A stretch of DNA of 64,000 bases from Modicisalibacter xianhensis (lineage in GTDB: Bacteria; Pseudomonadota; Gammaproteobacteria; Pseudomonadales; Halomonadaceae). The stretch is taken from positions 62,001 through 126,000 of the forward strand of contig NZ_FOPY01000004.1 in assembly GCF_900113605.1 (NCBI RefSeq), given 5' to 3'. The translations under genes were made by a program, and so were the position numbers. This document shows positions 1-64,000 of the stretch, piece after piece. Each line of letters opens with the position of its first letter. Position 1 is the stretch's first letter. The notes under the pieces were generated by a model that did no database searches, was not told the DNA's origin, and saw only the letters and a program-made list of their open reading frames with translations.

Positions 1-430
1 TCTGCAATCCAGACTTGCGTACCGACTCGATGAACGCCACCGACGAGGCGAAAACATCGACCCCCTCTGCCGTCAGAAACTGTTCAAAGTAACGCTGCTT
101 GCGATTGCCCAGCCCGCAAATGGTCTCCTCGTCGGGCAGGTCCTTGGGCGAGCCGAACGGGATCTGGATGCCGCGGGCTTCCAGAAAGCTGCTGACACCG
201 TCATAGCGCGGCTTGCCATCGACGTAACGGCGGTAATCGTTTTCGGGATCGAATGCCTGGAAGGGTTCGCCATGGCGCTCGGCACGCTCGGCCAGGTAAC
301 CATCGAAAAGCTTTCGCCATGCCTGGCAATGAATGCGTGCCGTGTTGGTCACGACACCGTCCAGGTCGAACACGGCGGCACGATAATCGGTTGGCGTCAT
401 GTCGTGTGGCGAGTGCACTGGTCGTTGCAT
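1..430 (-). CDS. HAD-family phosphatase / beta-phosphoglucomutase-like, 3' end cut by window edge
   Basis: The reading frame runs from an ATG at 430 off the left edge of the window, so only the N-terminal ~143 residues are visible. The start is supported by AAGGA six bases upstream; a second in-frame ATG at 400 is possible. Residues 18-26 read AVFDLDGVV, the HAD motif I with the nucleophilic aspartate DxD followed by G-V-V-T, typical of subfamily IA with a cap domain. The cap segment includes RYVDGKPRYDGV, seen in beta-phosphoglucomutase-like hydrolases that often accompany family 65 glycoside phosphorylases. The family isomerises or dephosphorylates sugar phosphates in the cytoplasm. The substrate cannot be told from this fragment. 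A sugar phosphorylase gene beyond the left edge would fit but is not visible. Confidence 0.75.
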   Translation of the reverse strand, partial: MQRPVHSPHDMTPTDYRAAVFDLDGVVTNTARIHCQAWRKLFDGYLAERAERHGEPFQAFDPENDYRRYVDGKPRYDGVSSFLEARGIQIPFGSPKDLPDEETICGLGNRKQRYFEQFLTAEGVDVFASSVAFIESVRKSGLQ

Positions 431-487
431 CGCAAGTCCTTGTGGCAGTCCGTTCGCGAAGTCGTGTCGATAGTGTAGCTGGCTGTC

Positions 488-1603
488 TCAATCCAGCGCC
501 TTTCGAAGCCTCGCCAAGGCGCCGAAAAAAAACGCACAGCCGATGACGACCAGCGCCAGCAATTGTGGCCAGACGATCCCCAGACCGGCTCCGCGAAACA
601 GAATGGCTTGGGCCAGTTCGACGAAGTGGGTGGTCGGCGCAACGAGCATGATGGTCTGCACCAGCTCGGGCATGCTCTCGCGCGGGGTCATACCACCCGA
701 CAGGATCTGTAAAGGAATCAGCGCAAGGATGATCAACAGACCCAGTTGCGGCATCGAACGCGCCACCGTTCCCAGGAAGATCCCCATCGACGTAGTCGCA
801 AACAGCAGCAGCGTGGCGCCGAACAAATACAGTGGAAGCGAGCCGTGAAGCGGTACCTTGAGCCAGCCTTCGACAATGACACGCAGCGCGAACACCGAGG
901 CCAGCAGCACGACCAGCCCCATCGACCAGACCTTGGCCAGCATGATCTCGAGCGAGGTGACCGGCATGACCAGCAGATGCTCGATGGTGCCGTGTTCGCG
1001 TTCGCGGATCAGCGCTGCCCCGGTCAGGATGATCGACAGCATGGTGATCTGGTTGATGGCCTCATTGATGGCACCGAACCAGCTTCGGTTGAGATTGGGA
1101 TTGAACTCGGCGCGTACCACCGCCTCGATGGCGCCTTGCGCCGGCTTGCGATAGCCCTGCACAAACGCGGCCACCTCGTCGCCGATGATCCGTTGGATAT
1201 GCCCGGCGCCGGTGAATGCCTGGCTGATCTGGGTGGCGTCGACGTTCAACTGGATGGTCGGCTGGCCGCCGGCCAGCAGGTCGCGCTGGAAATCGGGGGG
1301 AATGTTCAGCGTAAACGTATAACGCCCAGCATCCATGCCACGGTCCATCTCGGCAATGTCGATGAACTCGGGCGGCAGGAAATAGGGTAACTGGAAAGCA
1401 TTGACGATACGCAACGATGCCTGCGATCGATCTTCGTCGACAATCGCCACACTGGCCCGAAATGGCGCTTCTGGCTCGCCGGTGGCGCTCAGGTAGATCC
1501 CCAGGGTAAACGAGTAGACGATCAGCAGCATCAGGGCAGGATCGCGGGAGAGGCTGCGCACTTCCTTGATGCCGAGTTGCAGTATATTGCTTAACCGGGC
1601 CAT
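488..1603 (-). CDS. yhhJ: ABC-2 type permease, YhhJ-like
   Basis: 371 residues. One N-terminal membrane helix (about residues 20-40), a large soluble domain (about 45-175), then five or so hydrophobic helices from about 185 to 365: the ABC-2 permease layout shared with E. coli YhhJ and YbhR/YbhS. The sequence EREHGTIEHLLVMPVT, about two thirds of the way along, is the characteristic cytoplasmic coupling region of this family. It starts one base after the rbbA stop codon, so it is the last gene of a three-gene operon with the membrane fusion protein and the double-ATPase gene upstream. It probably forms a heterodimeric membrane channel with the permease half of RbbA and exports an unknown small molecule. 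The substrate is not predictable from sequence. Confidence 0.85.
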   Translation of the reverse strand: MARLSNILQLGIKEVRSLSRDPALMLLIVYSFTLGIYLSATGEPEAPFRASVAIVDEDRSQASLRIVNAFQLPYFLPPEFIDIAEMDRGMDAGRYTFTLNIPPDFQRDLLAGGQPTIQLNVDATQISQAFTGAGHIQRIIGDEVAAFVQGYRKPAQGAIEAVVRAEFNPNLNRSWFGAINEAINQITMLSIILTGAALIREREHGTIEHLLVMPVTSLEIMLAKVWSMGLVVLLASVFALRVIVEGWLKVPLHGSLPLYLFGATLLLFATTSMGIFLGTVARSMPQLGLLIILALIPLQILSGGMTPRESMPELVQTIMLVAPTTHFVELAQAILFRGAGLGIVWPQLLALVVIGCAFFFGALARLRKALD

Positions 1604-1604
1604 G

Positions 1605-4325
1605 TCAGCGCTCCTGCTTTCTCAGCCCCGCAACGCTGAGCAGTGTCAGCACGGGAATGGTAACCAGCAGGGCCAGAAAATATGGCGTCAGATCCCCTAG
1701 ATCGAGCGCCTTGGAAAACACGCCGCGGCTGATGATCAGGAAATGGCTGGTGGGATAGATGTGCCCGATGACCGCCGCGCCCCCCTGCATGGCAGACACC
1801 GGGGTAAGCAATCCCGAAAACTGGATGGCAGGTACCAGCGTGGCGATGGCCGTGCCGAAGATGGCGGCAATCTGGCTTTTCAGCACCGAGGACATCAGCA
1901 GGCCCATCCCGGTGGAACAGATAACGTAAAGCAGCGCGCCGAGGCTCAATGTCAGCAGACTCCCCTTTACCGGCACGCCGAAGGCCAGCACGGCAAAGGC
2001 CACCAGAGTGGCAAAATTGATCATGGCCAGCGCGATGTAAGGCAACTGCTTGCCAAGCAGGAACTCCAGTCGCGAGACCGGTGTGACGTAGAGATTGACG
2101 ATCGAGCCGAGCTCCTTCTCACGCACGATACCCAGGGCAGTCAGCATCGCCGGGATCAGCATGAGCAACAGCGGGATCATCGCCGGGGCCATGGCCGGCA
2201 GGCTCTTCACGTCGGGGTTGTAACGATAGCGAATGGCGATCTCCACCGGAGCCGATACTGCAGGACCTTCGTTCAGGCGGGCCAAGGTATCGGCGTGAAT
2301 TCCCGCTACGTATCCCTTGATGGTATCGGCCCTGACCGGCATCGAACCGTCGATCCAGTACCCAACCTCGGGCACGTCGCCACGCTTGAGTTGGCGTCCG
2401 AATCCCGGCGGTATTTCCACGGCCAGGCTGATCTCGCCGCTGCGCAGGCGTTGCTGCATGTCGCTGTAGTCGATCAGCGGGGCATGTTCGGTGAAGTAAC
2501 GCGACCCCGACAGATTGAGTGTATACGCCTGGCTGGTGGTAGTCTGGTCACGGTCGAGCACGGCGTAGGCCAGGTTCTCGACATCCATATTGATGCCATA
2601 CCCCATGATGAACATCAGGATCAGACTGCCGAGCAGCGCCAGCGTGGCACGTACCGGATCACGGCGCAGCTCCAGCGCCTCGCGATGGGTATAGCTGAAC
2701 AGGCGGCGCAGGCTGATGGCCAGGCGACCGGGATGGGCCGACGGTTTCGGCGCGGCAGACAATGACAACGGTGCTGAAGGCTCGATGTCACTCGAGGCAT
2801 TGGCTTCTTGCAGGTAAGCAATGAACGTCGCTTCCAGCGTGGCAAGCCCGCGCGACGCCAGCAGCCCTTCGGGCGTATCGGTGGCCAGCACGCGTCCGGC
2901 ATGCATCAGCGCAATGCGGTCGCAGCGCATTGCCTCGTTCATGAAATGCGTGGAGATGAAGATCGTCACGCCGTCGTCGCGGGCGAGTTGCCCCAACAGC
3001 GCCCAGAAGCCGTCACGCGCGACTGGATCGACACCCGACGTGGGCTCGTCGAGGATCAACAGTTCCGGTCGATGAATGATGGCCACCGCCAGTGATAGGC
3101 GCTGACGCACGCCCAGCGGCAGCGCGGCCGGCAACGTGTCGGCCATCGGCTCGAGTTCGAAGCGATCCAGCAGCTCTTGCACGCGGGGCCCACGCTCGGC
3201 CTCGGGCAGATGGAACAAGCGGGCATGCAGTTCCAGGTTCTGTCGCACCGTCAGCTCGCCATAGAGCGAGAACCCCTGCGACATGTAGCCCACCCGTTGA
3301 CGCGTGGCGATATCGCGCGGATCGACGAGCTTGCCGAACAGCAGCGCCTGGCCTTCACTGGCGGGCAACAGCCCGGTGAGCATCTTCATGGTGGTGGTCT
3401 TGCCACAGCCGTTGGAGCCAAGGAAACCGAAGATCTCGCCGCGCTCGATACGAAAATCGACATGGTCCACGGCGATGAAGTCACCGAATCGCTTGGTCAG
3501 GCCGTGCGCCTCGATGGCGATACGTGCATCCGGTTGACGTGGCGCTATCTCGAAGGCCTGGTGCCTGCGCCGCTTGGTCTCGGGCAGCAACACGATGAAA
3601 GCTTCCTCGAGCGTGGCACTGCGCGTCGATGCCAGCAGATCACCAGGCGAGCCGGTACTCAGCACCTGTCCATCGTCCATGGCCACCAGCCAGTCGAAAC
3701 GGCGCGCCTCATCCATGTAGGCGGTAGCAACCAGCACGCTCATGTCGGGGCGGTTACGCCGGATGCGCTCGATCAATTCCCAGAACTGGGCCCGGGACAA
3801 CGGATCGACGCCGGTGGTCGGCTCGTCGAGAATCAGCAGATCGGGGTCATGAATCAGCGCACAGCACAACCCCAGCTTCTGCTTCATTCCTCCGGAGAGC
3901 TTGCCTGCTGGCCGCTCCGTGAACCCAGCCAGCCCGGTGCTGCGCACCAGGTCGGCAATACGGTCGCGACGCTCCTGGCGCCCCTGGCCGAACAACCGAC
4001 CAAAGAAGTCGAGGTTCTCGAAGACTGTCAGGGTGGGATAAAGGTTCTTGCCCAGCCCCTGGGGCATGTAGGCGATACGTCGGCATACCTGTCGTCGGTG
4101 GCTGCCATTAGCCATGTCACCGCCCAGCACGAGCACCCTGCCCTGCTGGATTTTCCGCGCCCCGGCGACCAGCGCCATCAGACTGGACTTGCCGACGCCA
4201 TCCGGTCCGATCAGACCCACCATGCTACCGGTGGGCACGGCCAGGTCCAGGGCGGAAAGCGCGTTCACCGGGCCATAGCGCAGGCTGACACCTTTCAGCC
4301 GTATCACGGGATCGACAGGACTCAT
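1605..4325 (-). CDS. rbbA: Double ABC ATPase fused to ABC-2 permease, RbbA-like
   Basis: 906 residues, very close to E. coli RbbA (ribosome-associated ATPase, formerly YhiH). Domain order: first ATPase with Walker [10 protein letters not shown] at 40-48, signature LSGGM at 143-147 and Walker B LLILDEP at 163-169; second ATPase with Walker A GSNGCGKT at 303-310, a non-canonical signature LPLGV at 402-406 and Walker B at 422-428; then an ABC-2 membrane domain from about residue 540 with one helix, an extracytoplasmic region and a cluster of C-terminal helices. The start codon overlaps the stop of the HlyD-type gene by 4 bases. In E. coli the homologue has been linked both to ribosome binding (E-site ATPase) and to transport. 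The yhiI-rbbA-yhhJ context points to an efflux complex; which role dominates here is open. Confidence 0.88.
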
Positions 4326-5398
4326 GGCGTCACATTGACCTGGAGGTCTTCAGGCCAGTCGAGTGTGTCATCGAGCTTGAGATAGGCCATGCCCGGCAAG
4401 CCGGTCTTTACCTTGTCCACGTGCTGCTCCAGCAACTGCGGGTCGATGCGCGCCTTGACCCGGAACATCAGCTTCTCGCGCTCGCTGGCCGTCTCGACGG
4501 TCTTGGGCGTGAACTGGGCCACGCTGGAAACGTAGCTGACGCGAGCCGGAATCACGTATTGCGGCACGGCATCCAGTACCAGATGAACGTCGGCGCCCAG
4601 CGCGACACGTCCAGCCTGGCGCTCGGGGAGGAAGAAGGTCATGTAGACATCGGTCAGGTCAACGAGATTGAGCACCACACCACCGGCCGCCAGTACCTCA
4701 CCGGGCTGGGCGACGCGGTATTGCACCCTCGCCACCCGATCGCTGCGCAACTGGCTGTCTTCGAGATCGGCCTCGAGCTTGGCCACGGTCGCCCTGGCCG
4801 CCTCGATGGCGGACTGGGACTCGACGACCTGGGAATCGGCCGCCTCGATGGCCGCCTGGGCGGCAAGCACACCTGCCCGCGCCGCCGCCAGTGCGGCTTC
4901 GGCACTTTGCAGGCTGGCCAGGTCATCATCGAGTTGCTGTCGCGACAGGGCATTGCGTGCCACCAATGCCCGGGTGCGCTCATAGCGCTTGCGGGCCGCC
5001 GTCAGCTCGGCCTGGCGCTGCAATACGCTAGCCTCGGCTGCAGCCTTTTCGCTCTCGCGCTGGGTCACCTGGGCCTGGGCAGTGCGCGTGGCATTCTCGG
5101 CCTGGCGCACCTGCGCCCTGGCCTGGCCCAGTTCGGCTTCGAGCACCTTGGTGTCCATGCGGGCCAATAGCTGATCCGGTGCGACCAGTTCCCCCTCGCC
5201 AACCAGCACCGCCTCGACACGACCGGCCTGCTGGGTCGCGATATCGATCTCGGTGGCTTCGATCCGCCCGTTACCGCTGGCAAACCCCTCCTCCAGCCCC
5301 TCGGGGCGCAACTCCAGCCACGCCAGCGCGCCGGCAACCAACACGACACCGGCCGCAATCAACGCTCGCCAAGCCACCTTGCGCAGCGTGAGGTTCAT
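4322..5398 (-). CDS. yhiI: HlyD-family membrane fusion protein, YhiI-like
   Basis: 358 residues. One N-terminal membrane helix (about 10-28), a lipoyl-like half (about 40-80), a long Ala/Gln/Glu-rich coiled-coil hairpin (about 80-200), then the second lipoyl half and beta-barrel domain. This is the periplasmic adaptor that bridges an inner-membrane ABC transporter to an outer-membrane channel such as TolC; no channel gene is in the operon. It is first in the operon and its stop overlaps the rbbA start (ATGA). The ATG at 5398 lies just after AAGGAATCC, an acceptable ribosome site. Upstream (5399-5651) is a divergent promoter region shared with an exchanger gene. Confidence 0.87.
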
Positions 5399-5651
5399 GG
5401 TATGGATTCCTTGTCACTCTAGACGGCGGTAAACAATCGGGAGCAAACGGCATGACTGGCGCGTCAGCGTTCTTTATGCGCATTATGGAATCTACGCGAT
5501 ACGGCGTGATGACATGGATCAACAATGCCTGACTCGGAGCGCTAACATTGGCGACTGGCTGAGTTGATTGGCGACTGGCTGAGTCGCGAACAGGTATAGG
5601 CTGCACTACCTTCGGGACAACCCATACATCTACTACTGGTTTTAATCACTT
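5399..5651. promoter_or_regulatory. Divergent intergenic region between yhiI and an exchanger gene
   Basis: 253 bases with no plausible gene. It must hold the promoters of both the leftward efflux operon and the rightward exchanger. The only clear internal structure is a 17-base direct repeat at 5549-5585, described separately. Confidence 0.5.
5549..5585. repeat. 17-base direct repeat in a promoter region
   Basis: TTGGCGACTGGCTGAGT occurs at 5549-5565 and again at 5569-5585, an exact copy with a 20-base period. The two copies lie about 70-100 bases before the exchanger start at 5652. It could be a paired regulator site on the same helix face or a simple recent duplication. Confidence 0.8.
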
Positions 5652-6608
5652 ATGGAATTCGCGCTTAGCCTGGCTATCGGTATCGCCCTGCTCACGCTGG
5701 GCGGAGAAACGCTGATTCGCGGCGCCATCGCCGCCTCGCGTCGTATCGGTGTCTCCCCGTTGCTGACGGGCCTTGTCATCGTGGGGTTCGGCACCTCATC
5801 GCCTGAACTTGTGGTGTCGATCGATGCCGCACTCAATGCCCAGCCGGACCTCGCCGTGGGCAACATTGTCGGCAGCAATATCGGCAATATTCTTCTGATC
5901 CTCGGGCTGTGCGCCGTGATCACGCCAATGACCGTCCAGCCCCAAGCCCTGCGTCGCGATGGCCTCGTCGTGGTGATTGCCAGCGCCCTGTTCATCGTGC
6001 TGGCATTGAGTGGCGCCCTCGGCCGAGGCGATGCGCTCATTTTTCTTGTCGGCCTGGCCGCTTACCTGGTCTGGGCCTATCGCAGCGAAAGCCGCCAACA
6101 CATACCGGCCGGCGACATGCATGCCGCCGAAGCCGAAGAAATGACGGCGTTGCCACGCAGTTGGCTAACCATCGGTCTGGCCATCCTGTTCGGTCTCGGT
6201 CTGTTGATCGGCGGGTCCAGGCTGCTGCTTCATGGGGCAATCGGCATTGCCGAAGCCATGGGCGTTCCCGAGACTGTCATTGGCCTGACGCTGGTGGCTG
6301 TCGGCACGTCACTCCCCGAGATGGCGGTGTCGGTGATCGCCGCCTTGCGCCGACATGCCGATGTCGCCGTGGGAAACATCCTTGGCAGCAACATTTTCAA
6401 TGTGCTGGGCATCCTCGGCATCTCGGCCATCCTGCAACCCTTGCCGATGGCCGAGCGCATCCTGGTTTTCGATCAGTGGGTCATGTTGGGTTCGGCCGTC
6501 GTACTGATGGGCTTTCTTTATACCGGCTTGCGCCTGTCGCGTGTCGAAGGTGCCATTCTGTTAGGTAGCTACGGTGTGTATGTCTGGCTAAGTTTCGTCA
6601 CGTTTTGA
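5652..6608 (+). CDS. CaCA-family Na+/Ca2+ exchanger-like protein (YrbG type)
   Basis: 318 residues of almost entirely hydrophobic helices with the internal duplication of the CaCA superfamily. The first alpha repeat contains GFGTSSPELVVS (about residues 40-51) followed by GNIVGSNIGNI; the second contains VGTSLPEMAVS (about 217-227) followed by GNILGSNIFN. The acidic residues in the two PE(L/M) motifs are the ion ligands of this family. A cytoplasmic loop around 140-175 separates the halves. It probably exchanges Na+ or H+ for Ca2+ or another cation at the inner membrane; the actual ions are unknown. There is no convincing ribosome site before the ATG at 5652. Two more family members lie at 24.8-26.8 kb. 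Confidence 0.88.
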   Translation: MEFALSLAIGIALLTLGGETLIRGAIAASRRIGVSPLLTGLVIVGFGTSSPELVVSIDAALNAQPDLAVGNIVGSNIGNILLILGLCAVITPMTVQPQALRRDGLVVVIASALFIVLALSGALGRGDALIFLVGLAAYLVWAYRSESRQHIPAGDMHAAEAEEMTALPRSWLTIGLAILFGLGLLIGGSRLLLHGAIGIAEAMGVPETVIGLTLVAVGTSLPEMAVSVIAALRRHADVAVGNILGSNIFNVLGILGISAILQPLPMAERILVFDQWVMLGSAVVLMGFLYTGLRLSRVEGAILLGSYGVYVWLSFVTF

Positions 6609-6623
6609 TCGCAGCCCAGACGT

Positions 6624-6657
6624 AAAAAAGCCGGCCCAGGGGGAGTCTGGAGCCGGC
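6624..6657 (-). terminator. Rho-independent terminator for the GntR gene
   Basis: Read on the minus strand: GCCGGC (6657-6652), then CCAG paired with CTGG, then GCCGGC (6635-6630), followed directly by six T. It follows the gntR gene, which ends at 6752, and may also stop rightward transcription from the exchanger. Confidence 0.8.
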
Positions 6658-6751
6658 GGCACGAAGGTGTTCAAGCGGAACAGGGATGCGTCGAACAACC
6701 TCAGTATAGTATTGAGTCAATATTTGTACAGAAATTTGCTCATCCTGGCGA

Positions 6752-7474
6752 TTACGCAACCCCGCCGAGAATGGCCGCCAGGTCGATTCGCCCTTCCTGA
6801 GGCCGCAAATCGAGCAAGGCTTCAAGATCGCTCAAGTGCTGGCGCATACGGTCACAGGCTTGCTGTGGCGAGCCCGATTCCAGCAAATTCAGCAGATCGG
6901 CATGATCGTGATCCAGATAGCAGGCCTCCATCCCCGCACGCTTGTACAACGCGATGACAATGGAGGTGCGCAGGATCAGGTCGGCGAGCATGCCGCCCAG
7001 CACCCGGTTCGGTGACTGATCCGCCAGGTAGCGATGAACCGCCAGCGAGCACTTTACACGCCGGGCTTCGTCGCCCTGCTGATGAGCGTCGTGTTCTTCC
7101 GCGATGATACGTTGCAGTTCCTTGTGCTGGGCCGGGGACAGCTTGCCAGCCAGCAGGGCAGCCACCTCCCCCTCGACCAGTCGCCGGGCGGCAAAGATCT
7201 CCTTCGTTTCCTCGATGTCCGGCGACGCGACACGAGCGACCTGATTGGGCTGCTGCACGACGACATGATCGGCAACCAGTCGGGTCAGAGCCTTGCGTAC
7301 TACCGAGCGGCTGACACCGAAGATCTCACCCAAGGTTGCCTCTGGCAGGCGCGTTCCCGGCGGAAGGCGCTGGGAGAGCACCGCATCGCGTATCATGTCG
7401 ACGATGTACTGGTCACCGATACGCTTACCTGCATGAATATCGTCGATTACCGTGTCCTGCCATGACGTTGGCAT
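6752..7474 (-). CDS. GntR-family transcriptional regulator, FadR/FCD subfamily
   Basis: 240 residues from the ATG at 7474, chosen because GGGAGCAGGA lies just upstream; an in-frame ATG at 7507 has no ribosome site. The N-terminal winged helix shows the GntR pattern PGTRLPEATLGEIFGVSR followed by VVRKAL. The rest is helical, as in the FCD ligand domain, with candidate metal ligands in DLILRTS and HDHADLLNLL. It is divergent from the Tsx-like nucleoside channel gene and near the xanthine dehydrogenase operon. A role in purine or nucleoside control is an inference from that context. The shared intergenic region carries several palindromes that could be its sites, including two GTATAC cores like other FadR-type operators. 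Confidence 0.82.
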   Translation of the reverse strand: MPTSWQDTVIDDIHAGKRIGDQYIVDMIRDAVLSQRLPPGTRLPEATLGEIFGVSRSVVRKALTRLVADHVVVQQPNQVARVASPDIEETKEIFAARRLVEGEVAALLAGKLSPAQHKELQRIIAEEHDAHQQGDEARRVKCSLAVHRYLADQSPNRVLGGMLADLILRTSIVIALYKRAGMEACYLDHDHADLLNLLESGSPQQACDRMRQHLSDLEALLDLRPQEGRIDLAAILGGVA

Positions 7475-7533
7475 AGTCCTGCTCCCTCGCTCGGTCACGA
7501 ACACCATCGCATGTTCTGGGATCGGCTGCCACC

Positions 7534-7772
7534 AGTATGCAATTCAGGCCCATAAAGTATGCAAAATCTCATGAACGTTGAATAAATTCACTTCCCTACA
7601 GATTGTTTTCTGTTGATAAACACCAGCCAGCCCAGCGATAAATATTTTATCGCCATGCTCACCTGGAGTATAAATCTCCATACACATCAGATGAATAGCT
7701 AAATTTTCTTTATTTCGCTTTTTAGCGTCACCCTCTCTGTATACAGCTTGTGAATTGCTATTTTGTATACGC
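7534..7772. promoter_or_regulatory. AT-rich regulatory region between gntR and the Tsx-like gene
   Basis: The 342 bases between the two start codons hold no gene but several ordered sites. AGTATGCAA occurs at 7534-7542 and again at 7556-7564, 22 bases apart (two helix turns). GCGATAAATATTTTATCGC at 7635-7653 is a perfect inverted repeat with 8-base arms. CTGTATACAG at 7737-7746 is a perfect palindrome, and a second GTATAC core lies at 7765-7770. Cores of the GT(N)xAC type are known for FadR-type GntR proteins, so these are candidate operators for the adjacent regulator. Confidence 0.55.
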
Positions 7773-7816
7773 TATTAGAGCAAAAACAGAACAATGATGA
7801 ATACAAGAGGAATACA

Positions 7817-8572
7817 ATGTCTTTTTCTCGTTTTCTCCCGCAGCCTTTGGCAGCCGCATGCGTATTGGGTCTGGCATGTAGCGCTGCTACCCATGGCGCC
7901 TACGCCTGGACCAGCGCCAGCATTTCATTGCTTAAAGGCTGGGATTATGCCGTTGGTGAAGAAGAACGCACTATTGCGACATTCGAGATGGCCAACGGCT
8001 GGACTTATGGTGACAATTATTTCTTCTTCGATTACACCAACCTGACGGGTGACCGAGAGGATGGTGACTCCTTGCCGACCATTTACGGTGAATACGCGCC
8101 TCGCCTGAGTCTCGGCAAGATGACAGGCGCCGACTTTGCTGTTGGGCCGTTGCAGGACGTATTGCTCGCCGGCCAGCTAGAAATGGGCGAGAACATCAAC
8201 CGCCGGCTGTACGGCCTGGGCTTCGATCTAGCCGTTCCGGGCATGGATTACTTTCAGCTCAACACCTATGTCCGCGACGATACCGACCTACCAGGCAACA
8301 GCTGGCAGGTGACGCTCGTCTGGGGGAGGCAATTCGACATTGGCGAGACCAGTTGGCTCTTCAAGGGCCACTTCGATTATGCCGATGCTGAAACCAATGA
8401 CATGGAGAGCAATATCAACAGCGCTCCCCAGCTCCTGCTGGATATCGGGGATTTCTGGGGAACCAGCGATACCTTGTACGCTGGCGTGGAATATCAGTAC
8501 TGGAAAAATAAGTACGGCATCGAGGGGGCCGACGAGCATAACCCTCAGTTGATGGTGACCTGGAAGCTGTAA
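7817..8572 (+). CDS. Tsx-like outer membrane nucleoside channel
   Basis: 251 residues from the ATG at 7817, which follows AGAGGAA at good spacing; the longer frame from a TTG at 7763 is not needed. A typical signal peptide spans about residues 1-30, with a hydrophobic core and an Ala-Tyr-Ala cleavage site. The mature part has alternating aromatic/polar strands, an acidic composition and a C-terminal aromatic-containing strand (MVTWKL), matching the Channel_Tsx/OmpK family of monomeric beta barrels that pass nucleosides. It sits between gntR and the purine catabolic genes, consistent with nucleoside uptake feeding guanine/adenine deamination and xanthine oxidation. It ends convergently with the RutR-like gene. 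A general OmpK-type porin is the alternative. Confidence 0.78.
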   Translation: MSFSRFLPQPLAAACVLGLACSAATHGAYAWTSASISLLKGWDYAVGEEERTIATFEMANGWTYGDNYFFFDYTNLTGDREDGDSLPTIYGEYAPRLSLGKMTGADFAVGPLQDVLLAGQLEMGENINRRLYGLGFDLAVPGMDYFQLNTYVRDDTDLPGNSWQVTLVWGRQFDIGETSWLFKGHFDYADAETNDMESNINSAPQLLLDIGDFWGTSDTLYAGVEYQYWKNKYGIEGADEHNPQLMVTWKL

Positions 8573-8585
8573 TCCACTTCGCCCT

Positions 8586-8614
8586 GCAGGCCCGGCCGGT
8601 CGGTCAGGGCCTGC
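8586..8614. terminator. Hairpin between convergent genes
   Basis: GCAGGCCC (8586-8593) and GGGCCTGC (8607-8614) form a perfect 8-base stem with a 13-base loop between the Tsx-like gene and the RutR-like gene, overlapping the last bases of the latter. There is no T run on either strand, so it may only slow converging polymerases. Confidence 0.35.
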
Positions 8615-9245
8615 GCGACACCACCCCGCACCCCTTGAGAATAATACGACACAGGAAATCGGTGATGTCCTGATAGTCGCTGGCCTCCAGCGCTTCACGC
8701 CCGGTAATGCCCAGCACCTGAGCCTCGAAATCAGCATAGTGTTGAGTAGAAGACCAGATCAGGAAGATCAACCAGACCGGATCGACCGGGTCCATCAAGT
8801 CTTTTGCCGCCCACTGTTCGAACACCTTGGCCCTTGCGTGAACCCACCCGCGCAGTTCGCCACGCAGGTAGTCCTGAAGGAACGGAGCGCCCTGCAGCAC
8901 TTCTGCGGCGAACAGTCGCGAGCCTTGCGGGTGAGTTCGGGTCAGCTCCATCTTGCTGCGGATGAAGGCTTCGAGCACCTCGGCAGGGTCATCATCGACA
9001 CTGATGTCGTCCAGCATCGCATTCCAGCGCTCCATCATGCGCTCGAGCAGCGTGACGTAGAGTTGGCGCTTGCTGCCTACGTAATAGAGCACATTCGACT
9101 TGGGCAGCCCGGCCGCTTCGGCAATCGCCTGCACGCTGGCGCCACGGTAGCCATGGCGAGCGAAGACCTGCTCGGCAGCATCGAGAATTGCCCGTTCGTT
9201 ACGTAGCCGAGTGCGTGTCGCTTCCGGCGCGGTGATCGTCGTCAT
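8604..9245 (-). CDS. rutR: TetR-family regulator, RutR-like
   Basis: 213 residues from the ATG at 9245 (AGGGGA upstream); in-frame starts at 9254 and a TTG at 9266 exist. The N-terminal helix-turn-helix contains GYRGASVQAIAEAAGLPKSNVLYYVGSK. The ligand domain matches E. coli RutR closely in pattern: HPQGSRLFAAEVLQGAPFL, then FLIWSSTQHYADFEAQV. RutR binds uracil/thymine and controls pyrimidine and purine genes in E. coli. It is divergent from xdhA and the gap contains a perfect RutR-type box, so it very likely controls the xanthine dehydrogenase operon. The ligand here could be a purine; this is not decided by sequence. Confidence 0.85.
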   Translation of the reverse strand: MTTITAPEATRTRLRNERAILDAAEQVFARHGYRGASVQAIAEAAGLPKSNVLYYVGSKRQLYVTLLERMMERWNAMLDDISVDDDPAEVLEAFIRSKMELTRTHPQGSRLFAAEVLQGAPFLQDYLRGELRGWVHARAKVFEQWAAKDLMDPVDPVWLIFLIWSSTQHYADFEAQVLGITGREALEASDYQDITDFLCRIILKGCGVVSRRP

Positions 9246-9391
9246 CGAAGCCATTTCCCCTGCCAAAGCGGCAAGCTTGCCCTAGCTTGGCAAGGGACTC
9301 AACGCTACCGACACTGTGGCTGCTTTCGGGAGGCGATTTTTGCGTCCACGTCCTTGCACTACTCGAGGCTTTCGGCCACGCTAGAAAAATA

Positions 9392-9407
9392 TTGACCAAT
9401 TGGTCAA
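9392..9407. promoter_or_regulatory. RutR-type operator
   Basis: TTGACCAATTGGTCAA is a perfect 16-base palindrome 54 bases before the xdhA ATG. It matches the published E. coli RutR consensus TTGACCANNTGGTCAA at every fixed position, and the adjacent divergent gene encodes a RutR-like protein. It probably controls xdhABC-guaD and perhaps the regulator itself. Confidence 0.85.
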
Positions 9408-9461
9408 GTTGCTTGCAGACTCTGCTGGCAGAACCACTGACAACAACGAGCGAACTCCGTG

Positions 9462-10949
9462 ATGATCGACTTCTACCTGAACGGGCAGCGGCAGCAGTGT
9501 GCCGACGTCAGCCCGGACACTAGTGCACTGGAATTGCTGCGCCTGTTTCTCGGCAAGACCGGAACCAAGGAAGGCTGTGCCTCAGGCGACTGCGGCGCCT
9601 GCACGGTGGCCATCGGCGAGCCGGATGGTCAAGGCGGCCTGGTCTATCACAATGCCAATGCCTGCATCATGCCTGCGCACCAGTTGCATGGGTGCCATCT
9701 GGTCACGGTCGAAGGGCTGGCCCGAGGCGATGCACTGCATCCGGTACAGGCCGCCATGGTCGATTGTCACGGCAGTCAGTGTGGCTTCTGCACCCCTGGC
9801 ATCATCATGTCACTGTTTACCCTTCATGAAGACCAGCGGCATCGGCCGGCTCCCTTGACACAGGAGCGCCTGGAGTCAGCGCTGGGCGGCAATCTCTGTC
9901 GCTGTACGGGCTACCGTCCGATTCGCGATGCCGCCCTGAGCATGAATGAATATCCCGATACGCACCCCACCTGGGCGGACGATCCTGACCTGCCCCGTAA
10001 TGTCGAAACGCTCTTCACCGATGCTACCCAGGCGTCTCGTCCTGCCCCCAGGGAGACGACGGGCTATGCCATGCCACGCGATCTTGCAAGCCTTCGCGAA
10101 CTGCGTCGACAGCATCCCGGCTCGCGCCTGGTGGCCGGCGGTACCGACCTGTGGCTGGAAGTGACGCAGCAGCTCAAGCCGCTTGAGGATGTCGTCGATG
10201 TCCACCAGGTCGCGGAACTCAACACCATCGAGGAAACCGCCGATGGCTGGTGGGTAGGTGCCGCTGTTACCTATCGTCGGCTGGAGCCGCTGTTCGCCGA
10301 ACACTATCCGGCTTTCGCCCACCTCATGCACCGTTTCGCCTCGTCGCAGATCCGCAACCGGGCGACCATGGGTGGCAACGTGGCCAATGCGTCTCCGATT
10401 GGCGATACGCCGCCGGTCCTGCTGGCGCTGGACGCCCGGCTGGCCCTCGATGGCCCCGAAGGGCAACGCGAACTTCCCATTGACTCGTTCTTCCTCGACT
10501 ACAAGAAGACGGCTCTTCAGGAAGGCGAATTCATCCGCGCCATTTTCCTGCCGCGGCTCGAAGAGCGCCAGCTCAAGGTCTGGAAGCTGTCCAAGCGTCG
10601 CGAAGACGATATTTCTGCGGTCCTGGCCGCCTTCTCCTGGCGGCTGGATGATGGCGTGATGAGAGACGTGCATCTCGCCTTTGGGGGCATGGCGGCCATT
10701 CCGCGCCGGGCGCCCCAGGCGGAAGCGGCGCTGGAAGGCCAGCCACCGGCCCCCGCCGCGTTCGAGGCCGCCCGGGCGGCGCTGCGTCAGGAGTTCCAAC
10801 CCCTCGACGACGTGCGGGGCTCCAGCGAATACCGGCTCGTGGCAGCAGCCAATTTGCTCGAGCGCCTGCGCCTGATGCTGCACAAAGAGACACAAACGCG
10901 CCACGACAACAACACTGCGGAGGTCTGCCTCGATGCGTACGCTCACTGA
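9462..10949 (+). CDS. xdhA: Xanthine dehydrogenase small subunit (2Fe-2S and FAD)
   Basis: About 495 residues. ATG at 9462 is preferred over the GTG directly before it. The N-terminal plant-type ferredoxin domain has GCASGDCGAC near residue 40 and a further cysteine after it. The second cluster domain has CGFCTPG and, later, GNLCRCTGYRPI. The FAD-binding half (about 190-480) shows VAGGTDLWLEV and RNRATMGGNVANASPIGDTP. This subunit passes electrons from the molybdenum centre to FAD and NAD+ during hypoxanthine/xanthine oxidation to urate in the cytoplasm. It overlaps xdhB by 17 bases and is first in xdhABC-guaD, downstream of a perfect RutR-type operator. Confidence 0.95.
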   Translation: MIDFYLNGQRQQCADVSPDTSALELLRLFLGKTGTKEGCASGDCGACTVAIGEPDGQGGLVYHNANACIMPAHQLHGCHLVTVEGLARGDALHPVQAAMVDCHGSQCGFCTPGIIMSLFTLHEDQRHRPAPLTQERLESALGGNLCRCTGYRPIRDAALSMNEYPDTHPTWADDPDLPRNVETLFTDATQASRPAPRETTGYAMPRDLASLRELRRQHPGSRLVAGGTDLWLEVTQQLKPLEDVVDVHQVAELNTIEETADGWWVGAAVTYRRLEPLFAEHYPAFAHLMHRFASSQIRNRATMGGNVANASPIGDTPPVLLALDARLALDGPEGQRELPIDSFFLDYKKTALQEGEFIRAIFLPRLEERQLKVWKLSKRREDDISAVLAAFSWRLDDGVMRDVHLAFGGMAAIPRRAPQAEAALEGQPPAPAAFEAARAALRQEFQPLDDVRGSSEYRLVAAANLLERLRLMLHKETQTRHDNNTAEVCLDAYAH

Positions 10950-13374
10950 ACTTTCCCGCGATTCCGCCAATGCGCGTCAGGAACAGGTCGGACGCAACAA
11001 GGGCGACGGGCCATTGGCTCGGGATACCGAGAGCGAGACTAGCCGGGGCCGCGCCGGGCAGTCCGCCGCACATGAAAGCGCCATCAAGCATGTCACTGGT
11101 CGCGCTGCTTACATCGATGACCTGCCGGCGCCGGCCGATGCCCTGCATGTGGCGATCGGCTTTTCGCCCGTAGCGCATGGCCGCCTGACCCGGCTCGACC
11201 TGGACAAGGTCAGGCATGCCCCCGGCGTCATCGACGTGATCACCATCGTCGATGTGCCTGGTCATACCGACATCGGCCCGGTGTTTCCCGGCGACCCGAT
11301 CTTCGTCGACGACGAGATCAGCTATCTCGGCCAATCGCTGTTTGCCGTCGCCGCAACCAGCTACAAGGCAGCCCGCCTGGCGGTACGGCTGGCCGTGGTG
11401 GAAATCGACGAGCAGCCGATCAACCTAGACCCAGTCTCGGCTGCCGAAGCTGGCGACGTGGTACGTCCTACCCATGTCCAGCAGAGTGGCGACTGGCAAC
11501 GGGCACTGGATAACGCACCGCATGTGCTCGAACGCGAACAATTCGTCGGCGGGCAGGAGCATTTCTATCTCGAAGGCCAGGCCTGCCTGGTCACGCCCAC
11601 CGAGGACGAGGGTGTGACCGTGTTCACCTCGAACCAGCACCCCAGCGAGACCCAGAAACTGGTCGCCGAAGTGCTGGGGGTGCCCTTTCATGCCGTTACG
11701 GTGGAAACCCGCCGCATGGGCGGCGGCTTCGGCGGCAAGGAAACCCAGGCCTCGCCCTGGTCGTGCATTGCCGCCTTGTTCGCCCGACGCACTGGGCGGG
11801 CAATCCGGCTGCGCCTGGCACGCGCCGAAGATACGCGCGCCACGGGCAAGCGCCATCCGTTTCACAATCGCTACCGTCTGGGCTTCGATGACCAGGGAGT
11901 GCTGACGGGTGGCGATATCACGGTGATCGGCGATTGCGGCTACTCGCCGGACCTGTCCGAGGCGATCGTCGATCGCGCCATGTTCCATGCCGACAATGCC
12001 TATTCACTGGGCGAGGCTCGCGTCACCGGTCACCGCGCCCGCACCAATACCGCCTCGAACACCGCGTTTCGCGGCTTCGGTGGCCCACAGGGCATGATGA
12101 TCATCGAGGCGGCAATGGACGACATTGCGCGCCATGTCGGCGAAGATCCGTTGACAGTGCGCAAGCGCAACCTCTATCGCCCGGGACGTGACGTTACTCA
12201 TTACGGCCAGAGCGTGGACCAGTATGCGCTGATTCATGAGATCGTCGAGCGCCTGGAAGCCAGCAGCGATTACTGGAACCGCCGCAAGGCAATCAGCGAC
12301 TTCAACGCCCGCAGCCCGATCGTCAAGAAGGGCCTGGCACTGACCCCGGTGAAGTTCGGCATCTCCTTCACTGCCAAGCATCTCAACCAGGCCGGTGCAC
12401 TGCTGCACGTGTATACCGACGGCAGCGTGATGATCAATCACGGCGGCACCGAGATGGGCCAGGGCCTGCACACCAAGGTCTGCCAGGTCGTGGCACGCGA
12501 ATTGGGCCTGGACCTGTCGCAGGTGCGGATCACCGCGACACGTACCGACAAGGTCCCCAACACCTCGCCGACGGCGGCTTCCAGCGGGGCCGACCTCAAC
12601 GGCATGGCTGCACGCGACGCGGCCAGCCAGATTCGCGAGCGGCTGTTCGACTTCGCTGCCGAACACTATGAGATCGACCGTGAAGGCATGACCATGGAAA
12701 ATGGCGAACTGGTCGCTTTCAACCGTCGCATCTCGTGGGGCGAGCTGGTCCAGGCCGCCTACCTGTCCCGCATCTCGCTGTCGGCCAAAGGCTTCTACTC
12801 CACGCCGCTGATCCACTACGATCGCAATACCGGCAAGGGCCGCCCCTTCTACTATTTTGCCCATGGCGCCGCTGCCGCCGAGGTCGAGGTCGATACCCTG
12901 TCCGGCGAATACCGACTGACGCGTGCCGATATCCTGCATGATGTCGGCGATTCACTGAACCCGGCCATCGATATGGGTCAGGTCGAGGGCGGTTTCATTC
13001 AGGGCATGGGTTGGCTGACCACCGAGGAACTCAAGTGGAATGCCCAGGGGCGCCTGATTTCCGATGGTCCGGCGACCTACAAGATCCCGGCATTCGGCGA
13101 CCTGCCGCCGGAATTCAACGTGGAACTGCTGCAGGGCCATCCCAACTCACAGGCCAGCATCTATCGCTCCAAGGCCGTGGGTGAACCGCCTTTCATGCTG
13201 GGTATTTCGGTGTGGTCCGCGCTTCGCGACGCATTGGCCAGCCTGGTCGACTATCGACAGGCACCGCGCCTGGATACGCCGGCAACGCCCGAGCGCGTGC
13301 TGATGGCCGCCGAAGCGCTGCGCCGTGCCTCTGCCATGGCCTCCTCGGAGGAGACCAGCGATGATTTGGCATGA
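10933..13374 (+). CDS. xdhB: Xanthine dehydrogenase large subunit (molybdopterin)
   Basis: 813 residues. ATG at 10933 follows GGAGG at good spacing inside the end of xdhA. Molybdenum-cofactor residues lie in RRMGGGFGGKE (about 258-268), GTEMGQGLHTKV (about 510) and SGADLNG (about 555); the catalytic glutamate motif KAVGEPPF is near residue 750. It oxidises hypoxanthine and xanthine using the cofactor. The N-terminus carries about 45 polar residues before the conserved start SAIKHVTGRAAYIDD-like segment. Overlap with xdhC is 14 bases, so the three subunit/maturation genes are translationally coupled. Confidence 0.95.
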   Translation: MRTLTELSRDSANARQEQVGRNKGDGPLARDTESETSRGRAGQSAAHESAIKHVTGRAAYIDDLPAPADALHVAIGFSPVAHGRLTRLDLDKVRHAPGVIDVITIVDVPGHTDIGPVFPGDPIFVDDEISYLGQSLFAVAATSYKAARLAVRLAVVEIDEQPINLDPVSAAEAGDVVRPTHVQQSGDWQRALDNAPHVLEREQFVGGQEHFYLEGQACLVTPTEDEGVTVFTSNQHPSETQKLVAEVLGVPFHAVTVETRRMGGGFGGKETQASPWSCIAALFARRTGRAIRLRLARAEDTRATGKRHPFHNRYRLGFDDQGVLTGGDITVIGDCGYSPDLSEAIVDRAMFHADNAYSLGEARVTGHRARTNTASNTAFRGFGGPQGMMIIEAAMDDIARHVGEDPLTVRKRNLYRPGRDVTHYGQSVDQYALIHEIVERLEASSDYWNRRKAISDFNARSPIVKKGLALTPVKFGISFTAKHLNQAGALLHVYTDGSVMINHGGTEMGQGLHTKVCQVVARELGLDLSQVRITATRTDKVPNTSPTAASSGADLNGMAARDAASQIRERLFDFAAEHYEIDREGMTMENGELVAFNRRISWGELVQAAYLSRISLSAKGFYSTPLIHYDRNTGKGRPFYYFAHGAAAAEVEVDTLSGEYRLTRADILHDVGDSLNPAIDMGQVEGGFIQGMGWLTTEELKWNAQGRLISDGPATYKIPAFGDLPPEFNVELLQGHPNSQASIYRSKAVGEPPFMLGISVWSALRDALASLVDYRQAPRLDTPATPERVLMAAEALRRASAMASSEETSDDLA

Positions 13375-14224
13375 CGCCCTGCATCGTCTGCAGAACGCAG
13401 GTACGCCCCACGCCCTGGCCACCGTGGTCGGGGCGGCGGGCTCCACACCGCGTGAACCGGGTGCCAAGATGGTCATCACCGCCGACGAGGTCCACGACAC
13501 ACTGGGTGGCGGTACCTTCGAGTTCCAGGTCATTGATGCCGCCCGTCAGGCCCTGGCAGGTCACGACACTACCACGCGCCTCGAAGCCTTTCCGCTCGGC
13601 GGACGTTCCGGCCAATGCTGTGGCGGTTATGTCCATGTACTGATCGAGATCTTCGCAGGTGCCGAAATGACCGTGGCCGTGTTCGGTGCCGGCCATGTGG
13701 GACAGGCCCTGGTGCAGTTGCTGGCGCCGTTGCCATGGCGCGTGCTGTGGCATGACAGCCGGCCAGAATCGTTCCCGAGCGATGCCGCAGGGCAAGTGCG
13801 ACTGGAATGTCGCGACAGCTCGGACAGCGCAGCCAGCGTGACCGCCCTGCCCCCAGGGTCGCATGCGCTTGTCATGACTCATGACCATGCCGAGGACCGT
13901 GTTCTGGTCGATGCCCTGTTGAAGCGTGGCGATTGTGCGTCGATCGGCCTGATCGGCTCGCAGAGCAAGTGGGCCAGTTTTCAGCGTCCCCTGCGCGAGG
14001 CGGGACACACCCAGGCCTCGCTGTCGCAGGTACGTTGCCCCATCGGCATTGCCGGTGCCCAGGGCAAGCGACCCTACGAGATTGCGCTGGCGGTGAGTGC
14101 CGAGTTGCTGACTCTCAAGCCGTCGGGTGAACGTCCCGACCAGCGTGGCATCGAACCCCGAGTCCTGCGCAAGGTATTCGACGCCGACCGCTCCCCGAAT
14201 TCCAAGCTGGAGAACAGGAAATGA
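13361..14224 (+). CDS. xdhC: Xanthine dehydrogenase accessory protein XdhC
   Basis: 287 residues from the ATG at 13361, preceded by GGAGGAG; the longer frame lies wholly inside xdhB. The N-terminal XdhC/CoxI part has GSTPREPGAKM and GGGTFEFQ. The C-terminal Rossmann-like part has VFGAGHVGQAL (about 110-120), and the tail has CPIGIAGAQGKRPYEIALAV, the usual ending of the family. XdhC binds and protects the molybdenum cofactor, helps it acquire the terminal sulfur, and inserts it into XdhB. It does not stay in the enzyme. Its stop overlaps the guaD start by 4 bases. Confidence 0.93.
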   Translation: MIWHDALHRLQNAGTPHALATVVGAAGSTPREPGAKMVITADEVHDTLGGGTFEFQVIDAARQALAGHDTTTRLEAFPLGGRSGQCCGGYVHVLIEIFAGAEMTVAVFGAGHVGQALVQLLAPLPWRVLWHDSRPESFPSDAAGQVRLECRDSSDSAASVTALPPGSHALVMTHDHAEDRVLVDALLKRGDCASIGLIGSQSKWASFQRPLREAGHTQASLSQVRCPIGIAGAQGKRPYEIALAVSAELLTLKPSGERPDQRGIEPRVLRKVFDADRSPNSKLENRK

Positions 14225-15543
14225 CCGACTCCCGTGTGCTGCGCGGCCCGTTGCTCAGTTTCATGAACGATCCGGGCGAGGACGATACGCCGCAGCCGGG
14301 CAGCGTGTTGTACCTCGAGGATGGTGCACTGTGGCTCGAGAATGGCCGCATCCGCGCCATGGCCGAGCACCTCAAGCTCGAGCCCGAGTTGCCCGAGGGC
14401 ATCGAGGTGGTGGATTACCGCGACAAGCTGATGATGCCGGGTTTCATCGATAGCCATGTGCACTACGTGCAGCTCGAGATCATGGCTTCCTATGGGCGAC
14501 AACTGCTCGACTGGCTCAATGAATACACGTTTCCCGAAGAGTGCCGCTTTGCCGAACGTGCCCATGCCGAAGCCATCGCCGACGCGTTCCTCGACGAGAC
14601 GCTGCGTGTCGGTACGACGACTGCCCAGGTCTTTTGCACCTCGCACCCGACCTCGGTGGATACGTTCTTCTCCGCTGCCCATCGCCGCGGCCTGCGCATG
14701 CTGGCCGGCAAGGTCCTGATGGACCGCCATGCACCGGATGCCCTGGTGGACGACACCTACGGCGGTATTCGCGATACCGAACGCCTGATCGGCGACTGGC
14801 ATGGCAAGGGCCGACTGGGCTACACGCTGACGCCGCGTTTCGCGCCGACCTCCACCCGCGAGCAGCTCGACGCCACCGGCGGCCTGCTGCGCAATGCACC
14901 CGATCTGCACCTGCAGACGCACCTGTCGGAGAACCAGGGCGAGATTGCCTGGGTGGCCGAGCTTTTCCCCGAAGCCAGCGATTATCTCAACGTCTATGAA
15001 CGCTACGGGCTGGTCGGACCAAAGAGTACCTTCGCTCACGGTATTCACCTGAGCCAGGATGCACGCAACCGCCTGGCCCAGGCCGGTGCCAACATTGCTT
15101 TCTGTCCGACCTCGAACCTGTTCCTCGGCAGTGGCCTGTTCGATCGCCTGGCCTGTCGCGAGGCCGGCCTCAATGTCTCGCTGGCCAGCGACATCGGTGG
15201 CGGCACGGACCTGTCCGGCTTCGGCACCCTGAAAGCGGCTTATCAGGTCGGCCAGTTGCTCAACCAGCCGTTGACGCCTTGGCAAGGGTTTTACCGCCTG
15301 ACTCTTGGCAATGCCCGCGCCCTGCATCTGGAAACCCATATCGGCAGCCTGCGGGAAGGTGCCGAAGCGGATATCGTCGTGCTCGACCCCAAGGCGACGC
15401 CCCTGCTCGAGCGTCGCATGGCCCGCACCGCCAGCTTGAGCGAGCGTCTTTTCGCACTGATGATCCTGGGCGACGACCGTGCCGTGCATGCGACCTGGGC
15501 CAATGGCCAATGCGTGCACCAGCGCGATAAAGCCATGCCCTGA
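14221..15543 (+). CDS. guaD: Guanine deaminase
   Basis: 440 residues of the amidohydrolase superfamily. MPGFIDSHVHYVQ (about 76-88) supplies the first metal-binding histidines; QTHLSEN (about 237) and FAHGIHL (about 273) supply further His ligands; SLASDIGGGTDLSGF (about 320) carries the catalytic aspartate. The segment SYGRQLLDWLNEYTFPEE is specific for guanine deaminases rather than chlorohydrolases. The enzyme converts guanine to xanthine, the substrate of the xanthine dehydrogenase encoded just upstream. It is the last gene of the operon and is followed by a hairpin with a T run. Confidence 0.94.
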   Translation: MTDSRVLRGPLLSFMNDPGEDDTPQPGSVLYLEDGALWLENGRIRAMAEHLKLEPELPEGIEVVDYRDKLMMPGFIDSHVHYVQLEIMASYGRQLLDWLNEYTFPEECRFAERAHAEAIADAFLDETLRVGTTTAQVFCTSHPTSVDTFFSAAHRRGLRMLAGKVLMDRHAPDALVDDTYGGIRDTERLIGDWHGKGRLGYTLTPRFAPTSTREQLDATGGLLRNAPDLHLQTHLSENQGEIAWVAELFPEASDYLNVYERYGLVGPKSTFAHGIHLSQDARNRLAQAGANIAFCPTSNLFLGSGLFDRLACREAGLNVSLASDIGGGTDLSGFGTLKAAYQVGQLLNQPLTPWQGFYRLTLGNARALHLETHIGSLREGAEADIVVLDPKATPLLERRMARTASLSERLFALMILGDDRAVHATWANGQCVHQRDKAMP

Positions 15544-15597
15544 CCTCACGACCAGGCGTCCTGCGACGCTTCCCGTGTGACGCCTCCGAGCGCTGTT

Positions 15598-15632
15598 GGC
15601 GGCCCTGTCTTTGGATGGGAGCCGTCTTTTTT
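15598..15632 (+). terminator. Terminator of xdhABC-guaD
   Basis: GGCGGCCC (15598-15605) pairs with GGGAGCCGTC (15617-15626), with one bulged A and one G-U pair, around an 11-base loop. TTTTTT follows. It lies 55 bases after the guaD stop. Confidence 0.65.
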
Positions 15633-15739
15633 CGTTGCTTGCCGAAGCCTGAATCGAGCCCTGCTCGATTATTCGATAGCCAGATTTTTTGTGCCTGGCG
15701 TCGTTTGATTATTTGACAGACTGGGCATGCTGGATTTAG

Positions 15740-15753
15740 ATAGACCAGTCTAT
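15740..15753. promoter_or_regulatory. Inverted-repeat operator before a TetR gene
   Basis: ATAGAC-CA-GTCTAT is a perfect inverted repeat ending 15 bases before the TetR start codon and touching the ribosome site AGGAG. This form resembles NemR-like TetR operators (TAGACC...GGTCTA). It probably autoregulates the regulator-transporter pair. Confidence 0.65.
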
Positions 15754-15768
15754 ATAGGAGCTATCACG

Positions 15769-16335
15769 ATGCCAGCGTCCAAGCGTGATCAATTGCTCGC
15801 CACGGCCGAGCGACTCTTCTACGAACAAGGCTTCCATGCGACCGGCATCGACCGCATCGTGGCTTCTGCCGGTGTCGTGCGCATGACGCTCTATAACCAC
15901 TTCCCCTCCAAGGAAGCGTTGGTCATGGCAGTGCTGCAGGCTCGCCATGAACGCTTCATTGCGAGCCTCGATGCAGCCGTGGCCACGGCGCCACTAGGCA
16001 AGGCGACACCGGCCCTGGTCGAAGCTCATGGGGATTGGCTGGAAAACTACAGCCAGCATGGTTGCATCATGGCCAAGGCGATGGGCGAATTCGCCGAGCA
16101 TAGTGCCGAGATTCATGCCCTGGCCGTGGCTGCCAAGGCGGACCTGATGGCCCGCCTCGAGTCGGCGGTGGCACGCGACGGCCTGGGGGATCACACCGGA
16201 CTGGCACGACGACTCTTCGTGGTACTGGAAGGCAGCAACACGACAGTATCCTTGCTAGACGTACATACGGCGCTGGCCGACACGCGGACAGTCATCGACA
16301 CTCTCCTTGCAACCGTCCGGAGCGACGCACCATGA
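15769..16335 (+). CDS. TetR-family regulator
   Basis: 188 residues from the ATG at 15769, with AGGAG eight bases upstream; an earlier in-frame ATG at 15727 would run through the operator. The N-terminal helix-turn-helix reads GFHATGIDRIVASAGVVRMTLYNHFPSKEAL, typical of the family. The rest is helical with a cysteine (QHGCIMAKA, about 100), a position that is conserved in NemR/AcuR-like members and often senses electrophiles. Its stop overlaps the MFS gene by 4 bases, so it most likely controls that transporter and itself. The inducer is unknown. Confidence 0.85.
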   Translation: MPASKRDQLLATAERLFYEQGFHATGIDRIVASAGVVRMTLYNHFPSKEALVMAVLQARHERFIASLDAAVATAPLGKATPALVEAHGDWLENYSQHGCIMAKAMGEFAEHSAEIHALAVAAKADLMARLESAVARDGLGDHTGLARRLFVVLEGSNTTVSLLDVHTALADTRTVIDTLLATVRSDAP

Positions 16336-17507
16336 AATCCTTGACCCCGCTCGGCATGGCAGCCCTGGGTAGTGGCATTATCGGCATCACCTACGGGTTG
16401 GCCCGCTTCGTGTTCGGGCTGTTCTTGCCCTCGATGCGTGAGGAACTGACGATTACTCCGACCATGGCTGGGGTAATCGGCGCCTTGCCCTTCTTGAGCT
16501 TCGTCTTTGCGATACTCGCTGCCCCTTGGGTCACGCGAGGTCTCGGAATACGCAACACAGCGGTCGCGGCCGCAGGCTTGGCCGGAATCGGCATGCTAAC
16601 TATCGCTCAGGCGCCGACATCACTTGTGCTGGCCACCGGCGTGTTGATCTGCGGCATCAGTACCGGGCTATCTTCGCCGGTCATGGCCCAGTCGGTTTAC
16701 CGGGTGGTGCCTTCTGGCCTGCGCGGGCGGGTCAATGCCGTCATCAATGCAGGGACCAGTCTGGGGATTGCCCTCGCCATGCCTGCCGTGCTGATCTGGG
16801 CCGAGGCTTGGCGTAGTGCCTATGTCGCCTTCACCGCCCTGGCGGCCCTTGGCGCCTTGGCTGCGCTCGTTTACCTGCCTCGGGACGAGCGCCCTGCCAC
16901 GTCCTCCACGTCCCACAAGGCTTCCATAAGCCGTGAACAATGGGTCGGGATCGGCCAGTTGAGTACCCTGGCCGGCCTCATGGGTGTCGTGAGTGCAGCC
17001 TACTGGGTATTTGCGCCTGACGCCGTCATCACCGCCGGTGGCCTGGCATCGAGCCAGACAGCCTGGATGTGGCTGGCGGTCGGTCTTGGCGGACTGGCGG
17101 GCGGTGGGGCCGGTGATCTCATCACTCGCTTCGGGCCAGCCCTGAGCCATGTCATCGGTCTCACCGTAATGTCCGCGTCGCTGGCGCTACTGGCCATCGA
17201 TCCCGGTCACTTTCCCTTGGCCCTGGCATCCGCTGCCCTGTTCGGCGTCGGGTACATGACCCTGACCGGCTTTTACCTGGTCAGAAGCACCCAGATCATG
17301 GCCGAGGCGCCCGCCCTCGGCCCGGTGCTGCCGTTGCTCGCGACATCGACCGGCCAGGTCGCCGGCTCACCGCTGGCCGGCTGGCTGGTGGGAAGCCAGG
17401 GGCATGCCGTCACCTTCGTGCTTTTTGCCGCCCTGGGGCTCGCTGCCGCCTTGCTGGGATCGTGGCTATTGCACAGTCGAGACACCGCCGATTGGCATGC
17501 CCTGTGA
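16332..17507 (+). CDS. MFS transporter, YbfB-like
   Basis: 391 residues with 12 predicted membrane helices and a central cytoplasmic loop around residues 185-205. The first helix pair contains GITYGLARFVFGLFLPSM, seen in the YbfB/YjiJ-type MFS group. It is co-translated with the TetR regulator upstream (ATGA overlap), the usual arrangement of a regulated efflux pump. The substrate is unknown; a drug-like or organic compound exporter is the likeliest class. It converges with the deaminase gene at 17560, leaving only 52 bases between the two stops. Confidence 0.82.
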   Translation: MKSLTPLGMAALGSGIIGITYGLARFVFGLFLPSMREELTITPTMAGVIGALPFLSFVFAILAAPWVTRGLGIRNTAVAAAGLAGIGMLTIAQAPTSLVLATGVLICGISTGLSSPVMAQSVYRVVPSGLRGRVNAVINAGTSLGIALAMPAVLIWAEAWRSAYVAFTALAALGALAALVYLPRDERPATSSTSHKASISREQWVGIGQLSTLAGLMGVVSAAYWVFAPDAVITAGGLASSQTAWMWLAVGLGGLAGGGAGDLITRFGPALSHVIGLTVMSASLALLAIDPGHFPLALASAALFGVGYMTLTGFYLVRSTQIMAEAPALGPVLPLLATSTGQVAGSPLAGWLVGSQGHAVTFVLFAALGLAAALLGSWLLHSRDTADWHAL

Positions 17508-17559
17508 TCGTCAGGCCAGGCAGGAGGGCCAAGGCTAGCTTGGCCCAGTTAGCCGCTGA

Positions 17560-18564
17560 TCAAGCTGCCTGGGAATAGTCCTCCAGCTTGGCCAGCAACA
17601 CCTGACGGCGCCCCTCATCCATGAACGCTACCTCGATGGCGTTGCGCGCCATGGTGATGAACGTCGCCTTGTCCCAACCGAAGGCCTGTTCGCACGACAG
17701 ATAGTTATCCAGCACGCCACCGCCGAAATACGCGGGATCGTCGGAGTTGAGAGTCAGTTTGAGGCCGGCATCGAGTAGTGCGGGCAACGGATGATCCTGG
17801 ATCCGCTCGACGACCTTGAGCCGGACATTGGACAGCGGGCATACGGTCAACGGTATCTGTGTCTCACGCAGCCGGGCGACAAGCTCCTGATCTTCCAGGC
17901 AGCGCACCCCGTGGTCGATGCGACACACGTCGAGCACATCCAGTGCCTCACTGATATAGGACGCCGGCCCCTCTTCGCCGGCATGGGCGACGCGTGGTAA
18001 TCCTAGTGCCTTGGCTCGAGCGAACACCTCGGTAAACTTCGAGGGCGGATTGCCGGACTCGGCGCTATCCAGCCCGACGGCATCGATCAGTTCCAGGTAA
18101 GGTTCGGCCTGCTCGAGCACGGCCATGGCATCCTCGGCGGGCTTGTCGCGCAAGAAGCTCATGATCAATGCCGTGGACAGTCCCCATTCACGTTCGGCAT
18201 GGCGCATGGCCCGGGTCAGCCCCTCGATCTGGACATCGAAGCCGATACCGCGCGACAGATGCGCCTGCGGGTCGAAGGAGAGCTCCACATGCACGACGCC
18301 CTCGGCCTGGGCTCGGCGGAAGTAATCGATGGCCAGGTCATTAAAGTCGTCTGTCGTGCGCAAGACCGCCATGCCCTGGTAATACAGGTCCAGGAAGGAT
18401 TGCAGGTCACTGAAATCGTAAGCGGCACGCACTTCTTTTACCGAGGCATAGGGCAGCGCGATTCCATTACGCTCGGCCAATGCGAACATCAGCTCCGGCT
18501 CCAGCGAGCCCTCGATGTGCAGATGCAGTTCGACCTTGGGCAGGGCTTTCAACCAGTCCTTCAT
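17560..18564 (-). CDS. Adenine (or adenosine) deaminase
   Basis: 334 residues from the ATG at 18564 (GAGGAG upstream); the longer frame overlaps cydC and is unlikely. Metal-binding HLH at 14-16 lies in LPKVELHLHIEGSLEPEL; VAHAGEE, RIDHGVR and NSDDPAYFGG carry the other metal and catalytic residues of the adenosine deaminase superfamily. The wording GLDSAESGNPPSKF and the close similarity in pattern to Pseudomonas PA0148 favour the adenine deaminase branch, which makes hypoxanthine from adenine. Hypoxanthine would feed the xanthine dehydrogenase encoded nearby. It is 59 bases after cydC on the same strand and may be co-transcribed with it. Adenosine deaminase is the alternative. Confidence 0.85.
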   Translation of the reverse strand: MKDWLKALPKVELHLHIEGSLEPELMFALAERNGIALPYASVKEVRAAYDFSDLQSFLDLYYQGMAVLRTTDDFNDLAIDYFRRAQAEGVVHVELSFDPQAHLSRGIGFDVQIEGLTRAMRHAEREWGLSTALIMSFLRDKPAEDAMAVLEQAEPYLELIDAVGLDSAESGNPPSKFTEVFARAKALGLPRVAHAGEEGPASYISEALDVLDVCRIDHGVRCLEDQELVARLRETQIPLTVCPLSNVRLKVVERIQDHPLPALLDAGLKLTLNSDDPAYFGGGVLDNYLSCEQAFGWDKATFITMARNAIEVAFMDEGRRQVLLAKLEDYSQAA

Positions 18565-18623
18565 CGCGACACTCCTCATCGGGTTTGAACCATCTTGCCG
18601 CGACTTGACCGATTGCGCAAAGT

Positions 18624-20351
18624 CTAGACCAGCCGCCCTTCGCGCAAACGCAGCGATCGGTCGACCCTTGGCAGTACCGACTCGTCGTGCGCCAGATAAA
18701 TGACCGTGCGTCCATCCAGCCAAGTATCGAGCCGGCCGGCGATACGCGATGCCGTTTCCACATCCAGCCCGGAAAACGGTTCATCGAGAATCAACAAATC
18801 TGGCTCGCTTAGCAGCACTCTCGCCAATGCGACACGGCGGGCCTGGCCACCGGAAAGCTGTCGTCCCGACTCGCCCACCCAGGTATCCAGACCCTGGGGC
18901 AGTTCACGTGCCCACGCCGCTAGATCGACGATATCCAACACCCCCCACAGCCTGGCGTCATCGGCCTGCGCATCGGCCAATCGCAGGTTGGCTGCCAAGG
19001 TGTCATGGAAGAGCTCGGCGTGCTGGGTCAGGTAGCCGATGCGCGAGCGCAGAACGGACAGCGCAATCTCGCGGATACTTCTGCCTCCGACCAGAACCTG
19101 CCCTTGCTCGGGTTCGATCAGGCGGGCTGCCAGCTTGGCGATACTCGACTTTCCGGCGCCAGACTCTCCTACCAGGGCAACACGTTCTCCAGGCGTTATG
19201 TCGAGCGATACCGCGGCAAGCGCCGGGGCTACACTACGCACTCCTTGGGACGGTCCTGTACCGGCATATTCCAGCGAGACGTTTTCCAGAGCCAACGACA
19301 GCGGCCCTGCGGGCAAGTCCAGCGGGGATTGCGGGTCGCGGATCGAACCACGCAGCGCCGCCATGCCATTCAGGCGCTCGGCCGCCGCCAGGGTGCTGCC
19401 GAAATGCGTGAAGCCCGTCGGCAACAGCGCCAGCGCTTCGTTCATGGCAAGAACCGCCAAAGGCAACATGACCATCACCGGGCCACCTATCTCACCCGCG
19501 GTGAATGCCCTGGCGCCCAGCCACAGGGCCAGCACGGCACTCAATGTCACGCCCATGCTGACCAGGGCGCTACCGAGCGCCTGGTAGCGTCCCAGTCGGC
19601 GCTGGTCGTCGTATAGTGCACGCTCTTCAGCGAGCAATGCCTGGCGATGTGCCCCCAGTGTGCCGTAGCACCGCAGCTCGGCCAGCCCCTGCATCTGCTC
19701 GATGCTGCGCATACGCAGCCGGTCAAGGGTGGCAATGCGCCTGCGGCTAGCTGCCAGACCCAGGCGGGCCTGCCCCACCACCAGCCATAGCCACAGTCCC
19801 AGCAAGGGAATCGTCACGGCAATACCGATGCCCGGTGCAAACAGCCCCAGCAGGACACCGATACCGCCAATCGCCAACAAGGCGACCAACGGCGGCGCGA
19901 GCAGTCGCAGATAGAAACTGTCCAGGGCATCAATGTCTGCCGTCAGGCGATTGAGCCATTCGGAAGCCCGCAACTGCCCCATCACGCGCTCGTCCAGGCG
20001 AGTCATCACGGCGAACATGCCGGCACGCAGGTCTGCCAGCAGGCGCAGCACCGTATCGTGGTTGTAGATACGTTCCACATATCTGACCACACTACGCCCC
20101 ACGGCAAAGAAGCGGATACCGGCACCGGGCCGGTAGATATCCAACGTGGCCTGGATACCGGCAGCGAGCAGTGTGCCGGTAATCGCCGTGGCGGTGATGA
20201 ACCAGCCTGACAGCGCCAGCAGGCCGATCGCAGCAACGACAGTCAGCAACATCAACAGGCCGCCTACCCACAATCGGCGTCGACGCCGGCCAAGCACTTT
20301 CAACCAAGGACGAAAGGTAGCAATCAGTGTCGCATCATTGCTCGATTTCAT
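18624..20351 (-). CDS. cydC: ABC transporter subunit CydC
   Basis: 575 residues: six membrane helices (about 1-320) then an ATPase domain with Walker A GESGAGKSS (about 393), signature LSGGQARRVALAR and Walker B LLILDEPFSG. The N-terminal segment LLALSGWFITATAITG is typical of CydC. With CydD it forms a heterodimeric inner-membrane transporter needed for cytochrome bd assembly; it was described first as a cysteine/glutathione exporter and more recently linked to heme handling. Its start lies 17 bases inside the end of cydD. Being next to cydAB supports the assignment over other heterodimeric exporters. Confidence 0.9.
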   Translation of the reverse strand: MKSSNDATLIATFRPWLKVLGRRRRRLWVGGLLMLLTVVAAIGLLALSGWFITATAITGTLLAAGIQATLDIYRPGAGIRFFAVGRSVVRYVERIYNHDTVLRLLADLRAGMFAVMTRLDERVMGQLRASEWLNRLTADIDALDSFYLRLLAPPLVALLAIGGIGVLLGLFAPGIGIAVTIPLLGLWLWLVVGQARLGLAASRRRIATLDRLRMRSIEQMQGLAELRCYGTLGAHRQALLAEERALYDDQRRLGRYQALGSALVSMGVTLSAVLALWLGARAFTAGEIGGPVMVMLPLAVLAMNEALALLPTGFTHFGSTLAAAERLNGMAALRGSIRDPQSPLDLPAGPLSLALENVSLEYAGTGPSQGVRSVAPALAAVSLDITPGERVALVGESGAGKSSIAKLAARLIEPEQGQVLVGGRSIREIALSVLRSRIGYLTQHAELFHDTLAANLRLADAQADDARLWGVLDIVDLAAWARELPQGLDTWVGESGRQLSGGQARRVALARVLLSEPDLLILDEPFSGLDVETASRIAGRLDTWLDGRTVIYLAHDESVLPRVDRSLRLREGRLV

Positions 20352-22038
20352 TGCGTCCTCGCCGTTGGGAGTCGATCACCCGTCCCTCGCTCAATGTCAG
20401 CACACGATCCGCCAGTGCGATCAATGCCGGATGGTGCGTGGCCAGGATCAAGGTCCTGCCCTGGTCGAGCAGCCACCGCAGCGACTCGATGACCTGCGCT
20501 TCGGTCTCGGCATCGAGGCTGGCCGTCGGCTCGTCAAGCAGCACCAACGGCGCCTGGGAGAGGAACACTCGCGCCAGGGCCAGGCGCTGCCCCTGACCGC
20601 CCGACAGCCCCAGGCCGCGCTCCCCCAACTGGGTCTCGAGACCCTCAGGCAGGGCATCAACCAGTGGTCCCAGTCCGGCCAGGCGGACGGCTTCACGCAA
20701 GCGCTTGTCATCGGCATCGGGCGCGGCCAGGCGCAGATTGTCGGCCAGGCTGCCCTTGACCAGCCAAGGCCGCTGATCCATCCAGGCGATCGGTGATGCT
20801 GGTGCCACTTCGCAGTGCCCCTCGTCTACAGAGAGGAACCCGGCCAGCAGGTGCAAGAGCGTCGACTTCCCGGTGCCGGAGGGCCCCACAACGGCCAGGC
20901 ATTCCCCCGGCTCGACGGCGAGATCCAGCGGCCCGAGTACCCGCCCTCGTTCCGGATAGCTGACACAGGCCCCCACGATGCGGATACGCGTGCCACCGGC
21001 CTTCCCAGCATGTTGCTCAGGCGCCTCGACCGGTCCAGTTTCCGCGGGGCAGGGTCTCTTGAGCAACTTCACCAGGTCATCCGCAGCGCCCAGAGCCGCC
21101 GCGCGATCATGATAATGCTGCGACAACGTACGTAACGGCTGAAAGAACTCCGGCGCCATGAGCAGGATGAACAAGCCACTGAACAGCGTCAGTTCGTCGG
21201 CCGGACCGAACGAGATATAGCCCAGCAACCCGAAGCCGATATAAATGGCCACCACGGCAATCGCGACCGACGCGAAGAACTCGAGTACTGCCGACGATAG
21301 AAAGGCAAGACGCAGCGTACGCATGCTGCGCTGACGGTAATCGTCCGCTGCGGTAAATACCTCGTCGATGCTGCGCTCGGCGCGGTTGAACAACTGCAGG
21401 GTGGTCACGCCCCGTACCCGGTCGAGGAAATGCCCGGCCAGTCGGGTCACCGCCAGAAACTGCTCACGATTGAGCCGCTCGGCACCCATGCCTACCAAGG
21501 CCATGAACAGGGGAATCAGGGGAGCCGCAAGAAGCAGGAACAAGGCGGCCAGCCAGTCGAGCCACAGCACCACGATCAAGATGAATAGCGGCAACAACAC
21601 AGCCAGGCGAAGCTGGGGAAGGAAACGCGAGAAGTAACCATCCAGCGCCTCGACCTGCTCCACCAGTTGGCCACCCAGGCCGGCACTGTGCCGGTCGCTG
21701 AGTCGCTGAGGCCCCAGTGCCGCCAGATGGTCCAGCAATTGATGACGAACGCGCGAGCGCACCCGCCACCCAGCCTCGACACCGGCGCTTTCTTGGCCCC
21801 ACTGTACGCATGCACGCAGCACCACGACCAGCGTCAATGTCGCGAAGGCCGCGACCAGCTCACCTGCCAGGGCACCATCCACGACCAGCCGGCTGACGAT
21901 CCAGGCCAGCAGCCCCATCTGCACCACTGTCAGAACGCCATCGAGCATGCCCAGTGCCGAGACCAGGGCCAGCCAGCCACGCACATGACCGGCCTGGCTG
22001 CGCAGCCAGCCTCGTGGGGTAAGATCGGACTCCACCAT
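20335..22038 (-). CDS. cydD: ABC transporter subunit CydD
   Basis: 567 residues: membrane domain (about 20-310), then an ATPase with Walker A GPSGTGKST (about 390), signature LSGGQGQRLALARVFL and Walker B LVLLDEPTASLD. The segment DGYFSRFLPQL in the membrane domain is characteristic of CydD. It pairs with CydC and is required for a working cytochrome bd. It begins five bases after cydB. No separate small cydX gene fits between cydB and cydD. Confidence 0.9.
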   Translation of the reverse strand: MVESDLTPRGWLRSQAGHVRGWLALVSALGMLDGVLTVVQMGLLAWIVSRLVVDGALAGELVAAFATLTLVVVLRACVQWGQESAGVEAGWRVRSRVRHQLLDHLAALGPQRLSDRHSAGLGGQLVEQVEALDGYFSRFLPQLRLAVLLPLFILIVVLWLDWLAALFLLLAAPLIPLFMALVGMGAERLNREQFLAVTRLAGHFLDRVRGVTTLQLFNRAERSIDEVFTAADDYRQRSMRTLRLAFLSSAVLEFFASVAIAVVAIYIGFGLLGYISFGPADELTLFSGLFILLMAPEFFQPLRTLSQHYHDRAAALGAADDLVKLLKRPCPAETGPVEAPEQHAGKAGGTRIRIVGACVSYPERGRVLGPLDLAVEPGECLAVVGPSGTGKSTLLHLLAGFLSVDEGHCEVAPASPIAWMDQRPWLVKGSLADNLRLAAPDADDKRLREAVRLAGLGPLVDALPEGLETQLGERGLGLSGGQGQRLALARVFLSQAPLVLLDEPTASLDAETEAQVIESLRWLLDQGRTLILATHHPALIALADRVLTLSEGRVIDSQRRGRNEIEQ

Positions 22039-22043
22039 GACGG

Positions 22044-23051
22044 TCAGTGATACCCCTCACCCGGACGCACCTTGCCCCGAAACACCCAATAGGCCCAGGC
22101 GGTATAGCCGAGAATGATGGGGATGACGAACAACGTGCCGATCAGCAGAAACAGCTGTGAACTGGGGGAAGCCGCTGCATCCCATAGCGTATGATTGGGC
22201 GGAACGACATAAGGCCAACGACTCACCAGGAGCCCCAGATAGGTGAAGATGAACATGCTCAGGGTGGCAAGGAACGGCAGCCTGTCGCGGCGCTGCCTGA
22301 CGGACCAGAACAGCAGCGCAGCACTGAGCAACGCCAAGGCCGGCAAGATCCAGATGACACCGATATTGCTGAACCAGCGATCCCAGACGCTAGGGTCGAC
22401 GTAAGGCGTCCACAAGCTGACGATGGCGAACACTACCAGTACCCCGGCGAGCAGCTTCGGCGCGAGCCGGTAGGCCCACTCCTGGACGGCCCCCTCGGTC
22501 TTCATGATGATCCAGGTGGCCCCAAGCAAGGCCAGGCCGGCCATCATGCCCAATCCCGTCATCACGGTGAACGGCGTCAGCCAGTCGAAGGGACCACCGG
22601 CAAAGGTGCGACTCTGCGTCTCGAAGCCGAGGATATAGGCGCCCACCACGGCGCCCTGGGCAAATGCCGCCACGGCGGAGCCGCCCGCAAAGGCCAGATT
22701 CCACCATTTACGTGAGCGATGCGACTTGAAACGAAGCTCGAATGCCACGCCGCGGAAGATCAGTGCGGCAACCATCAGAAATACGCCGATATAGAGTGCC
22801 GGCAAAATGATGGTATAGACCAGCGGAAACGCACCCAGCAGGGTCGTGCCCGCCAGTACCAGCCAGGTTTCGTTGCCATCCCAGATCGGTGCCCCGGTGT
22901 TCATCATGACATCGCGAGACTCTTCGTCGGGCGCCAACGGAAAGAGGATGCCCATGCCCAGCACGAAGCCGTCCAACAGCACATACATGATGATGCTGAA
23001 GGCAATGATGACGGCCCAGATGATCGATAAAACGTAAGTGTCCATAGCCAT
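22044..23051 (-). CDS. cydB: Cytochrome bd ubiquinol oxidase subunit II
   Basis: 335 residues, about eight membrane helices. The N-terminal pattern LDGFVLGMGILFPL and GAPIWDGNETWLVLAGTTLLGAFP are signatures of CydB/CioB. The length is shorter than E. coli CydB (379) and fits the cyanide-insensitive (CioB) branch. It supports the di-heme subunit I in quinol oxidation and oxygen reduction to water without proton pumping. Start overlaps the cydA stop by one base (TAATG), with GGAGGGG just before it. Confidence 0.93.
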   Translation of the reverse strand: MAMDTYVLSIIWAVIIAFSIIMYVLLDGFVLGMGILFPLAPDEESRDVMMNTGAPIWDGNETWLVLAGTTLLGAFPLVYTIILPALYIGVFLMVAALIFRGVAFELRFKSHRSRKWWNLAFAGGSAVAAFAQGAVVGAYILGFETQSRTFAGGPFDWLTPFTVMTGLGMMAGLALLGATWIIMKTEGAVQEWAYRLAPKLLAGVLVVFAIVSLWTPYVDPSVWDRWFSNIGVIWILPALALLSAALLFWSVRQRRDRLPFLATLSMFIFTYLGLLVSRWPYVVPPNHTLWDAAASPSSQLFLLIGTLFVIPIILGYTAWAYWVFRGKVRPGEGYH

Positions 23052-24463
23052 TATCCCCTCCCTGGTGCAACGTCATCGTCACTGTCGAACGGCACATGCG
23101 AGGCCGACATGGGCCGCATCGGCCGATGGCTTTCTTCAGTGTCCACCGCGTCTTTCTCGATGCCCTTGCGTATCACACGCGTGAGGTAATACAGCCCTGC
23201 CCAGAAGATGATGGCGTAGACGGCGATATAGCCCAGCAGGGTGAACAGTACCATGCCCGTACTCAACGACGGCGTGACCCCTTCGGCATGGGTCATCATG
23301 CCGTACACCAGCCACGGGGCCCGCCCGGTTTCGGTCGTGATCCAGCCAGCCAGCAAGGCGATGAATGGCGTCACGCTCATCAGGCGCAGTCCCTGCAGGA
23401 ACCACCGGCTGGTATAGACCTTCCCGCCGCGGCGCAGCACCAGCCCGACCACCGCAAAGGCGATCATCAGCACACCCAGGCCCACCATGATGCGGAAGCC
23501 GAAGAAAGTGAACCAGACGGGAGGCTGCTCATCCCTGGGCACCTCGTTGAGGCCGGGCAGTTCGGCAGTGGGATCGTGAGCCAGGATGAGACTGCCCAGC
23601 TTGGGGATGCCGACTTCGAAATGGTTGGTCTGATTCTCCTGGTCCGGAATCGCGAAGAGCAGCAGCGGCACGGACTCCTCGGTTTCCCAGATGGCCTCGA
23701 TCGCCGAGATCTTGGCCGGCTGATGCTCCAGGGTGTTCAAGCCATGAAAATCCCCGATGACGGCCTGGGCCGGTGCCGCGACCAGCAATAGCCATAGCGT
23801 CATCGAGAGTGCCTTGCGGTTGGCTTCGACATCGTGCTTGCGGAGCAAATACCACGCGCTTACCCCGGCAACGACGAACCCACCCGCCAGGAAAGACGCC
23901 ATGACCATGTGTGCCAATCGGTAAGGGAAGGATGGGTTGAAGATGGCATCGAACCAGGACGTGACATGGAATACGCCGTCACGGAACTCGACCCCATCCG
24001 GGGTGTGCATCCAACTATTGCCGGCCAGTATCCAGAAGGAGGAAATCAGCGTTCCCAAGGCGACCATGATGGCAGCGAACAGGTGTACCCCTGGGGATAC
24101 GCGATCGCGGCCGAACAGCAGGACCCCTAGAAAACCTGCCTCGAGGAAGAAAGCGGTGAGCACCTCATAGCTGAGCATGGGGCCGAAGAAATTGGCCGTG
24201 GCTTGCGAGAAGTTGCTCCAATTGGTCCCGAACTGGAAGGCCATGACGATGCCCGAGACCACGCCCATGCCGAAGACGACGGCAAATACCTTGGTCCAGA
24301 AGATCGACAACCGTTCCCAGGCCTGGTTGCCCGTCGTGACAAAAAGCCCCTGCAGCAAGGCCACGTACGAAGCCATGCCGATGGAAAACGCGGGAAATAT
24401 CGCGTGAAAAGAGACGACGAAAGCGAACTGCAATCGCGATAAAAGTACCGGATCAAGTTCCAT
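23051..24463 (-). CDS. cydA: Cytochrome bd ubiquinol oxidase subunit I
   Basis: 470 residues, nine predicted membrane helices. His20 in SFHAIFPAFS is the heme d/b595 ligand position, His at about 188 (AHMVMAS) the heme b558 ligand, and ETGRAPWLVYG matches the GRxPW quinol-site motif. The periplasmic Q loop is short, as in the CioA (cyanide-insensitive) type, instead of the long E. coli form. It is the first gene of cydABDC. Respiration at low oxygen or under inhibitors is the family role; regulation cannot be read from the upstream region. Confidence 0.93.
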   Translation of the reverse strand: MELDPVLLSRLQFAFVVSFHAIFPAFSIGMASYVALLQGLFVTTGNQAWERLSIFWTKVFAVVFGMGVVSGIVMAFQFGTNWSNFSQATANFFGPMLSYEVLTAFFLEAGFLGVLLFGRDRVSPGVHLFAAIMVALGTLISSFWILAGNSWMHTPDGVEFRDGVFHVTSWFDAIFNPSFPYRLAHMVMASFLAGGFVVAGVSAWYLLRKHDVEANRKALSMTLWLLLVAAPAQAVIGDFHGLNTLEHQPAKISAIEAIWETEESVPLLLFAIPDQENQTNHFEVGIPKLGSLILAHDPTAELPGLNEVPRDEQPPVWFTFFGFRIMVGLGVLMIAFAVVGLVLRRGGKVYTSRWFLQGLRLMSVTPFIALLAGWITTETGRAPWLVYGMMTHAEGVTPSLSTGMVLFTLLGYIAVYAIIFWAGLYYLTRVIRKGIEKDAVDTEESHRPMRPMSASHVPFDSDDDVAPGRG

Positions 24464-24759
24464 GGCTTCTCCTTGACATCTGTCGTGGTTCAGGGGCAGC
24501 CGTCGATGCGTGTTTCGGGGGGTTCCCGGTTGTTGTCACTCGGGCCAAGGCGGCCGTCGCGCATTCGTAAACGACACACAGAGGATAGTCATTCACGCGC
24601 TTTATGCAGCGAAACAGACGCGGATATATCCTCTTTCATCATGCTACGCATTCGAGAACGTCGGCTGAAGCGAGTCGCCATTGTGAAGGTGTGTCTCATT
24701 GACGCAGTTGGTCGGATTTGCCGCGCGGTGGTTTGCCGCAGGGGGCGTATCGCATGGTT
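24464..24759. other. Intergenic region upstream of cydA
   Basis: 296 bases with no plausible gene; it must hold the cydA promoter and the end of the exchanger transcript. I looked for an FNR/ANR-type TTGATN4ATCAA site and did not find a good one. Confidence 0.4.
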
Positions 24760-25740
24760 TCAGCCAGTCTGGCCAGCCAGGGCCGACGTAACGAGATAGC
24801 CGTTGTAGCCCAGGTAGCTCATGACCAGCAGAGCGGCTTCCGGACGCGAGACGCGCCCCGGACCGCCCCGACCGAGACAGAACAAAACCATGGCCAACGT
24901 GAGCGCCGCCATGACCGGCCAATCGCGATAGAGCGCCTCCGATACGGCTTCGATAGGCGCAATGATGCCAGCCAAGCCGACCACACCTAGTGTGTTGTAT
25001 AGGTTGGACCCCACCACGTTACCGAGCACCATGTCGTGCTGCCCCTTGCGCACGGCGCTGATCGACGAGGCAAGCTCCGGTAGAGACGTTCCGATAGCGA
25101 CGACAGTAAGGCCGATGACCAGATCGCTGACGCCCATGGCCTCGGCAACGTTCACCGCGCCCCATACCAGCAATCGTGAGCTGATCACGAGCACGATCAA
25201 CCCGGCCAAGGTCCATGCCAGGCCTTGGCGCAGCGACATGGCGGGAGCGACTGATTCGCTTTCCTCCAGTACGCTGGCGCGTTTTCTGGCTTTCTGGCGT
25301 GCCCGGACAATGCTCAGGACAACCACGGAGACCAGCAAAACGAGCAGCAGAGTCGAATCGAGCCGCGATATCGTACCATCGAGCAGCAAACCTCCCGATA
25401 GCAGGGTGATCGCCACAAGGACGGGCAACTCCTGGCGCAACAGTTGCCCATGCACCACGAGGGGGCTCATTAGCGCCACGGCCCCGAGTATCAAGCCGAT
25501 GTTGGCGATATTCGAACCATAGGCGTTGCCCAGCGCCAACCCGGGGCTACCCTGGGCAGCGGCCAGCGCCGACACCACCATCTCCGGTGCCGACGTCCCG
25601 AACCCGATGATTAACAGGCCCACCAGTAGCGATGGCATGCCCAAGTGAAAAGCGGTTGCTGCAGCGCCATCAATGAAGCGGTCGGCGCTCCATGCCAGCA
25701 CGACAAGCCCGATAATGATTGCCACGAGAGGAAGCCACAC
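24760..25740 (-). CDS. CaCA-family exchanger, tandem copy 1
   Basis: 326 residues, two halves of five helices. The two alpha repeats contain GFGTSAPEMVVSALAA (about 47-62) plus GNAYGSNIANIGLILG, and IGTSLPELASSISAV plus GNVVGSNLYNTLGVVG. These carry the family's ion-binding acidic and polar residues. The central loop (about 145-170) is charged (RARQKARKRASVLEE). It closely resembles the gene just upstream at 25837, so the pair arose by duplication. Probable role: sodium- or proton-coupled Ca2+ or other cation exchange at the inner membrane. It lies 96 bases after the first copy, so it may be co-transcribed. Confidence 0.9.
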   Translation of the reverse strand: MWLPLVAIIIGLVVLAWSADRFIDGAAATAFHLGMPSLLVGLLIIGFGTSAPEMVVSALAAAQGSPGLALGNAYGSNIANIGLILGAVALMSPLVVHGQLLRQELPVLVAITLLSGGLLLDGTISRLDSTLLLVLLVSVVVLSIVRARQKARKRASVLEESESVAPAMSLRQGLAWTLAGLIVLVISSRLLVWGAVNVAEAMGVSDLVIGLTVVAIGTSLPELASSISAVRKGQHDMVLGNVVGSNLYNTLGVVGLAGIIAPIEAVSEALYRDWPVMAALTLAMVLFCLGRGGPGRVSRPEAALLVMSYLGYNGYLVTSALAGQTG

Positions 25741-25836
25741 GTCCCTGTCTCCTCTTGCTGGTTACTGACGGCCATGCCATGCAGGCAACACTTCCTGCAC
25801 GTGTCTCCACGCCAAACATGGCATGGCTAGAGCGAC

Positions 25837-26808
25837 TCAGGCAGAGATAACGGTATAAATAAGGTAGCCGGTGTAGACGAGATAGGCCATCAACAAGGCA
25901 GCGGCTTCGAAACGGTTGATACGCCCCTGCCCTCGCCAGCCAATCCCGAAGATCACCACGGCCAAGGTCAGTGCCGCCATGACAGGCCAGTCGCGATAGA
26001 GTGCCTCCGAGACCGAGCTGATCGGCGCGATGACCCCGGCCAGACCCACCACGCCCAAGGTGTTGAAGAGGTTCGAACCGACCACGTTACCCAACACCAG
26101 ATCATGTTCGTTCTTGCGCACGGCGCTGATCGACGAGGCCAGCTCCGGCAAGGAAGTGCCTACGGCGACCACGGTCAGGCCGATGATCAGGTCCGAGACG
26201 CCAAACGTCTGAGCGATATACACCGCTCCCCACACCAGCATTCGCGAGCTGACGATCAGCAGCGCGAGCCCGACCAGTGTCCAGATGACGCCTGCCTTCA
26301 GGCTCATGGCATTCTCGGAAATGTCCTGTTCGGTGTTCATGCCGAGGGCATCGCCATTGCCTTGGCGGGCACGCCAGATACTGAAGCCCATAACGACCAA
26401 TAGCAGCACGATCAGGATCGTCGCATCCAGCCGGGAAATCTCGCCATCCAGAAGGAACCACGCCGAGATCAGCGTAACCAGGCCAAGCAACGGCAATTCC
26501 TGCTTGAGGACCTGGGAATGTACCGCCAGTGGGCTCATCAGGGCGACGAAGCCCAGAATCAGGCCGATATTGGTGATGTTCGACCCGTAGGCGTTACCCA
26601 ATGCCAGCCCGGGGTTGCCCTGGCCGGCGGCCAGGGCCGACACCATCAGCTCGGGTGCCGATGTACCGAACCCGATGACCAGCATACCGATGAGTAGCGT
26701 CGGCACGCCCAGATGATTAGCGGTAGCGGCAGCGCCATCCACGAATCGGTCTGCACTCCACACTAATATGATCAGCCCCACGACGATGGCGGCAATGGCC
26801 ATTAGCAC
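25837..26808 (-). CDS. CaCA-family exchanger, tandem copy 2
   Basis: About 323 residues. I place the start at a GTG (26808) because GGGGAG lies at ideal distance and this makes its N-terminus the same length as the neighbouring paralogue; an ATG six bases on (26802) is the alternative. Alpha repeats: GFGTSAPELMVSALAAG with GNAYGSNITNIGLILG, and VGTSLPELASSISAV with GNVVGSNLFNTLGVVG. Almost every signature residue is shared with the copy at 24760. The central loop differs most, with an acidic, Asn-containing stretch. It is divergent from pqiABC. Confidence 0.9.
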   Translation of the reverse strand: MLMAIAAIVVGLIILVWSADRFVDGAAATANHLGVPTLLIGMLVIGFGTSAPELMVSALAAGQGNPGLALGNAYGSNITNIGLILGFVALMSPLAVHSQVLKQELPLLGLVTLISAWFLLDGEISRLDATILIVLLLVVMGFSIWRARQGNGDALGMNTEQDISENAMSLKAGVIWTLVGLALLIVSSRMLVWGAVYIAQTFGVSDLIIGLTVVAVGTSLPELASSISAVRKNEHDLVLGNVVGSNLFNTLGVVGLAGVIAPISSVSEALYRDWPVMAALTLAVVIFGIGWRGQGRINRFEAAALLMAYLVYTGYLIYTVISA

Positions 26809-27010
26809 GTTGTTTCTCCCCTCTGGTAAATGTTGCCACAGTGCAGCGAGTCGGTTTGCGTTGTACAAGTGCAAGCGACCTTACGGGCCAGCATGATAGG
26901 TGTTACCCGTTAATGGCGCGAGACCGGTTCGTACCGGACAGCCAGTAAGGTTACACTGTTCATACGTCAAGGAACGACGTTTATCCTCATCTGCCGGCAG
27001 GAAGCCAAAC

Positions 27011-28354
27011 GTGAGCCTACGTTCAGCATCAATGACTGCGGAGCCTATTGGCCAGGACATGCGCCCGGAGAGTTCCACGCCCCGACAGACACGGCGACGT
27101 CTGCGTGTCTGTCACGAATGCGACTGGTTGGTGGCCCTGCCGCCCCTGCGAGCCAAACAGAAAGCGGACTGTCCACGCTGCGGTCATACCCTGGCGACCC
27201 GCCATCACCATCCTGCAGAACGTAGTCTGGCCCTGGCCATCGCCGCCCTGGTTGCCCTCGCATTGTCCGTCACGTTCAACTTCGTCAGCTTCGAGGTCAG
27301 CGGCGTCAGTAATCGCATCAAACTCCCCCAGACCGCGGCCACATTGATCGGCTTCGACCAGCCCCTGGTCGCCATCAGCGTGGCGCTGACGATCATGGTC
27401 TTGCCGGCAGTCTATCTGGCGGGGGTCATCTGGCTGCATGCCGGCCTTGTCCAGCGCGTCACGCTGCCTGCCAGCCGCTATATCGCGCGGGCCCTGGCAC
27501 ATCTTCACCCATGGATGATGGCCGACGTGTTCATCATCGGCGCCCTGGTCAGCCTGATCAAAATCGCCGGGCTGGCCAGCGTTTCCCTTGGCATTTCCTT
27601 CTGGGCATACTGCTGTTTCGCCGTGCTGCTGCTGGTCACCACCCAATCCATCGACCGCGACTGGATGTGGTTTTCGCTGGCCGGCGAGCCGCTGGCGCCC
27701 GAGGGCAGCCGCACCGGCAACCTGGCGGCCCCACAGGGACTCGGAGGCTGTCCGACGTGCGGTTTGGTCAACCGCCTCGACGCCCATGGCCATGGGCGTT
27801 GCCGCCGCTGCGGCGAGCGCCTGCATGCGCGACTTCCGCATAGCCTGCAGCGGACCTGGGCACTCCTGTTCGCCTCTGCCGTGGCATATATCCCGGCCAA
27901 TGTCCTGCCAATCATGACCACGACCTACCTCGGCAACAGCGATCCACAGACGATCATTGGCGGTGTCGTGGAGCTCTGGCAGGCGGGATCGATCCCCGTG
28001 GCCCTGGTCATCTTCATTGCCAGCGTACTGGTTCCTGTCGGCAAGCTGATTGCCCTGGCCTGGCTGTGCATTGCCGCACGCCACAATGCAGGCCATCACC
28101 CCGTCACGCGCACGCGTCTCTATCGCCTGACGGAATTCATCGGGCGCTGGTCCATGGTCGATATCTTCGTGGTGGCGATCCTGGCTGCCCTGATCCGCGC
28201 CGATGCCCTGATGACCATCACGCCGGGGCCCGCGGCCCTGGCCTTTGCCAGTGTCGTCGTGCTGACCATGCTGGCTGCCATCACCTTCGATCCGCGCCTG
28301 CTCTGGGAAACCCCAGTCCCCGAACCGTCAGACAAGGAAGCTCGTCATGCCTGA
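27011..28354 (+). CDS. pqiA: PqiA-family inner-membrane protein
   Basis: 447 residues from a GTG at 27011, chosen for AGGAAG six bases before it; ATG codons at 27032 and 27059 lack good ribosome sites. The protein is a tandem duplication: each half has a zinc-ribbon-like CxxC...CxxC (CHECDW...CPRCG, then CPTCGL...CRRCGE) followed by four membrane helices. The second half carries YIPANVLPIMTT, typical of PqiA. It acts with PqiB and PqiC in an MCE-type system thought to move lipids between the membranes. The pqiB start overlaps its end by 8 bases. The YebS/LetA family is the alternative, but the presence of pqiC favours pqi. Confidence 0.9.
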   Translation: MSLRSASMTAEPIGQDMRPESSTPRQTRRRLRVCHECDWLVALPPLRAKQKADCPRCGHTLATRHHHPAERSLALAIAALVALALSVTFNFVSFEVSGVSNRIKLPQTAATLIGFDQPLVAISVALTIMVLPAVYLAGVIWLHAGLVQRVTLPASRYIARALAHLHPWMMADVFIIGALVSLIKIAGLASVSLGISFWAYCCFAVLLLVTTQSIDRDWMWFSLAGEPLAPEGSRTGNLAAPQGLGGCPTCGLVNRLDAHGHGRCRRCGERLHARLPHSLQRTWALLFASAVAYIPANVLPIMTTTYLGNSDPQTIIGGVVELWQAGSIPVALVIFIASVLVPVGKLIALAWLCIAARHNAGHHPVTRTRLYRLTEFIGRWSMVDIFVVAILAALIRADALMTITPGPAALAFASVVVLTMLAAITFDPRLLWETPVPEPSDKEARHA

Positions 28355-30005
28355 AGCGCATCGCGCTGAACGCCATCGTCAGTCCCGGCTTTCCCCGATC
28401 TGGATCGTGCCGCTGGTCGCCGTGATCATCGGCCTGTGGCTGGTCTACGACAACTATGCCAGGCGAGGCCCCGAGATCACTCTGGAAATGCCCAATGCCG
28501 AAGGCATCGAGGCGGGAAAGACCCTGATCAAGACGCGCAACGTGCAGGTGGGTCGCGTCACCGGAGTGCGCTTGTCGGACGACCTGTCGCACACCGTCGT
28601 GACTGCGCGCATGGCGGAAGACACCGACCGCCTGCTGAACGAAGGGACCAGTTTCTGGGTCGTCAAGCCGCGCATCGGACGCGAAGGAATAAGTGGCCTG
28701 GGTACCGTGCTTTCCGGAGCCTACATCCAGCTCCAACCCGGCAACAGCGACCAGCCACAATATCATTTCGAGGTGCTCGAGCAGCCGCCGGTCGCGCCCC
28801 CCAATGCCGAAGGCATCCGCATCAACCTGGTCAGCGAGGTCGGCAGCTCGCTGAATGTCGGCGACCCTGTCACCTACCAGGGCTTTACCGTCGGCCGGGT
28901 AGAAAATACCGAGTTCGATCCCGAGGAACGCGAAATGCGCCACCGGCTGTTCATCGAGGCGCCCTACGACGTGCTGGTGACCGAAAGTACGCGATTCTGG
29001 ACGGCGGCCGCGATCAGCCTGAATCTGGATTCCGAGGGGTTCCGGGTCAGCCTGGAGTCGCTCGAGACACTGGCTGGCGGCGGGGTGACCTTCGGTATCC
29101 CGTCGGATGTGCCCATGGGGCCCGAGGCCTCGCCTGACGCCACCTATCGGCTATATCCCGACGAAGAAAGCGCCCTGCAGGGCACCTTCAACCGCTATCT
29201 GGAATACGTTCTGCTGATCGACGATACGGTGCGCGGCCTGTCACGCGGCTCGCCCGTGGAATACCGGGGCGTGCGCGTCGGCACGGTGGTCAGCGTGCCC
29301 TGGCACTTCAGCGCCCCGCAACCCGACAGCCGACAGCGCTTCGCCATTCCCGTGCTGATTCGCATCGAACCCCAGCGCCTGGGTAGCAATGACGGGGCGC
29401 CTGAAACCATCGATCTCGATGCCTGGCGGGAGCGGATCAGTCGCATGTTCGACTATGGGCTGCGTGCCTCGCTCAAGACCGGCAATCTGCTCACGGGCGC
29501 CATGTTCGTGGACCTCAACTTCCAGCAGGACGCAGGCGAGTACCAGCGCGAGACATTCGATGGCCAGACCGTGTTTCCCACCACGTCAGGCGGGTTCGCG
29601 CAGATCGAGCAGCAGGTCTCCAACCTACTCGAGAAGCTCAACCAGTTGGAGATCGAGCCTATCCTGACAGGACTGGATCAGAATCTGCAGACGTCGCAGC
29701 AAGTGCTGAGCGAAGTGCGCGACACGGCGGAATCCCTGCAGGCCCTGCTGAACGACCCGACCACAGGTGACCTGCTGAAGAACATCAACGCCTCGCTGCG
29801 AGAACTTCGCCAGACGCTGCAGGGCCTGTCGCCGGAATCGGATGCATACCGCGAGCTGACGGCAACGCTGGAAAGCCTGGATCAATTGCTCCGCGATCTC
29901 CAGCCGGTCGCCAGGACACTGAGTGAGCAACCCAGCGCCCTGATTTTCGATCGCAGCGGAGGGGGTGACCCGATTCCCAGGGCGCCCGACCGCCAGGCGA
30001 GATAA
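28347..30005 (+). CDS. pqiB: MCE-domain protein PqiB
   Basis: 552 residues, the usual PqiB length (YebT/LetB is far longer). One N-terminal membrane helix (about 12-32), then three MCE/MlaD domains (about 37-130, 155-270 and 280-400), each starting with a G-I/L-x-x-G-x-x-V strand, then a long C-terminal helix region (about 420-530) rich in Leu/Gln that forms the coiled-coil needle in this family. It makes a periplasm-spanning tube anchored in the inner membrane. RBS AAGGAAG supports the ATG at 28347. It is co-transcribed with pqiA and pqiC. Confidence 0.92.
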   Translation: MPEAHRAERHRQSRLSPIWIVPLVAVIIGLWLVYDNYARRGPEITLEMPNAEGIEAGKTLIKTRNVQVGRVTGVRLSDDLSHTVVTARMAEDTDRLLNEGTSFWVVKPRIGREGISGLGTVLSGAYIQLQPGNSDQPQYHFEVLEQPPVAPPNAEGIRINLVSEVGSSLNVGDPVTYQGFTVGRVENTEFDPEEREMRHRLFIEAPYDVLVTESTRFWTAAAISLNLDSEGFRVSLESLETLAGGGVTFGIPSDVPMGPEASPDATYRLYPDEESALQGTFNRYLEYVLLIDDTVRGLSRGSPVEYRGVRVGTVVSVPWHFSAPQPDSRQRFAIPVLIRIEPQRLGSNDGAPETIDLDAWRERISRMFDYGLRASLKTGNLLTGAMFVDLNFQQDAGEYQRETFDGQTVFPTTSGGFAQIEQQVSNLLEKLNQLEIEPILTGLDQNLQTSQQVLSEVRDTAESLQALLNDPTTGDLLKNINASLRELRQTLQGLSPESDAYRELTATLESLDQLLRDLQPVARTLSEQPSALIFDRSGGGDPIPRAPDRQAR

Positions 30006-30065
30006 CACAAGGCGCCGGTGCCCGAGGGCACCGGCCATCACACATGAACAAAGGATGACACCACA

Positions 30066-30638
30066 ATGCGAGTTCTGAGCTTATGCCTGCTGGTGATCTG
30101 GCTGGCAGGATGCGCCACCGGCGGTGGCGGCTCCTCGTTGGAGCGCTATACGTTGCCACCGGGGGCTTACACGGCCGACGTTACGGAACCTTCCCCTCAG
30201 CGAACCCTGATCATCGACGGCGTTCAGGTGGCCAACTACCTCTCGGGCCAGGGTATCGTCCTGCAACGCAACGACGTGCTGTTGCACCAGGCGAGTTCAC
30301 ACCTGTGGGCCGAAGACCTGGGACGCCAGTTGCACCGTGGCTTGCGCCAGCGGCTGGCGGAGCGCCTGCCTGACACGCGGGTCCTTAATGGTGGTAACGC
30401 CAGCGATGCCTGGCATCTTCGTGTCGAAGTCGATGAGTTTCAGGGGCGCTACGATGGCATGGCCGTGGCCGGCGGGCGCTGGCAACTGCGCGACGCCGAC
30501 GGCGACATCCTGGCCATTGAACCCTTCTCGGCCAGCGTTCCCCTCGATAGCGACGGCTATCCGGCCCTGGTCCGCGCCCTCGGCAAGAGCTGGGACGAGG
30601 TTGCCCTCGACATGGCCCAACGCATCCGCACCCTATAA
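30066..30638 (+). CDS. pqiC: PqiC lipoprotein
   Basis: 190 residues. The signal peptide ends in the lipobox LAGC with Cys16 as the lipid-modified residue, and the following residues (Ala-Thr-Gly) permit outer-membrane sorting. The rest fits the ABC-type transport auxiliary lipoprotein domain (PqiC/YmbA): YTLPPG near the start, VQVANYLSGQGIVLQ, and a C-terminal alpha helix. PqiC forms the outer-membrane end of the Pqi tube. It is 60 bases after pqiB and is followed directly by a strong hairpin. Confidence 0.9.
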   Translation: MRVLSLCLLVIWLAGCATGGGGSSLERYTLPPGAYTADVTEPSPQRTLIIDGVQVANYLSGQGIVLQRNDVLLHQASSHLWAEDLGRQLHRGLRQRLAERLPDTRVLNGGNASDAWHLRVEVDEFQGRYDGMAVAGGRWQLRDADGDILAIEPFSASVPLDSDGYPALVRALGKSWDEVALDMAQRIRTL

Positions 30639-30654
30639 GGCCACGCCCGGTCCT

Positions 30655-30702
30655 ACGTGCATCATGACGGCGTTTCTGTCATGATGCACGTCGCGGCTTT
30701 TT
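30655..30702 (+). terminator. Terminator of pqiABC
   Basis: ACGTGCATCATGAC (30655-30668) and GTCATGATGCACGT (30678-30691) form a perfect 14-base stem with a 9-base loop, followed after a few bases by TTTTT. It lies 16 bases after the pqiC stop. Confidence 0.8.
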
Positions 30703-30801
30703 CGTCCCCCTGTCGCGCCTCCACTGTCACCGTCTTTTCCACGCATTGGCCCGGGACGCACCCATCTGGTGTGCGGCGAGTGCGTTTTATCCGGAGCTTG
30801 C

Positions 30802-32112
30802 ATGAGTTTTACCGACCTTGGCCTGCGCGCCGAATTGCTGCGTGCCGTTGAAGAGCAAGGCTATTCCACCCCGACCCCGATCCAGCGACAGGCCATCCCC
30901 GCCGTACTCAAGGGTGGTGACCTGCTGGCCAGCGCCCAGACCGGCACCGGCAAGACGGCAGGGTTCACCCTGCCCCTGCTGCAACGCCTGAGTGCCGGTG
31001 GCCGCCCCGGCGCCCGCCAGATCCGTGCGCTGGTCCTTACCCCGACCCGCGAGCTCGCCGCCCAGGTCGGTGACAACGTGGCCGCCTACAGCCGCTATCT
31101 CAAGCTACGCTCGCATGTGATCTTCGGCGGGGTCGGTGCCCAGCCGCAGATCGATGCCATCCGCCCTGGCCTCGATATCCTCATCGCGACGCCGGGCCGG
31201 TTGCTGGACCTGCACCAGCAAGGGCATGTCGACCTGTCGCGTGTCGAGACCCTGGTACTCGATGAAGCCGACCGCATGCTCGACATGGGCTTCATTCATG
31301 ACATCAAGAAACTGCTGCGCCTGCTGCCTGCCAGCCGGCAGAACCTGCTGTTCTCGGCCACGTTCTCCGACGAGATCCAGCAGTTGGCCAATGGCCTGCT
31401 CGACCGGCCTACCATGATCGAAGTCGCGCGCCGCAACACCACGGCCGAGACCGTCGACCAGGCTATCTACCGCGTCGACCGCGAAAAGAAACGTGACCTG
31501 CTGGCCCACCTGATCAAGCAGCACCAGTGGTATCAGGTCCTGGTATTCACGCGCACCAAGCATGGCGCCAATCGGCTTGCTGAGCAGCTGGACAAGCAGG
31601 CCATTCCCGCCATGGCGATCCATGGCAACAAGAGCCAGTCGGCCCGCACCCGTGCCCTGTCCGCCTTCAAGGACGGCAGTCTCCAGGTGCTGGTAGCCAC
31701 GGATATTGCCGCGCGCGGCCTCGACATCAACGAGTTACCGCATGTCGTCAATTTCGAGCTGCCCAATGTCGCCGAGGACTACGTGCACCGCATCGGCCGT
31801 ACTGGCCGTGCCGGCAGCGAAGGCCAGGCGGTATCGCTGGTGTGTGTCGACGAGCACGGACTGCTGCGCAATATCGAGAAGTTGATCAAGCGCGACCTGC
31901 CCAAGCATATCGAACCGGGTTTCGAACCCGACCCCAATGCCAAGCCGGAGCCGATCGAGAACGGTCGCCGCGGTGGTCGGCAATCGCCGCGTAACACGCC
32001 TCGTCAGGGCAAGACCGAAGGCGGCAACCGCAACGACAACCAGCAGCGTCGCGATGACAAACCTGCCCAGCAGCGTCGCCGCCGCCGTCCGCAGCGCTCT
32101 CGGCAAGCCTGA
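30802..32112 (+). CDS. rhlE: DEAD-box ATP-dependent RNA helicase RhlE
   Basis: 436 residues from the ATG at 30802 (GGAG six bases upstream). All helicase motifs are present in order: Q-motif region TPIQRQAIP, motif I AQTGTGKT (about 45-52), Ia PTRELAAQV, Ib [22 protein letters not shown] (about 153-164), [20 protein letters not shown] (about 300) and [12 protein letters not shown]. The C-terminal 60 residues are low-complexity and basic (Arg/Gln/Asn-rich), as in other RhlE proteins, and probably bind RNA. Role: ATP-dependent RNA unwinding in ribosome assembly or RNA turnover. It stands alone, bracketed by hairpins. Confidence 0.92.
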
Positions 32113-32124
32113 ACGAATCGAGCG

Positions 32125-32158
32125 AATGCCAATACCGGGACCGTCCGGTGTTGGCATT
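32125..32158 (+). terminator. Hairpin after rhlE
   Basis: AATGCCAATACCGG (32125-32138) pairs with CCGGTGTTGGCATT (32145-32158), a 14-base stem with one G-U pair and a 6-base loop. The following bases are only mildly T-rich. It lies 12 bases after the rhlE stop. Confidence 0.6.
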
Positions 32159-32177
32159 ATTGCGTTGAAGCTTAGAT

Positions 32178-32201
32178 AATTCATGCGCCAAGGCATGAAT
32201 T
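32178..32201. other. Second hairpin before the EAL-HDOD gene
   Basis: AATTCATGC (32178-32186) and GCATGAATT (32193-32201) form a perfect 9-base stem with a 6-base loop, about 75 bases before the EAL-HDOD start. It could be a regulator site, part of a leader RNA, or a second stop signal. Confidence 0.45.
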
Positions 32202-32277
32202 GTTTCAACTCGCTCAGCCGGGTAACCTATCGCTTGCAAAAGATTGACCTGTCTCACTTTTTATCGAGAGATCCGGT

Positions 32278-33504
32278 GTGAGTGATTCCGTCGTCGATGA
32301 CGATCAATACTGCATCGCCCTGCAGCCCGTATGCGATGCCCTCTTCCAGCACATAGGCGATGAACTGCTCTATCGCGCTTCGCCGCAGGCGAAAAACGCG
32401 GAGATAGACGATCCCCTGCTAGCCACCGCCAGGGCGTGCAGTGCAGCCATCTACGATATCGGCCTGGAGAAACTGGTCGGTAATCGCTGGTTGTTTCTCA
32501 ATGTGTCCAGTGAATGGCTCGCCCGACCGGAACTGCTCCCCATGCCGGCCGAGCAGATCATCATCGAAATTACCGACACGGTGCCCGCCGACAGCGACAC
32601 CGTGCGTGCCATTCAGCTCATCAAGGCTCGTGGGTACCGCGTCTCGTGGACCCTTCAGGGCGACCATGACCGGGCGCGCACGCTGGGTGTACTGGCAGAT
32701 ATCGTCAAGGTCGACACGACCCAGCCCTACGACGAAAAGGCGGTCGAGGCACTAGCCTCTGGCAAACGTACGTTTCTTGCCGAAAAGGTCGACGACCTGT
32801 CGGTGTTCGAACGCTACAAGGCACTGGGGTTTACGCTATTCCAAGGCTATTTCTTCGCTCAGCCCAAGACGCACACTTCCAGCCTGAACACGCGGCGAGG
32901 CAACCAGAGCATCCAGCTCAAGCTGATCACCGAGCTTTACCGTGACACGGTCAACCTCGACGATATCGCCAAGCTCATTGCTCAGGATCCCTATCTCTAC
33001 GTCACGGTACTCAAGCGTGCCAACTCGGGATATTTCGGGCAAGGCAAGCAGATTACCCAGCTCAAGCGCAGCCTGCAGTTGCTGGGCCTCATCGAACTGC
33101 GCACCCTTGTGGCCACGGTCATGCTGTCACAGAACGGACCGGTGTGCCGACTGACGATGAAGCTGGCATTGACCCGAGCCCTGATGTGCCGGCTGCTGGC
33201 CGACCCTTTCCCGGGCATCGACCGGGAAAGCGCCTTCACTGCCGGCCTGTTCTCGCTCATGGACGTGATGCTCGACTTGCCGATGGAAACCCTGCTGCGT
33301 GAAGTGCCCTTGCCCGGTGACGTGCTGGCTGCACTGCGTTCGCGTTCCGGCAGTCTCGGGGCATTGCTGATACTGGCCGAGGACTACGAAAAGATGGCCG
33401 TCGACGACAGCGACGCTACGGAGCGCGCCGAGTTGCGTCGTTGCTATCTACAGGCCAATGAAGAGGCGGATGCCCTGTTACGGTCGTTCAAGACACCCGA
33501 TTGA
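32278..33504 (+). CDS. EAL-HDOD signalling protein (YuxH-like), degenerate EAL
   Basis: 408 residues from a GTG. The N-terminal part (about 12-205) follows the EAL fold: QPVCDALFQHIGDELLYRA in place of the EAL motif, FLNVSSEWL, IIEITDT, IVKVD, then FLAEKV and LFQGYFFAQP. The DDFG metal-binding loop is replaced by TLQGDHD, so cyclic-di-GMP hydrolysis is unlikely. The C-terminal part (about 210-400) is an HDOD domain, a catalytically silent HD relative. Proteins of this kind act as c-di-GMP sensors or scaffolds and some affect motility. It lies end-to-end with fliA, the flagellar sigma factor, 26 bases apart, so a motility link is plausible but unproven. Confidence 0.82.
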   Translation: MSDSVVDDDQYCIALQPVCDALFQHIGDELLYRASPQAKNAEIDDPLLATARACSAAIYDIGLEKLVGNRWLFLNVSSEWLARPELLPMPAEQIIIEITDTVPADSDTVRAIQLIKARGYRVSWTLQGDHDRARTLGVLADIVKVDTTQPYDEKAVEALASGKRTFLAEKVDDLSVFERYKALGFTLFQGYFFAQPKTHTSSLNTRRGNQSIQLKLITELYRDTVNLDDIAKLIAQDPYLYVTVLKRANSGYFGQGKQITQLKRSLQLLGLIELRTLVATVMLSQNGPVCRLTMKLALTRALMCRLLADPFPGIDRESAFTAGLFSLMDVMLDLPMETLLREVPLPGDVLAALRSRSGSLGALLILAEDYEKMAVDDSDATERAELRRCYLQANEEADALLRSFKTPD

Positions 33505-33530
33505 TGGAAATGAAAGTGACGCCTGGCCGA

Positions 33531-34232
33531 TCAAGTATCGGCCAGTTTCGCACGCAGTCGCGCCACGGCCTGGCTGTGCAACTGACATACCCGTGATTCG
33601 CTGACCCCGAGCACCGCGCCAATTTCCTTGAGGTTCAGCTCTTCCTGATAATACAAGCCAAGCAGCAGTTTCTCGCGCTCGGGCAGACGCTCGATGGCCT
33701 CCACCAGACGCTGACGTTGTTCGTTGCCGGCCAAGGCATCGAAAGGCGATTGCGGCGAACGTTCGTCCGCTTCGGGCTCGCCGCCTTCGGCGACGATATC
33801 CTCGTAGCCGAGCAGTTGCCCTCCGTTGGTATCCGCCAGGCGCTGACGGTACTCCTCCAGCGTCAGCGACAGGGCTTCCGCAATTTCACGCTCTTCGGCC
33901 GGACGCCCCAGCTGTTGTTCCAGGGTGCGAATCGTTTCTTCGATTTCCCGGGCGTTGCGCCGGACGCTGCGCGGGACCCAGTCGCGGCTACGCAGCTCAT
34001 CGATCATGGCGCCACGAATACGCTGGCTGGCATACGTGGTAAAGCTCGCCCCCTGCGAGGCGTCATAACGCCCCATTGAGTCCAGCAAGCCAACCATGCC
34101 CGCCTGAATCAGATCATCGAGTTCGACACTGGCCGGCAGCTTCACCTGAAGCGCCAGCGCCTGCCGCCGCACGATGGGAAGGTATTGATCGAGTAATGCG
34201 CGTTGATCGATCTTGCCCTGTGCCGTGTACAT
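33531..34232 (-). CDS. fliA: Flagellar sigma factor FliA (sigma-28)
   Basis: 233 residues from the ATG at 34232 (GAGG upstream); a longer frame to 34265 is less likely. Region 2 includes LVELDDLIQAGMVGLL-type sequence and YDASQGASFTTYASQRIRGAMIDELR, the hallmark of FliA; region 3 has WVPRSVRRNAREIEETI; region 4 has LPEREKLLLGLYYQEELNLKEIGAVLGVSESRVCQLHSQA. It directs RNA polymerase to late flagellar and chemotaxis promoters; four matching promoters are visible in this window. FlgM, its inhibitor, is not encoded here. It is the last gene in the motility island. Confidence 0.96.
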   Translation of the reverse strand: MYTAQGKIDQRALLDQYLPIVRRQALALQVKLPASVELDDLIQAGMVGLLDSMGRYDASQGASFTTYASQRIRGAMIDELRSRDWVPRSVRRNAREIEETIRTLEQQLGRPAEEREIAEALSLTLEEYRQRLADTNGGQLLGYEDIVAEGGEPEADERSPQSPFDALAGNEQRQRLVEAIERLPEREKLLLGLYYQEELNLKEIGAVLGVSESRVCQLHSQAVARLRAKLADT

Positions 34233-34391
34233 TCCACTCGCCTCGAAAAGAGTAAGCGACAGCACATGAACCCATACGCTTGGCTGCCGATAGTTGCATT
34301 ATTACGTCGTCCCGACAGCGCCCAAGCATCGAAAACCCAGTATTGGCGTGGTTTATTCGTGCTTTAGCAAAATCTGGCAATAACGGTTGCG

Positions 34392-34811
34392 TTACTGATA
34401 ATCGACGATGACCTGCAGGCCTTCGACACGAAACGGCCTGTCCGGCTGGCGCCCCTTGGGAAGCCGGAAACGAAAATGCAGCGGCTGGTCCGCCGCCAGG
34501 CCGGCCAAGGCCTGACTGGTGCCGCGCGCGCCGCTCAAGCGGGTGCACTCCCGGGAAACGCAAAGCCAGGCTTGCAGATAGGGCTGCCCCGCAGAAACAT
34601 GGTATTGCCAGTGCACCTGACGAATGAAAGCGCCCTTGGCCAAGGGGCTGCCTGGCTTCAGCGGCTTCGATTCGACAATGCGATCCGCGGTGAACAGTCG
34701 TACCCCCTGCCCTGTGCCTACCCAACTACCCGATGCCGCCATGCCAAGGCCCGACACCACTAGGCAGCAGGTCAGCAAAACCAGTCCGAGACTGCGCTTG
34801 CCCATGTTCAT
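34392..34811 (-). CDS. flhE: Flagellar protein FlhE
   Basis: 139 residues. A signal peptide covers about residues 1-26 (ending Met-Ala-Ala-Ser-Gly), so the protein is periplasmic. The mature part matches FlhE in layout: GSWVGTGQGV at the start, two cysteines in CVSREC (about 83-88) and LHFRFRLPKG near the end. In enteric bacteria flhE follows flhBA and is needed to keep the export apparatus from leaking protons. Here flhF and a flhG-like gene are inserted between flhA and flhE. Its start overlaps the preceding gene by 4 bases. Confidence 0.85.
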   Translation of the reverse strand: MNMGKRSLGLVLLTCCLVVSGLGMAASGSWVGTGQGVRLFTADRIVESKPLKPGSPLAKGAFIRQVHWQYHVSAGQPYLQAWLCVSRECTRLSGARGTSQALAGLAADQPLHFRFRLPKGRQPDRPFRVEGLQVIVDYQ

Positions 34812-35323
34812 AGGCGCTTCCTGGGCTTCGTGAAGCCGATCATGACGAGTTGAATGTCAAAGAAGTGGGACGCCGCATCGCGCAGGTTACCCAGCAGGCC
34901 AGCCCCCGACAGCAAGGGTGGATGGACCATCAGCAAGCGGCGCGGCGCTGCCGGATGCCGGGCAAGCCCTTTCAAGGTGCGGTAGGCACGTCGAAACCCC
35001 TCTGCATCGTCGTCGACCCAAAGGGCCCAGCGCTTTTGCTGGCTGGCCAGAGCCGACAGATGCGGACTTTCCACATCCAGCGCCACCACACGCCAGGCCG
35101 AGGGATCGCCAACCCAGGACTGGCCCTGTGCCTGCCAGCGACATAATGCCCTCATGACAGGGGCCACATCGCTGTCTGCCCCTTCGGGCAGCCCCAGCGT
35201 CAACAATACGCGAGAAGGCGGCGTTTCATGCACCGGGCCGGGGGCCGGGGCCATGGCTTCGGCCCAGCGACGCAACCCTGCCGCCTGATCCGTCTGACTC
35301 ACCGTGCTTTCCTCGTCTTTCAC
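34808..35323 (-). CDS. FlhG/FleN-like protein without the ATPase P-loop
   Basis: 171 residues from a GTG that overlaps the flhF stop (GTGA); a second GTG at about residue 8 is possible. It sits where flhG/fleN normally follows flhF. Residues about 12-19 read DQAAGLRR, matching the N-terminal DQAxxLR motif by which FlhG stimulates the FlhF GTPase. What follows (SRVLLTLGLPEGADSDVAPV) lines up with the place of the FlhG Walker A (SGKGGVGKT) but has no glycine-lysine-threonine. The later parts, with hydrophobic strands and the segment RRAYRTLKGLA, look like a shrunken MinD-type fold; FlhG is usually about 270-300 residues. I infer a non-ATPase FlhF partner. Identity beyond the motif and position is uncertain. 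Confidence 0.6.
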   Translation of the reverse strand: MKDEESTVSQTDQAAGLRRWAEAMAPAPGPVHETPPSRVLLTLGLPEGADSDVAPVMRALCRWQAQGQSWVGDPSAWRVVALDVESPHLSALASQQKRWALWVDDDAEGFRRAYRTLKGLARHPAAPRRLLMVHPPLLSGAGLLGNLRDAASHFFDIQLVMIGFTKPRKRL

Positions 35324-37605
35324 TGCGCGCCGGCCAGGCGGAAGGCATCACGCGCTGTCAGCATGTGCATCAGCCCTTCCAGAAGTGCCGTGGACGAGCG
35401 TGTCCGGCGCCCTCCCAGCGCGGCCATCACTTGTGTCCTTACGTCCATTGCCCAGTCATTGCGCTCCTGATCAAGCCGCGAAGCCACTGCAGCCAACCCC
35501 GAGGCCACCAGAAGCTGCAGCTCGGGATCGAGCGGCGTACGACTCGCCTCGCCGATCAGCCGCCAGGCACGGCGTGTCAACAACGGCAAGTCGTCATGAA
35601 TCAACTGGGCGACCATGGCCTCGATAGCACATTGCTCATGAGTCTCGTCTTGTGGCGCCAACCAATAACGTTGCCCCAGCGGGCGTCCGGTCTCTGACTC
35701 GACCAACGTACCGAACCAGGCATGTAGCCGCTCGCCATCGTCCAGGGCAACGGCCCGACGGGACAACGCGAGACGCGCATCACGTCCGCGATAGCGGCAT
35801 GCCAGTTGCGTTCGTGCCTCGGCATCGCGGCTCAGATCGGCAAGCGCATGCCGCTCCGATGCCACCATGACCCGGGAATTGGCCTGCGCCATTGCCAGCC
35901 ACGCCATGCCGAGGTTGGCCAGCGTGTCGCGAGCCAGTCCCCCCGGGCAACTGGGCAACAGATGCCAGGCCGGGCCGAGTTCGGCTTCGGCCCACATCAG
36001 GCGTTCTGATTCGCCCGCGGGCTGCAGGTGCGCGAGCCAGGGCATGGCCTGGGCATGACCGGCCGCATTCAGGCTGAGGGCCGGCATGGCCCAATCCGTG
36101 CCGTTGACCGGCCTTGTCCGTCCCCACAGCAAGTGATGCATGGCTTCCTGCTGGCCATGCCGCACTCGCCGGTCGATGTCCAGTAATGCCGGAATCCGGG
36201 CACGCTGCTGCTCCAGCGGGTAACCCAGCATGGGCCAGGCCTCCTCGAGCAGGGCGAAGCCGGAAACCTGGCGACGCAGGACCGACAGAGACGCAGCCAA
36301 GGTGCGCCCTTGCCCCAACAGGCCTCGCGACAACGCCTGGATACGCTGCCCGGGGGATGGGGCTATCGGCATGTCGATGGCAAACGATGATTGTCCCGCG
36401 ACGCTGAGTGCCTGTTGGACGAGCGTATCCCGCTCTGCCAGGCTCAAGTCCTCCGGCACTTGCTGACCATGTGACAGGTAGTGCAGACACAAGCCATGGC
36501 GTATGGCAATGTCCAGCACCGCGCCCAGGCGTGGCGCCTCGTCGACCTTGGTCAGGATCGCACCGTAGAGCGGCGCCCCGGCTGCCAGCGAAGCACGCTG
36601 ATAGGTCTCGACCACTTCTTCGAGCGTATCGCCATGACTGGCGGCATTGAGCAACAGCAGGCGGCGGATCGGACGGCATTCCGTACCGCTCTGGCTATCG
36701 CCAAGCATGGCGATCTGACCTGCCAGGCGCTGGTCGCGCTGGCTCATGCCGACGGTATCGATGATTACCAGGCGCTTGTCGGTCAGCCGGGTCAACAGGT
36801 TGCCAAGCGGCGCATCCGCTTCCAGGGCGTGCACTTCCACGCCCAGCAGGCGGGCATAAATCCGCAACTGTTCGTGAGCCCCGATTCGGTAGCTGTCGGT
36901 CGTCACCAAGGCGACACCCCTGGCGCCATGGCGCATCACGTAACGTGCGGCCAGCTTGGCGGTGGTGGTCGTCTTGCCGATACCCGTCGGCCCGACCAGG
37001 GCAAACACGCCACCGGCATCGAGCAAGCCATCTTCGTCATCGAGCACGGACAAGCGTGACGCGAGCTGCCGGCCTAGCCAGGCCTGGGCCTGCGACTCGT
37101 CGGCAGTCAGCAGTTCGGTGGGCGGTGTCTCGAGCAGCTCCTGTGCCAGGCGCACCCCGAACCCCGCCGCATATAAGCGCTGCCGGAGCCGGTCGACGAG
37201 ACTCTCGCCGGCCGGTGTCGAGGACGTGTGCATCTGAGAGGCCAGCAAGGCCCGCAGGTCCTGCATTTCCCCTAGTACCCGTTCACTGAAGGCGGCGAAG
37301 TCGCCCGGTAGTTGCCCACCCGGCTGGGAGACGCTGACGGTGTCGGATACCTTAGGCGGTTCCGGTTCAGAAGATGACTGCGCGCCAGCCCACGCACCCG
37401 CCGACGGGGACGGGGAGCGCACCGCGGGCGAGGCCACACCGGTCGGCGCAGTCATCCGCCCATGTTCATCATCCGCCAGCGCCAAAATCTCGACGCCTTC
37501 GGGCACCTGGCGATTGGACAATATCAAAGCATCGTCACCCAAGGCTGCACGCACCTGGCGCATGGCCTCTCGACTGTTGATGCCTACGAAGCGCTTGACG
37601 CTCAT
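35320..37605 (-). CDS. flhF: SRP-type GTPase FlhF with long C-terminal extension
   Basis: 761 residues; FlhF is usually 360-500. N-terminal B domain (about 1-60: RFVGINSREAMRQVRAALG, DALILSNRQV), a Pro/Ser/Ala-rich linker (about 60-100), then N and G domains with G1 GPTGIGKTTTT (205-215), LVTTDSYRIGAHEQL, DTVGMSQRD (283-291) and TKVDEA (352-357). The GTPase fold should end near residue 400. Residues about 403-761 are an added region, rich in Ala, Leu, Trp and Gln, with no motif I recognise. FlhF fixes the site of flagellar assembly in polar flagellates. The start overlaps flhA by 4 bases and a short flhG-like gene follows. Confidence 0.88.
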   Translation of the reverse strand: MSVKRFVGINSREAMRQVRAALGDDALILSNRQVPEGVEILALADDEHGRMTAPTGVASPAVRSPSPSAGAWAGAQSSSEPEPPKVSDTVSVSQPGGQLPGDFAAFSERVLGEMQDLRALLASQMHTSSTPAGESLVDRLRQRLYAAGFGVRLAQELLETPPTELLTADESQAQAWLGRQLASRLSVLDDEDGLLDAGGVFALVGPTGIGKTTTTAKLAARYVMRHGARGVALVTTDSYRIGAHEQLRIYARLLGVEVHALEADAPLGNLLTRLTDKRLVIIDTVGMSQRDQRLAGQIAMLGDSQSGTECRPIRRLLLLNAASHGDTLEEVVETYQRASLAAGAPLYGAILTKVDEAPRLGAVLDIAIRHGLCLHYLSHGQQVPEDLSLAERDTLVQQALSVAGQSSFAIDMPIAPSPGQRIQALSRGLLGQGRTLAASLSVLRRQVSGFALLEEAWPMLGYPLEQQRARIPALLDIDRRVRHGQQEAMHHLLWGRTRPVNGTDWAMPALSLNAAGHAQAMPWLAHLQPAGESERLMWAEAELGPAWHLLPSCPGGLARDTLANLGMAWLAMAQANSRVMVASERHALADLSRDAEARTQLACRYRGRDARLALSRRAVALDDGERLHAWFGTLVESETGRPLGQRYWLAPQDETHEQCAIEAMVAQLIHDDLPLLTRRAWRLIGEASRTPLDPELQLLVASGLAAVASRLDQERNDWAMDVRTQVMAALGGRRTRSSTALLEGLMHMLTARDAFRLAGAQ

Positions 37606-39686
37606 TGACGTCCTCCGATCAGGGTAGTGACCCGCAGGGTACGGTCATCGGGAATTTCCGCCTGGGACAACACCGCGAGCTGGCGCAGGCGACGGCGCAG
37701 GAAGCGCGACAGCAGCGGCCGCAGCTCATGCTGGACGACCAGCACAGTCGGTTCGCCACTGGCTTCCTGACGCGCGACGCCGGCTTCCGACTGGGTCATC
37801 AGGGTGTCGGCCAGCCCCGGCTCGAGGGCACCGCCGCCGTGTAGCGCCTGGCTCAGGACCTGTTCGAGGTTAGCGTCCAGACCGATCACGTGCAGCTCGT
37901 CATGTCCCGGGAACCACTGCTGGGTAATGGCACGGCCCAGGGCAATACGTACCATGGCGGTCAACTCATGCGCGTCGCTCTGCGGCGAGCCATGCTCGGC
38001 CAAGGTATCGAGGATGGTACGCAGGTCACGGATCGAGACATCTTCCTCGAGCAGGTTCTGCAGCAGGCGCTGCAACGTGGTCAGCGAGACCAGCTTGGGC
38101 ACCACGTCCTCGACCAGCGTCTTGCTCTCGTCGGCCAGCTTGTCGAGCAGTTGCTGGACTTCCTGGCGGCCCAGCATTTCACCGGCATGGCGGTGCAGCA
38201 GGTGGTTGAGGTGCGTCGCGACCACCGTGCCGGCATCCACCACCGTGTAGCCATAGACCTGGGCGTGCTCGCGCTGGTTGCTGTCGATCCACACCGCCGG
38301 CAGGCCGAAGGCGGGATCCTGGGTCGGGGTGCCCTCGAGGTGGCCCGAGACCTGACCGGGATCGATGGCCAGCCATTTGCCGGGATAGGCCTCGGCACGC
38401 CCGATCTCGGCGCCCTTGAGGGTAATGACGTAGGTGTTGGGCCCCAGCTCGAGATTGTCGCGAATGTGCACCACGGGCGGCAGGAAACCGACTTCCTGGG
38501 CAAACTTCTTGCGTACGCTCTTGATGCGTCCCAGCAATTCACCACCCTGGCGATGATCGACCATGGGAATCAGGCGATGGCCAACCTCGAGCCCCAGGGT
38601 ATCGACCAGTTGCACATCGTCCCAACTCGCCTCAGGCACTTCCTGCTGCGCCGGCGCGGCTGCCGTATTGATGGTTTCTTCGGCCAGTTTTTCGTCGGCA
38701 CGACGCATCATCCACCAGGCCAGACCACCCAGCAGGACGGTAAAAAGCAGGAACACGAAGTTGGGCATGCCCGGCACCAGGCCCAGCAGGCCCATGACGC
38801 ACGCCGCAAGAATCAGCACCTGGGGCTTGTTGAACAGCTGGCCCATCATCTGCTGGCCAACATCCTGCTCGGTGTTGACACGGGATACGGTGACACCGGC
38901 CGCAGTGGAGATCACCAACGCAGGGATCTGCGCCACCAGCCCGTCGCCGATGGTCAGCAGCGTATAGGTCCGCGCGGCATCGCCAAAGGCCATGTCGTGC
39001 TGCATCACACCGATCAGCAGGCCGCCGATGAGGTTGACCACCATGATGATCAGGCCGGCCACGGCGTCACCGCGCACGAACTTGCTGGCGCCGTCCATGG
39101 AACCGTAGAAATCCGATTCCTGGGAAATCTCGCCACGACGGCGCTTGGCGTCTTCCTCGCCGATCAGCCCGGCATTGAGATCGGCATCGATGGCCATCTG
39201 CTTGCCCGGCATGGAATCGAGCATGAAGCGCGCGCCGACTTCGGCAATACGCCCGGCACCCTTGGTGATGACCATGAAGTTGATGATGACCAGGATCAGG
39301 AACACAACCAGGCCCACGGCGAAGTTGCCACCGATGAGGAATTCACCGAATGCCTCGATGACCTTGCCCGCTGCGTCGCCGCCTTCATCGCCTTCCATCA
39401 GTACCACACGGGTCGAGGCGACGTTGAGCGACAGGCGCAGCAGCGTGGTGAACAGCAGCACGGCGGGAAACGCCGCGAAGTCCAGCGGCTTTTCAGTGAA
39501 CATGCTGACCAGCAGCACCATGATCGACAGCGCGATGTTGAAGGTGAAGAACAGGTCCAGTGCGAACGGCGGCAGGGGCAGGATCATCATCGACAGAATC
39601 ATGATGATCAGTACCGGACCGGCCAGCAGCTTCATATGGGCATTGCCCAGCAAGTTCTGACGACCCAGAGAATCCAGCAGGTTCAT
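37602..39686 (-). CDS. flhA: Flagellar export gate protein FlhA
   Basis: 694 residues: eight membrane helices in the first ~330, then the large cytoplasmic domain that binds export chaperones. The FHIPEP family block is clear: GAGRIAEVGARFMLDSMPGKQ, DADLNAGLI, EESDFYGSMDGASKFVRGDA-like sequence (about 165-210). FlhA forms the nonameric gate ring of the flagellar type III export machine and couples it to the proton motive force. It overlaps flhB upstream and flhF downstream by 4 bases each, so the three are translated together. The long opposite-strand frame over this gene is a coding shadow. Confidence 0.96.
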   Translation of the reverse strand: MNLLDSLGRQNLLGNAHMKLLAGPVLIIMILSMMILPLPPFALDLFFTFNIALSIMVLLVSMFTEKPLDFAAFPAVLLFTTLLRLSLNVASTRVVLMEGDEGGDAAGKVIEAFGEFLIGGNFAVGLVVFLILVIINFMVITKGAGRIAEVGARFMLDSMPGKQMAIDADLNAGLIGEEDAKRRRGEISQESDFYGSMDGASKFVRGDAVAGLIIMVVNLIGGLLIGVMQHDMAFGDAARTYTLLTIGDGLVAQIPALVISTAAGVTVSRVNTEQDVGQQMMGQLFNKPQVLILAACVMGLLGLVPGMPNFVFLLFTVLLGGLAWWMMRRADEKLAEETINTAAAPAQQEVPEASWDDVQLVDTLGLEVGHRLIPMVDHRQGGELLGRIKSVRKKFAQEVGFLPPVVHIRDNLELGPNTYVITLKGAEIGRAEAYPGKWLAIDPGQVSGHLEGTPTQDPAFGLPAVWIDSNQREHAQVYGYTVVDAGTVVATHLNHLLHRHAGEMLGRQEVQQLLDKLADESKTLVEDVVPKLVSLTTLQRLLQNLLEEDVSIRDLRTILDTLAEHGSPQSDAHELTAMVRIALGRAITQQWFPGHDELHVIGLDANLEQVLSQALHGGGALEPGLADTLMTQSEAGVARQEASGEPTVLVVQHELRPLLSRFLRRRLRQLAVLSQAEIPDDRTLRVTTLIGGRQ

Positions 39687-40849
39687 TGAGCATCCTCGGA
39701 AGGTGATTCGCGCCGCGTGGCGTCGTCGAGTTCAGCGGGTACCGGCAGATTGCGCGGCGTGTCGGGCATATCGCCGCCTTCACGACGGACTTGCTTGAGG
39801 CGAAATGCCCAGGCCAGCACCTCGGCCACGGCGGTATAGAGATCAGCCGGAATTTCCCGGTCGAGATCGACATGACGATACAGGGCACGCGCCAGCGGCG
39901 GCGCCTCGAGTCGGGGTACGTTGTGCTCGTCGCCTAGCTCGCGGATGCGCGCCGCCACCGCGTCCACGCCCTTGGCGACGACACGCGGCGCACCCATTTC
40001 ACCGTCACGGTAACTCAGGGCAACGGCGTAGTGCGTCGGGTTGGTGACGATGACATCCGCCTCGGGCACCTTGCTCATCATTCGCCCACGGGCCATCGCC
40101 TGCTGCTGTTGGCGAATACGTCCCTTGACGTGCGGATCGCCCTCGGACTCCTTGTGCTCCTTCTTGATCTCGTCCTTGGTCATGCGCAGCTTCTTGTTGT
40201 GACTCCAGAGCTGATAAGGCACATCGATCAGAATGACCACGATCAGCGACAGTACGATCAGGCCACAACACAGCGCGGCCAGCTTGAGCGCATGAAACAG
40301 AGCGATCTCGAGCGGCTGGTCCATCAGGGCCAGAAACTCACCGCGCCTGGACCACAAGAAGCCGATCGCCACGCTGCCGGTCAGCAACGATTTGGCAATG
40401 GCCTTGAAAAGTTCGGCCAGCGCCTGGGTGGAAAACATCCGCTTGAGACCCTTGAGCGGATTGAGCTTGGAGAACTGAGGCTTCAAGGACTTTCCGGAAA
40501 TCAGCCAGCCGCCCAGCAGCGCCGGTGCGATCAACGCCACGACGGTCAACAACAAGAACAGCGGGACCAGCGCAATCAGGGTATGTGTCCCGAGCGCCCA
40601 GAAATTCGCCAGCATCAAGGCACTATCGAAGGCAATGCTTCGCTCGAACAGAAAGGTCTGTTCCATCATCAGCCCAAGCTGGTCATAGAGCAGCGAGCCC
40701 ATGGCCCACAGGCTGGCGACACCTGCCATCAACATCATGAAGGTGGCAAGCTCTCGGGAACGGGCAACCTGGCCTTCTTCACGCGCCTTTTCAATGCGTC
40801 GTGGCGTTGGCTCTTCGGTCTTGTCTTCCTGGCTGGTCTCGTCGGCCAT
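39683..40849 (-). CDS. flhB: Flagellar export switch protein FlhB
   Basis: 388 residues. N-terminal KTEEPTPRRIEKAREEGQVARS is the family signature; four membrane helices follow (about 30-210). The cytoplasmic domain has the self-cleaving NPTHYAVAL motif (about residue 268), where cleavage between Asn and Pro switches export from hook to filament substrates. The C-terminal 40 residues are a charged, Pro-rich tail. It is first in flhB-flhA-flhF-(flhG-like)-flhE. A second, free copy of the FlhB C-terminal domain is encoded at 60282. Confidence 0.96.
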   Translation of the reverse strand: MADETSQEDKTEEPTPRRIEKAREEGQVARSRELATFMMLMAGVASLWAMGSLLYDQLGLMMEQTFLFERSIAFDSALMLANFWALGTHTLIALVPLFLLLTVVALIAPALLGGWLISGKSLKPQFSKLNPLKGLKRMFSTQALAELFKAIAKSLLTGSVAIGFLWSRRGEFLALMDQPLEIALFHALKLAALCCGLIVLSLIVVILIDVPYQLWSHNKKLRMTKDEIKKEHKESEGDPHVKGRIRQQQQAMARGRMMSKVPEADVIVTNPTHYAVALSYRDGEMGAPRVVAKGVDAVAARIRELGDEHNVPRLEAPPLARALYRHVDLDREIPADLYTAVAEVLAWAFRLKQVRREGGDMPDTPRNLPVPAELDDATRRESPSEDAQ

Positions 40850-40925
40850 GGTTCCTGCAGCGAATAGCGGTCAAACGGAGTGGACGCTGGCTATTCTGCG
40901 TGGCACAGGCGAGAGACGATCACAC

Positions 40926-40967
40926 AAAAAGCGCGACGAATCGTGCGTTAATTCACGATTGTCGCGC
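40926..40967 (-). terminator. Terminator after cheYZ
   Basis: On the minus strand: GCGCGACAATCGTG (40967-40954), an 8-base loop, CACGATTCGTCGCGC (40945-40931), then TTTTT. The stem has a single bulge. It lies about 70 bases after the cheZ stop and separates cheYZ from flhB. Confidence 0.85.
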
Positions 40968-41035
40968 GTAAGCGGGCAAGTCTAGCGAGGGCACAGCGCA
41001 CCGGAAGGCAGCGATACGCCGTGGAACGAACGGGG

Positions 41036-41695
41036 TCAGAAACCCAGCGAGTCGAGCAGGTCGTCCACCTGATCCTGACTGCTGACCACATCGGCGCCTT
41101 CGGGCTTGATCTGCGGCCCGTTGAGCAGCGACGACTCGCGCTCGGCGTCCATCACTCGACGCAATTCCTTGCGATCGTCACTGTCCGGCACATTATCCAG
41201 CAGCACCTGAACCAACTGGTTCTCGATCTGCTTGATGACGTCCATCATCTTCTTGATCACCTGGCCGGTCAGGTCCTGGAAGTCCTGAGCCATCATGATC
41301 TCAAGCAACTCGGCATTGGTTGCCTGCGTCTTGGCGGGAACGTCGCCAAGGTAGTTGCGCGTATCGATTACCAGCGCCTTGGCATCGTCGAGCTCCTTGG
41401 GCTCGGCGAACCATTCCGCCCAGCGCTTGTCGAGCTCATTGGCCCGCGCCTCGAGGCCCTCCTGGATCGGCTGCGCCCGATCAATGGCATTCAGGGCACG
41501 CTCGGCAGCCTGCTCGGTCATCGATGCCACGTAATTCAAGCGGTCGCGCGCATCGGGTATGGCTTCAGCTGCTCGTTCGATTTCCTTGTCGAGGCCCAAC
41601 TCACGCATGCTGTCACGCAGCATGCGAGTCAGTTGCCCGATTCTCAGGATAAGATCATCGCCGTGATTGACGGCTTGCTGCGCTTCACCGCTCAT
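41036..41695 (-). CDS. cheZ: Chemotaxis phosphatase CheZ
   Basis: 219 residues, mostly helical. The central [18 protein letters not shown] carries the catalytic glutamine (about residue 147 in E. coli numbering), and the C-terminal DDLLDSLGF is the CheY-binding helix joined by a flexible linker. It removes phosphate from CheY-P and so ends the tumbling signal. It lies 19 bases after cheY; GAGGAGGG precedes its ATG. A strong terminator follows. Confidence 0.94.
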
Positions 41696-41714
41696 GGCTG
41701 GCCCTCCTCACGGA

Positions 41715-42104
41715 TCATTTGCCCAGTTTTTCGAAAATCTTGTTGAGTTTTTCTTCCAGCGTCGCGGCGGTGAACGGCTTGACCACATAGCCGTTGGCCC
41801 CGGCCTGGGCCGCAGCGATGATGTTCTCTTTCTTGGCTTCCGCCGTGACCATCAAAACCGGAAGAGACTTGAGCGCATCGTCGGCGCGGATCTGCTTGAG
41901 CATCTCCAGGCCATCGAGGTTGGGCATGTTCCAGTCGGACACGACGAACTCGAAACCACCGGAGCGCAGCTTGCCCAGCGCATCCTGGCCGTCTTCGGCC
42001 TCTTCCACATTGGTGTAGCCCAGTTCCTTGAGCAGACTGCGGACAATGCGTCGCATGGTGGGAAAGTCATCTACCACCAGAATGCTCATGTTCTTATCGG
42101 CCAT
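41715..42104 (-). CDS. cheY: Chemotaxis response regulator CheY
   Basis: 129 residues from the ATG at 42104 (GAGGAAG upstream). Numbering matches E. coli CheY exactly: Asp12, Asp13, phospho-acceptor Asp57 (SDWNMP), Thr87 (VTAEA) and Lys109 (VKPF). Single receiver domain without an output domain; CheY-P binds FliM/FliN and reverses the motor. Paired with cheZ directly downstream. The 163 bases upstream hold several short hairpins but no clear sigma-28 promoter. Confidence 0.96.
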
Positions 42105-42267
42105 CTTTCTTCCTCGTCGTCTAAGTGGCACGCCAAACGGCTATCGTGATTGTCGCAGTGAAAACGCGGGGGCAAAGTAGTGAGTAATCCAGCATTCCCG
42201 GCGCATTTCACCGTTGCAGGGCCCTGCTTCGCCAGAAGCGGCACAGGGCGGTGTCGTATAGTCAGGC

Positions 42268-43995
42268 TCAGAATTCTTCCCAGTCGTCCCCGGCCTCGGC
42301 CACCGGCTGGGACTTGACGGCTGCCTTGTTCCGGGCCGCCGGTATCCGGTGTGCGGCGGACTGTTTCGTGGCAGGTGCGGACGGCGAGGCGGTGGCATGC
42401 GCCAGCCTGGCGGTCGGCTCGCTGCCCAGCTGGCCATGGCCGGCCAGGCGGAACACGGCAACGGCCTGCTCCAGACGGCTGGCCTGTTCTTCGAGAGAAG
42501 CCGCAGCGGCTGCCGCCTGCTGGACGAGCGCCGCATTCTGCTGGGTGACTTCATCCATCTGTGTGATGGCAGTATTGACCTGCTCGATACCGTCGCTCTG
42601 CTCCTGAGACGCGGCGGAGATCTCGTCCATGATGTCGGTGACACGACGCACCGCCGCCACCACATCGCGCATCGTGGTGCCCGCCTCCTCGACCAGCGTC
42701 GAACCTTCCTGGATCTGCGCTACCGAGTTGTCAATCAGCGCCTTGATCTCCTTGGCGGCCGCAGCGGAACGGCTGGCCAGGTTGCGTACCTCGCCGGCAA
42801 CCACGGCGAAGCCGCGGCCCTGCTCACCGGCACGCGCCGCTTCGACCGAGGCATTGAGCGCCAGGATATTCGTCTGAAACGCGATGGAGTCGATCACGCC
42901 GGTAATGTCGGAAATCTTCTTCGAGCTGCCGGAGATGCCGTGCATCGTGGTAATGACACGCTCCACGACGTCCCCGCCGTGCCCTGCTGTCGATGAGGCA
43001 TCGTTGGCCAGCGTACTTGCCTGGCGGGCATTGTCGGCGTTCTGACGCACGGTGGCGGTCAGCTGCTCCATGCTCGCCGCGGTTTCTTCGATGGAGGCCG
43101 CCTGCTGCTCGGTGCGTGAAGACAGGTCGGCGTTGCCGCTGGCGATCTCGCGCGTGCCGACATGGATCGAACCGCTGCTCTGGCGCACGGTGGCAACGGT
43201 CTTGCTCAGCCCTTGCTGCATGTCGCGCATGGACGCGAACAGTTGGCCGATCTCGTTGCGGTTGAAGACCTTGATCTCGTGGGAAAGATCCGCCTTGGCG
43301 ATGCGCTCGAAATGCTCGCCAGCCTCACGCAGGGGACGGACAACCATGTTCACCAGGCCGAAGCGCACCGCGACTAGCATCAGCAGCGCGAACACGACGA
43401 CGGCCAGGCCGATGGCCTCGAACAACTGGGTGCGCGCCTGGTACTCGCTCATGCTGGCCTGACCCAGCTCATTCGCGTAACGCACGTATTCGGTCATGGC
43501 ACTGGCCAGGGGGGCCTCGGCGTTTTCGAGTTCAGGCTTGAACGTGTCATAGCCGGAAATATTATTGCCGGCCAGCGCCTGCTGCTGCAGTTCCAGTAGT
43601 CTCAGTACCTCGGCAAAGTGCGTCTCTACAGGATCCGTTAGCGGGTGGATCGCCTCGCTCTTGGGCAAGGCCTGGAATGCTGCGAATCTTGCCTGGGCAC
43701 GCTCGATGAGGTCTTTCGCTTGTGTCACTTGTGCTTCAGCCAGGTCACTACGCCCCAGGTAAAGCGCTGCCGAGGCGCCTTCAAGACTCAGGCGGGCCCG
43801 TAGCTTGAGCACATCGGCGCGACTGATCTCGCTGAGCTGCTTGACGTTGACCTCGTTGAGGGTACCGATCGACTCTTCGGCCGCCCGGTTACCGGTATAG
43901 GCCAAGCCGGCCAGCACCAGAAAAAACACGCCGACACACAACAACACCGAGGTCAGCAAGGTATTGATTGAAATGTTTCCGAGCAGGCGCTTCAT
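42268..43995 (-). CDS. Methyl-accepting chemotaxis protein (four-helix-bundle type)
   Basis: 575 residues. Membrane helices near 10-32 and 190-212 flank a periplasmic helical domain of about 150 residues (Tar/Tsr-like four-helix bundle), then HAMP (about 212-265) and the signalling domain with the conserved tip [21 protein letters not shown]. The C-terminus ends in DDWEEF, a CheR/CheB-tethering pentapeptide of the NWETF type. It therefore belongs to the high-abundance class. The ligand cannot be read from sequence. It lies between cheB and cheY. Confidence 0.93.
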
Positions 43996-44029
43996 GGTTC
44001 AGTTTCCCTGTGTCGTTAAAAGACTGTTC

Positions 44030-45091
44030 TTATACCCGCTGGGCCCGTCCCGACGCGGCCACCAAGTGCATGATCTGTCCAGCCATCTGGTCAAGGTCGA
44101 CGACATCCATGGCACCGCCCAGGGCCACCGCCTCGCGCGGCATGCCATATACCACGCAGGTCGACTCGCTCTGTGCCAGGGTATGCGAGCCGGCTTGACG
44201 CATGGCCAACAGCCCGGCTGCGCCATCCTTGCCCATACCGGTCAGAATGACGCCGATGGCATTACGTCCGGCATGCTGGGCCGCTGAGTGAAACAGCACG
44301 TCCACCGAGGGGCGGTGACGATTCACCGGCGGGCCGTTGTCCAGTTGAGCCACGTAGTTGGCCCCGCTTCTGCCCAACTTGAGGTGCGCATCGCCCGGTG
44401 CAATATACGCATGCCCAGGGAGTACGCGCTCGCCGTCCTCGGCTTCCTTGACGGTGATGCGGCACAGTCGGTTGAGCCGTTCGGCGAACGACCGCGTGAA
44501 GCCCCCCGGCATGTGCTGGGTGATCAGGATGGCCGGTGAATTGGCCGGGAGCGGCTCCAGTACACTGCGAATGGCCTCGGTGCCCCCCGTCGATGCCCCG
44601 ATGATGATGAGCTTCTCGCTCGAGATGAGCGGGGCCTTGATGGCCGCCGGTGGTGGCGTCCCCTCGCGGCGTACGCTGCGTGGGCGCGAACGCGCGGCTG
44701 CGCGAAGCTTGTCGGCGATCATGTTGCTGTAATCGAGCATGCCGCTGCGGATGCCCAACTGCGGCTTGGCCACGAAATCGACGGCGCCGAGTTCCAGGGC
44801 ACGCAAGGTGATTTCCGAGCCGGCCTGGGTCAGCGAGGACACCATCAGGACCGGCATCGGCCGCAGGCGCATCAGGCGCTCGAGGAAATCGAGCCCATCC
44901 ATGCGCGGCATTTCCACATCCAGGGTCAGCACGTCGGGATTGGTACGCTTGATCAGGTCACGGGCCACGAGCGGATCCGGGGCCGTCGCCACGACTTCCA
45001 TATCCGGCTGCGAGTTGATGATTTCGGTCATCAGGTCGCGAATCAGTGCGGAATCGTCGACACACAGCACCTTTATCTTGGGTGCACTCAA
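44030..45091 (-). CDS. cheB: Chemotaxis methylesterase/deamidase CheB
   Basis: 353 residues from a TTG at 45091, chosen for AAGGAGAGTGTCCT directly upstream; the ATG at 45136 has no ribosome site. Receiver domain with Asp12, Asp13 and phospho-acceptor Asp58 ([10 protein letters not shown]). C-terminal methylesterase with the catalytic triad: Ser in [11 protein letters not shown], His in [12 protein letters not shown], Asp in GMGKDGAAG. It removes methyl groups from receptors when phosphorylated by CheA, resetting sensitivity. A sigma-28 promoter within the end of cheR could express it apart from cheR. Confidence 0.95.
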
Positions 45092-45154
45092 AGGACACTC
45101 TCCTTTCCATCGCGTTGCCGTCCAGCGGCAGCGCAAAAGGACACAATGCTCAGA

Positions 45155-45181
45155 CTATCGGCCATGACCCGGTCGACTTGA
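45155..45181 (-). promoter_or_regulatory. Sigma-28 promoter inside the end of cheR, before cheB
   Basis: -35 TCAAGTCG (45181-45174), an 11-base spacer, -10 GCCGATAG (45162-45155). Both match FliA consensus elements. The -10 ends exactly on the cheR stop codon TAG, so the promoter is encoded by the last nine codons of cheR. Transcription would begin near 45148 and reach the cheB start at 45091. Confidence 0.75.
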
Positions 45182-46096
45182 GGGTGAATTGGCGATCTCG
45201 TAAACCGTCTGGCCACGCAGACGAAAGGCCTGGCTGATATAGGAAAAGTTTTCGGAATGACCCGCGAACAGCAGCCCGTCAGGCTTGAGGAACGGCACGA
45301 AACGTTCGAGGATCTTGGCCTGGGTCGCCTTGTCGAAATAGATCATGACATTGCGGCAAAAAATGGCGTCGAAAGGCCCTTTGATTTCCCATTTCGGGGC
45401 GAGAAGGTTGAGCGCCTGCAACTCCACCATGGCCGCCAGCTCCGGACGAATCCGAGCCAGCCCCGCTCGTGCCCCGCTGCCCCGCAGGAAAAAGCGTTTG
45501 CGGCGCTCTTCGCTCAGCTTGGCAACCTGATCCATGGGATAAACCCCGGCACGCGCCTTGGCCAGCGCATCGGTATCGATGTCGGTGGCCACCACCCGTG
45601 CATCGCGCGCCCGCGTGCCCAAGGTTTCCTGTAGCAGCATCGCAATGGAGTAAGGCTCTTCTCCGGTGGACGCCGCGGCACTCCAGATGCGCACGGGCCC
45701 GGCACTTTTCATGACGTGGCTTGCCAGCAACGGAAAATGGTGCGCTTCGCGGAAAAATGCCGTCAGATTGGTGGTCAAGGCGTTGGTGAATGCCTCCCAC
45801 TCCTTGGCATCGGGCTGCCGCTCGAGGCGCGCCAGGTAATCGGTAAAGCGGGTCAGGCGATGCTGACGAAGACGGCGAGCCAGACGGCTGTAAACCATCT
45901 CGCGCTTGTGCTCCGCCAGCACGATGCCGGCACGCTCATAGATCAGCTTGCGTACGCGCTCGAAGTCGGCATCGGTCATGACAAGGTCGCGCTCGAGACC
46001 GCTGCCCAGGGAAAAGCCGCCCTCAAGACCGGTTTCCCGCTGGGCGTCGCCCTCCAGGACGGACCGATGGATCGTTGTGCTCAAAAGGCCTCCCAT
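45155..46096 (-). CDS. cheR: Chemotaxis methyltransferase CheR
   Basis: 313 residues if started at the ATG 46096, 16 bases inside the preceding receptor gene; TTG at 46084 and ATG at 45979 are alternatives. N-terminal helical domain [30 protein letters not shown], then the Rossmann fold with [28 protein letters not shown]-type SAM motif, and [13 protein letters not shown], very close to E. coli CheR. It methylates glutamates of the receptors using SAM and can bind their C-terminal pentapeptide. Co-translated with the receptor upstream. Confidence 0.95.
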
Positions 46097-48246
46097 TCAT
46101 CCTCACTGGCCGCGTGCTGCTTGACCTGTTTCTGCACAGGGGGCGTCGCTGCCGACTCTGTTCGAGGCGGGAGCGCACGACGCGCCTCCGCCGCCTTGAA
46201 ACGCGTCTCCCGGTCGACGGTTTCCTTTCCGCTGCCACTCAGACGCAACACCGCCATGGCCTGGGCCAGCAAGGCAACCTGCTGGTCTAGGCGATGGGCG
46301 GCGCGCGCCGAAGTCTGCACCCGTTCGGCATTCTGCTGCGTGACTTCATCCATCTGGGCTATCGCCTGATTGACCTGCTCGATGCCCTGGGACTGCTCAT
46401 CGGACGCCGACGCGATCTCGCCCATGATGTCGTTGACCTTGGTCACTGAAGCGACAACCTGTTCGATGGAAGCTTCGGCCTGCTTGACAAGCTCGGCGCC
46501 ACCATCGATCTCCTGGGTGGAACCGTCGATCAGGGCGCGGATCTCGCGTGCGGCATCCGCCGACCGTCCGGCCAGGTTGCGCACTTCGCCGGCCACCACG
46601 GCGAACCCTCGCCCCTGCTCTCCGGCACGTGCAGCCTCGACAGAGGCATTGAGCGCCAGGATGTTGGTCTGAAAGGCAATGGAATCGATGACACTGATGA
46701 TCTCGGCGACCTTGCGCGAGCTGTCGGTAATGCGATCCATGGTGGTCACAACCTGTCCCATCACCTCGCCGCTCTGGCGCACGGCATCGGTCGCCGTGCT
46801 GGCCAGGCCACTGGCTTCGCGGGCATTGGCCGCATTCTGGCGAACCGTGCTGGTCATCTGCTCCATGCTCGAGGCGGTCTCCTCGAGCGAAGCAGCCTGC
46901 TGCTCGGTGCGCGACGACAGGTCTTCGTTGCCCTCGGCAATGTCGCGCGAGGCCGGCCGCACCACGGAGACGCTGTGATTGACATCGGTCACGATGCTGC
47001 CGAGGCTCTTGCGCATGGCATCCAGGGCACGCATCAGTCGCCCCAATTCATCGTCCCGCGCACTGGGCATGGTCGCGCCCAGGTTGCCCGAGGCGATCTG
47101 CAGCGTGAACTGCATGGACTCCTTCACGGGGCGACGGATGGCGCGAATGCTGAGAATGCCCATCACGATGAGCAGCACGAGACCGGCCAACAACAGCCCG
47201 CTCTGGATCATGAGCATCCGGCGCTTGTCACGGATCGCTTCGCTGGCCAGTAACTGAGCCGCCTCCTGCTTGCTGGCGACCAGGTTGTTGATCACCTCGC
47301 TGAGACGATCGCCTTCCGGTTCCAGGACATCCTTGAAGGCCACGAAGCCTTGATAGAAATCACCATCCACCAGACTGGTCGTCACGGCTTTCAAGCCGTC
47401 CTCCAGGTAGCCGGAAAGTCCCTCGTCAAAGGTCTCGGCAGCCTCGGTATGGTTGCTTTCGCGAGCCATGAACTCGCCCCAGAGCCGATCGAGGTCGGCA
47501 ATGATGCCTTCGACCTCGGCCTGCATGGTTTCCATGTCGCCCGACATGGGATTGCTGACCGGCCCTGACACGGCATCCCTTCCGCGCGTCATCAATTGCT
47601 CGATACGCTGCAGGCGCGCCACGTCCATCAGTCCGTTGCGATTGAGCGACTCGAGTCGCTCACCGGCCGTCTCCAGCCCATACATGCCCAAGCCGCCACT
47701 GGCACCCAACAGCAGCAGGGCCAGCACGATCATGGTCGTCATGCGGCCTTGCAGCGAACGAAATTGCAGCCGCCCCAACCAGCCCCGCAGTCCGCTGCGC
47801 TGGATGTGACCTCGCGATAGCCGCACACCCTGCAGCTTGCCCTGCCGAATCCGGGCATAGACCTGTTCGGCATGCTCACAGGCCTCTGGATCGGCCTTGA
47901 CTCGCACGGAAGCGTAACCCTGGACCTCGCCATGCTCGAAAATCGGCACGACGCTGGCACGCACCCAGTAGTGATCACCATTCTTGCGCCGGTTCTTGAC
48001 CAGCCCTTCCCAGGATTCTCCCGCCTCGAGGGTTTCCCAGAGATTGGCGAACGCCGCCTCGGGCATGTCGGGATGGCGCACGATGCTGTGCGGCGCCCCG
48101 ATCAATTCCTCCAGCGTATAGCCACTCACCTCGACAAAGGCCGGGTTGGCATAGGTAATCCGGCCCTTGAGGTCGGTTCGCGAGATCAGGTAATGCTCAT
48201 CGTCCAGCTGATACTCGCGTTGGGTGACCTGTTGGTGATTGCGCAT
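46081..48246 (-). CDS. Aer-like PAS chemoreceptor with periplasmic domain (copy 2)
   Basis: 721 residues. An N-terminal PAS domain (about 10-125) carries [17 protein letters not shown] and [15 protein letters not shown], the FAD-pocket segments of E. coli Aer. Two membrane helices (about 170-195 and 345-365) enclose a periplasmic helical domain of about 150 residues, which E. coli Aer lacks. Then HAMP and the signalling domain. It ends in DEWEAF, a CheR/CheB tether also absent from E. coli Aer. Probable role: redox or oxygen taxis, with a possible second periplasmic input. It is a paralogue of the receptor at 52099. AAGGAA precedes the ATG. Confidence 0.9.
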
Positions 48247-48313
48247 AACAATGTTCCTTGCTGCTGGTAAATTCCCAGGCGTGCTCTTGTTGTTGTTCTG
48301 GTGAAGACGGAAA

Positions 48314-50008
48314 TCAGAACTCTTCCCACTCGTTCTCGGCTGGCGTCCGCGCTTCGGGCAGCCGGGCCTGGCTGTCGGCGGGTGCCTTCAGCGCGGCTCG
48401 CGAATCGCGGGACGAAGGTACCGGCAAGGCCTCCTGGCCGGCCTCGGCCTGTTGCGACAGGCGGAACAGCGCCACGGCCTCACGCAGGGCTTCGGCTTCA
48501 CGCTCGAGTGCCGTGGCGGCAGAGGCGGCTTCCTGCACCAGGCTGGCGTTCTGCTGGGTGACTTGATCCATCTGGGTAATGGCCTGATTTACCTGGCTGA
48601 TGCCGTTGCTCTGCTCCTGCGATGCGGACGCGATCTCGTCCATGATGTCGTTGACGCGCTGCACTGCAGCGACAATGTCCCCCATGGTGCTGCCTGCCTG
48701 ATCGACCAATTTCGAACCGGCATCGACACGTTCGACGGAGGCTTCGATCAGTCCACGAATTTCCTTGGCGGCATCGGCCGAACGGCCAGCCAGGTTGCGC
48801 ACTTCACCGGCGACCACCGCGAATCCCCGCCCTTGCTCGCCGGCACGAGCAGCCTCGACCGAGGCGTTGAGCGCCAGGATATTGGTCTGGAAAGCGATCG
48901 AATCGATGACATCGATGATGTCGACGACCTTATGGGAACTGGCACTGATGTCACGCATGGTGTCGACCACCTGCCCGACCACGTTGCCGCCTCGCTCGGC
49001 GGTCTGCGATGCGCTCTGCGCCAATTGGCTGGCCTGGCGCGCATTGTCGGCGTTCTGGCTCACGGTAGAGGTCAACTGCTCCATGCTGGACGCGGTCTCT
49101 TCGAGAGACGCCGCCTGCTGCTCGGTGCGCGATGACAGGTCGGTATTGCCCTGAGCGATATGGCGCGAGCCGGCGTGAATGCCTTGGCTGCTACGACGCA
49201 CCCTGCCTACGGTCGTCGAAAGTCCTTCCTGCATACGTGCCAAGGACGAGAACAACTTGCCGATTTCATTGTTGCCGCGCTGCTCGATGCTGGCCGACAG
49301 GTCGCCTTCGGCCATGCGCTCGAAATGCTGCACGACCCGTCCCAGGGGACGAATGACATTGACGGTGATGCCCCACAACACGACCAGGATCATGACGATG
49401 GAAATCACTACGGCAGCCCCGATGGCGATTTCCAGTATTAATGCAGTATCTTGGAACGTGTCGTATAGTTCCCGGCCATCACCTTCGGCTTCTATAAAGA
49501 AATCCACCGCACTGGCATAGAAAGCATCGCTGAGTGCCTGAGCGTTGGCCGCATTTTCACTGAACGTGAACAAGTCCAGATCCTGCAGGGCCGCAATCTG
49601 CGGGGCCAATGCACCCTCGACGACAGCGCTGAAATTCTTTTCGACTTCATCGATCAATGCCTGGTGCTCAGGCTGGGCAGGAATCGCCTTGAATTCCGCA
49701 AAGGTGCCACGCAGCGTGTCGAGCATGCCGGGCAGTGCATCCATCCGGGATTCCTGATTGCCCCAGCCGGCCCCGTTGAGCTGGGCATATTCGCTCTGAA
49801 TTGCCAGGCGAAGGTTGAGCAACTGGGTATTGGCCCGGTTGAGCGTGGATTGTTGCTCGACATTGACCTGGTTGAGCGTACCCAAGGCATTCTGGCTATA
49901 CATCACGGCATAGCCACCCAAGCCACTGACGGTGAACACCAGCACCGTGAACACTGCCAGCACCATCAACCAGCTGGTCTTTACGGTCATGTTATCGATC
50001 AGCTTCAT
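48314..50008 (-). CDS. Methyl-accepting chemotaxis protein (four-helix-bundle type)
   Basis: 564 residues from the ATG at 50008 (AGGG upstream). One membrane helix near 10-33, a periplasmic helical domain rich in Ala, Glu and Gln (about 35-185), a second helix near 187-210, HAMP, and the signalling tip [21 protein letters not shown]. It ends in NEWEEF, a CheR/CheB tether. The ligand is unknown. A sigma-28 promoter lies about 215 bases before the start. Confidence 0.92.
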
Positions 50009-50222
50009 AAGAACCCTGCGTCTTATTGAGTGTGAGGCGACTCGATGGATCGTCACCGACGTTTTGCGCTGCCTCTTTTTTTCTTGACGCCATGCTCATG
50101 CATGGTCTCGTGCCGCCGCCTCACGGACGCGGAGTACACCCGCAATCGGCAGACGAACGGTGGGCATATGGAAGTTCCCGTATCCGGAAGCCAATCCCGC
50201 CCAGTCCCAACCGTTGAAAGAA

Positions 50223-50249
50223 CTATCGGCAGATAGGGAAAAGACTTGA
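50223..50249 (-). promoter_or_regulatory. Sigma-28 promoter for the receptor at 48314
   Basis: -35 TCAAGTCT (50249-50242), 11-base spacer, -10 GCCGATAG (50230-50223). It would leave a leader of about 210 bases. It could drive this receptor, the next PAS receptor and cheR as one transcript. Confidence 0.75.
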
Positions 50250-50273
50250 TAGTGAACGGCTTGGTAGGGGGTA

Positions 50274-50318
50274 GCTGGTCTATGAAACCAGCGATGCCGC
50301 CCCGGGCGGGGCGGCATC
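50274..50318 (-). terminator. Tandem hairpins after the Cache receptor
   Basis: GATGCCGCCCC (50293-50303) and GGGGCGGCATC (50308-50318) form a perfect 11-base stem with a 4-base loop; directly beside it GCTGGT (50274-50279) and ACCAGC (50287-50292) form a second stem. They lie 26 bases after the receptor stop at 50344. There is no long T run. Confidence 0.55.
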
Positions 50319-50343
50319 GTCATCGAGGCGGTGACGCAGGCAC

Positions 50344-51945
50344 TTACATGACGCTGTCGTGCGTCAGTGCCTTGGGCTTGGTGAGCGTGGCTTTTCTGGG
50401 TGCTCCTACCAGCTTGAACCAGGCCACGATCTCCTCCAACTGGTGCGCCTGGTTCTCCAGAGACGCGGAAGTCACACTAGCTTCCTGAACCAGCGAGGCA
50501 TTCTGTTGCGTCACCTGATCCATCTGGCCTACGGCCTGGCCGACCTGCTCGATACCGGCACTCTGCTCCTGCGATGCCGAGGCGATCTCACGCATGAGTG
50601 CCGACATGCGTGCCACCGAAGACACGACATCGCGGATCGTTTCGCCGGTGCGATCCACCAACCCTGCCCCCGCCTCAACCTGTTCGTTCGAGGCCTGGAT
50701 CATGGTGCGAATCTCGCGAGCCGCTTCGGCACTACGGCTGGCCAGAGTTCGCACTTCACCGGCAACCACGGCAAAGCCCCGCCCCTGCTCCCCGGCACGT
50801 GCCGCCTCGACCGAGGCATTGAGCGCGAGGATATTCGTCTGGAAGGCGATCGAGTCGATCACCCCAATCACTTCATTGACGCGCTGGGTGCTTTCGGAAA
50901 TGCCGCGCATGGTTGTCACGACATCGCCCATCATCGTACCGCCCTGACGAGCCGTGTTACTGGTCTCCTCGGCGATCGTGCTGGCCTGGCGGGCATTGTC
51001 GGCATTCTGGCGCACCGTTTGCGTCAATTCTTCCATACTGGAGGCGGTTTCCTCGATGGAAGCAGCCTGCTGTTCGGTGCGCGCCGAGAGATCCTGATTG
51101 CCAGCGGCAATGCGGCTTGCACCGCTATTGATGTGGCCGGCTGCCTGGCGAACCTGTTCCAGCGACGAAGCCAGGCGCTGGCGCATACTTTCAATGGCCG
51201 ACAAGAGGCTTGACGAGTCTCCTGCCTTCAATTGCAGCTTGTGGGTCAGGTCGCCGCCGGCGATCTGCTGAACAACGTCACGGGCATGGTCCGGATCGCC
51301 GCCCAGGCTTTTCAGTACACCACGAATGATCCAGAACATGGCCGCGGTCAGGAACGCCCCCACGATCAGCAGGAGGACTCCCAACCCCAACACACTACGC
51401 CAGAACGCCGCTTGGATGTCATTGAGATAAACCCCCGTCGCCAGTTGCCAATCCCATTCGGGAATGCGCAGTACATAGCTCAACTTGGGCTCCTGCACCT
51501 TGCTGGCATTTACGGACATGTACTCGACGAATCCTCCGCCACCTGCGGATGTCGCCACGCTGAGAAGTTCACGGTACAAGTACTTCCCAGCATCGTCTTG
51601 ATACTGACTCATTGACGTTCCCGCATCGCGACGCGGGTGGTAGACAATATTTAGATCGCTATCAAATACGAAAATATAACCGCCATCGCCGAAGCTGAGC
51701 GTCGCGATACGTTCAAGCGCCTGTTGCTTCGCAGTATCAATCGCCAGCTCGCCTTGCCCTGCACGCTCGACATAATCCTGAACCATGTCATGCGCACTCG
51801 TGATAAAGAGCTGAAGACTTCGCTTACGCTCTTGTAGCAGTGTCTCGCGTTTGTCGAGAGCGGCCCAGCCGACAATCAACATCATCCCAATCCACATAAG
51901 GACCAGAAGGGCCCATAACTTTCTACGCATCGTCCAATGTTTCAT
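50344..51945 (-). CDS. Methyl-accepting chemotaxis protein with Cache domain
   Basis: 533 residues. Membrane helix near 10-30; periplasmic single-Cache-type domain (about 35-190) with [20 protein letters not shown] and [13 protein letters not shown], the typical sCache_2 pattern; second helix near 190-212; HAMP; signalling domain with tip [21 protein letters not shown]. Unlike the other four receptors it ends in HDSVM with no tethering pentapeptide, so it would depend on neighbours for efficient methylation. Such domains bind small organic acids or similar ligands; the actual one is unknown. Confidence 0.92.
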
Positions 51946-51994
51946 TAGCAGTCTCGGTAATTTATCAATGACCGTAGTGACGGAGTTGGTTTAA

Positions 51995-52021
51995 CTATCG
52001 GCAAGAATTACGAGAACTAAA
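51995..52021 (-). promoter_or_regulatory. Sigma-28 promoter for the Cache receptor
   Basis: -35 TTTAGTTC (52021-52014), 11-base spacer, -10 GCCGATAG (52002-51995), about 45 bases before the start codon. The -10 is near perfect; the -35 is a weaker match than at the other sites. Confidence 0.65.
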
Positions 52022-52038
52022 GAGGACTAGTGTTCTAC

Positions 52039-52076
52039 AAAAACAAAAAAGCATGTGCCATTCCGACACATGCTTT
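52039..52076 (-). terminator. Terminator of the receptor at 52099
   Basis: On the minus strand AAAGCATGTG (52076-52067) and CACATGCTTT (52057-52048) form a perfect stem with a 9-base loop, followed by TTTGTTTTTG. It lies 22 bases after the receptor stop. Confidence 0.85.
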
Positions 52077-52098
52077 ATCTAATTAAATACTAACTAAT

Positions 52099-54273
52099 TT
52101 AAAACTCTTCCCACTCTTCCTGAGTTTCCGCATGTACCACCTTGCCGGATTTACCGGATGACTTCTGGCTGGATGGCAGCGCCTTGGCAGACGAGTGACG
52201 ACGCGCCTCGGCCGCCTTGAAACGCGTTTCCCGCGTCACTGCCTCCTTGCCCTCGCCACTCAGGCGCAGCACGGCCATGGCATTGGCCAGCACCGCCACC
52301 TGATGGTTCAGGTCATTGGCTGCCCTCGCCGACGTCTGGACACGCTCGGCATTCTGCTGCGTGACCTCATCCATCTGGGCGATCGCCTGGTTGATCTGCT
52401 CGATACCACGCGTTTGCTCATCCGACGCCGAGGCGATTTCCCCCATGATGTCGTTGACCTTGAGTACCGACGCCACGACCTGCCCGATAGAGGATTCCGC
52501 TTTCTTGACCAGTTCGGCGCCACCGCCGATTTCCTGGGCGGAACCGTCGATCAGGGCGCGAATCTCGCGTGCGGCATCCGCCGAGCGACCGGCCAGGTTG
52601 CGCACTTCGCCGGCCACAACTGCAAAGCCTCGCCCCTGTTCACCGGCGCGCGCCGCCTCGACCGAGGCATTGAGTGCGAGGATGTTCGTCTGGAAGGCAA
52701 TCGAGTCGATGACACCGATGATCTCGGACACCTTGCGTGAGCTTTCGGTGATGCGATCCATGGTGGTCACGACCTGCCCCATGACCTCGCCGCTTTCGCG
52801 CACGGCCCCGGCGGCATTGCTTGCCAGCCCGCTGGCTTCACGCGCGTTGGCCGCGTTCTGCTTCACAGTCGCTGTCATTTCTTCCATGCTCGAGGCAGTT
52901 TCCTCGAGCGAGGCCGCCTGCTGCTCGGTACGCGATGACATGTCCTCGTTGCCTGTAGCGATATCGTGCGATGCCGGACGCACCACGCTGACACTGTGAT
53001 TCACGTCCTTGACGATGCTGCCCAGGCTCTTGCGCATGGTGTTCAAGGCACTCATGAGCTGGCCCAGCTCATCGTTACGCTGGCTGGGCATGTCAGCGCC
53101 CAGGTTGCCGGCCGCAATCTGGCGGGTAAACGCTACCGACTCCGTGACCGGCCGCAGGATGGCGCGAATCATCAAGGCCCCCATGAGGATCAGTAGCGTC
53201 AGCCCCACCAGCAGCAGAGCCGCCTGAAACAACCACATGCGTTGCTCTTCAGCAGCAGCCTGCTCGGCCAAGGCGCGTGCCTGCGCCTGCTTTTCGGCGA
53301 TCAGCTTGTTGATCTCCTGCGAAATGGCGTCACCTTCGGTCTGCAATTCACCGATACTGTCCTGCAGGGCCATAAAGGCCTTGAAGGCATCCTCGCCGCG
53401 CAGCACGTCGACGGTAGCCTGAAGGTCGTCAGTCAAGTAACCGGACAGTCGATCGGCGAAGGCCTGGGTCAGCGCCGAGTGGTTGTTCGGGCGATCGAAT
53501 TCGTTCCACCTTGCGGTAATGCGTTCGATCAGGTCCTGCAACTCATCGGCACGCTCGCCGCGAGTGTCGAGCAACTCGAGCCGCTCGCGACGTGCCAGCG
53601 ACTGGTGGCTCTGCGTTGCCAGTTGATCGATTTTCTGCAGGCGCGCCACGTCTTCCAGCCCATCCTGATTGAGACGCGTGAAACGTTCCCCGGCTTCGTT
53701 CAAGGCATACAGGCCCATCCCGCCACTTGCCAGCACCAGCACGGCGGCTGCGCCGATCAGCGTGACCAGGCGAGCGCGCATGGAGCGCACGTTGGTCCGC
53801 GCCAGGCGCGCGACAAGGCCACGTCGACGCAACTGGCCGCGATCCAGCCGGTAATGCTTGGTAGTGCCTTCACGAAGCTGTGCATAGGCCTGTTCGGCGC
53901 GCTGGCAATCTTCTTCCGTCGCCTTGACGCGTACCGAGGCGTAGCCCTGGATCTCGCCCCCTTCGAAAATGGGCGTGACACTGGCATGAACCCAATAATG
54001 ATCACTATTCTTGCGGCGATTCTTGACCAGGCCCTCCCAGGAATTCCCGGCCTCGATGGTCTGCCACAAGTCCGCGAAGGCAGCTTCCGGCATGTCGGGA
54101 TGGCGGACTATGCTGTGCGGCGCCCCGATCAACTCTTCGGCGCTGAAGCCACTGACCTCGATGAAGGCCGGATTCACGTAGGTGATCCGCCCCTTCAAGT
54201 CGGTACGCGAAATCAGATAGCTATCATCATCGAGGACATATTCCCGGTGCGTGACCGGCTGGTTGTTTTGCAT
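52099..54273 (-). CDS. Aer-like PAS chemoreceptor with periplasmic domain (copy 1)
   Basis: 724 residues from the ATG at 54273 (GGGGAAG upstream); the longer frame to 54447 runs into cheW. Same layout as the receptor at 46081: PAS (about 8-125, [32 protein letters not shown]), membrane helices near 175-197 and 345-368, a periplasmic helical domain between them, HAMP, signalling domain, and a C-terminal EEWEEF tether. The pair is a clear duplication with most divergence in the periplasmic part. Probable flavin-based energy or oxygen sensor. It has no sigma-28 promoter of its own that I can see and may be read from motA. Confidence 0.9.
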   Translation of the reverse strand: MQNNQPVTHREYVLDDDSYLISRTDLKGRITYVNPAFIEVSGFSAEELIGAPHSIVRHPDMPEAAFADLWQTIEAGNSWEGLVKNRRKNSDHYWVHASVTPIFEGGEIQGYASVRVKATEEDCQRAEQAYAQLREGTTKHYRLDRGQLRRRGLVARLARTNVRSMRARLVTLIGAAAVLVLASGGMGLYALNEAGERFTRLNQDGLEDVARLQKIDQLATQSHQSLARRERLELLDTRGERADELQDLIERITARWNEFDRPNNHSALTQAFADRLSGYLTDDLQATVDVLRGEDAFKAFMALQDSIGELQTEGDAISQEINKLIAEKQAQARALAEQAAAEEQRMWLFQAALLLVGLTLLILMGALMIRAILRPVTESVAFTRQIAAGNLGADMPSQRNDELGQLMSALNTMRKSLGSIVKDVNHSVSVVRPASHDIATGNEDMSSRTEQQAASLEETASSMEEMTATVKQNAANAREASGLASNAAGAVRESGEVMGQVVTTMDRITESSRKVSEIIGVIDSIAFQTNILALNASVEAARAGEQGRGFAVVAGEVRNLAGRSADAAREIRALIDGSAQEIGGGAELVKKAESSIGQVVASVLKVNDIMGEIASASDEQTRGIEQINQAIAQMDEVTQQNAERVQTSARAANDLNHQVAVLANAMAVLRLSGEGKEAVTRETRFKAAEARRHSSAKALPSSQKSSGKSGKVVHAETQEEWEEF

Positions 54274-54350
54274 GGCGCTTCCCCTGTTCCTGGAATCCGG
54301 GCCCCCTCTGGCCCCGATATTTCTTATTGTTCCTAACGCTGACCCGACAG

Positions 54351-54382
54351 GCCCCGCCGGCTGAAAGTCAGCCGCGCGGGGC
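54351..54382. other. Strong hairpin between cheW and a receptor gene
   Basis: GCCCCGCCGGCTGA (54351-54364) pairs with TCAGCCGCGCGGGGC (54368-54382) with one bulged base and a 3-base loop. No T run follows on the minus strand, so it is more likely to shape mRNA ends than to stop transcription fully. Confidence 0.5.
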
Positions 54383-54409
54383 GCTCCCCATTGTGAGGGT
54401 CGTGCAGCG

Positions 54410-54925
54410 TTACTTGGCTGTACGGTCGACCAGTGCCATTTCCTCACTGGTCAGCAGCTTGTCGATGTCGACCAGCACCAGCATGCGGTCATCCAGGCTA
54501 CCCAGGCCACTCAGGTAATCGGAGGACAGGGCCACGCCGAATTCCGGCGCCGGCTTGATCTGGTCGGGCGACAGGGTCATGACGTCGGAGACGCCATCGA
54601 CCACGATGCCCACTACACGCTCGGCGACATTGACCACGATGACGACGGTCTGGCCGCCATACTCGACCTTGTCGAGGTGGAACTTGATGCGCAGGTCGAC
54701 GATCGGCACGATCACGCCGCGCAGGTTGGTCACGCCCTTGATGAAGTCCGGTGCATTGGCGATACGCGTGACGTTCTCGTAGCCACGGATTTCCTGCACC
54801 TTGAGAATATCGACGGCGTATTCTTCATCGCCCAGCGAGAAGACAAGAAACTCGCTGCTCTGGGTGTCGAGGGCAGCGGCGCTGGCCTGCTGAAGCTGGT
54901 TACTGGCCTGGGAGACGGCGGTCAT
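54410..54925 (-). CDS. cheW: Chemotaxis coupling protein CheW
   Basis: 171 residues. CheW fold with [43 protein letters not shown]-type opening (about 28-70) and the receptor/CheA contact [12 protein letters not shown]. It links receptors to CheA in the array. ATG overlaps the cheA stop by 4 bases, so the two are coupled in translation as in enteric bacteria. Confidence 0.96.
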
Positions 54926-57057
54926 GACGGAAGTACCTCCTGAACGAGCTGGGGCTGTGGGTCGTTGTTACGGCGCGGCGCCTTGCGCCGGCTGAGGCGA
55001 TGCAGGTCGGCAATATCGAGGATCAGCGCGACGCTGCCATCGCCAAGGATGGTGGCCGCGGAAATTCCCGGCACCTTGCGATAATTGGTTTCCAGATTCT
55101 TGACGACAACCTGCTGCTGCCCGACCAGGTCGTCGACGACCAAGGCATAGCGGCGGCCTTCTCCCTGCACGATGACCACGATGCATTCGGTGAGCTTGGT
55201 CCGCGCTCCCTGCACATCCAGTACCTGGTGCAGGGCGATGACCGGCAGGTATTCGTCGCGCACCTTGAGCAGCAGGTCGTTGCCGGCCATGGAATACAGG
55301 TCGTCCTCGTTGGGCTGTAGCGATTCGAGTACGGCGCCCAGCGGCAGGATGAACACTTCATCTCCGACCTTGATTGACATGCCGTCGAGAATCGCCAGCG
55401 TCAGCGGCAGCACAATGCGGGTCGTCGTTCCCTGGCCTTCGCGAGACACGATTTCGACATGCCCGCCCATCGCCTGGATGTTGCGCTTGACCACGTCCAT
55501 GCCGACGCCCCGGCCGGACACGTCGCTGACCTTTTCCGCCGTGGAGAAGCCCGGCGCGAAAATCAGTTGCCAGACCTCGTCATCACTCATGCTGTCGGAC
55601 ACCGCCAAGCCGTTGGATTCGGCCTTGGCCAGCAGCTTCTTGCGATTAAGACCAGCACCGTCGTCGATGACTTCGATGAGGATATTGCCGCCCTGGTGCT
55701 GGGCAGACAGTGTGAGCTTGCCGGTGCGCGGCTTGCCCGCGGCCTCGCGCTTGTCCGGCGACTCGATACCATGGTCGAGGCTGTTGCGCACCAGGTGGGT
55801 CAACGGGTCGATGATGCGCTCGATCAGGCTCTTGTCGAGCTCGGTGGACTTGCCTTCGGTCACCAGTTCCACATCCTTGTCGAGCTTGGCCGCAAGATCG
55901 CGCACCAGACGCGGGAAACGACTGAACACGTAGTCCATCGGCATCATGCGAATCGACATGACCGCTTCCTGCAGGTCGCGCGCGTTGCGCTGCAGCAGGT
56001 TGAGCCCGTTGTGCAACGCACTGTGCGTCACGCCATCGAATTCGCTGGCCGTCTGATCGAGCATCGATTGGGTGATGATCAACTCACCGACCAGGTTGAT
56101 GATCTGGTCGACCTTGTCGACGGGCACGCGCAGCGAACTGGACTCACTACCGCTCTTGGCCTTGTTCGACGCAGCCTTGGCAGGTGCCTTGGCCGCCTTG
56201 TCGGCAGCGGGTTTGGCCTGCTCGGCCGGGGCCGGGACTTGCGCCTTGGTGGCGGCCGGCTTGCTCTCGACTGCCGGCGCATCGTCCGCCCTGGCCTCGA
56301 CAGCCGGTGTTGCAGGTGCGGAAGCCGCCCCTACGCTACTGATCTGGAGCTGTTCAGGCTCGACGATGAAGCACATGACGGCTTCGATATCGTCAGTGCT
56401 GACGCCGGTCTGCAGGATCACTTCGTAGCGCTTGTCATCGCCGCGCTGCTCGCGAATCTCGCCTAGCTGCCCCAGTTCCTCGACCAGCAGCTCGCGATCC
56501 TTGTCATTGACGTTCAACAGCGCCACGCACAGGGCACCGCCTTCGACGGATGCTGTCTCGGCGGCTGACTCCTCGGGCGTCTCGGCTTCCGCTACCGGTT
56601 CCGGCTCGGGCGGCGGCGTCGGCTGTGCCGCGGCAGTGGCATTACCGGCACTGTCGCCCATCGACTTGCCCAACTCATCCAGGGCCAGTTGCTTGAGGGT
56701 CTTGCAGATGCGCTCAAAGGCTTCCGGATCGGGCTCGGCGCCATTGCGATAGGCGTCCAGCTGGTCGTGCAACATATCCTTGGCTTCCAGAAAGGTGTCG
56801 ACGATATCGCGGCGCAGCGTGAGTTCTCCACGGCGCGTGTGATCGAGCAGGTTTTCGAGAATGTGAGTGGTTTCCTGCAGCACGAGGAAACCGAACGTTC
56901 CCGCGCCACCCTTGATGGAATGTGCTGCACGGAAGATGGCGTTGAGCTGTTCCGGGTCGGGATCGTCGACATCCAGCTCGAGCAGGTGGCGCTCCATGTC
57001 GCCCAGAAGCTCCTCCGCCTCCTCGAAGAACGTTTCATAGAATTCAGTAATATCCAT
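54922..57057 (-). CDS. cheA: Chemotaxis histidine kinase CheA
   Basis: 711 residues. P1 Hpt domain with phospho-acceptor His46 in [16 protein letters not shown]2 CheY/CheB-binding domain (about 165-240); an Ala/Pro/Lys-rich linker (about 245-305); P3 dimerisation helices (about 310-375); P4 kinase with [11 protein letters not shown] (N box), IDDGAGLN (G1) and GRGVGMDVV (G2); P5 CheW-like domain from about 565. It phosphorylates CheY and CheB in response to receptors. Class and domain order equal E. coli CheA. Lies between motB and cheW in one operon. Confidence 0.96.
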
Positions 57058-57076
57058 GTTCTAATCCACTCAGGTC

Positions 57077-58033
57077 TCAAGGGGCATTGAGCGCATCGTT
57101 GAGCGACTCCAATGCCATATTGGGTATCACCACGGCCGATTCGTCCGGCACGTTAGTGCCTGCCGGCGAGGCAATCTTTGGCGGCGCTTCCGACCAGGTC
57201 TGCACGCTCTGGTTGGTGATCGACGTGGCTGCGCGCTTGTCCAGCACGAGGATGCTGATCCGCCGGTTGGCGGCATCGCTGCCGTCTACCTCGTGCAGCG
57301 GCACGCGAGCGCCCATGCCGGCAACGCGTAGCAGCTTTTCGGCATCGAGCCCGCCAGCGACCAGCTCTCGCCGCGACGCATTGGCGCGGTCCGCCGACAG
57401 TTCCCAGTTGCTGTAGCCCTTCTCACCATTGACGTAGGGCAGGCTATCGGTATGGCCACTCAGGCTGATGCGGTTCGGCAACTCGTTGAGCACCGGCGCA
57501 ATGGCACGCAGGATGTCGCGCATGTAGGGCGCGACGCGGTCGCTGCCCAGCTCGAACATGGGGCGTTTCTCAGAATCGACGATCTGGATGCGCAGCCCCT
57601 CCGGGGTCATCGCCATGCGCAACTGCGAACGCAATTCACGCAGGTTCGGCTTGCTCTCGATCACCGACTCGATACGCTTTTCAAGGTTGATCAGCCGGCG
57701 CTGCTCGTCGCTGGGACGCGTTTCCTGGCGGCGGTCGATACGCATCTGCTCGCCGTCGACATGCGCCGGATCGGGCCCACCGCCCGGGATGGCACTGGTA
57801 CTCGCCGTGTTCTTGTCGCCGCCTGCCATGGCCACCGGCAACGGCGTGCGAAAGTACTCGGAAATACTCTTGAGTTCCGCCGGCGATGCCGTCGATAGCA
57901 GCCACAGCACGAGGAACAGCGCCATCAGGGCGGTCATGAAATCGGCATAGGCGATCTTCCAGGCACCACCATGATGCCCGCCCTTGACCGACTTCTTGCG
58001 CTTGACGATGACAGGACGATGGGCACCGCTCAT
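57077..58033 (-). CDS. motB: Flagellar stator protein MotB
   Basis: 318 residues. A basic cytoplasmic N-terminus, one membrane helix (about 28-50) with the proton-binding Asp31 in YADFMTALMALF, a plug/linker, and a C-terminal OmpA-like peptidoglycan-binding domain (about 150-275: LSGHTDSLPY, NWELSADRANASRREL). The tail of about 45 residues is longer than the core domain needs. The conserved residues favour a proton-type MotB over PomB. ATG overlaps the motA stop by 4 bases. Confidence 0.95.
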   Translation of the reverse strand: MSGAHRPVIVKRKKSVKGGHHGGAWKIAYADFMTALMALFLVLWLLSTASPAELKSISEYFRTPLPVAMAGGDKNTASTSAIPGGGPDPAHVDGEQMRIDRRQETRPSDEQRRLINLEKRIESVIESKPNLRELRSQLRMAMTPEGLRIQIVDSEKRPMFELGSDRVAPYMRDILRAIAPVLNELPNRISLSGHTDSLPYVNGEKGYSNWELSADRANASRRELVAGGLDAEKLLRVAGMGARVPLHEVDGSDAANRRISILVLDKRAATSITNQSVQTWSEAPPKIASPAGTNVPDESAVVIPNMALESLNDALNAP

Positions 58034-58902
58034 GGTCCCCCCACTGAGCTTTTCGAGTTGCGGACGTGATCTTCCAATTCATTGAAGGTCGGACGTTCGG
58101 CGGTGTAGAGCGCCTTGCGCCCGAACTCCACGGCCAACTGCGGCGCGTAGCCGTTGAGGCTCGCCATCAACGTGACGCGAATGCAATGCAGCATCTTGAC
58201 CGCTTCAGCGATCTGCTGATGGATACGCGCCGCCAGGGGGTTGACGAAGCCATACGCCAGCAGGATGCCCAGGAACGTGCCGACGAGCGCGTGGGCAATG
58301 AGAATGCCCATCTCCGCCGCGCCCTGGTCGGCCGAGCCGAGTGCATGCACGACCCCCATGACCGCGGCTACGATCCCGAAGGCCGGCAAGCCGTCGCCGA
58401 CCGTCTGCAACGCATGCGCCGGGACTTCCGCTTCATGCTGGAACGTCTCGATCTCGTGCTCCATCAGTGCATCGATTTCGAAAGGGTCCATGTTGCCGCT
58501 GACCATCAAGCGCAGGTAATCGGTCAAGAAGGCCATAACCATGGGATCGGCCAGCAGCTTGGGATAATCCGCGAAAATGGCACTGTTCTGGGGGTCGTCG
58601 ATGTCGCGCTCTATACCCAGCATGCCGTCGCGACGCGCCTTGGTCAGCAGCTTGTATTGGAGTGCCATCAGCTCCATGTACATGAGCTTGTTGTACTTGG
58701 CCGTCCGCTTGAGCTTGGAAAATGTGCGGAACGTTGCCTTGATGGCCTTGCCATTGTTAGAGGCCACGAAAGCGCCGACGGCTGCACCGCCGATCATGAC
58801 CAGTTCGGCAGGCTGATAGAGTGCGCCCAGATGGCCGCCTACCATCAAGTAACCGCCGAAGACCGACGCGATAACGATGAAATAGCCGATGGGGATTAAC
58901 AC
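58030..58902 (-). CDS. motA: Flagellar stator protein MotA
   Basis: 290 residues from a GTG at 58902, with GAGGA upstream; the nearby ATG in another frame ends at once. Four membrane helices: two near the N-terminus (about 3-20 and 30-50) and two after the cytoplasmic loop (about 165-225, with GDGLPAFGIVAAVMGVVHALG). Loop and ring charges that touch FliG are in the ~60-160 region. It forms the torque-generating ion channel with MotB. A sigma-28 promoter lies 44-70 bases upstream. Confidence 0.95.
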   Translation of the reverse strand: MLIPIGYFIVIASVFGGYLMVGGHLGALYQPAELVMIGGAAVGAFVASNNGKAIKATFRTFSKLKRTAKYNKLMYMELMALQYKLLTKARRDGMLGIERDIDDPQNSAIFADYPKLLADPMVMAFLTDYLRLMVSGNMDPFEIDALMEHEIETFQHEAEVPAHALQTVGDGLPAFGIVAAVMGVVHALGSADQGAAEMGILIAHALVGTFLGILLAYGFVNPLAARIHQQIAEAVKMLHCIRVTLMASLNGYAPQLAVEFGRKALYTAERPTFNELEDHVRNSKSSVGGP

Positions 58903-58945
58903 GCGTTCATGTCCTCGTCTTGCAGAATGAGTTACTTATTGGTTG

Positions 58946-58972
58946 TTATCGGCAACACTGCAGTGACCTTGA
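58946..58972 (-). promoter_or_regulatory. Sigma-28 promoter of motAB-cheAW
   Basis: -35 TCAAGGTC (58972-58965), 11-base spacer, -10 GCCGATAA (58953-58946). The -10 is a perfect FliA consensus. It sits just after the flhDC terminator and starts the motility/chemotaxis transcript. Confidence 0.85.
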
Positions 58973-59000
58973 GGGCAACGAACCCACAGATTTCGCGCAT

Positions 59001-59031
59001 AAAAAAACCGCAGCGTCATTCAGCTGCGGTT
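59001..59031 (-). terminator. Terminator of flhDC
   Basis: On the minus strand AACCGCAGC (59031-59023), an 8-base loop, GCTGCGGTT (59014-59006), then a run of T (59007-59001). It lies 19 bases after the flhC stop. Confidence 0.92.
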
Positions 59032-59049
59032 GCGTGGAGGGCGGCTTGT

Positions 59050-59643
59050 TCAGGCCTGGCGAGCCTGCACCATCGGCAAGGCATCGTCATCGCACTTGGC
59101 CCGGCGACCCGCTTCGATCGCCTCGCGACGCTTGCGCGTCTTGCCGGCTCGCGACGGCGGCTGGCAAATGCCGCAGACAAAATCGTGAGAGGGGGTATGC
59201 GCATGCACCACGAAGCGGCCACTGCAACTGGTGCATTTGCTCAACTCCAGCATGTCGCTTTCGAAGAAACGCACCAGCGTCCAGGCCCGTGTCAGCCCGA
59301 GCACCGGCTCGGCGTCTTCAATCGCAAGTTGTTCGAGATAGAGCCGAAACGCCCTGACGAACGCGCTCATGCGCTCGCAACCGTGGTCGTTCACCAGGCG
59401 CTCGTAGATGTTGTAGAACAATGACGAGTGAATGTTCGGCAACCAGGTGATGAACCAGTCGGTGGAGAACGGCAGCATGCCCTTGGGTGGAGACATGCCG
59501 CGCACCTCCTTGTACAGCTTGATCAAGCGTGCACGACTCAGGTCGGTTTCCGTTTCGAGTACCTGCAGCCTGGCACCGAGTTCAATCAACTCGATGGCCA
59601 TCTGGACCTGCTGCATCTCGCTGACCAGACTCTTCTCGGCCAT
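59050..59643 (-). CDS. flhC: Flagellar master regulator subunit FlhC
   Basis: 197 residues. Helical N-terminal part binding DNA with FlhD, then the zinc site made of two pairs: CTSC (about 138-141) and CGIC (about 157-160). FlhD4C2 activates the early (class II) flagellar operons including fliA. It starts six bases after flhD. The C-terminal tail is basic. No class II box could be assigned with confidence from the sequence alone. Confidence 0.94.
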   Translation of the reverse strand: MAEKSLVSEMQQVQMAIELIELGARLQVLETETDLSRARLIKLYKEVRGMSPPKGMLPFSTDWFITWLPNIHSSLFYNIYERLVNDHGCERMSAFVRAFRLYLEQLAIEDAEPVLGLTRAWTLVRFFESDMLELSKCTSCSGRFVVHAHTPSHDFVCGICQPPSRAGKTRKRREAIEAGRRAKCDDDALPMVQARQA

Positions 59644-59649
59644 GTCGAC

Positions 59650-59976
59650 TTACCCCGCCTGGAGATTGGAGCGGGTCGGCACGGAGGCCATCAGCAGCGC
59701 CGCATGTGTCTGCCCCAGGCCCTGCTCGCGCGGGTCGGTGGTGAGCTTGAGCAACTGTTCGGGATCGTCGAAGCACAGGCGGCACAGCAACTGGTTGGTA
59801 CGCGACAGTTGGCCCAGTTGCTTTACGGACAACGAAGCCAGCATATCGGCCATGGGTTCGCTGATCTTGAGGCGGAACATGGCAGTGGTACGGTCTTCAT
59901 TGATGAGGCGCTGTACCAGCAGCAGGTACGAGAGGTTGATGTCCTGGATGTCGTTCAGAAGGCTGTCAGTCAACAT
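59650..59976 (-). CDS. flhD: Flagellar master regulator subunit FlhD
   Basis: 108 residues, within the usual 100-119. The pattern INLSYLLLVQRLINEDRTTAMFRL followed by LASLSVKQLGQLSRTNQLLCRLCF is the FlhD helical fold; the paired cysteines near residue 65-70 include the site of the inter-subunit disulfide known in E. coli. AGGGAA precedes the ATG. It forms the FlhD4C2 activator with FlhC. Confidence 0.94.
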   Translation of the reverse strand: MLTDSLLNDIQDINLSYLLLVQRLINEDRTTAMFRLKISEPMADMLASLSVKQLGQLSRTNQLLCRLCFDDPEQLLKLTTDPREQGLGQTHAALLMASVPTRSNLQAG

Positions 59977-60281
59977 GGTTTGTCATTCCCTGCGTTTGCG
60001 TAATCGATGGCCTAGGGCCATTCGTTTATTATGAGCCTGTCTCCGATAGACGACTCTTGGTACTTCATTGTGTACCTATTGTGAGACGTTTTTATGAAAC
60101 GTTGCAACACGCTACGCAGAAGAAATGACTAAAGTTCTAATAAATTTGACGGAACGCAAGAATGCTTGACTAACCTGCTGTATCGCAAAGGATATTTTTC
60201 TTTATATACATTTAGTCACAATGTACAAAAGTTAAATTCCCAATGGTTCGTTAAACGTTACAAAACCACTTCAACGCAACG
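59977..60281. promoter_or_regulatory. flhDC upstream region
   Basis: 305 bases with no gene, AT-rich compared with its surroundings, as is usual before flhDC, where many regulators act. ACGTTTTTATGAAACGT at 60086-60102 is a perfect inverted repeat with a 5-base centre. No single promoter could be picked with confidence. Confidence 0.5.
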
Positions 60282-60563
60282 TCACTCTTGCTGAGAATCG
60301 ATGTCATGTACCCAGGCCAGAAGTTCTGCAATGACCTGATACAATGTAGGCGGAATACGTGCATCCAGATCGACCTGCATCAGCAGGCTGACGAGTTCCG
60401 GCGCATCGTGAACGAAAATTCCCTGTGCCTGGGCCTGGCTGACAATGCGCTCTGCCAACTCGCCATACCCCTTGGCCAGCACGGTAGGCGCACGATCGCC
60501 CCCCTGATAGGCCAAGGTAACGGCCTGGCGGCGCCTGCTGGGTAACTCTCGTTCCTTGCTCAC
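60282..60563 (-). CDS. FlhB C-terminal domain homologue (FhlB)
   Basis: 93 residues from a GTG overlapping the fliK stop (GTGA), with GGGAG upstream. It resembles only the C-terminal cytoplasmic part of FlhB: AVTLAYQGGDRAPTVLAKGYGELAERI and LMQVDLDARIPPTLYQVIAELLAWV. The self-cleaving NPTH is absent, the sequence beginning just beyond it. Proteins like this (FhlB/FlhX) can replace or modulate the cleaved FlhB fragment in the export switch. Its place directly after fliK, the hook-length ruler that acts on FlhB, fits that role. Confidence 0.85.
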   Translation of the reverse strand: MSKERELPSRRRQAVTLAYQGGDRAPTVLAKGYGELAERIVSQAQAQGIFVHDAPELVSLLMQVDLDARIPPTLYQVIAELLAWVHDIDSQQE

Positions 60564-61786
60564 GGCGCGTCTCCCTCTGATGCCTCGCGGCGGGGCAAGA
60601 TACTGACCTTGATATCAGACAGGCCACAACGGCCAAGGCGGGTCTCGAGATCCTGGCTTGCTGCCTGCAACGTGGCGAGACTGGCAGTGTCGGCACACTC
60701 CAGCGTCATGTTCAACGACGACTCTCTGAGATAGACATTGACACCCAGCGTACCCAAACGAGGTAGCTGTAATGTCAGTTGGCTATGCCAGACAGCCTCT
60801 TCGTCGTCGTTTCCCTCACCGCTGGGCTCACCACCCTTTCCTCCCTGCCTATCCATCGCCTCGGGCACGTGAATCGCCAGCGCCATGAACATCCCCGACC
60901 AGAGATCGCCCTCCCAGCGAAGCGTTGGCGTGACCATGAGTTCAAGCTGATGCCGCACGATACCCTGTAACGCATCGTCCGCCCGCCCATCGCTGCCCGA
61001 AATGGATGGCCGCGGTGATTCCTGCATGGCATCGTCCGCCAGGTTGGCTGTCTGCCCCTGGGCAGGTTGCGATTCTCCTGGCGCCGCCGGGACCTGGGCG
61101 CCCTGCATCACGGCGGGAGCGGACGACGATGACGTATAGACCAGCGGGGACTGGGCATGAGGTGGGACCTGGGGCTGAATCCGTCCCGGTGCCCCGCCCA
61201 GTTCAAGACGGCTGCCAGCCAGAAGACCTCGATCCTGCCCCTCTACCGGCATGGAAGAAGCGGAGGGCTGCGGTCGCTGCAAGAAAAACTGCATCTGGGG
61301 TTCACGTTCCAGCAGCGAGCGTGCCATATCGCCGCGGTGCCATCGGGCCAGATGGGACTCGTAGAACAGGCCTGACGTTTCGATACTCTGGCGCAACCGT
61401 GAGGCAAGCTGGGCAGGCTCGACCGACTCGCCGGCTGCCGCCAACGGTGCGGTGGACTTGACCACGGAAGGCGGCGCCGGGAACTTGACCAGAATGTCGG
61501 CAATGCTGCGCGCCGCCGCACTGAAATGGGTCCGCGTCGAGGCCGGTGCCAGGGACGAGGAATCCGAACCTGGCAGCGCAGATGGACGGTCGCCTATCGC
61601 ACTCTGGCGCTGGAGCGCCGCCTGCTCGGCATTGAGCCGGGAGTCACTGTGCACCGCCCGGGGAGCGTGCCCCTGGGAAAGCGGCTTGACCGGCTCCAGC
61701 ATTTCCCGATGGGCTTGCGTCTCGACACGCTTGCCCAACACCTCATGCAGAAGCGTGTCGAGAATCGGCGTGATGATACCGCTCAC
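60560..61786 (-). CDS. fliK: Flagellar hook-length control protein FliK
   Basis: 408 residues from a GTG that overlaps the fliT stop. The first ~280 residues are low-complexity (Ser, Pro, Gln, Ala), acting as the ruler. The C-terminal FliK domain (about 285-400) has WEGDLWSGMFMALAI, LTLQLPRLGTLGVNVYLRE and SLNMTLECADTASLATLQ with a final LGRCGLSDIKVSI. It measures hook length and triggers the switch in FlhB. Standing in fliD-S-T-K-fhlB rather than near the hook genes is less common. Confidence 0.85.
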   Translation of the reverse strand: MSGIITPILDTLLHEVLGKRVETQAHREMLEPVKPLSQGHAPRAVHSDSRLNAEQAALQRQSAIGDRPSALPGSDSSSLAPASTRTHFSAAARSIADILVKFPAPPSVVKSTAPLAAAGESVEPAQLASRLRQSIETSGLFYESHLARWHRGDMARSLLEREPQMQFFLQRPQPSASSMPVEGQDRGLLAGSRLELGGAPGRIQPQVPPHAQSPLVYTSSSSAPAVMQGAQVPAAPGESQPAQGQTANLADDAMQESPRPSISGSDGRADDALQGIVRHQLELMVTPTLRWEGDLWSGMFMALAIHVPEAMDRQGGKGGEPSGEGNDDEEAVWHSQLTLQLPRLGTLGVNVYLRESSLNMTLECADTASLATLQAASQDLETRLGRCGLSDIKVSILPRREASEGDAP

Positions 61787-62151
61787 CGACGCCCTTGATC
61801 GATTGGCGTGGGCTTGCCTGCCACGGATCCATAGGCCCGTGACATGTCACGACGGCGGCGGGTGTCGCCGATGAGTCCACTCAACTCATCCCGGCGGGCT
61901 TCCAGGCGCTGACGCACTTCGGCATCCTGCTCCAGGATACGTTCGAGTAGATCGGCCTTCCTTTGCATGTCCGCCCAATCCAGTGTGTAACCTGCTTCCA
62001 GGCGCTTCAAGTCCTCGACCGCCACCACATATACGGATTCTTCCTGCACGAGATGCGCCCACTCGCCCTGCCGGGCCCAGTCCAGCATCCGCGCAGAGCG
62101 CTGCAGCAGCTTCTCGTAGCCTGCAAGCACCTCGTTTGCCGCCGTCATCAA
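61783..62151 (-). CDS. fliT: Flagellar chaperone FliT
   Basis: 122 residues, all helical. Pattern YEKLLQRSARMLDWARQGEWAHLVQEES with a C-terminal helical, charged tail, as in FliT family members. It binds the cap protein FliD, and in Salmonella also FlhDC, as a feedback control. Starts two bases after fliS. Sequence identity in this family is low, so the call leans on order and length. Confidence 0.78.
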   Translation of the reverse strand: MMTAANEVLAGYEKLLQRSARMLDWARQGEWAHLVQEESVYVVAVEDLKRLEAGYTLDWADMQRKADLLERILEQDAEVRQRLEARRDELSGLIGDTRRRRDMSRAYGSVAGKPTPIDQGRR

Positions 62152-62153
62152 GC

Positions 62154-62549
62154 TTAACTCCTTGCCTGCGGGGCGATTTCACGCCAGGCAGAACTAATGT
62201 CCTCAAGCAGCTTCGCCGCCTCGTCGAGACGCTGCTCGTCATTGCGTAGATTGGCCTGTAGAAGTAAGCGGCTAATGTAATCATAGAGCGAGCCGAGATT
62301 GTCGGCGATATCGCCGCCCTTCTCCCGATCCAGCGCCGCCAGCAATCCGTTATTGACGATATCGATCGCCTTGGAGAGCGCCTTGCCCTTCTCCGTCACA
62401 TTACCCGCCTGCATATGCAGCTTGGCCGCCCGAATCGATGCCTGGGCACCCTCGAACAGCATGACGATCAACTGATGGGGCGATGCCGACATTACTGCAG
62501 ACTCGACCCCTACCCGGGCATAAGCACCGGCACCACGCATGGAATTCAT
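62154..62549 (-). CDS. fliS: Flagellin chaperone FliS
   Basis: 131 residues, standard length. YARVGVESAVMSASPHQLIVMLFEGAQASIRAAKLHM is the FliS hallmark, with a second half typical of the four-helix chaperone (LYDYISRLLLQANLRND). It binds flagellin in the cytoplasm and prevents early polymerisation. GGGAGG precedes the ATG. It lies between fliD and fliT in one operon. Confidence 0.94.
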   Translation of the reverse strand: MNSMRGAGAYARVGVESAVMSASPHQLIVMLFEGAQASIRAAKLHMQAGNVTEKGKALSKAIDIVNNGLLAALDREKGGDIADNLGSLYDYISRLLLQANLRNDEQRLDEAAKLLEDISSAWREIAPQARS

Positions 62550-62561
62550 TTCACGCCTCCC

Positions 62562-63935
62562 TTACTGGCCCAACTGGGCATTCATGGCCTCGAATTGCTG
62601 ACTCAGGTAACTTGTCGTCGAGTTCATCTGAGCAACAAGAGAATCCATTGCCGCAAATTGCTTTCGGTAACGCTCGATGGTGGCATTGATACTGCTTTCC
62701 ACCCTGTCGTAACGTTCGCCTAGGGAGTCAATACTCTTTTCCAGCCCGCTAGTTGCCGTATCGAGAATCCCGTCGCTTTTCAGCATGGGCTCCATAACAG
62801 CATCAAGCTTATCCGCAAAACCATCAGTCACTTCATCGCCACTGAAGAATTGGCTCAGGCTTGCCGGACTACTAGCCAGCAAGCCGTTAAGTTTATCCGC
62901 ATCAAGCTCGAGGCTCCCATCGAGCTTCAGGTCGATACCGATGTCGGAGAGCCGTTGTAGCGTACCCGTACCCAGCGAGTCACTCATGGCACTCCGGAGT
63001 CGGTTGTCAATACTTCGAGTAGTGGAATCGCCAAGTAGAGTCCCTGCACTGTCGCTAGCAGCGTTATATGCCGTTAACGTATCCAAGGTCTTTTGCAGGG
63101 AGTTGTAACTATCAACGAAGGCCTGAACGTCAGCAGTGATGGTTTCACTGTCTTGCACGACATTGATCGTAGAGGTGCTACCTTCACTCACCAAGTTCAG
63201 CGTCACGCCTTGAATGGCTTCTTCTAGCTGATTCGACTGGCTAGTGATGGCCAGTCCATTGACTGTTAACTCCGCGTCCTGTGCCGCAACTGTTTCTGTT
63301 AGACGAGAACTGGTTGTACTATGGTGCAGCAGATCATCCAGCGCTGTATTGTCTGTCGAGCTAATCTCCATCGTGGATGTTGTTCCGGTTTCCTTGGAAG
63401 ACAGCACCAAGCGATGTGGCTTATCCCCTCCTACATTGACTATCGAGGCGGTAACGCCAATTCCTTCACCATTGATCGCATCACGGATGTCCTCGAGCGA
63501 GCTGGCGCCATCCGCAACACTGATGTTGTGTGTGGTTCCATTTTGGGTGATGGAAATCGTTCCCGCGCCGGTACCAATCTGAGCAGTCTTATCCGCAACG
63601 CCTCCAGTCGCCAGTGATTGCGCCTTGGCCAGCTTGGCCACATTTACAGTATAACTACCCGGCACTGCATCCGTGCCGGCCGCAGCAGTTACCCCATCGC
63701 CTGTAACACTACTGGTCACGGCCTGGAATGTATCGGCCTTGTTGAGTTTCTTGGTGGCTTCTTGAAATTCTGTCAGAGCGGACTCCAACTTGCCATAAGC
63801 GGATATCTTTGCCTGGTAGCTTTTCTGCTGTTGGACGATCGGGGTCAGTTTTTGCCTTTCAGCAGACTGCAACTGATTGAGCAGGCCATTCAGGTCCAGC
63901 CCTGTACCGATACCCAGTGAAGCAATACTCGCCAT
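62562..63935 (-). CDS. fliD: Flagellar cap protein FliD
   Basis: 457 residues, typical FliD length. The N-terminal part has SIASLGIGTGLDLNGLLNQLQSAERQKLTPI, the conserved D0/D1 start; heptad-like helices bound the central Thr/Ser/Asp/Gly-rich D2-D3 region (about 90-300); the C-terminus has helical GERYDRVESSINATIERYRKQFAAMDSLVAQMNS. It caps the filament tip and helps flagellin fold. GGGGAG precedes its ATG. fliC is not inside the window; it would lie beyond the right edge if the usual order holds. Confidence 0.95.
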   Translation of the reverse strand: MASIASLGIGTGLDLNGLLNQLQSAERQKLTPIVQQQKSYQAKISAYGKLESALTEFQEATKKLNKADTFQAVTSSVTGDGVTAAAGTDAVPGSYTVNVAKLAKAQSLATGGVADKTAQIGTGAGTISITQNGTTHNISVADGASSLEDIRDAINGEGIGVTASIVNVGGDKPHRLVLSSKETGTTSTMEISSTDNTALDDLLHHSTTSSRLTETVAAQDAELTVNGLAITSQSNQLEEAIQGVTLNLVSEGSTSTINVVQDSETITADVQAFVDSYNSLQKTLDTLTAYNAASDSAGTLLGDSTTRSIDNRLRSAMSDSLGTGTLQRLSDIGIDLKLDGSLELDADKLNGLLASSPASLSQFFSGDEVTDGFADKLDAVMEPMLKSDGILDTATSGLEKSIDSLGERYDRVESSINATIERYRKQFAAMDSLVAQMNSTTSYLSQQFEAMNAQLGQ

Positions 63936-64000
63936 GCGACTCCCCTATTCATGAGGCCTTTTTACCAGCCCATGGAGAACCCGACGTCTCGAAAAGGCTG

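Follow-up and report, generated by a model that had tools for sequence, protein, structure and literature searches.

In many bacteria the FlhF/FlhG switch sets how many flagella are made and where; activation of the FlhF GTPase and MinD-type ATPase cycling normally reside in one protein. Flagella of the enterobacterial type are governed by the master regulator FlhDC. In part of a 2025 review, the enhancer helix of FlhG is described as stimulating the FlhF GTPase through a conserved glutamine, which completes the FlhF GTPase site (PMC12826062). Pseudomonad FleN lacks the DQAxxLR motif of this helix, according to a passage of PMC12713375.

The gene considered here, which we refer to as the stub, lies in a 64,000-nucleotide stretch of the Modicisalibacter xianhensis genome (the window). 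It shares with FlhG/YlxH, the MinD-type ATPase and FlhF activator, its place after flhF, an N-terminal DQAxxLR helix and a likeness of modelled fold; unlike FlhG/YlxH, it is devoid of Walker A, of recognisable second and switch II motifs and of the C-terminal membrane-targeting part. With Pseudomonas FleN it has family and gene position in common; otherwise it is the mirror image of that protein, since FleN has the ATPase without DQAxxLR and the stub the motif without the ATPase. Two FlhGs from the same order (L074 and L075) lack the motif, as FleN does. The FlhGs of Burkholderiaceae (Cupriavidus and Burkholderia glumae), like the stub, follow flhF and have kept the DQA helix while losing the P-loop lysines; unlike the stub, they are still about 270 aa long and can be aligned to FlhG along their whole length.

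The short gene downstream of flhF

Genes on the minus strand of the window run in the order flhB-flhA-flhF-stub-flhE-fliA. The features relevant to this analysis are:

33531..34265, minus strand: fliA, sigma-28 (NF005413, E = 1.2e-97)
34392..34811, minus strand: flhE (Pfam FlhE, E = 3.6e-19)
34808..35323, minus strand: FlhG stub, an ORF of 171 aa as called, between flhF and flhE; identified by gene order and modelled fold
34835..35215, minus strand: reduced alpha/beta domain of the stub, putative FlhG/MinD-fold remnant without P-loop (AlphaFold2 pLDDT 88-98 in 10-residue blocks from 41 to 160; Foldseek matches to FleN/FlhG; hhalign; dN/dS 0.125)
35270..35290, minus strand: DQAAGLR codons, the motif of the FlhF-activating (enhancer) helix of FlhG, present in 25/25 members
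35320..37605, minus strand: flhF, 761 aa, GTPase motifs intact (Pfam SRP54, E = 5e-31; TIGR03499, E = 3.7e-71)
35323..36384, minus strand: C-terminal extension of FlhF, 354 aa (residues about 408-761), with a predicted Tn5-transposase-like fold
37602..39686, minus strand: flhA, named from sequence and position; used for homologues and trees
39683..40849, minus strand: flhB, named from position and sequence only
59050..59643, minus strand: flhC, master regulator (Pfam FlhC, E = 6.9e-86)
59650..59976, minus strand: flhD, master regulator (Pfam FlhD, E = 1.2e-34)

Overlaps of 4 nt occur at the flhA/flhF, flhF/stub (GTGA, containing the flhF stop) and stub/flhE (ATGA, containing the flhE start) junctions; by these overlaps, the stub looks translationally coupled. 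The first-pass annotation had noted a 171-residue ORF beside flhF, with DQAAGLR near its start and no Walker A, and was accurate on all three points. The motif occupies residues 12-18 of the ORF as called from the GTG at 35323. An alternative GTG at 35302, preceded by a GAGGAAAG stretch, gives a protein of 164 aa that begins 4 residues before the D of the motif. Since the nearest possible start codon is found 1-5 residues ahead of the motif in 24 of 25 members of the family, this second GTG is the likelier true start. Chance occurrence of the motif was discarded: the expected number of DQAxxLR occurrences in the first 20 residues is about 4e-5 for a protein of such composition.

The Walker A P-loop, sought as KGGxGK[ST], is absent from the window protein and from all 78 loci of the named-genome scan described below, and no second or switch II motif of FlhG can be recognised in the stub. 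No Pfam or NCBIfam model matches the protein at E up to 1. Searches of Pfam, NCBIfam and PDB sequences with the stub or its relatives yielded nothing useful, the window protein hitting a single PDB sequence at E 1.2. The AlphaFold2 model (mean pLDDT 88.5) shows a helix at residues 11-23 followed by a five-strand alpha/beta domain. No C-terminal membrane-targeting helix is present in it; the chain stops shortly after the last strand, residues 161-171 being coil.

Distribution and conservation of the stub

When the window protein was searched against 58 genomes, its own included, 24 matched, all of them within its own family. DQAxGLR is present in all 24 matched ORFs. In nine of these the top-scoring match starts downstream of the motif, and in three of the nine a second, weaker piece covers it. 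A 25th member (L063), located by position and missed by the whole-protein search, carries the motif as well. Poor conservation of DQAxxLR in relatives, together with a full-length FlhG elsewhere in the genome, had been named at the outset as evidence that would speak against an FlhG reduced to an FlhF regulator; for the motif the opposite was seen, with DQAxGLR in 25/25 members that had not been selected by motif. The genome of the 25th member (G028) has a split operon, with flhF and its highly divergent stub at 1.94 Mb and the best flhA match at 3.32 Mb.

A survey of the whole family gave matches in 174 of 275 genomes, the weakest of which, at E near 1e-3, were not inspected, and none in the other 101. 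The best 30 loci of this survey all carry the motif; 11 of them belong to genomes beyond the 24. A scan of named genomes returned 78 loci; as it required DQA[AS]GLR[REQ]W, the motif is built into these loci, which are therefore no test of its conservation. They come from several Halomonadaceae genera, Azotobacter vinelandii, A. chroococcum, Pseudomonas linyingensis, P. sagittaria, Stutzerimonas, a few other Pseudomonas, and Pseudidiomarina and Aliidiomarina among the Idiomarinaceae. The order flhA-flhF-stub was found in every one of the 77 loci (out of 78) that hold flhA and flhF. All 78 contain fliA, and flhE was detected by BLAST in 68, the exceptions being six Idiomarinaceae and four Pseudomonas loci. 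Reduction of an FlhG, as the first-pass annotation had proposed for this gene, is supported and reaches wider than was suspected: the stub extends beyond Halomonadaceae, and full-length FlhGs without a P-loop occur in Burkholderiaceae.

Stubs range from 131 to about 295 aa, the long ones owing their length to the linker only. In an alignment of 50 members, 46 of which derive from the motif-requiring scan, the motif residues D, Q, A, G, L and R never vary, and the linker that follows spans 8 to 167 residues. Invariant Trp, Leu and Ala residues are also found outside the motif. Over 44 pairs at least 75% identical, dN/dS was 0.125 for the domain and 0.48 for the linker. The motif codons of the same pairs showed 0 nonsynonymous against 97 synonymous differences, a ratio that is uninformative alone because nearly all rows stem from the scan requiring the motif. 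A functionless pseudogene was rejected on the domain dN/dS.

Relationship to FlhG and order of states in the FlhA tree

Matching of the stub model against PDB structures with Foldseek placed FleN/FlhG at all of ranks 1-7, with E 3.6e-4 to 4.9e-3; other MinD/ParA proteins ranked lower. A structure unrelated to MinD/FlhG had been named beforehand as an outcome that would contradict a reduced FlhG; the seven top-ranking structures are all of the FleN/FlhG type, though TM-scores are low (0.33-0.41 for these ranks, 0.33-0.45 across the FleN/FlhG structures listed). A stub profile stripped of the motif aligned with FlhG by hhalign at P = 8e-4; with four betaproteobacterial FlhGs, that of L224 and two more added, P became 1.5e-4 over 74 columns. 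The aligned region is collinear, running from the SITDAYALIK helix of FlhG through the following helix and strand. Sequence likeness is modest, the hhalign probability between stub domain and FlhG being 25-51%. In a comparison with the 8242 ORFs of the fetched loci, a set enriched in FlhG, the 26 best rows after the stubs themselves included 24 proteins retrieved as FlhG matches (E about 1e-3 to 6e-2), the remaining two rows being one Cupriavidus FlhF. In canonical FlhG the motif precedes an intact P-loop in 15 of 18 genomes.

The possibility that a full-length FlhG is encoded elsewhere in the genome, also raised beforehand, was examined in the window's assembly, which is listed as 100% complete. 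None was found: of five matches to a canonical FlhG, the best, which is the one that was typed, is a ParA/MinD-type protein 28% identical to the query (E 1.7e-16). By comparison, 17 canonical FlhGs are 54-83% identical to the same query.

An alternative is that the stub is not derived from FlhG and represents an unrelated small alpha/beta protein that gained an FlhG-like N-terminal helix. The weak similarity of its domain to FlhG and the lack of any Pfam or NCBIfam match would fit such an origin, which we nevertheless regard as very improbable, given that the gene sits where flhG does, that the leading PDB matches are specifically FleN/FlhG rather than other MinD/ParA proteins, that the profile alignment is collinear over the SITDAYALIK region and the helix and strand beyond it, and that full-length FlhGs combining the helix with a dead P-loop exist.

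Such FlhGs are those of Cupriavidus and B. glumae, in which DQAE(S/G)LR is kept and the P-loop lysine is gone (GAGATT, GAGTTT, GVGTTT or GVGCT). The betaproteobacterial picture comes from five plasmid records of four species, four records having been examined:

L249:6491-7303, L250:6521-7321, L343:4001-4771 and L341:2986-3798: P-loop-lysine-less FlhG of Cupriavidus or B. glumae, DQAE(S/G)LRR kept

In its annotation the B. glumae gene is named FlhG without qualification. When the class and the phylum were surveyed with the Cupriavidus FlhG, no full-length protein among the matches listed exceeded 35% identity, although shorter pieces reached 51%.

In a midpoint-rooted FlhA gene tree of 39 rows, the states run from canonical FlhG, through damaged motifs in one genome and full-length proteins without P-loop lysines, to the stub clade. 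After the first canonical FlhGs come two further genomes with canonical FlhG (G321 and G466), the next node carrying 100/99. G616 branches after them (next node 100/97); its FlhG (L224:3453-4331) keeps DQATGLR and GKT, but the signature lysine is missing from its P-loop (TGSAKGVGKT) and the second motif is altered. This protein, known from one genome and with GKT still present, is an apparent intermediate of ATPase loss. Cupriavidus and B. glumae form a clade (98/94) that does not include L343, which is not in the tree. E. coli, which has neither flhF nor flhG (K-12 has flhBAE only), follows with a next node of 99/95 and falls within a group in which the P-loop of FlhG is already missing. Whether flhF and flhG were never acquired by enterobacteria or were lost from them is left undecided in section 12 of the review cited above (PMC12826062). 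The stub clade itself is recovered at 99/97, and at 97/90 in a first FlhA tree of 46 rows; the complete losses, E. coli and G465, branch beside it. G465, where flhE comes after flhA with no flhF or flhG between, groups with G020 (100/97). In G020 (locus L062) a long FlhF is directly followed by flhE, the stub being naturally absent; hence the stub can be lost.

The FlhF extension and the role of the stub

The partner protein matches the model for the SRP-type GTPase domain (TIGR03499, 240.5 bits against a cut-off of 174.15). G1 and G2-type patterns are found in 90 of 91 distinct FlhF ORFs of at least 690 aa; the G4 pattern, which was too narrow, matched just 33 of the 91. Among 37 genomes of the family, 30 have an FlhF over the cut-off. 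The stub occurs in 25 of the 26 whose FlhF exceeds 700 aa and in none of the four whose FlhF measures 428-477 aa (Fisher p 1.8e-4, uncorrected for relatedness). These four belong to the canonical FlhA clade and have fliA directly after flhF. In a sample of the class, the extension was detected in 3 of 369 genomes, the same three that have the stub, a fourth match to the stub profile being a real FlhG. Most of the extension profile also aligns with the C-terminal regions of FlhF in three Cupriavidus FlhFs (E 8.9e-8 to 9.8e-6). The B. glumae FlhF (574 aa) has no extension, which indicates that loss of the P-loop and presence of the extension are not always paired.

AlphaFold2 modelled the extension at pLDDT 92.1. 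Foldseek placed Tn5 transposase/inhibitor structures at ranks 1-6 (E 2e-8 to 3.2e-7, probability 1.00, TM up to 0.51), rank 7 falling to E 0.06. The idea that the extension might be a displaced FlhG/MinD domain was dropped, its PDB matches being to Tn5 instead. At the sequence level, Pfam gives nothing for the extension of the window FlhF at E up to 10, neither Pfam nor PDB sequences link the extension to a transposase, and the Tn5 dimerisation domain PF02281 has no match in the window's genome. A BFVD search returned nothing at E below 1e-3. Compared with seven IS4-type transposases, the extension profile gave hhalign P values of 0.095 and 0.084, collinear with positions 207-319 of the Tn5 profile. 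Residues D97, D188 and E326, which we take to be the catalytic DDE triad of Tn5 transposase, are invariant in those seven proteins. Across 21 extensions, no column that is invariant or nearly so is acidic, the best D/E column reaching 90%, and an active DDE transposase is therefore unlikely. The extension would share its predicted fold with Tn5 transposase/inhibitor and differ from it in showing no significant sequence similarity and no invariant acid and in being fused to a GTPase. We treat kinship with Tn5 transposase as a strong structural lead rather than as established homology. If confirmed, it would represent an unexpected reuse of a transposase fold in cell architecture.

The stub has no P-loop, no recognisable switch motif and no membrane-targeting end, so that it is not expected to go through the FlhG ATP cycle, and an ATP-independent activator is its best reading. 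We consider it probable that the window gene is a descendant of flhG reduced to such an activator of FlhF. In this proposal the stub would have retained the N-terminal DQAxGLR helix, which a variable linker joins to a portion of the former MinD-like fold; P-loop, recognisable switch motifs and the C-terminal part bearing the membrane-targeting helix would have been lost. The stub would bind the GTP-bound FlhF dimer and trigger hydrolysis, and neither ATP-driven dimerisation nor a membrane cycle would be needed. FlhF would be reset continuously, or else under control of a kind other than ATP, for example by the long FlhF extension of the same genomes.

The helix could alternatively have been kept as a docking peptide, the stub serving as an adaptor between FlhF, or its extension, and a further partner. 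Co-occurrence with the extension agrees with this, as do the constraint on the domain and the invariant Trp, Leu and Ala outside the motif, by which the stub would do more than carry the helix; yet conservation peaks precisely at the catalytic motif, glutamine included, and the G1 and G2-type motifs of FlhF are intact, and we hold an adaptor to be unlikely. That the stub is a decaying, functionless remnant on its way to complete loss, as in E. coli, is barely credible. Related lineages without it do exist (G020, G465 and E. coli K-12); against decay stand the selection acting on the domain in 44 close pairs, the breadth of the matches in the family survey (the weakest of them uninspected) and a motif that stays constant while the length of the linker ranges between 8 and 167 residues.

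Joining ATP-independent activation by the stub to the Tn5 lead gives a broader scenario, which we put forward tentatively and with some doubt. An FlhDC-type lineage may have abandoned the MinD-like ATPase by which flagella are counted and placed, FlhG turning into a GTPase-activating stub and FlhF acquiring, by fusion, a domesticated Tn5-type transposase domain without catalytic activity, and with it a new dimerisation or DNA-tethering surface; flagellar placement would then depend on an ATP-independent FlhF/stub switch of which one part derives from a transposon.

Taken with its relatives, the stub belongs to a natural separation-of-function series: ATPase without helix in pseudomonad FleN, both in most canonical FlhGs examined, helix with a dead P-loop in Burkholderiaceae, helix on a stub in Halomonadaceae, Azotobacter and Idiomarinaceae, and nothing in E. 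coli. It allows FlhF activation and ATP-driven control to be studied apart. Among the matches listed in a literature that included few subscription papers, titles and abstract openings describe no P-loop-less or shortened FlhG and no FlhF extension.

No single flagellation pattern goes with the stub. Parts of PMC5031763 describe A. vinelandii flagella as peritrichous and FlhDC-dependent, with no mention of flhF or flhG in those parts, and, in P. fluorescens F113, the second flagella, which FlhDC drives, as a polar tuft; a passage of PMC4465626 cites counts of 1 or 2 flagella in cells of A. vinelandii strains O and OP. Four family loci (L058, L059, L060 and L061, from G015, G017, G034 and G036) have the polar-type arrangement flhA-flhF-fliA-cheY-cheZ and a short FlhF; at these loci no flhG lies between flhF and fliA. 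The shortest stubs (131-135 aa) are found in four Pseudomonas loci (L144, L149, L150 and L151), which possibly correspond to the additional flagellar cluster, of FlhDC type, that P. fluorescens F113 is known to have. FlhF measures just 570-577 aa in these four, and the extension is cut to 259 aa in the two where it was measured (L144 and L149).
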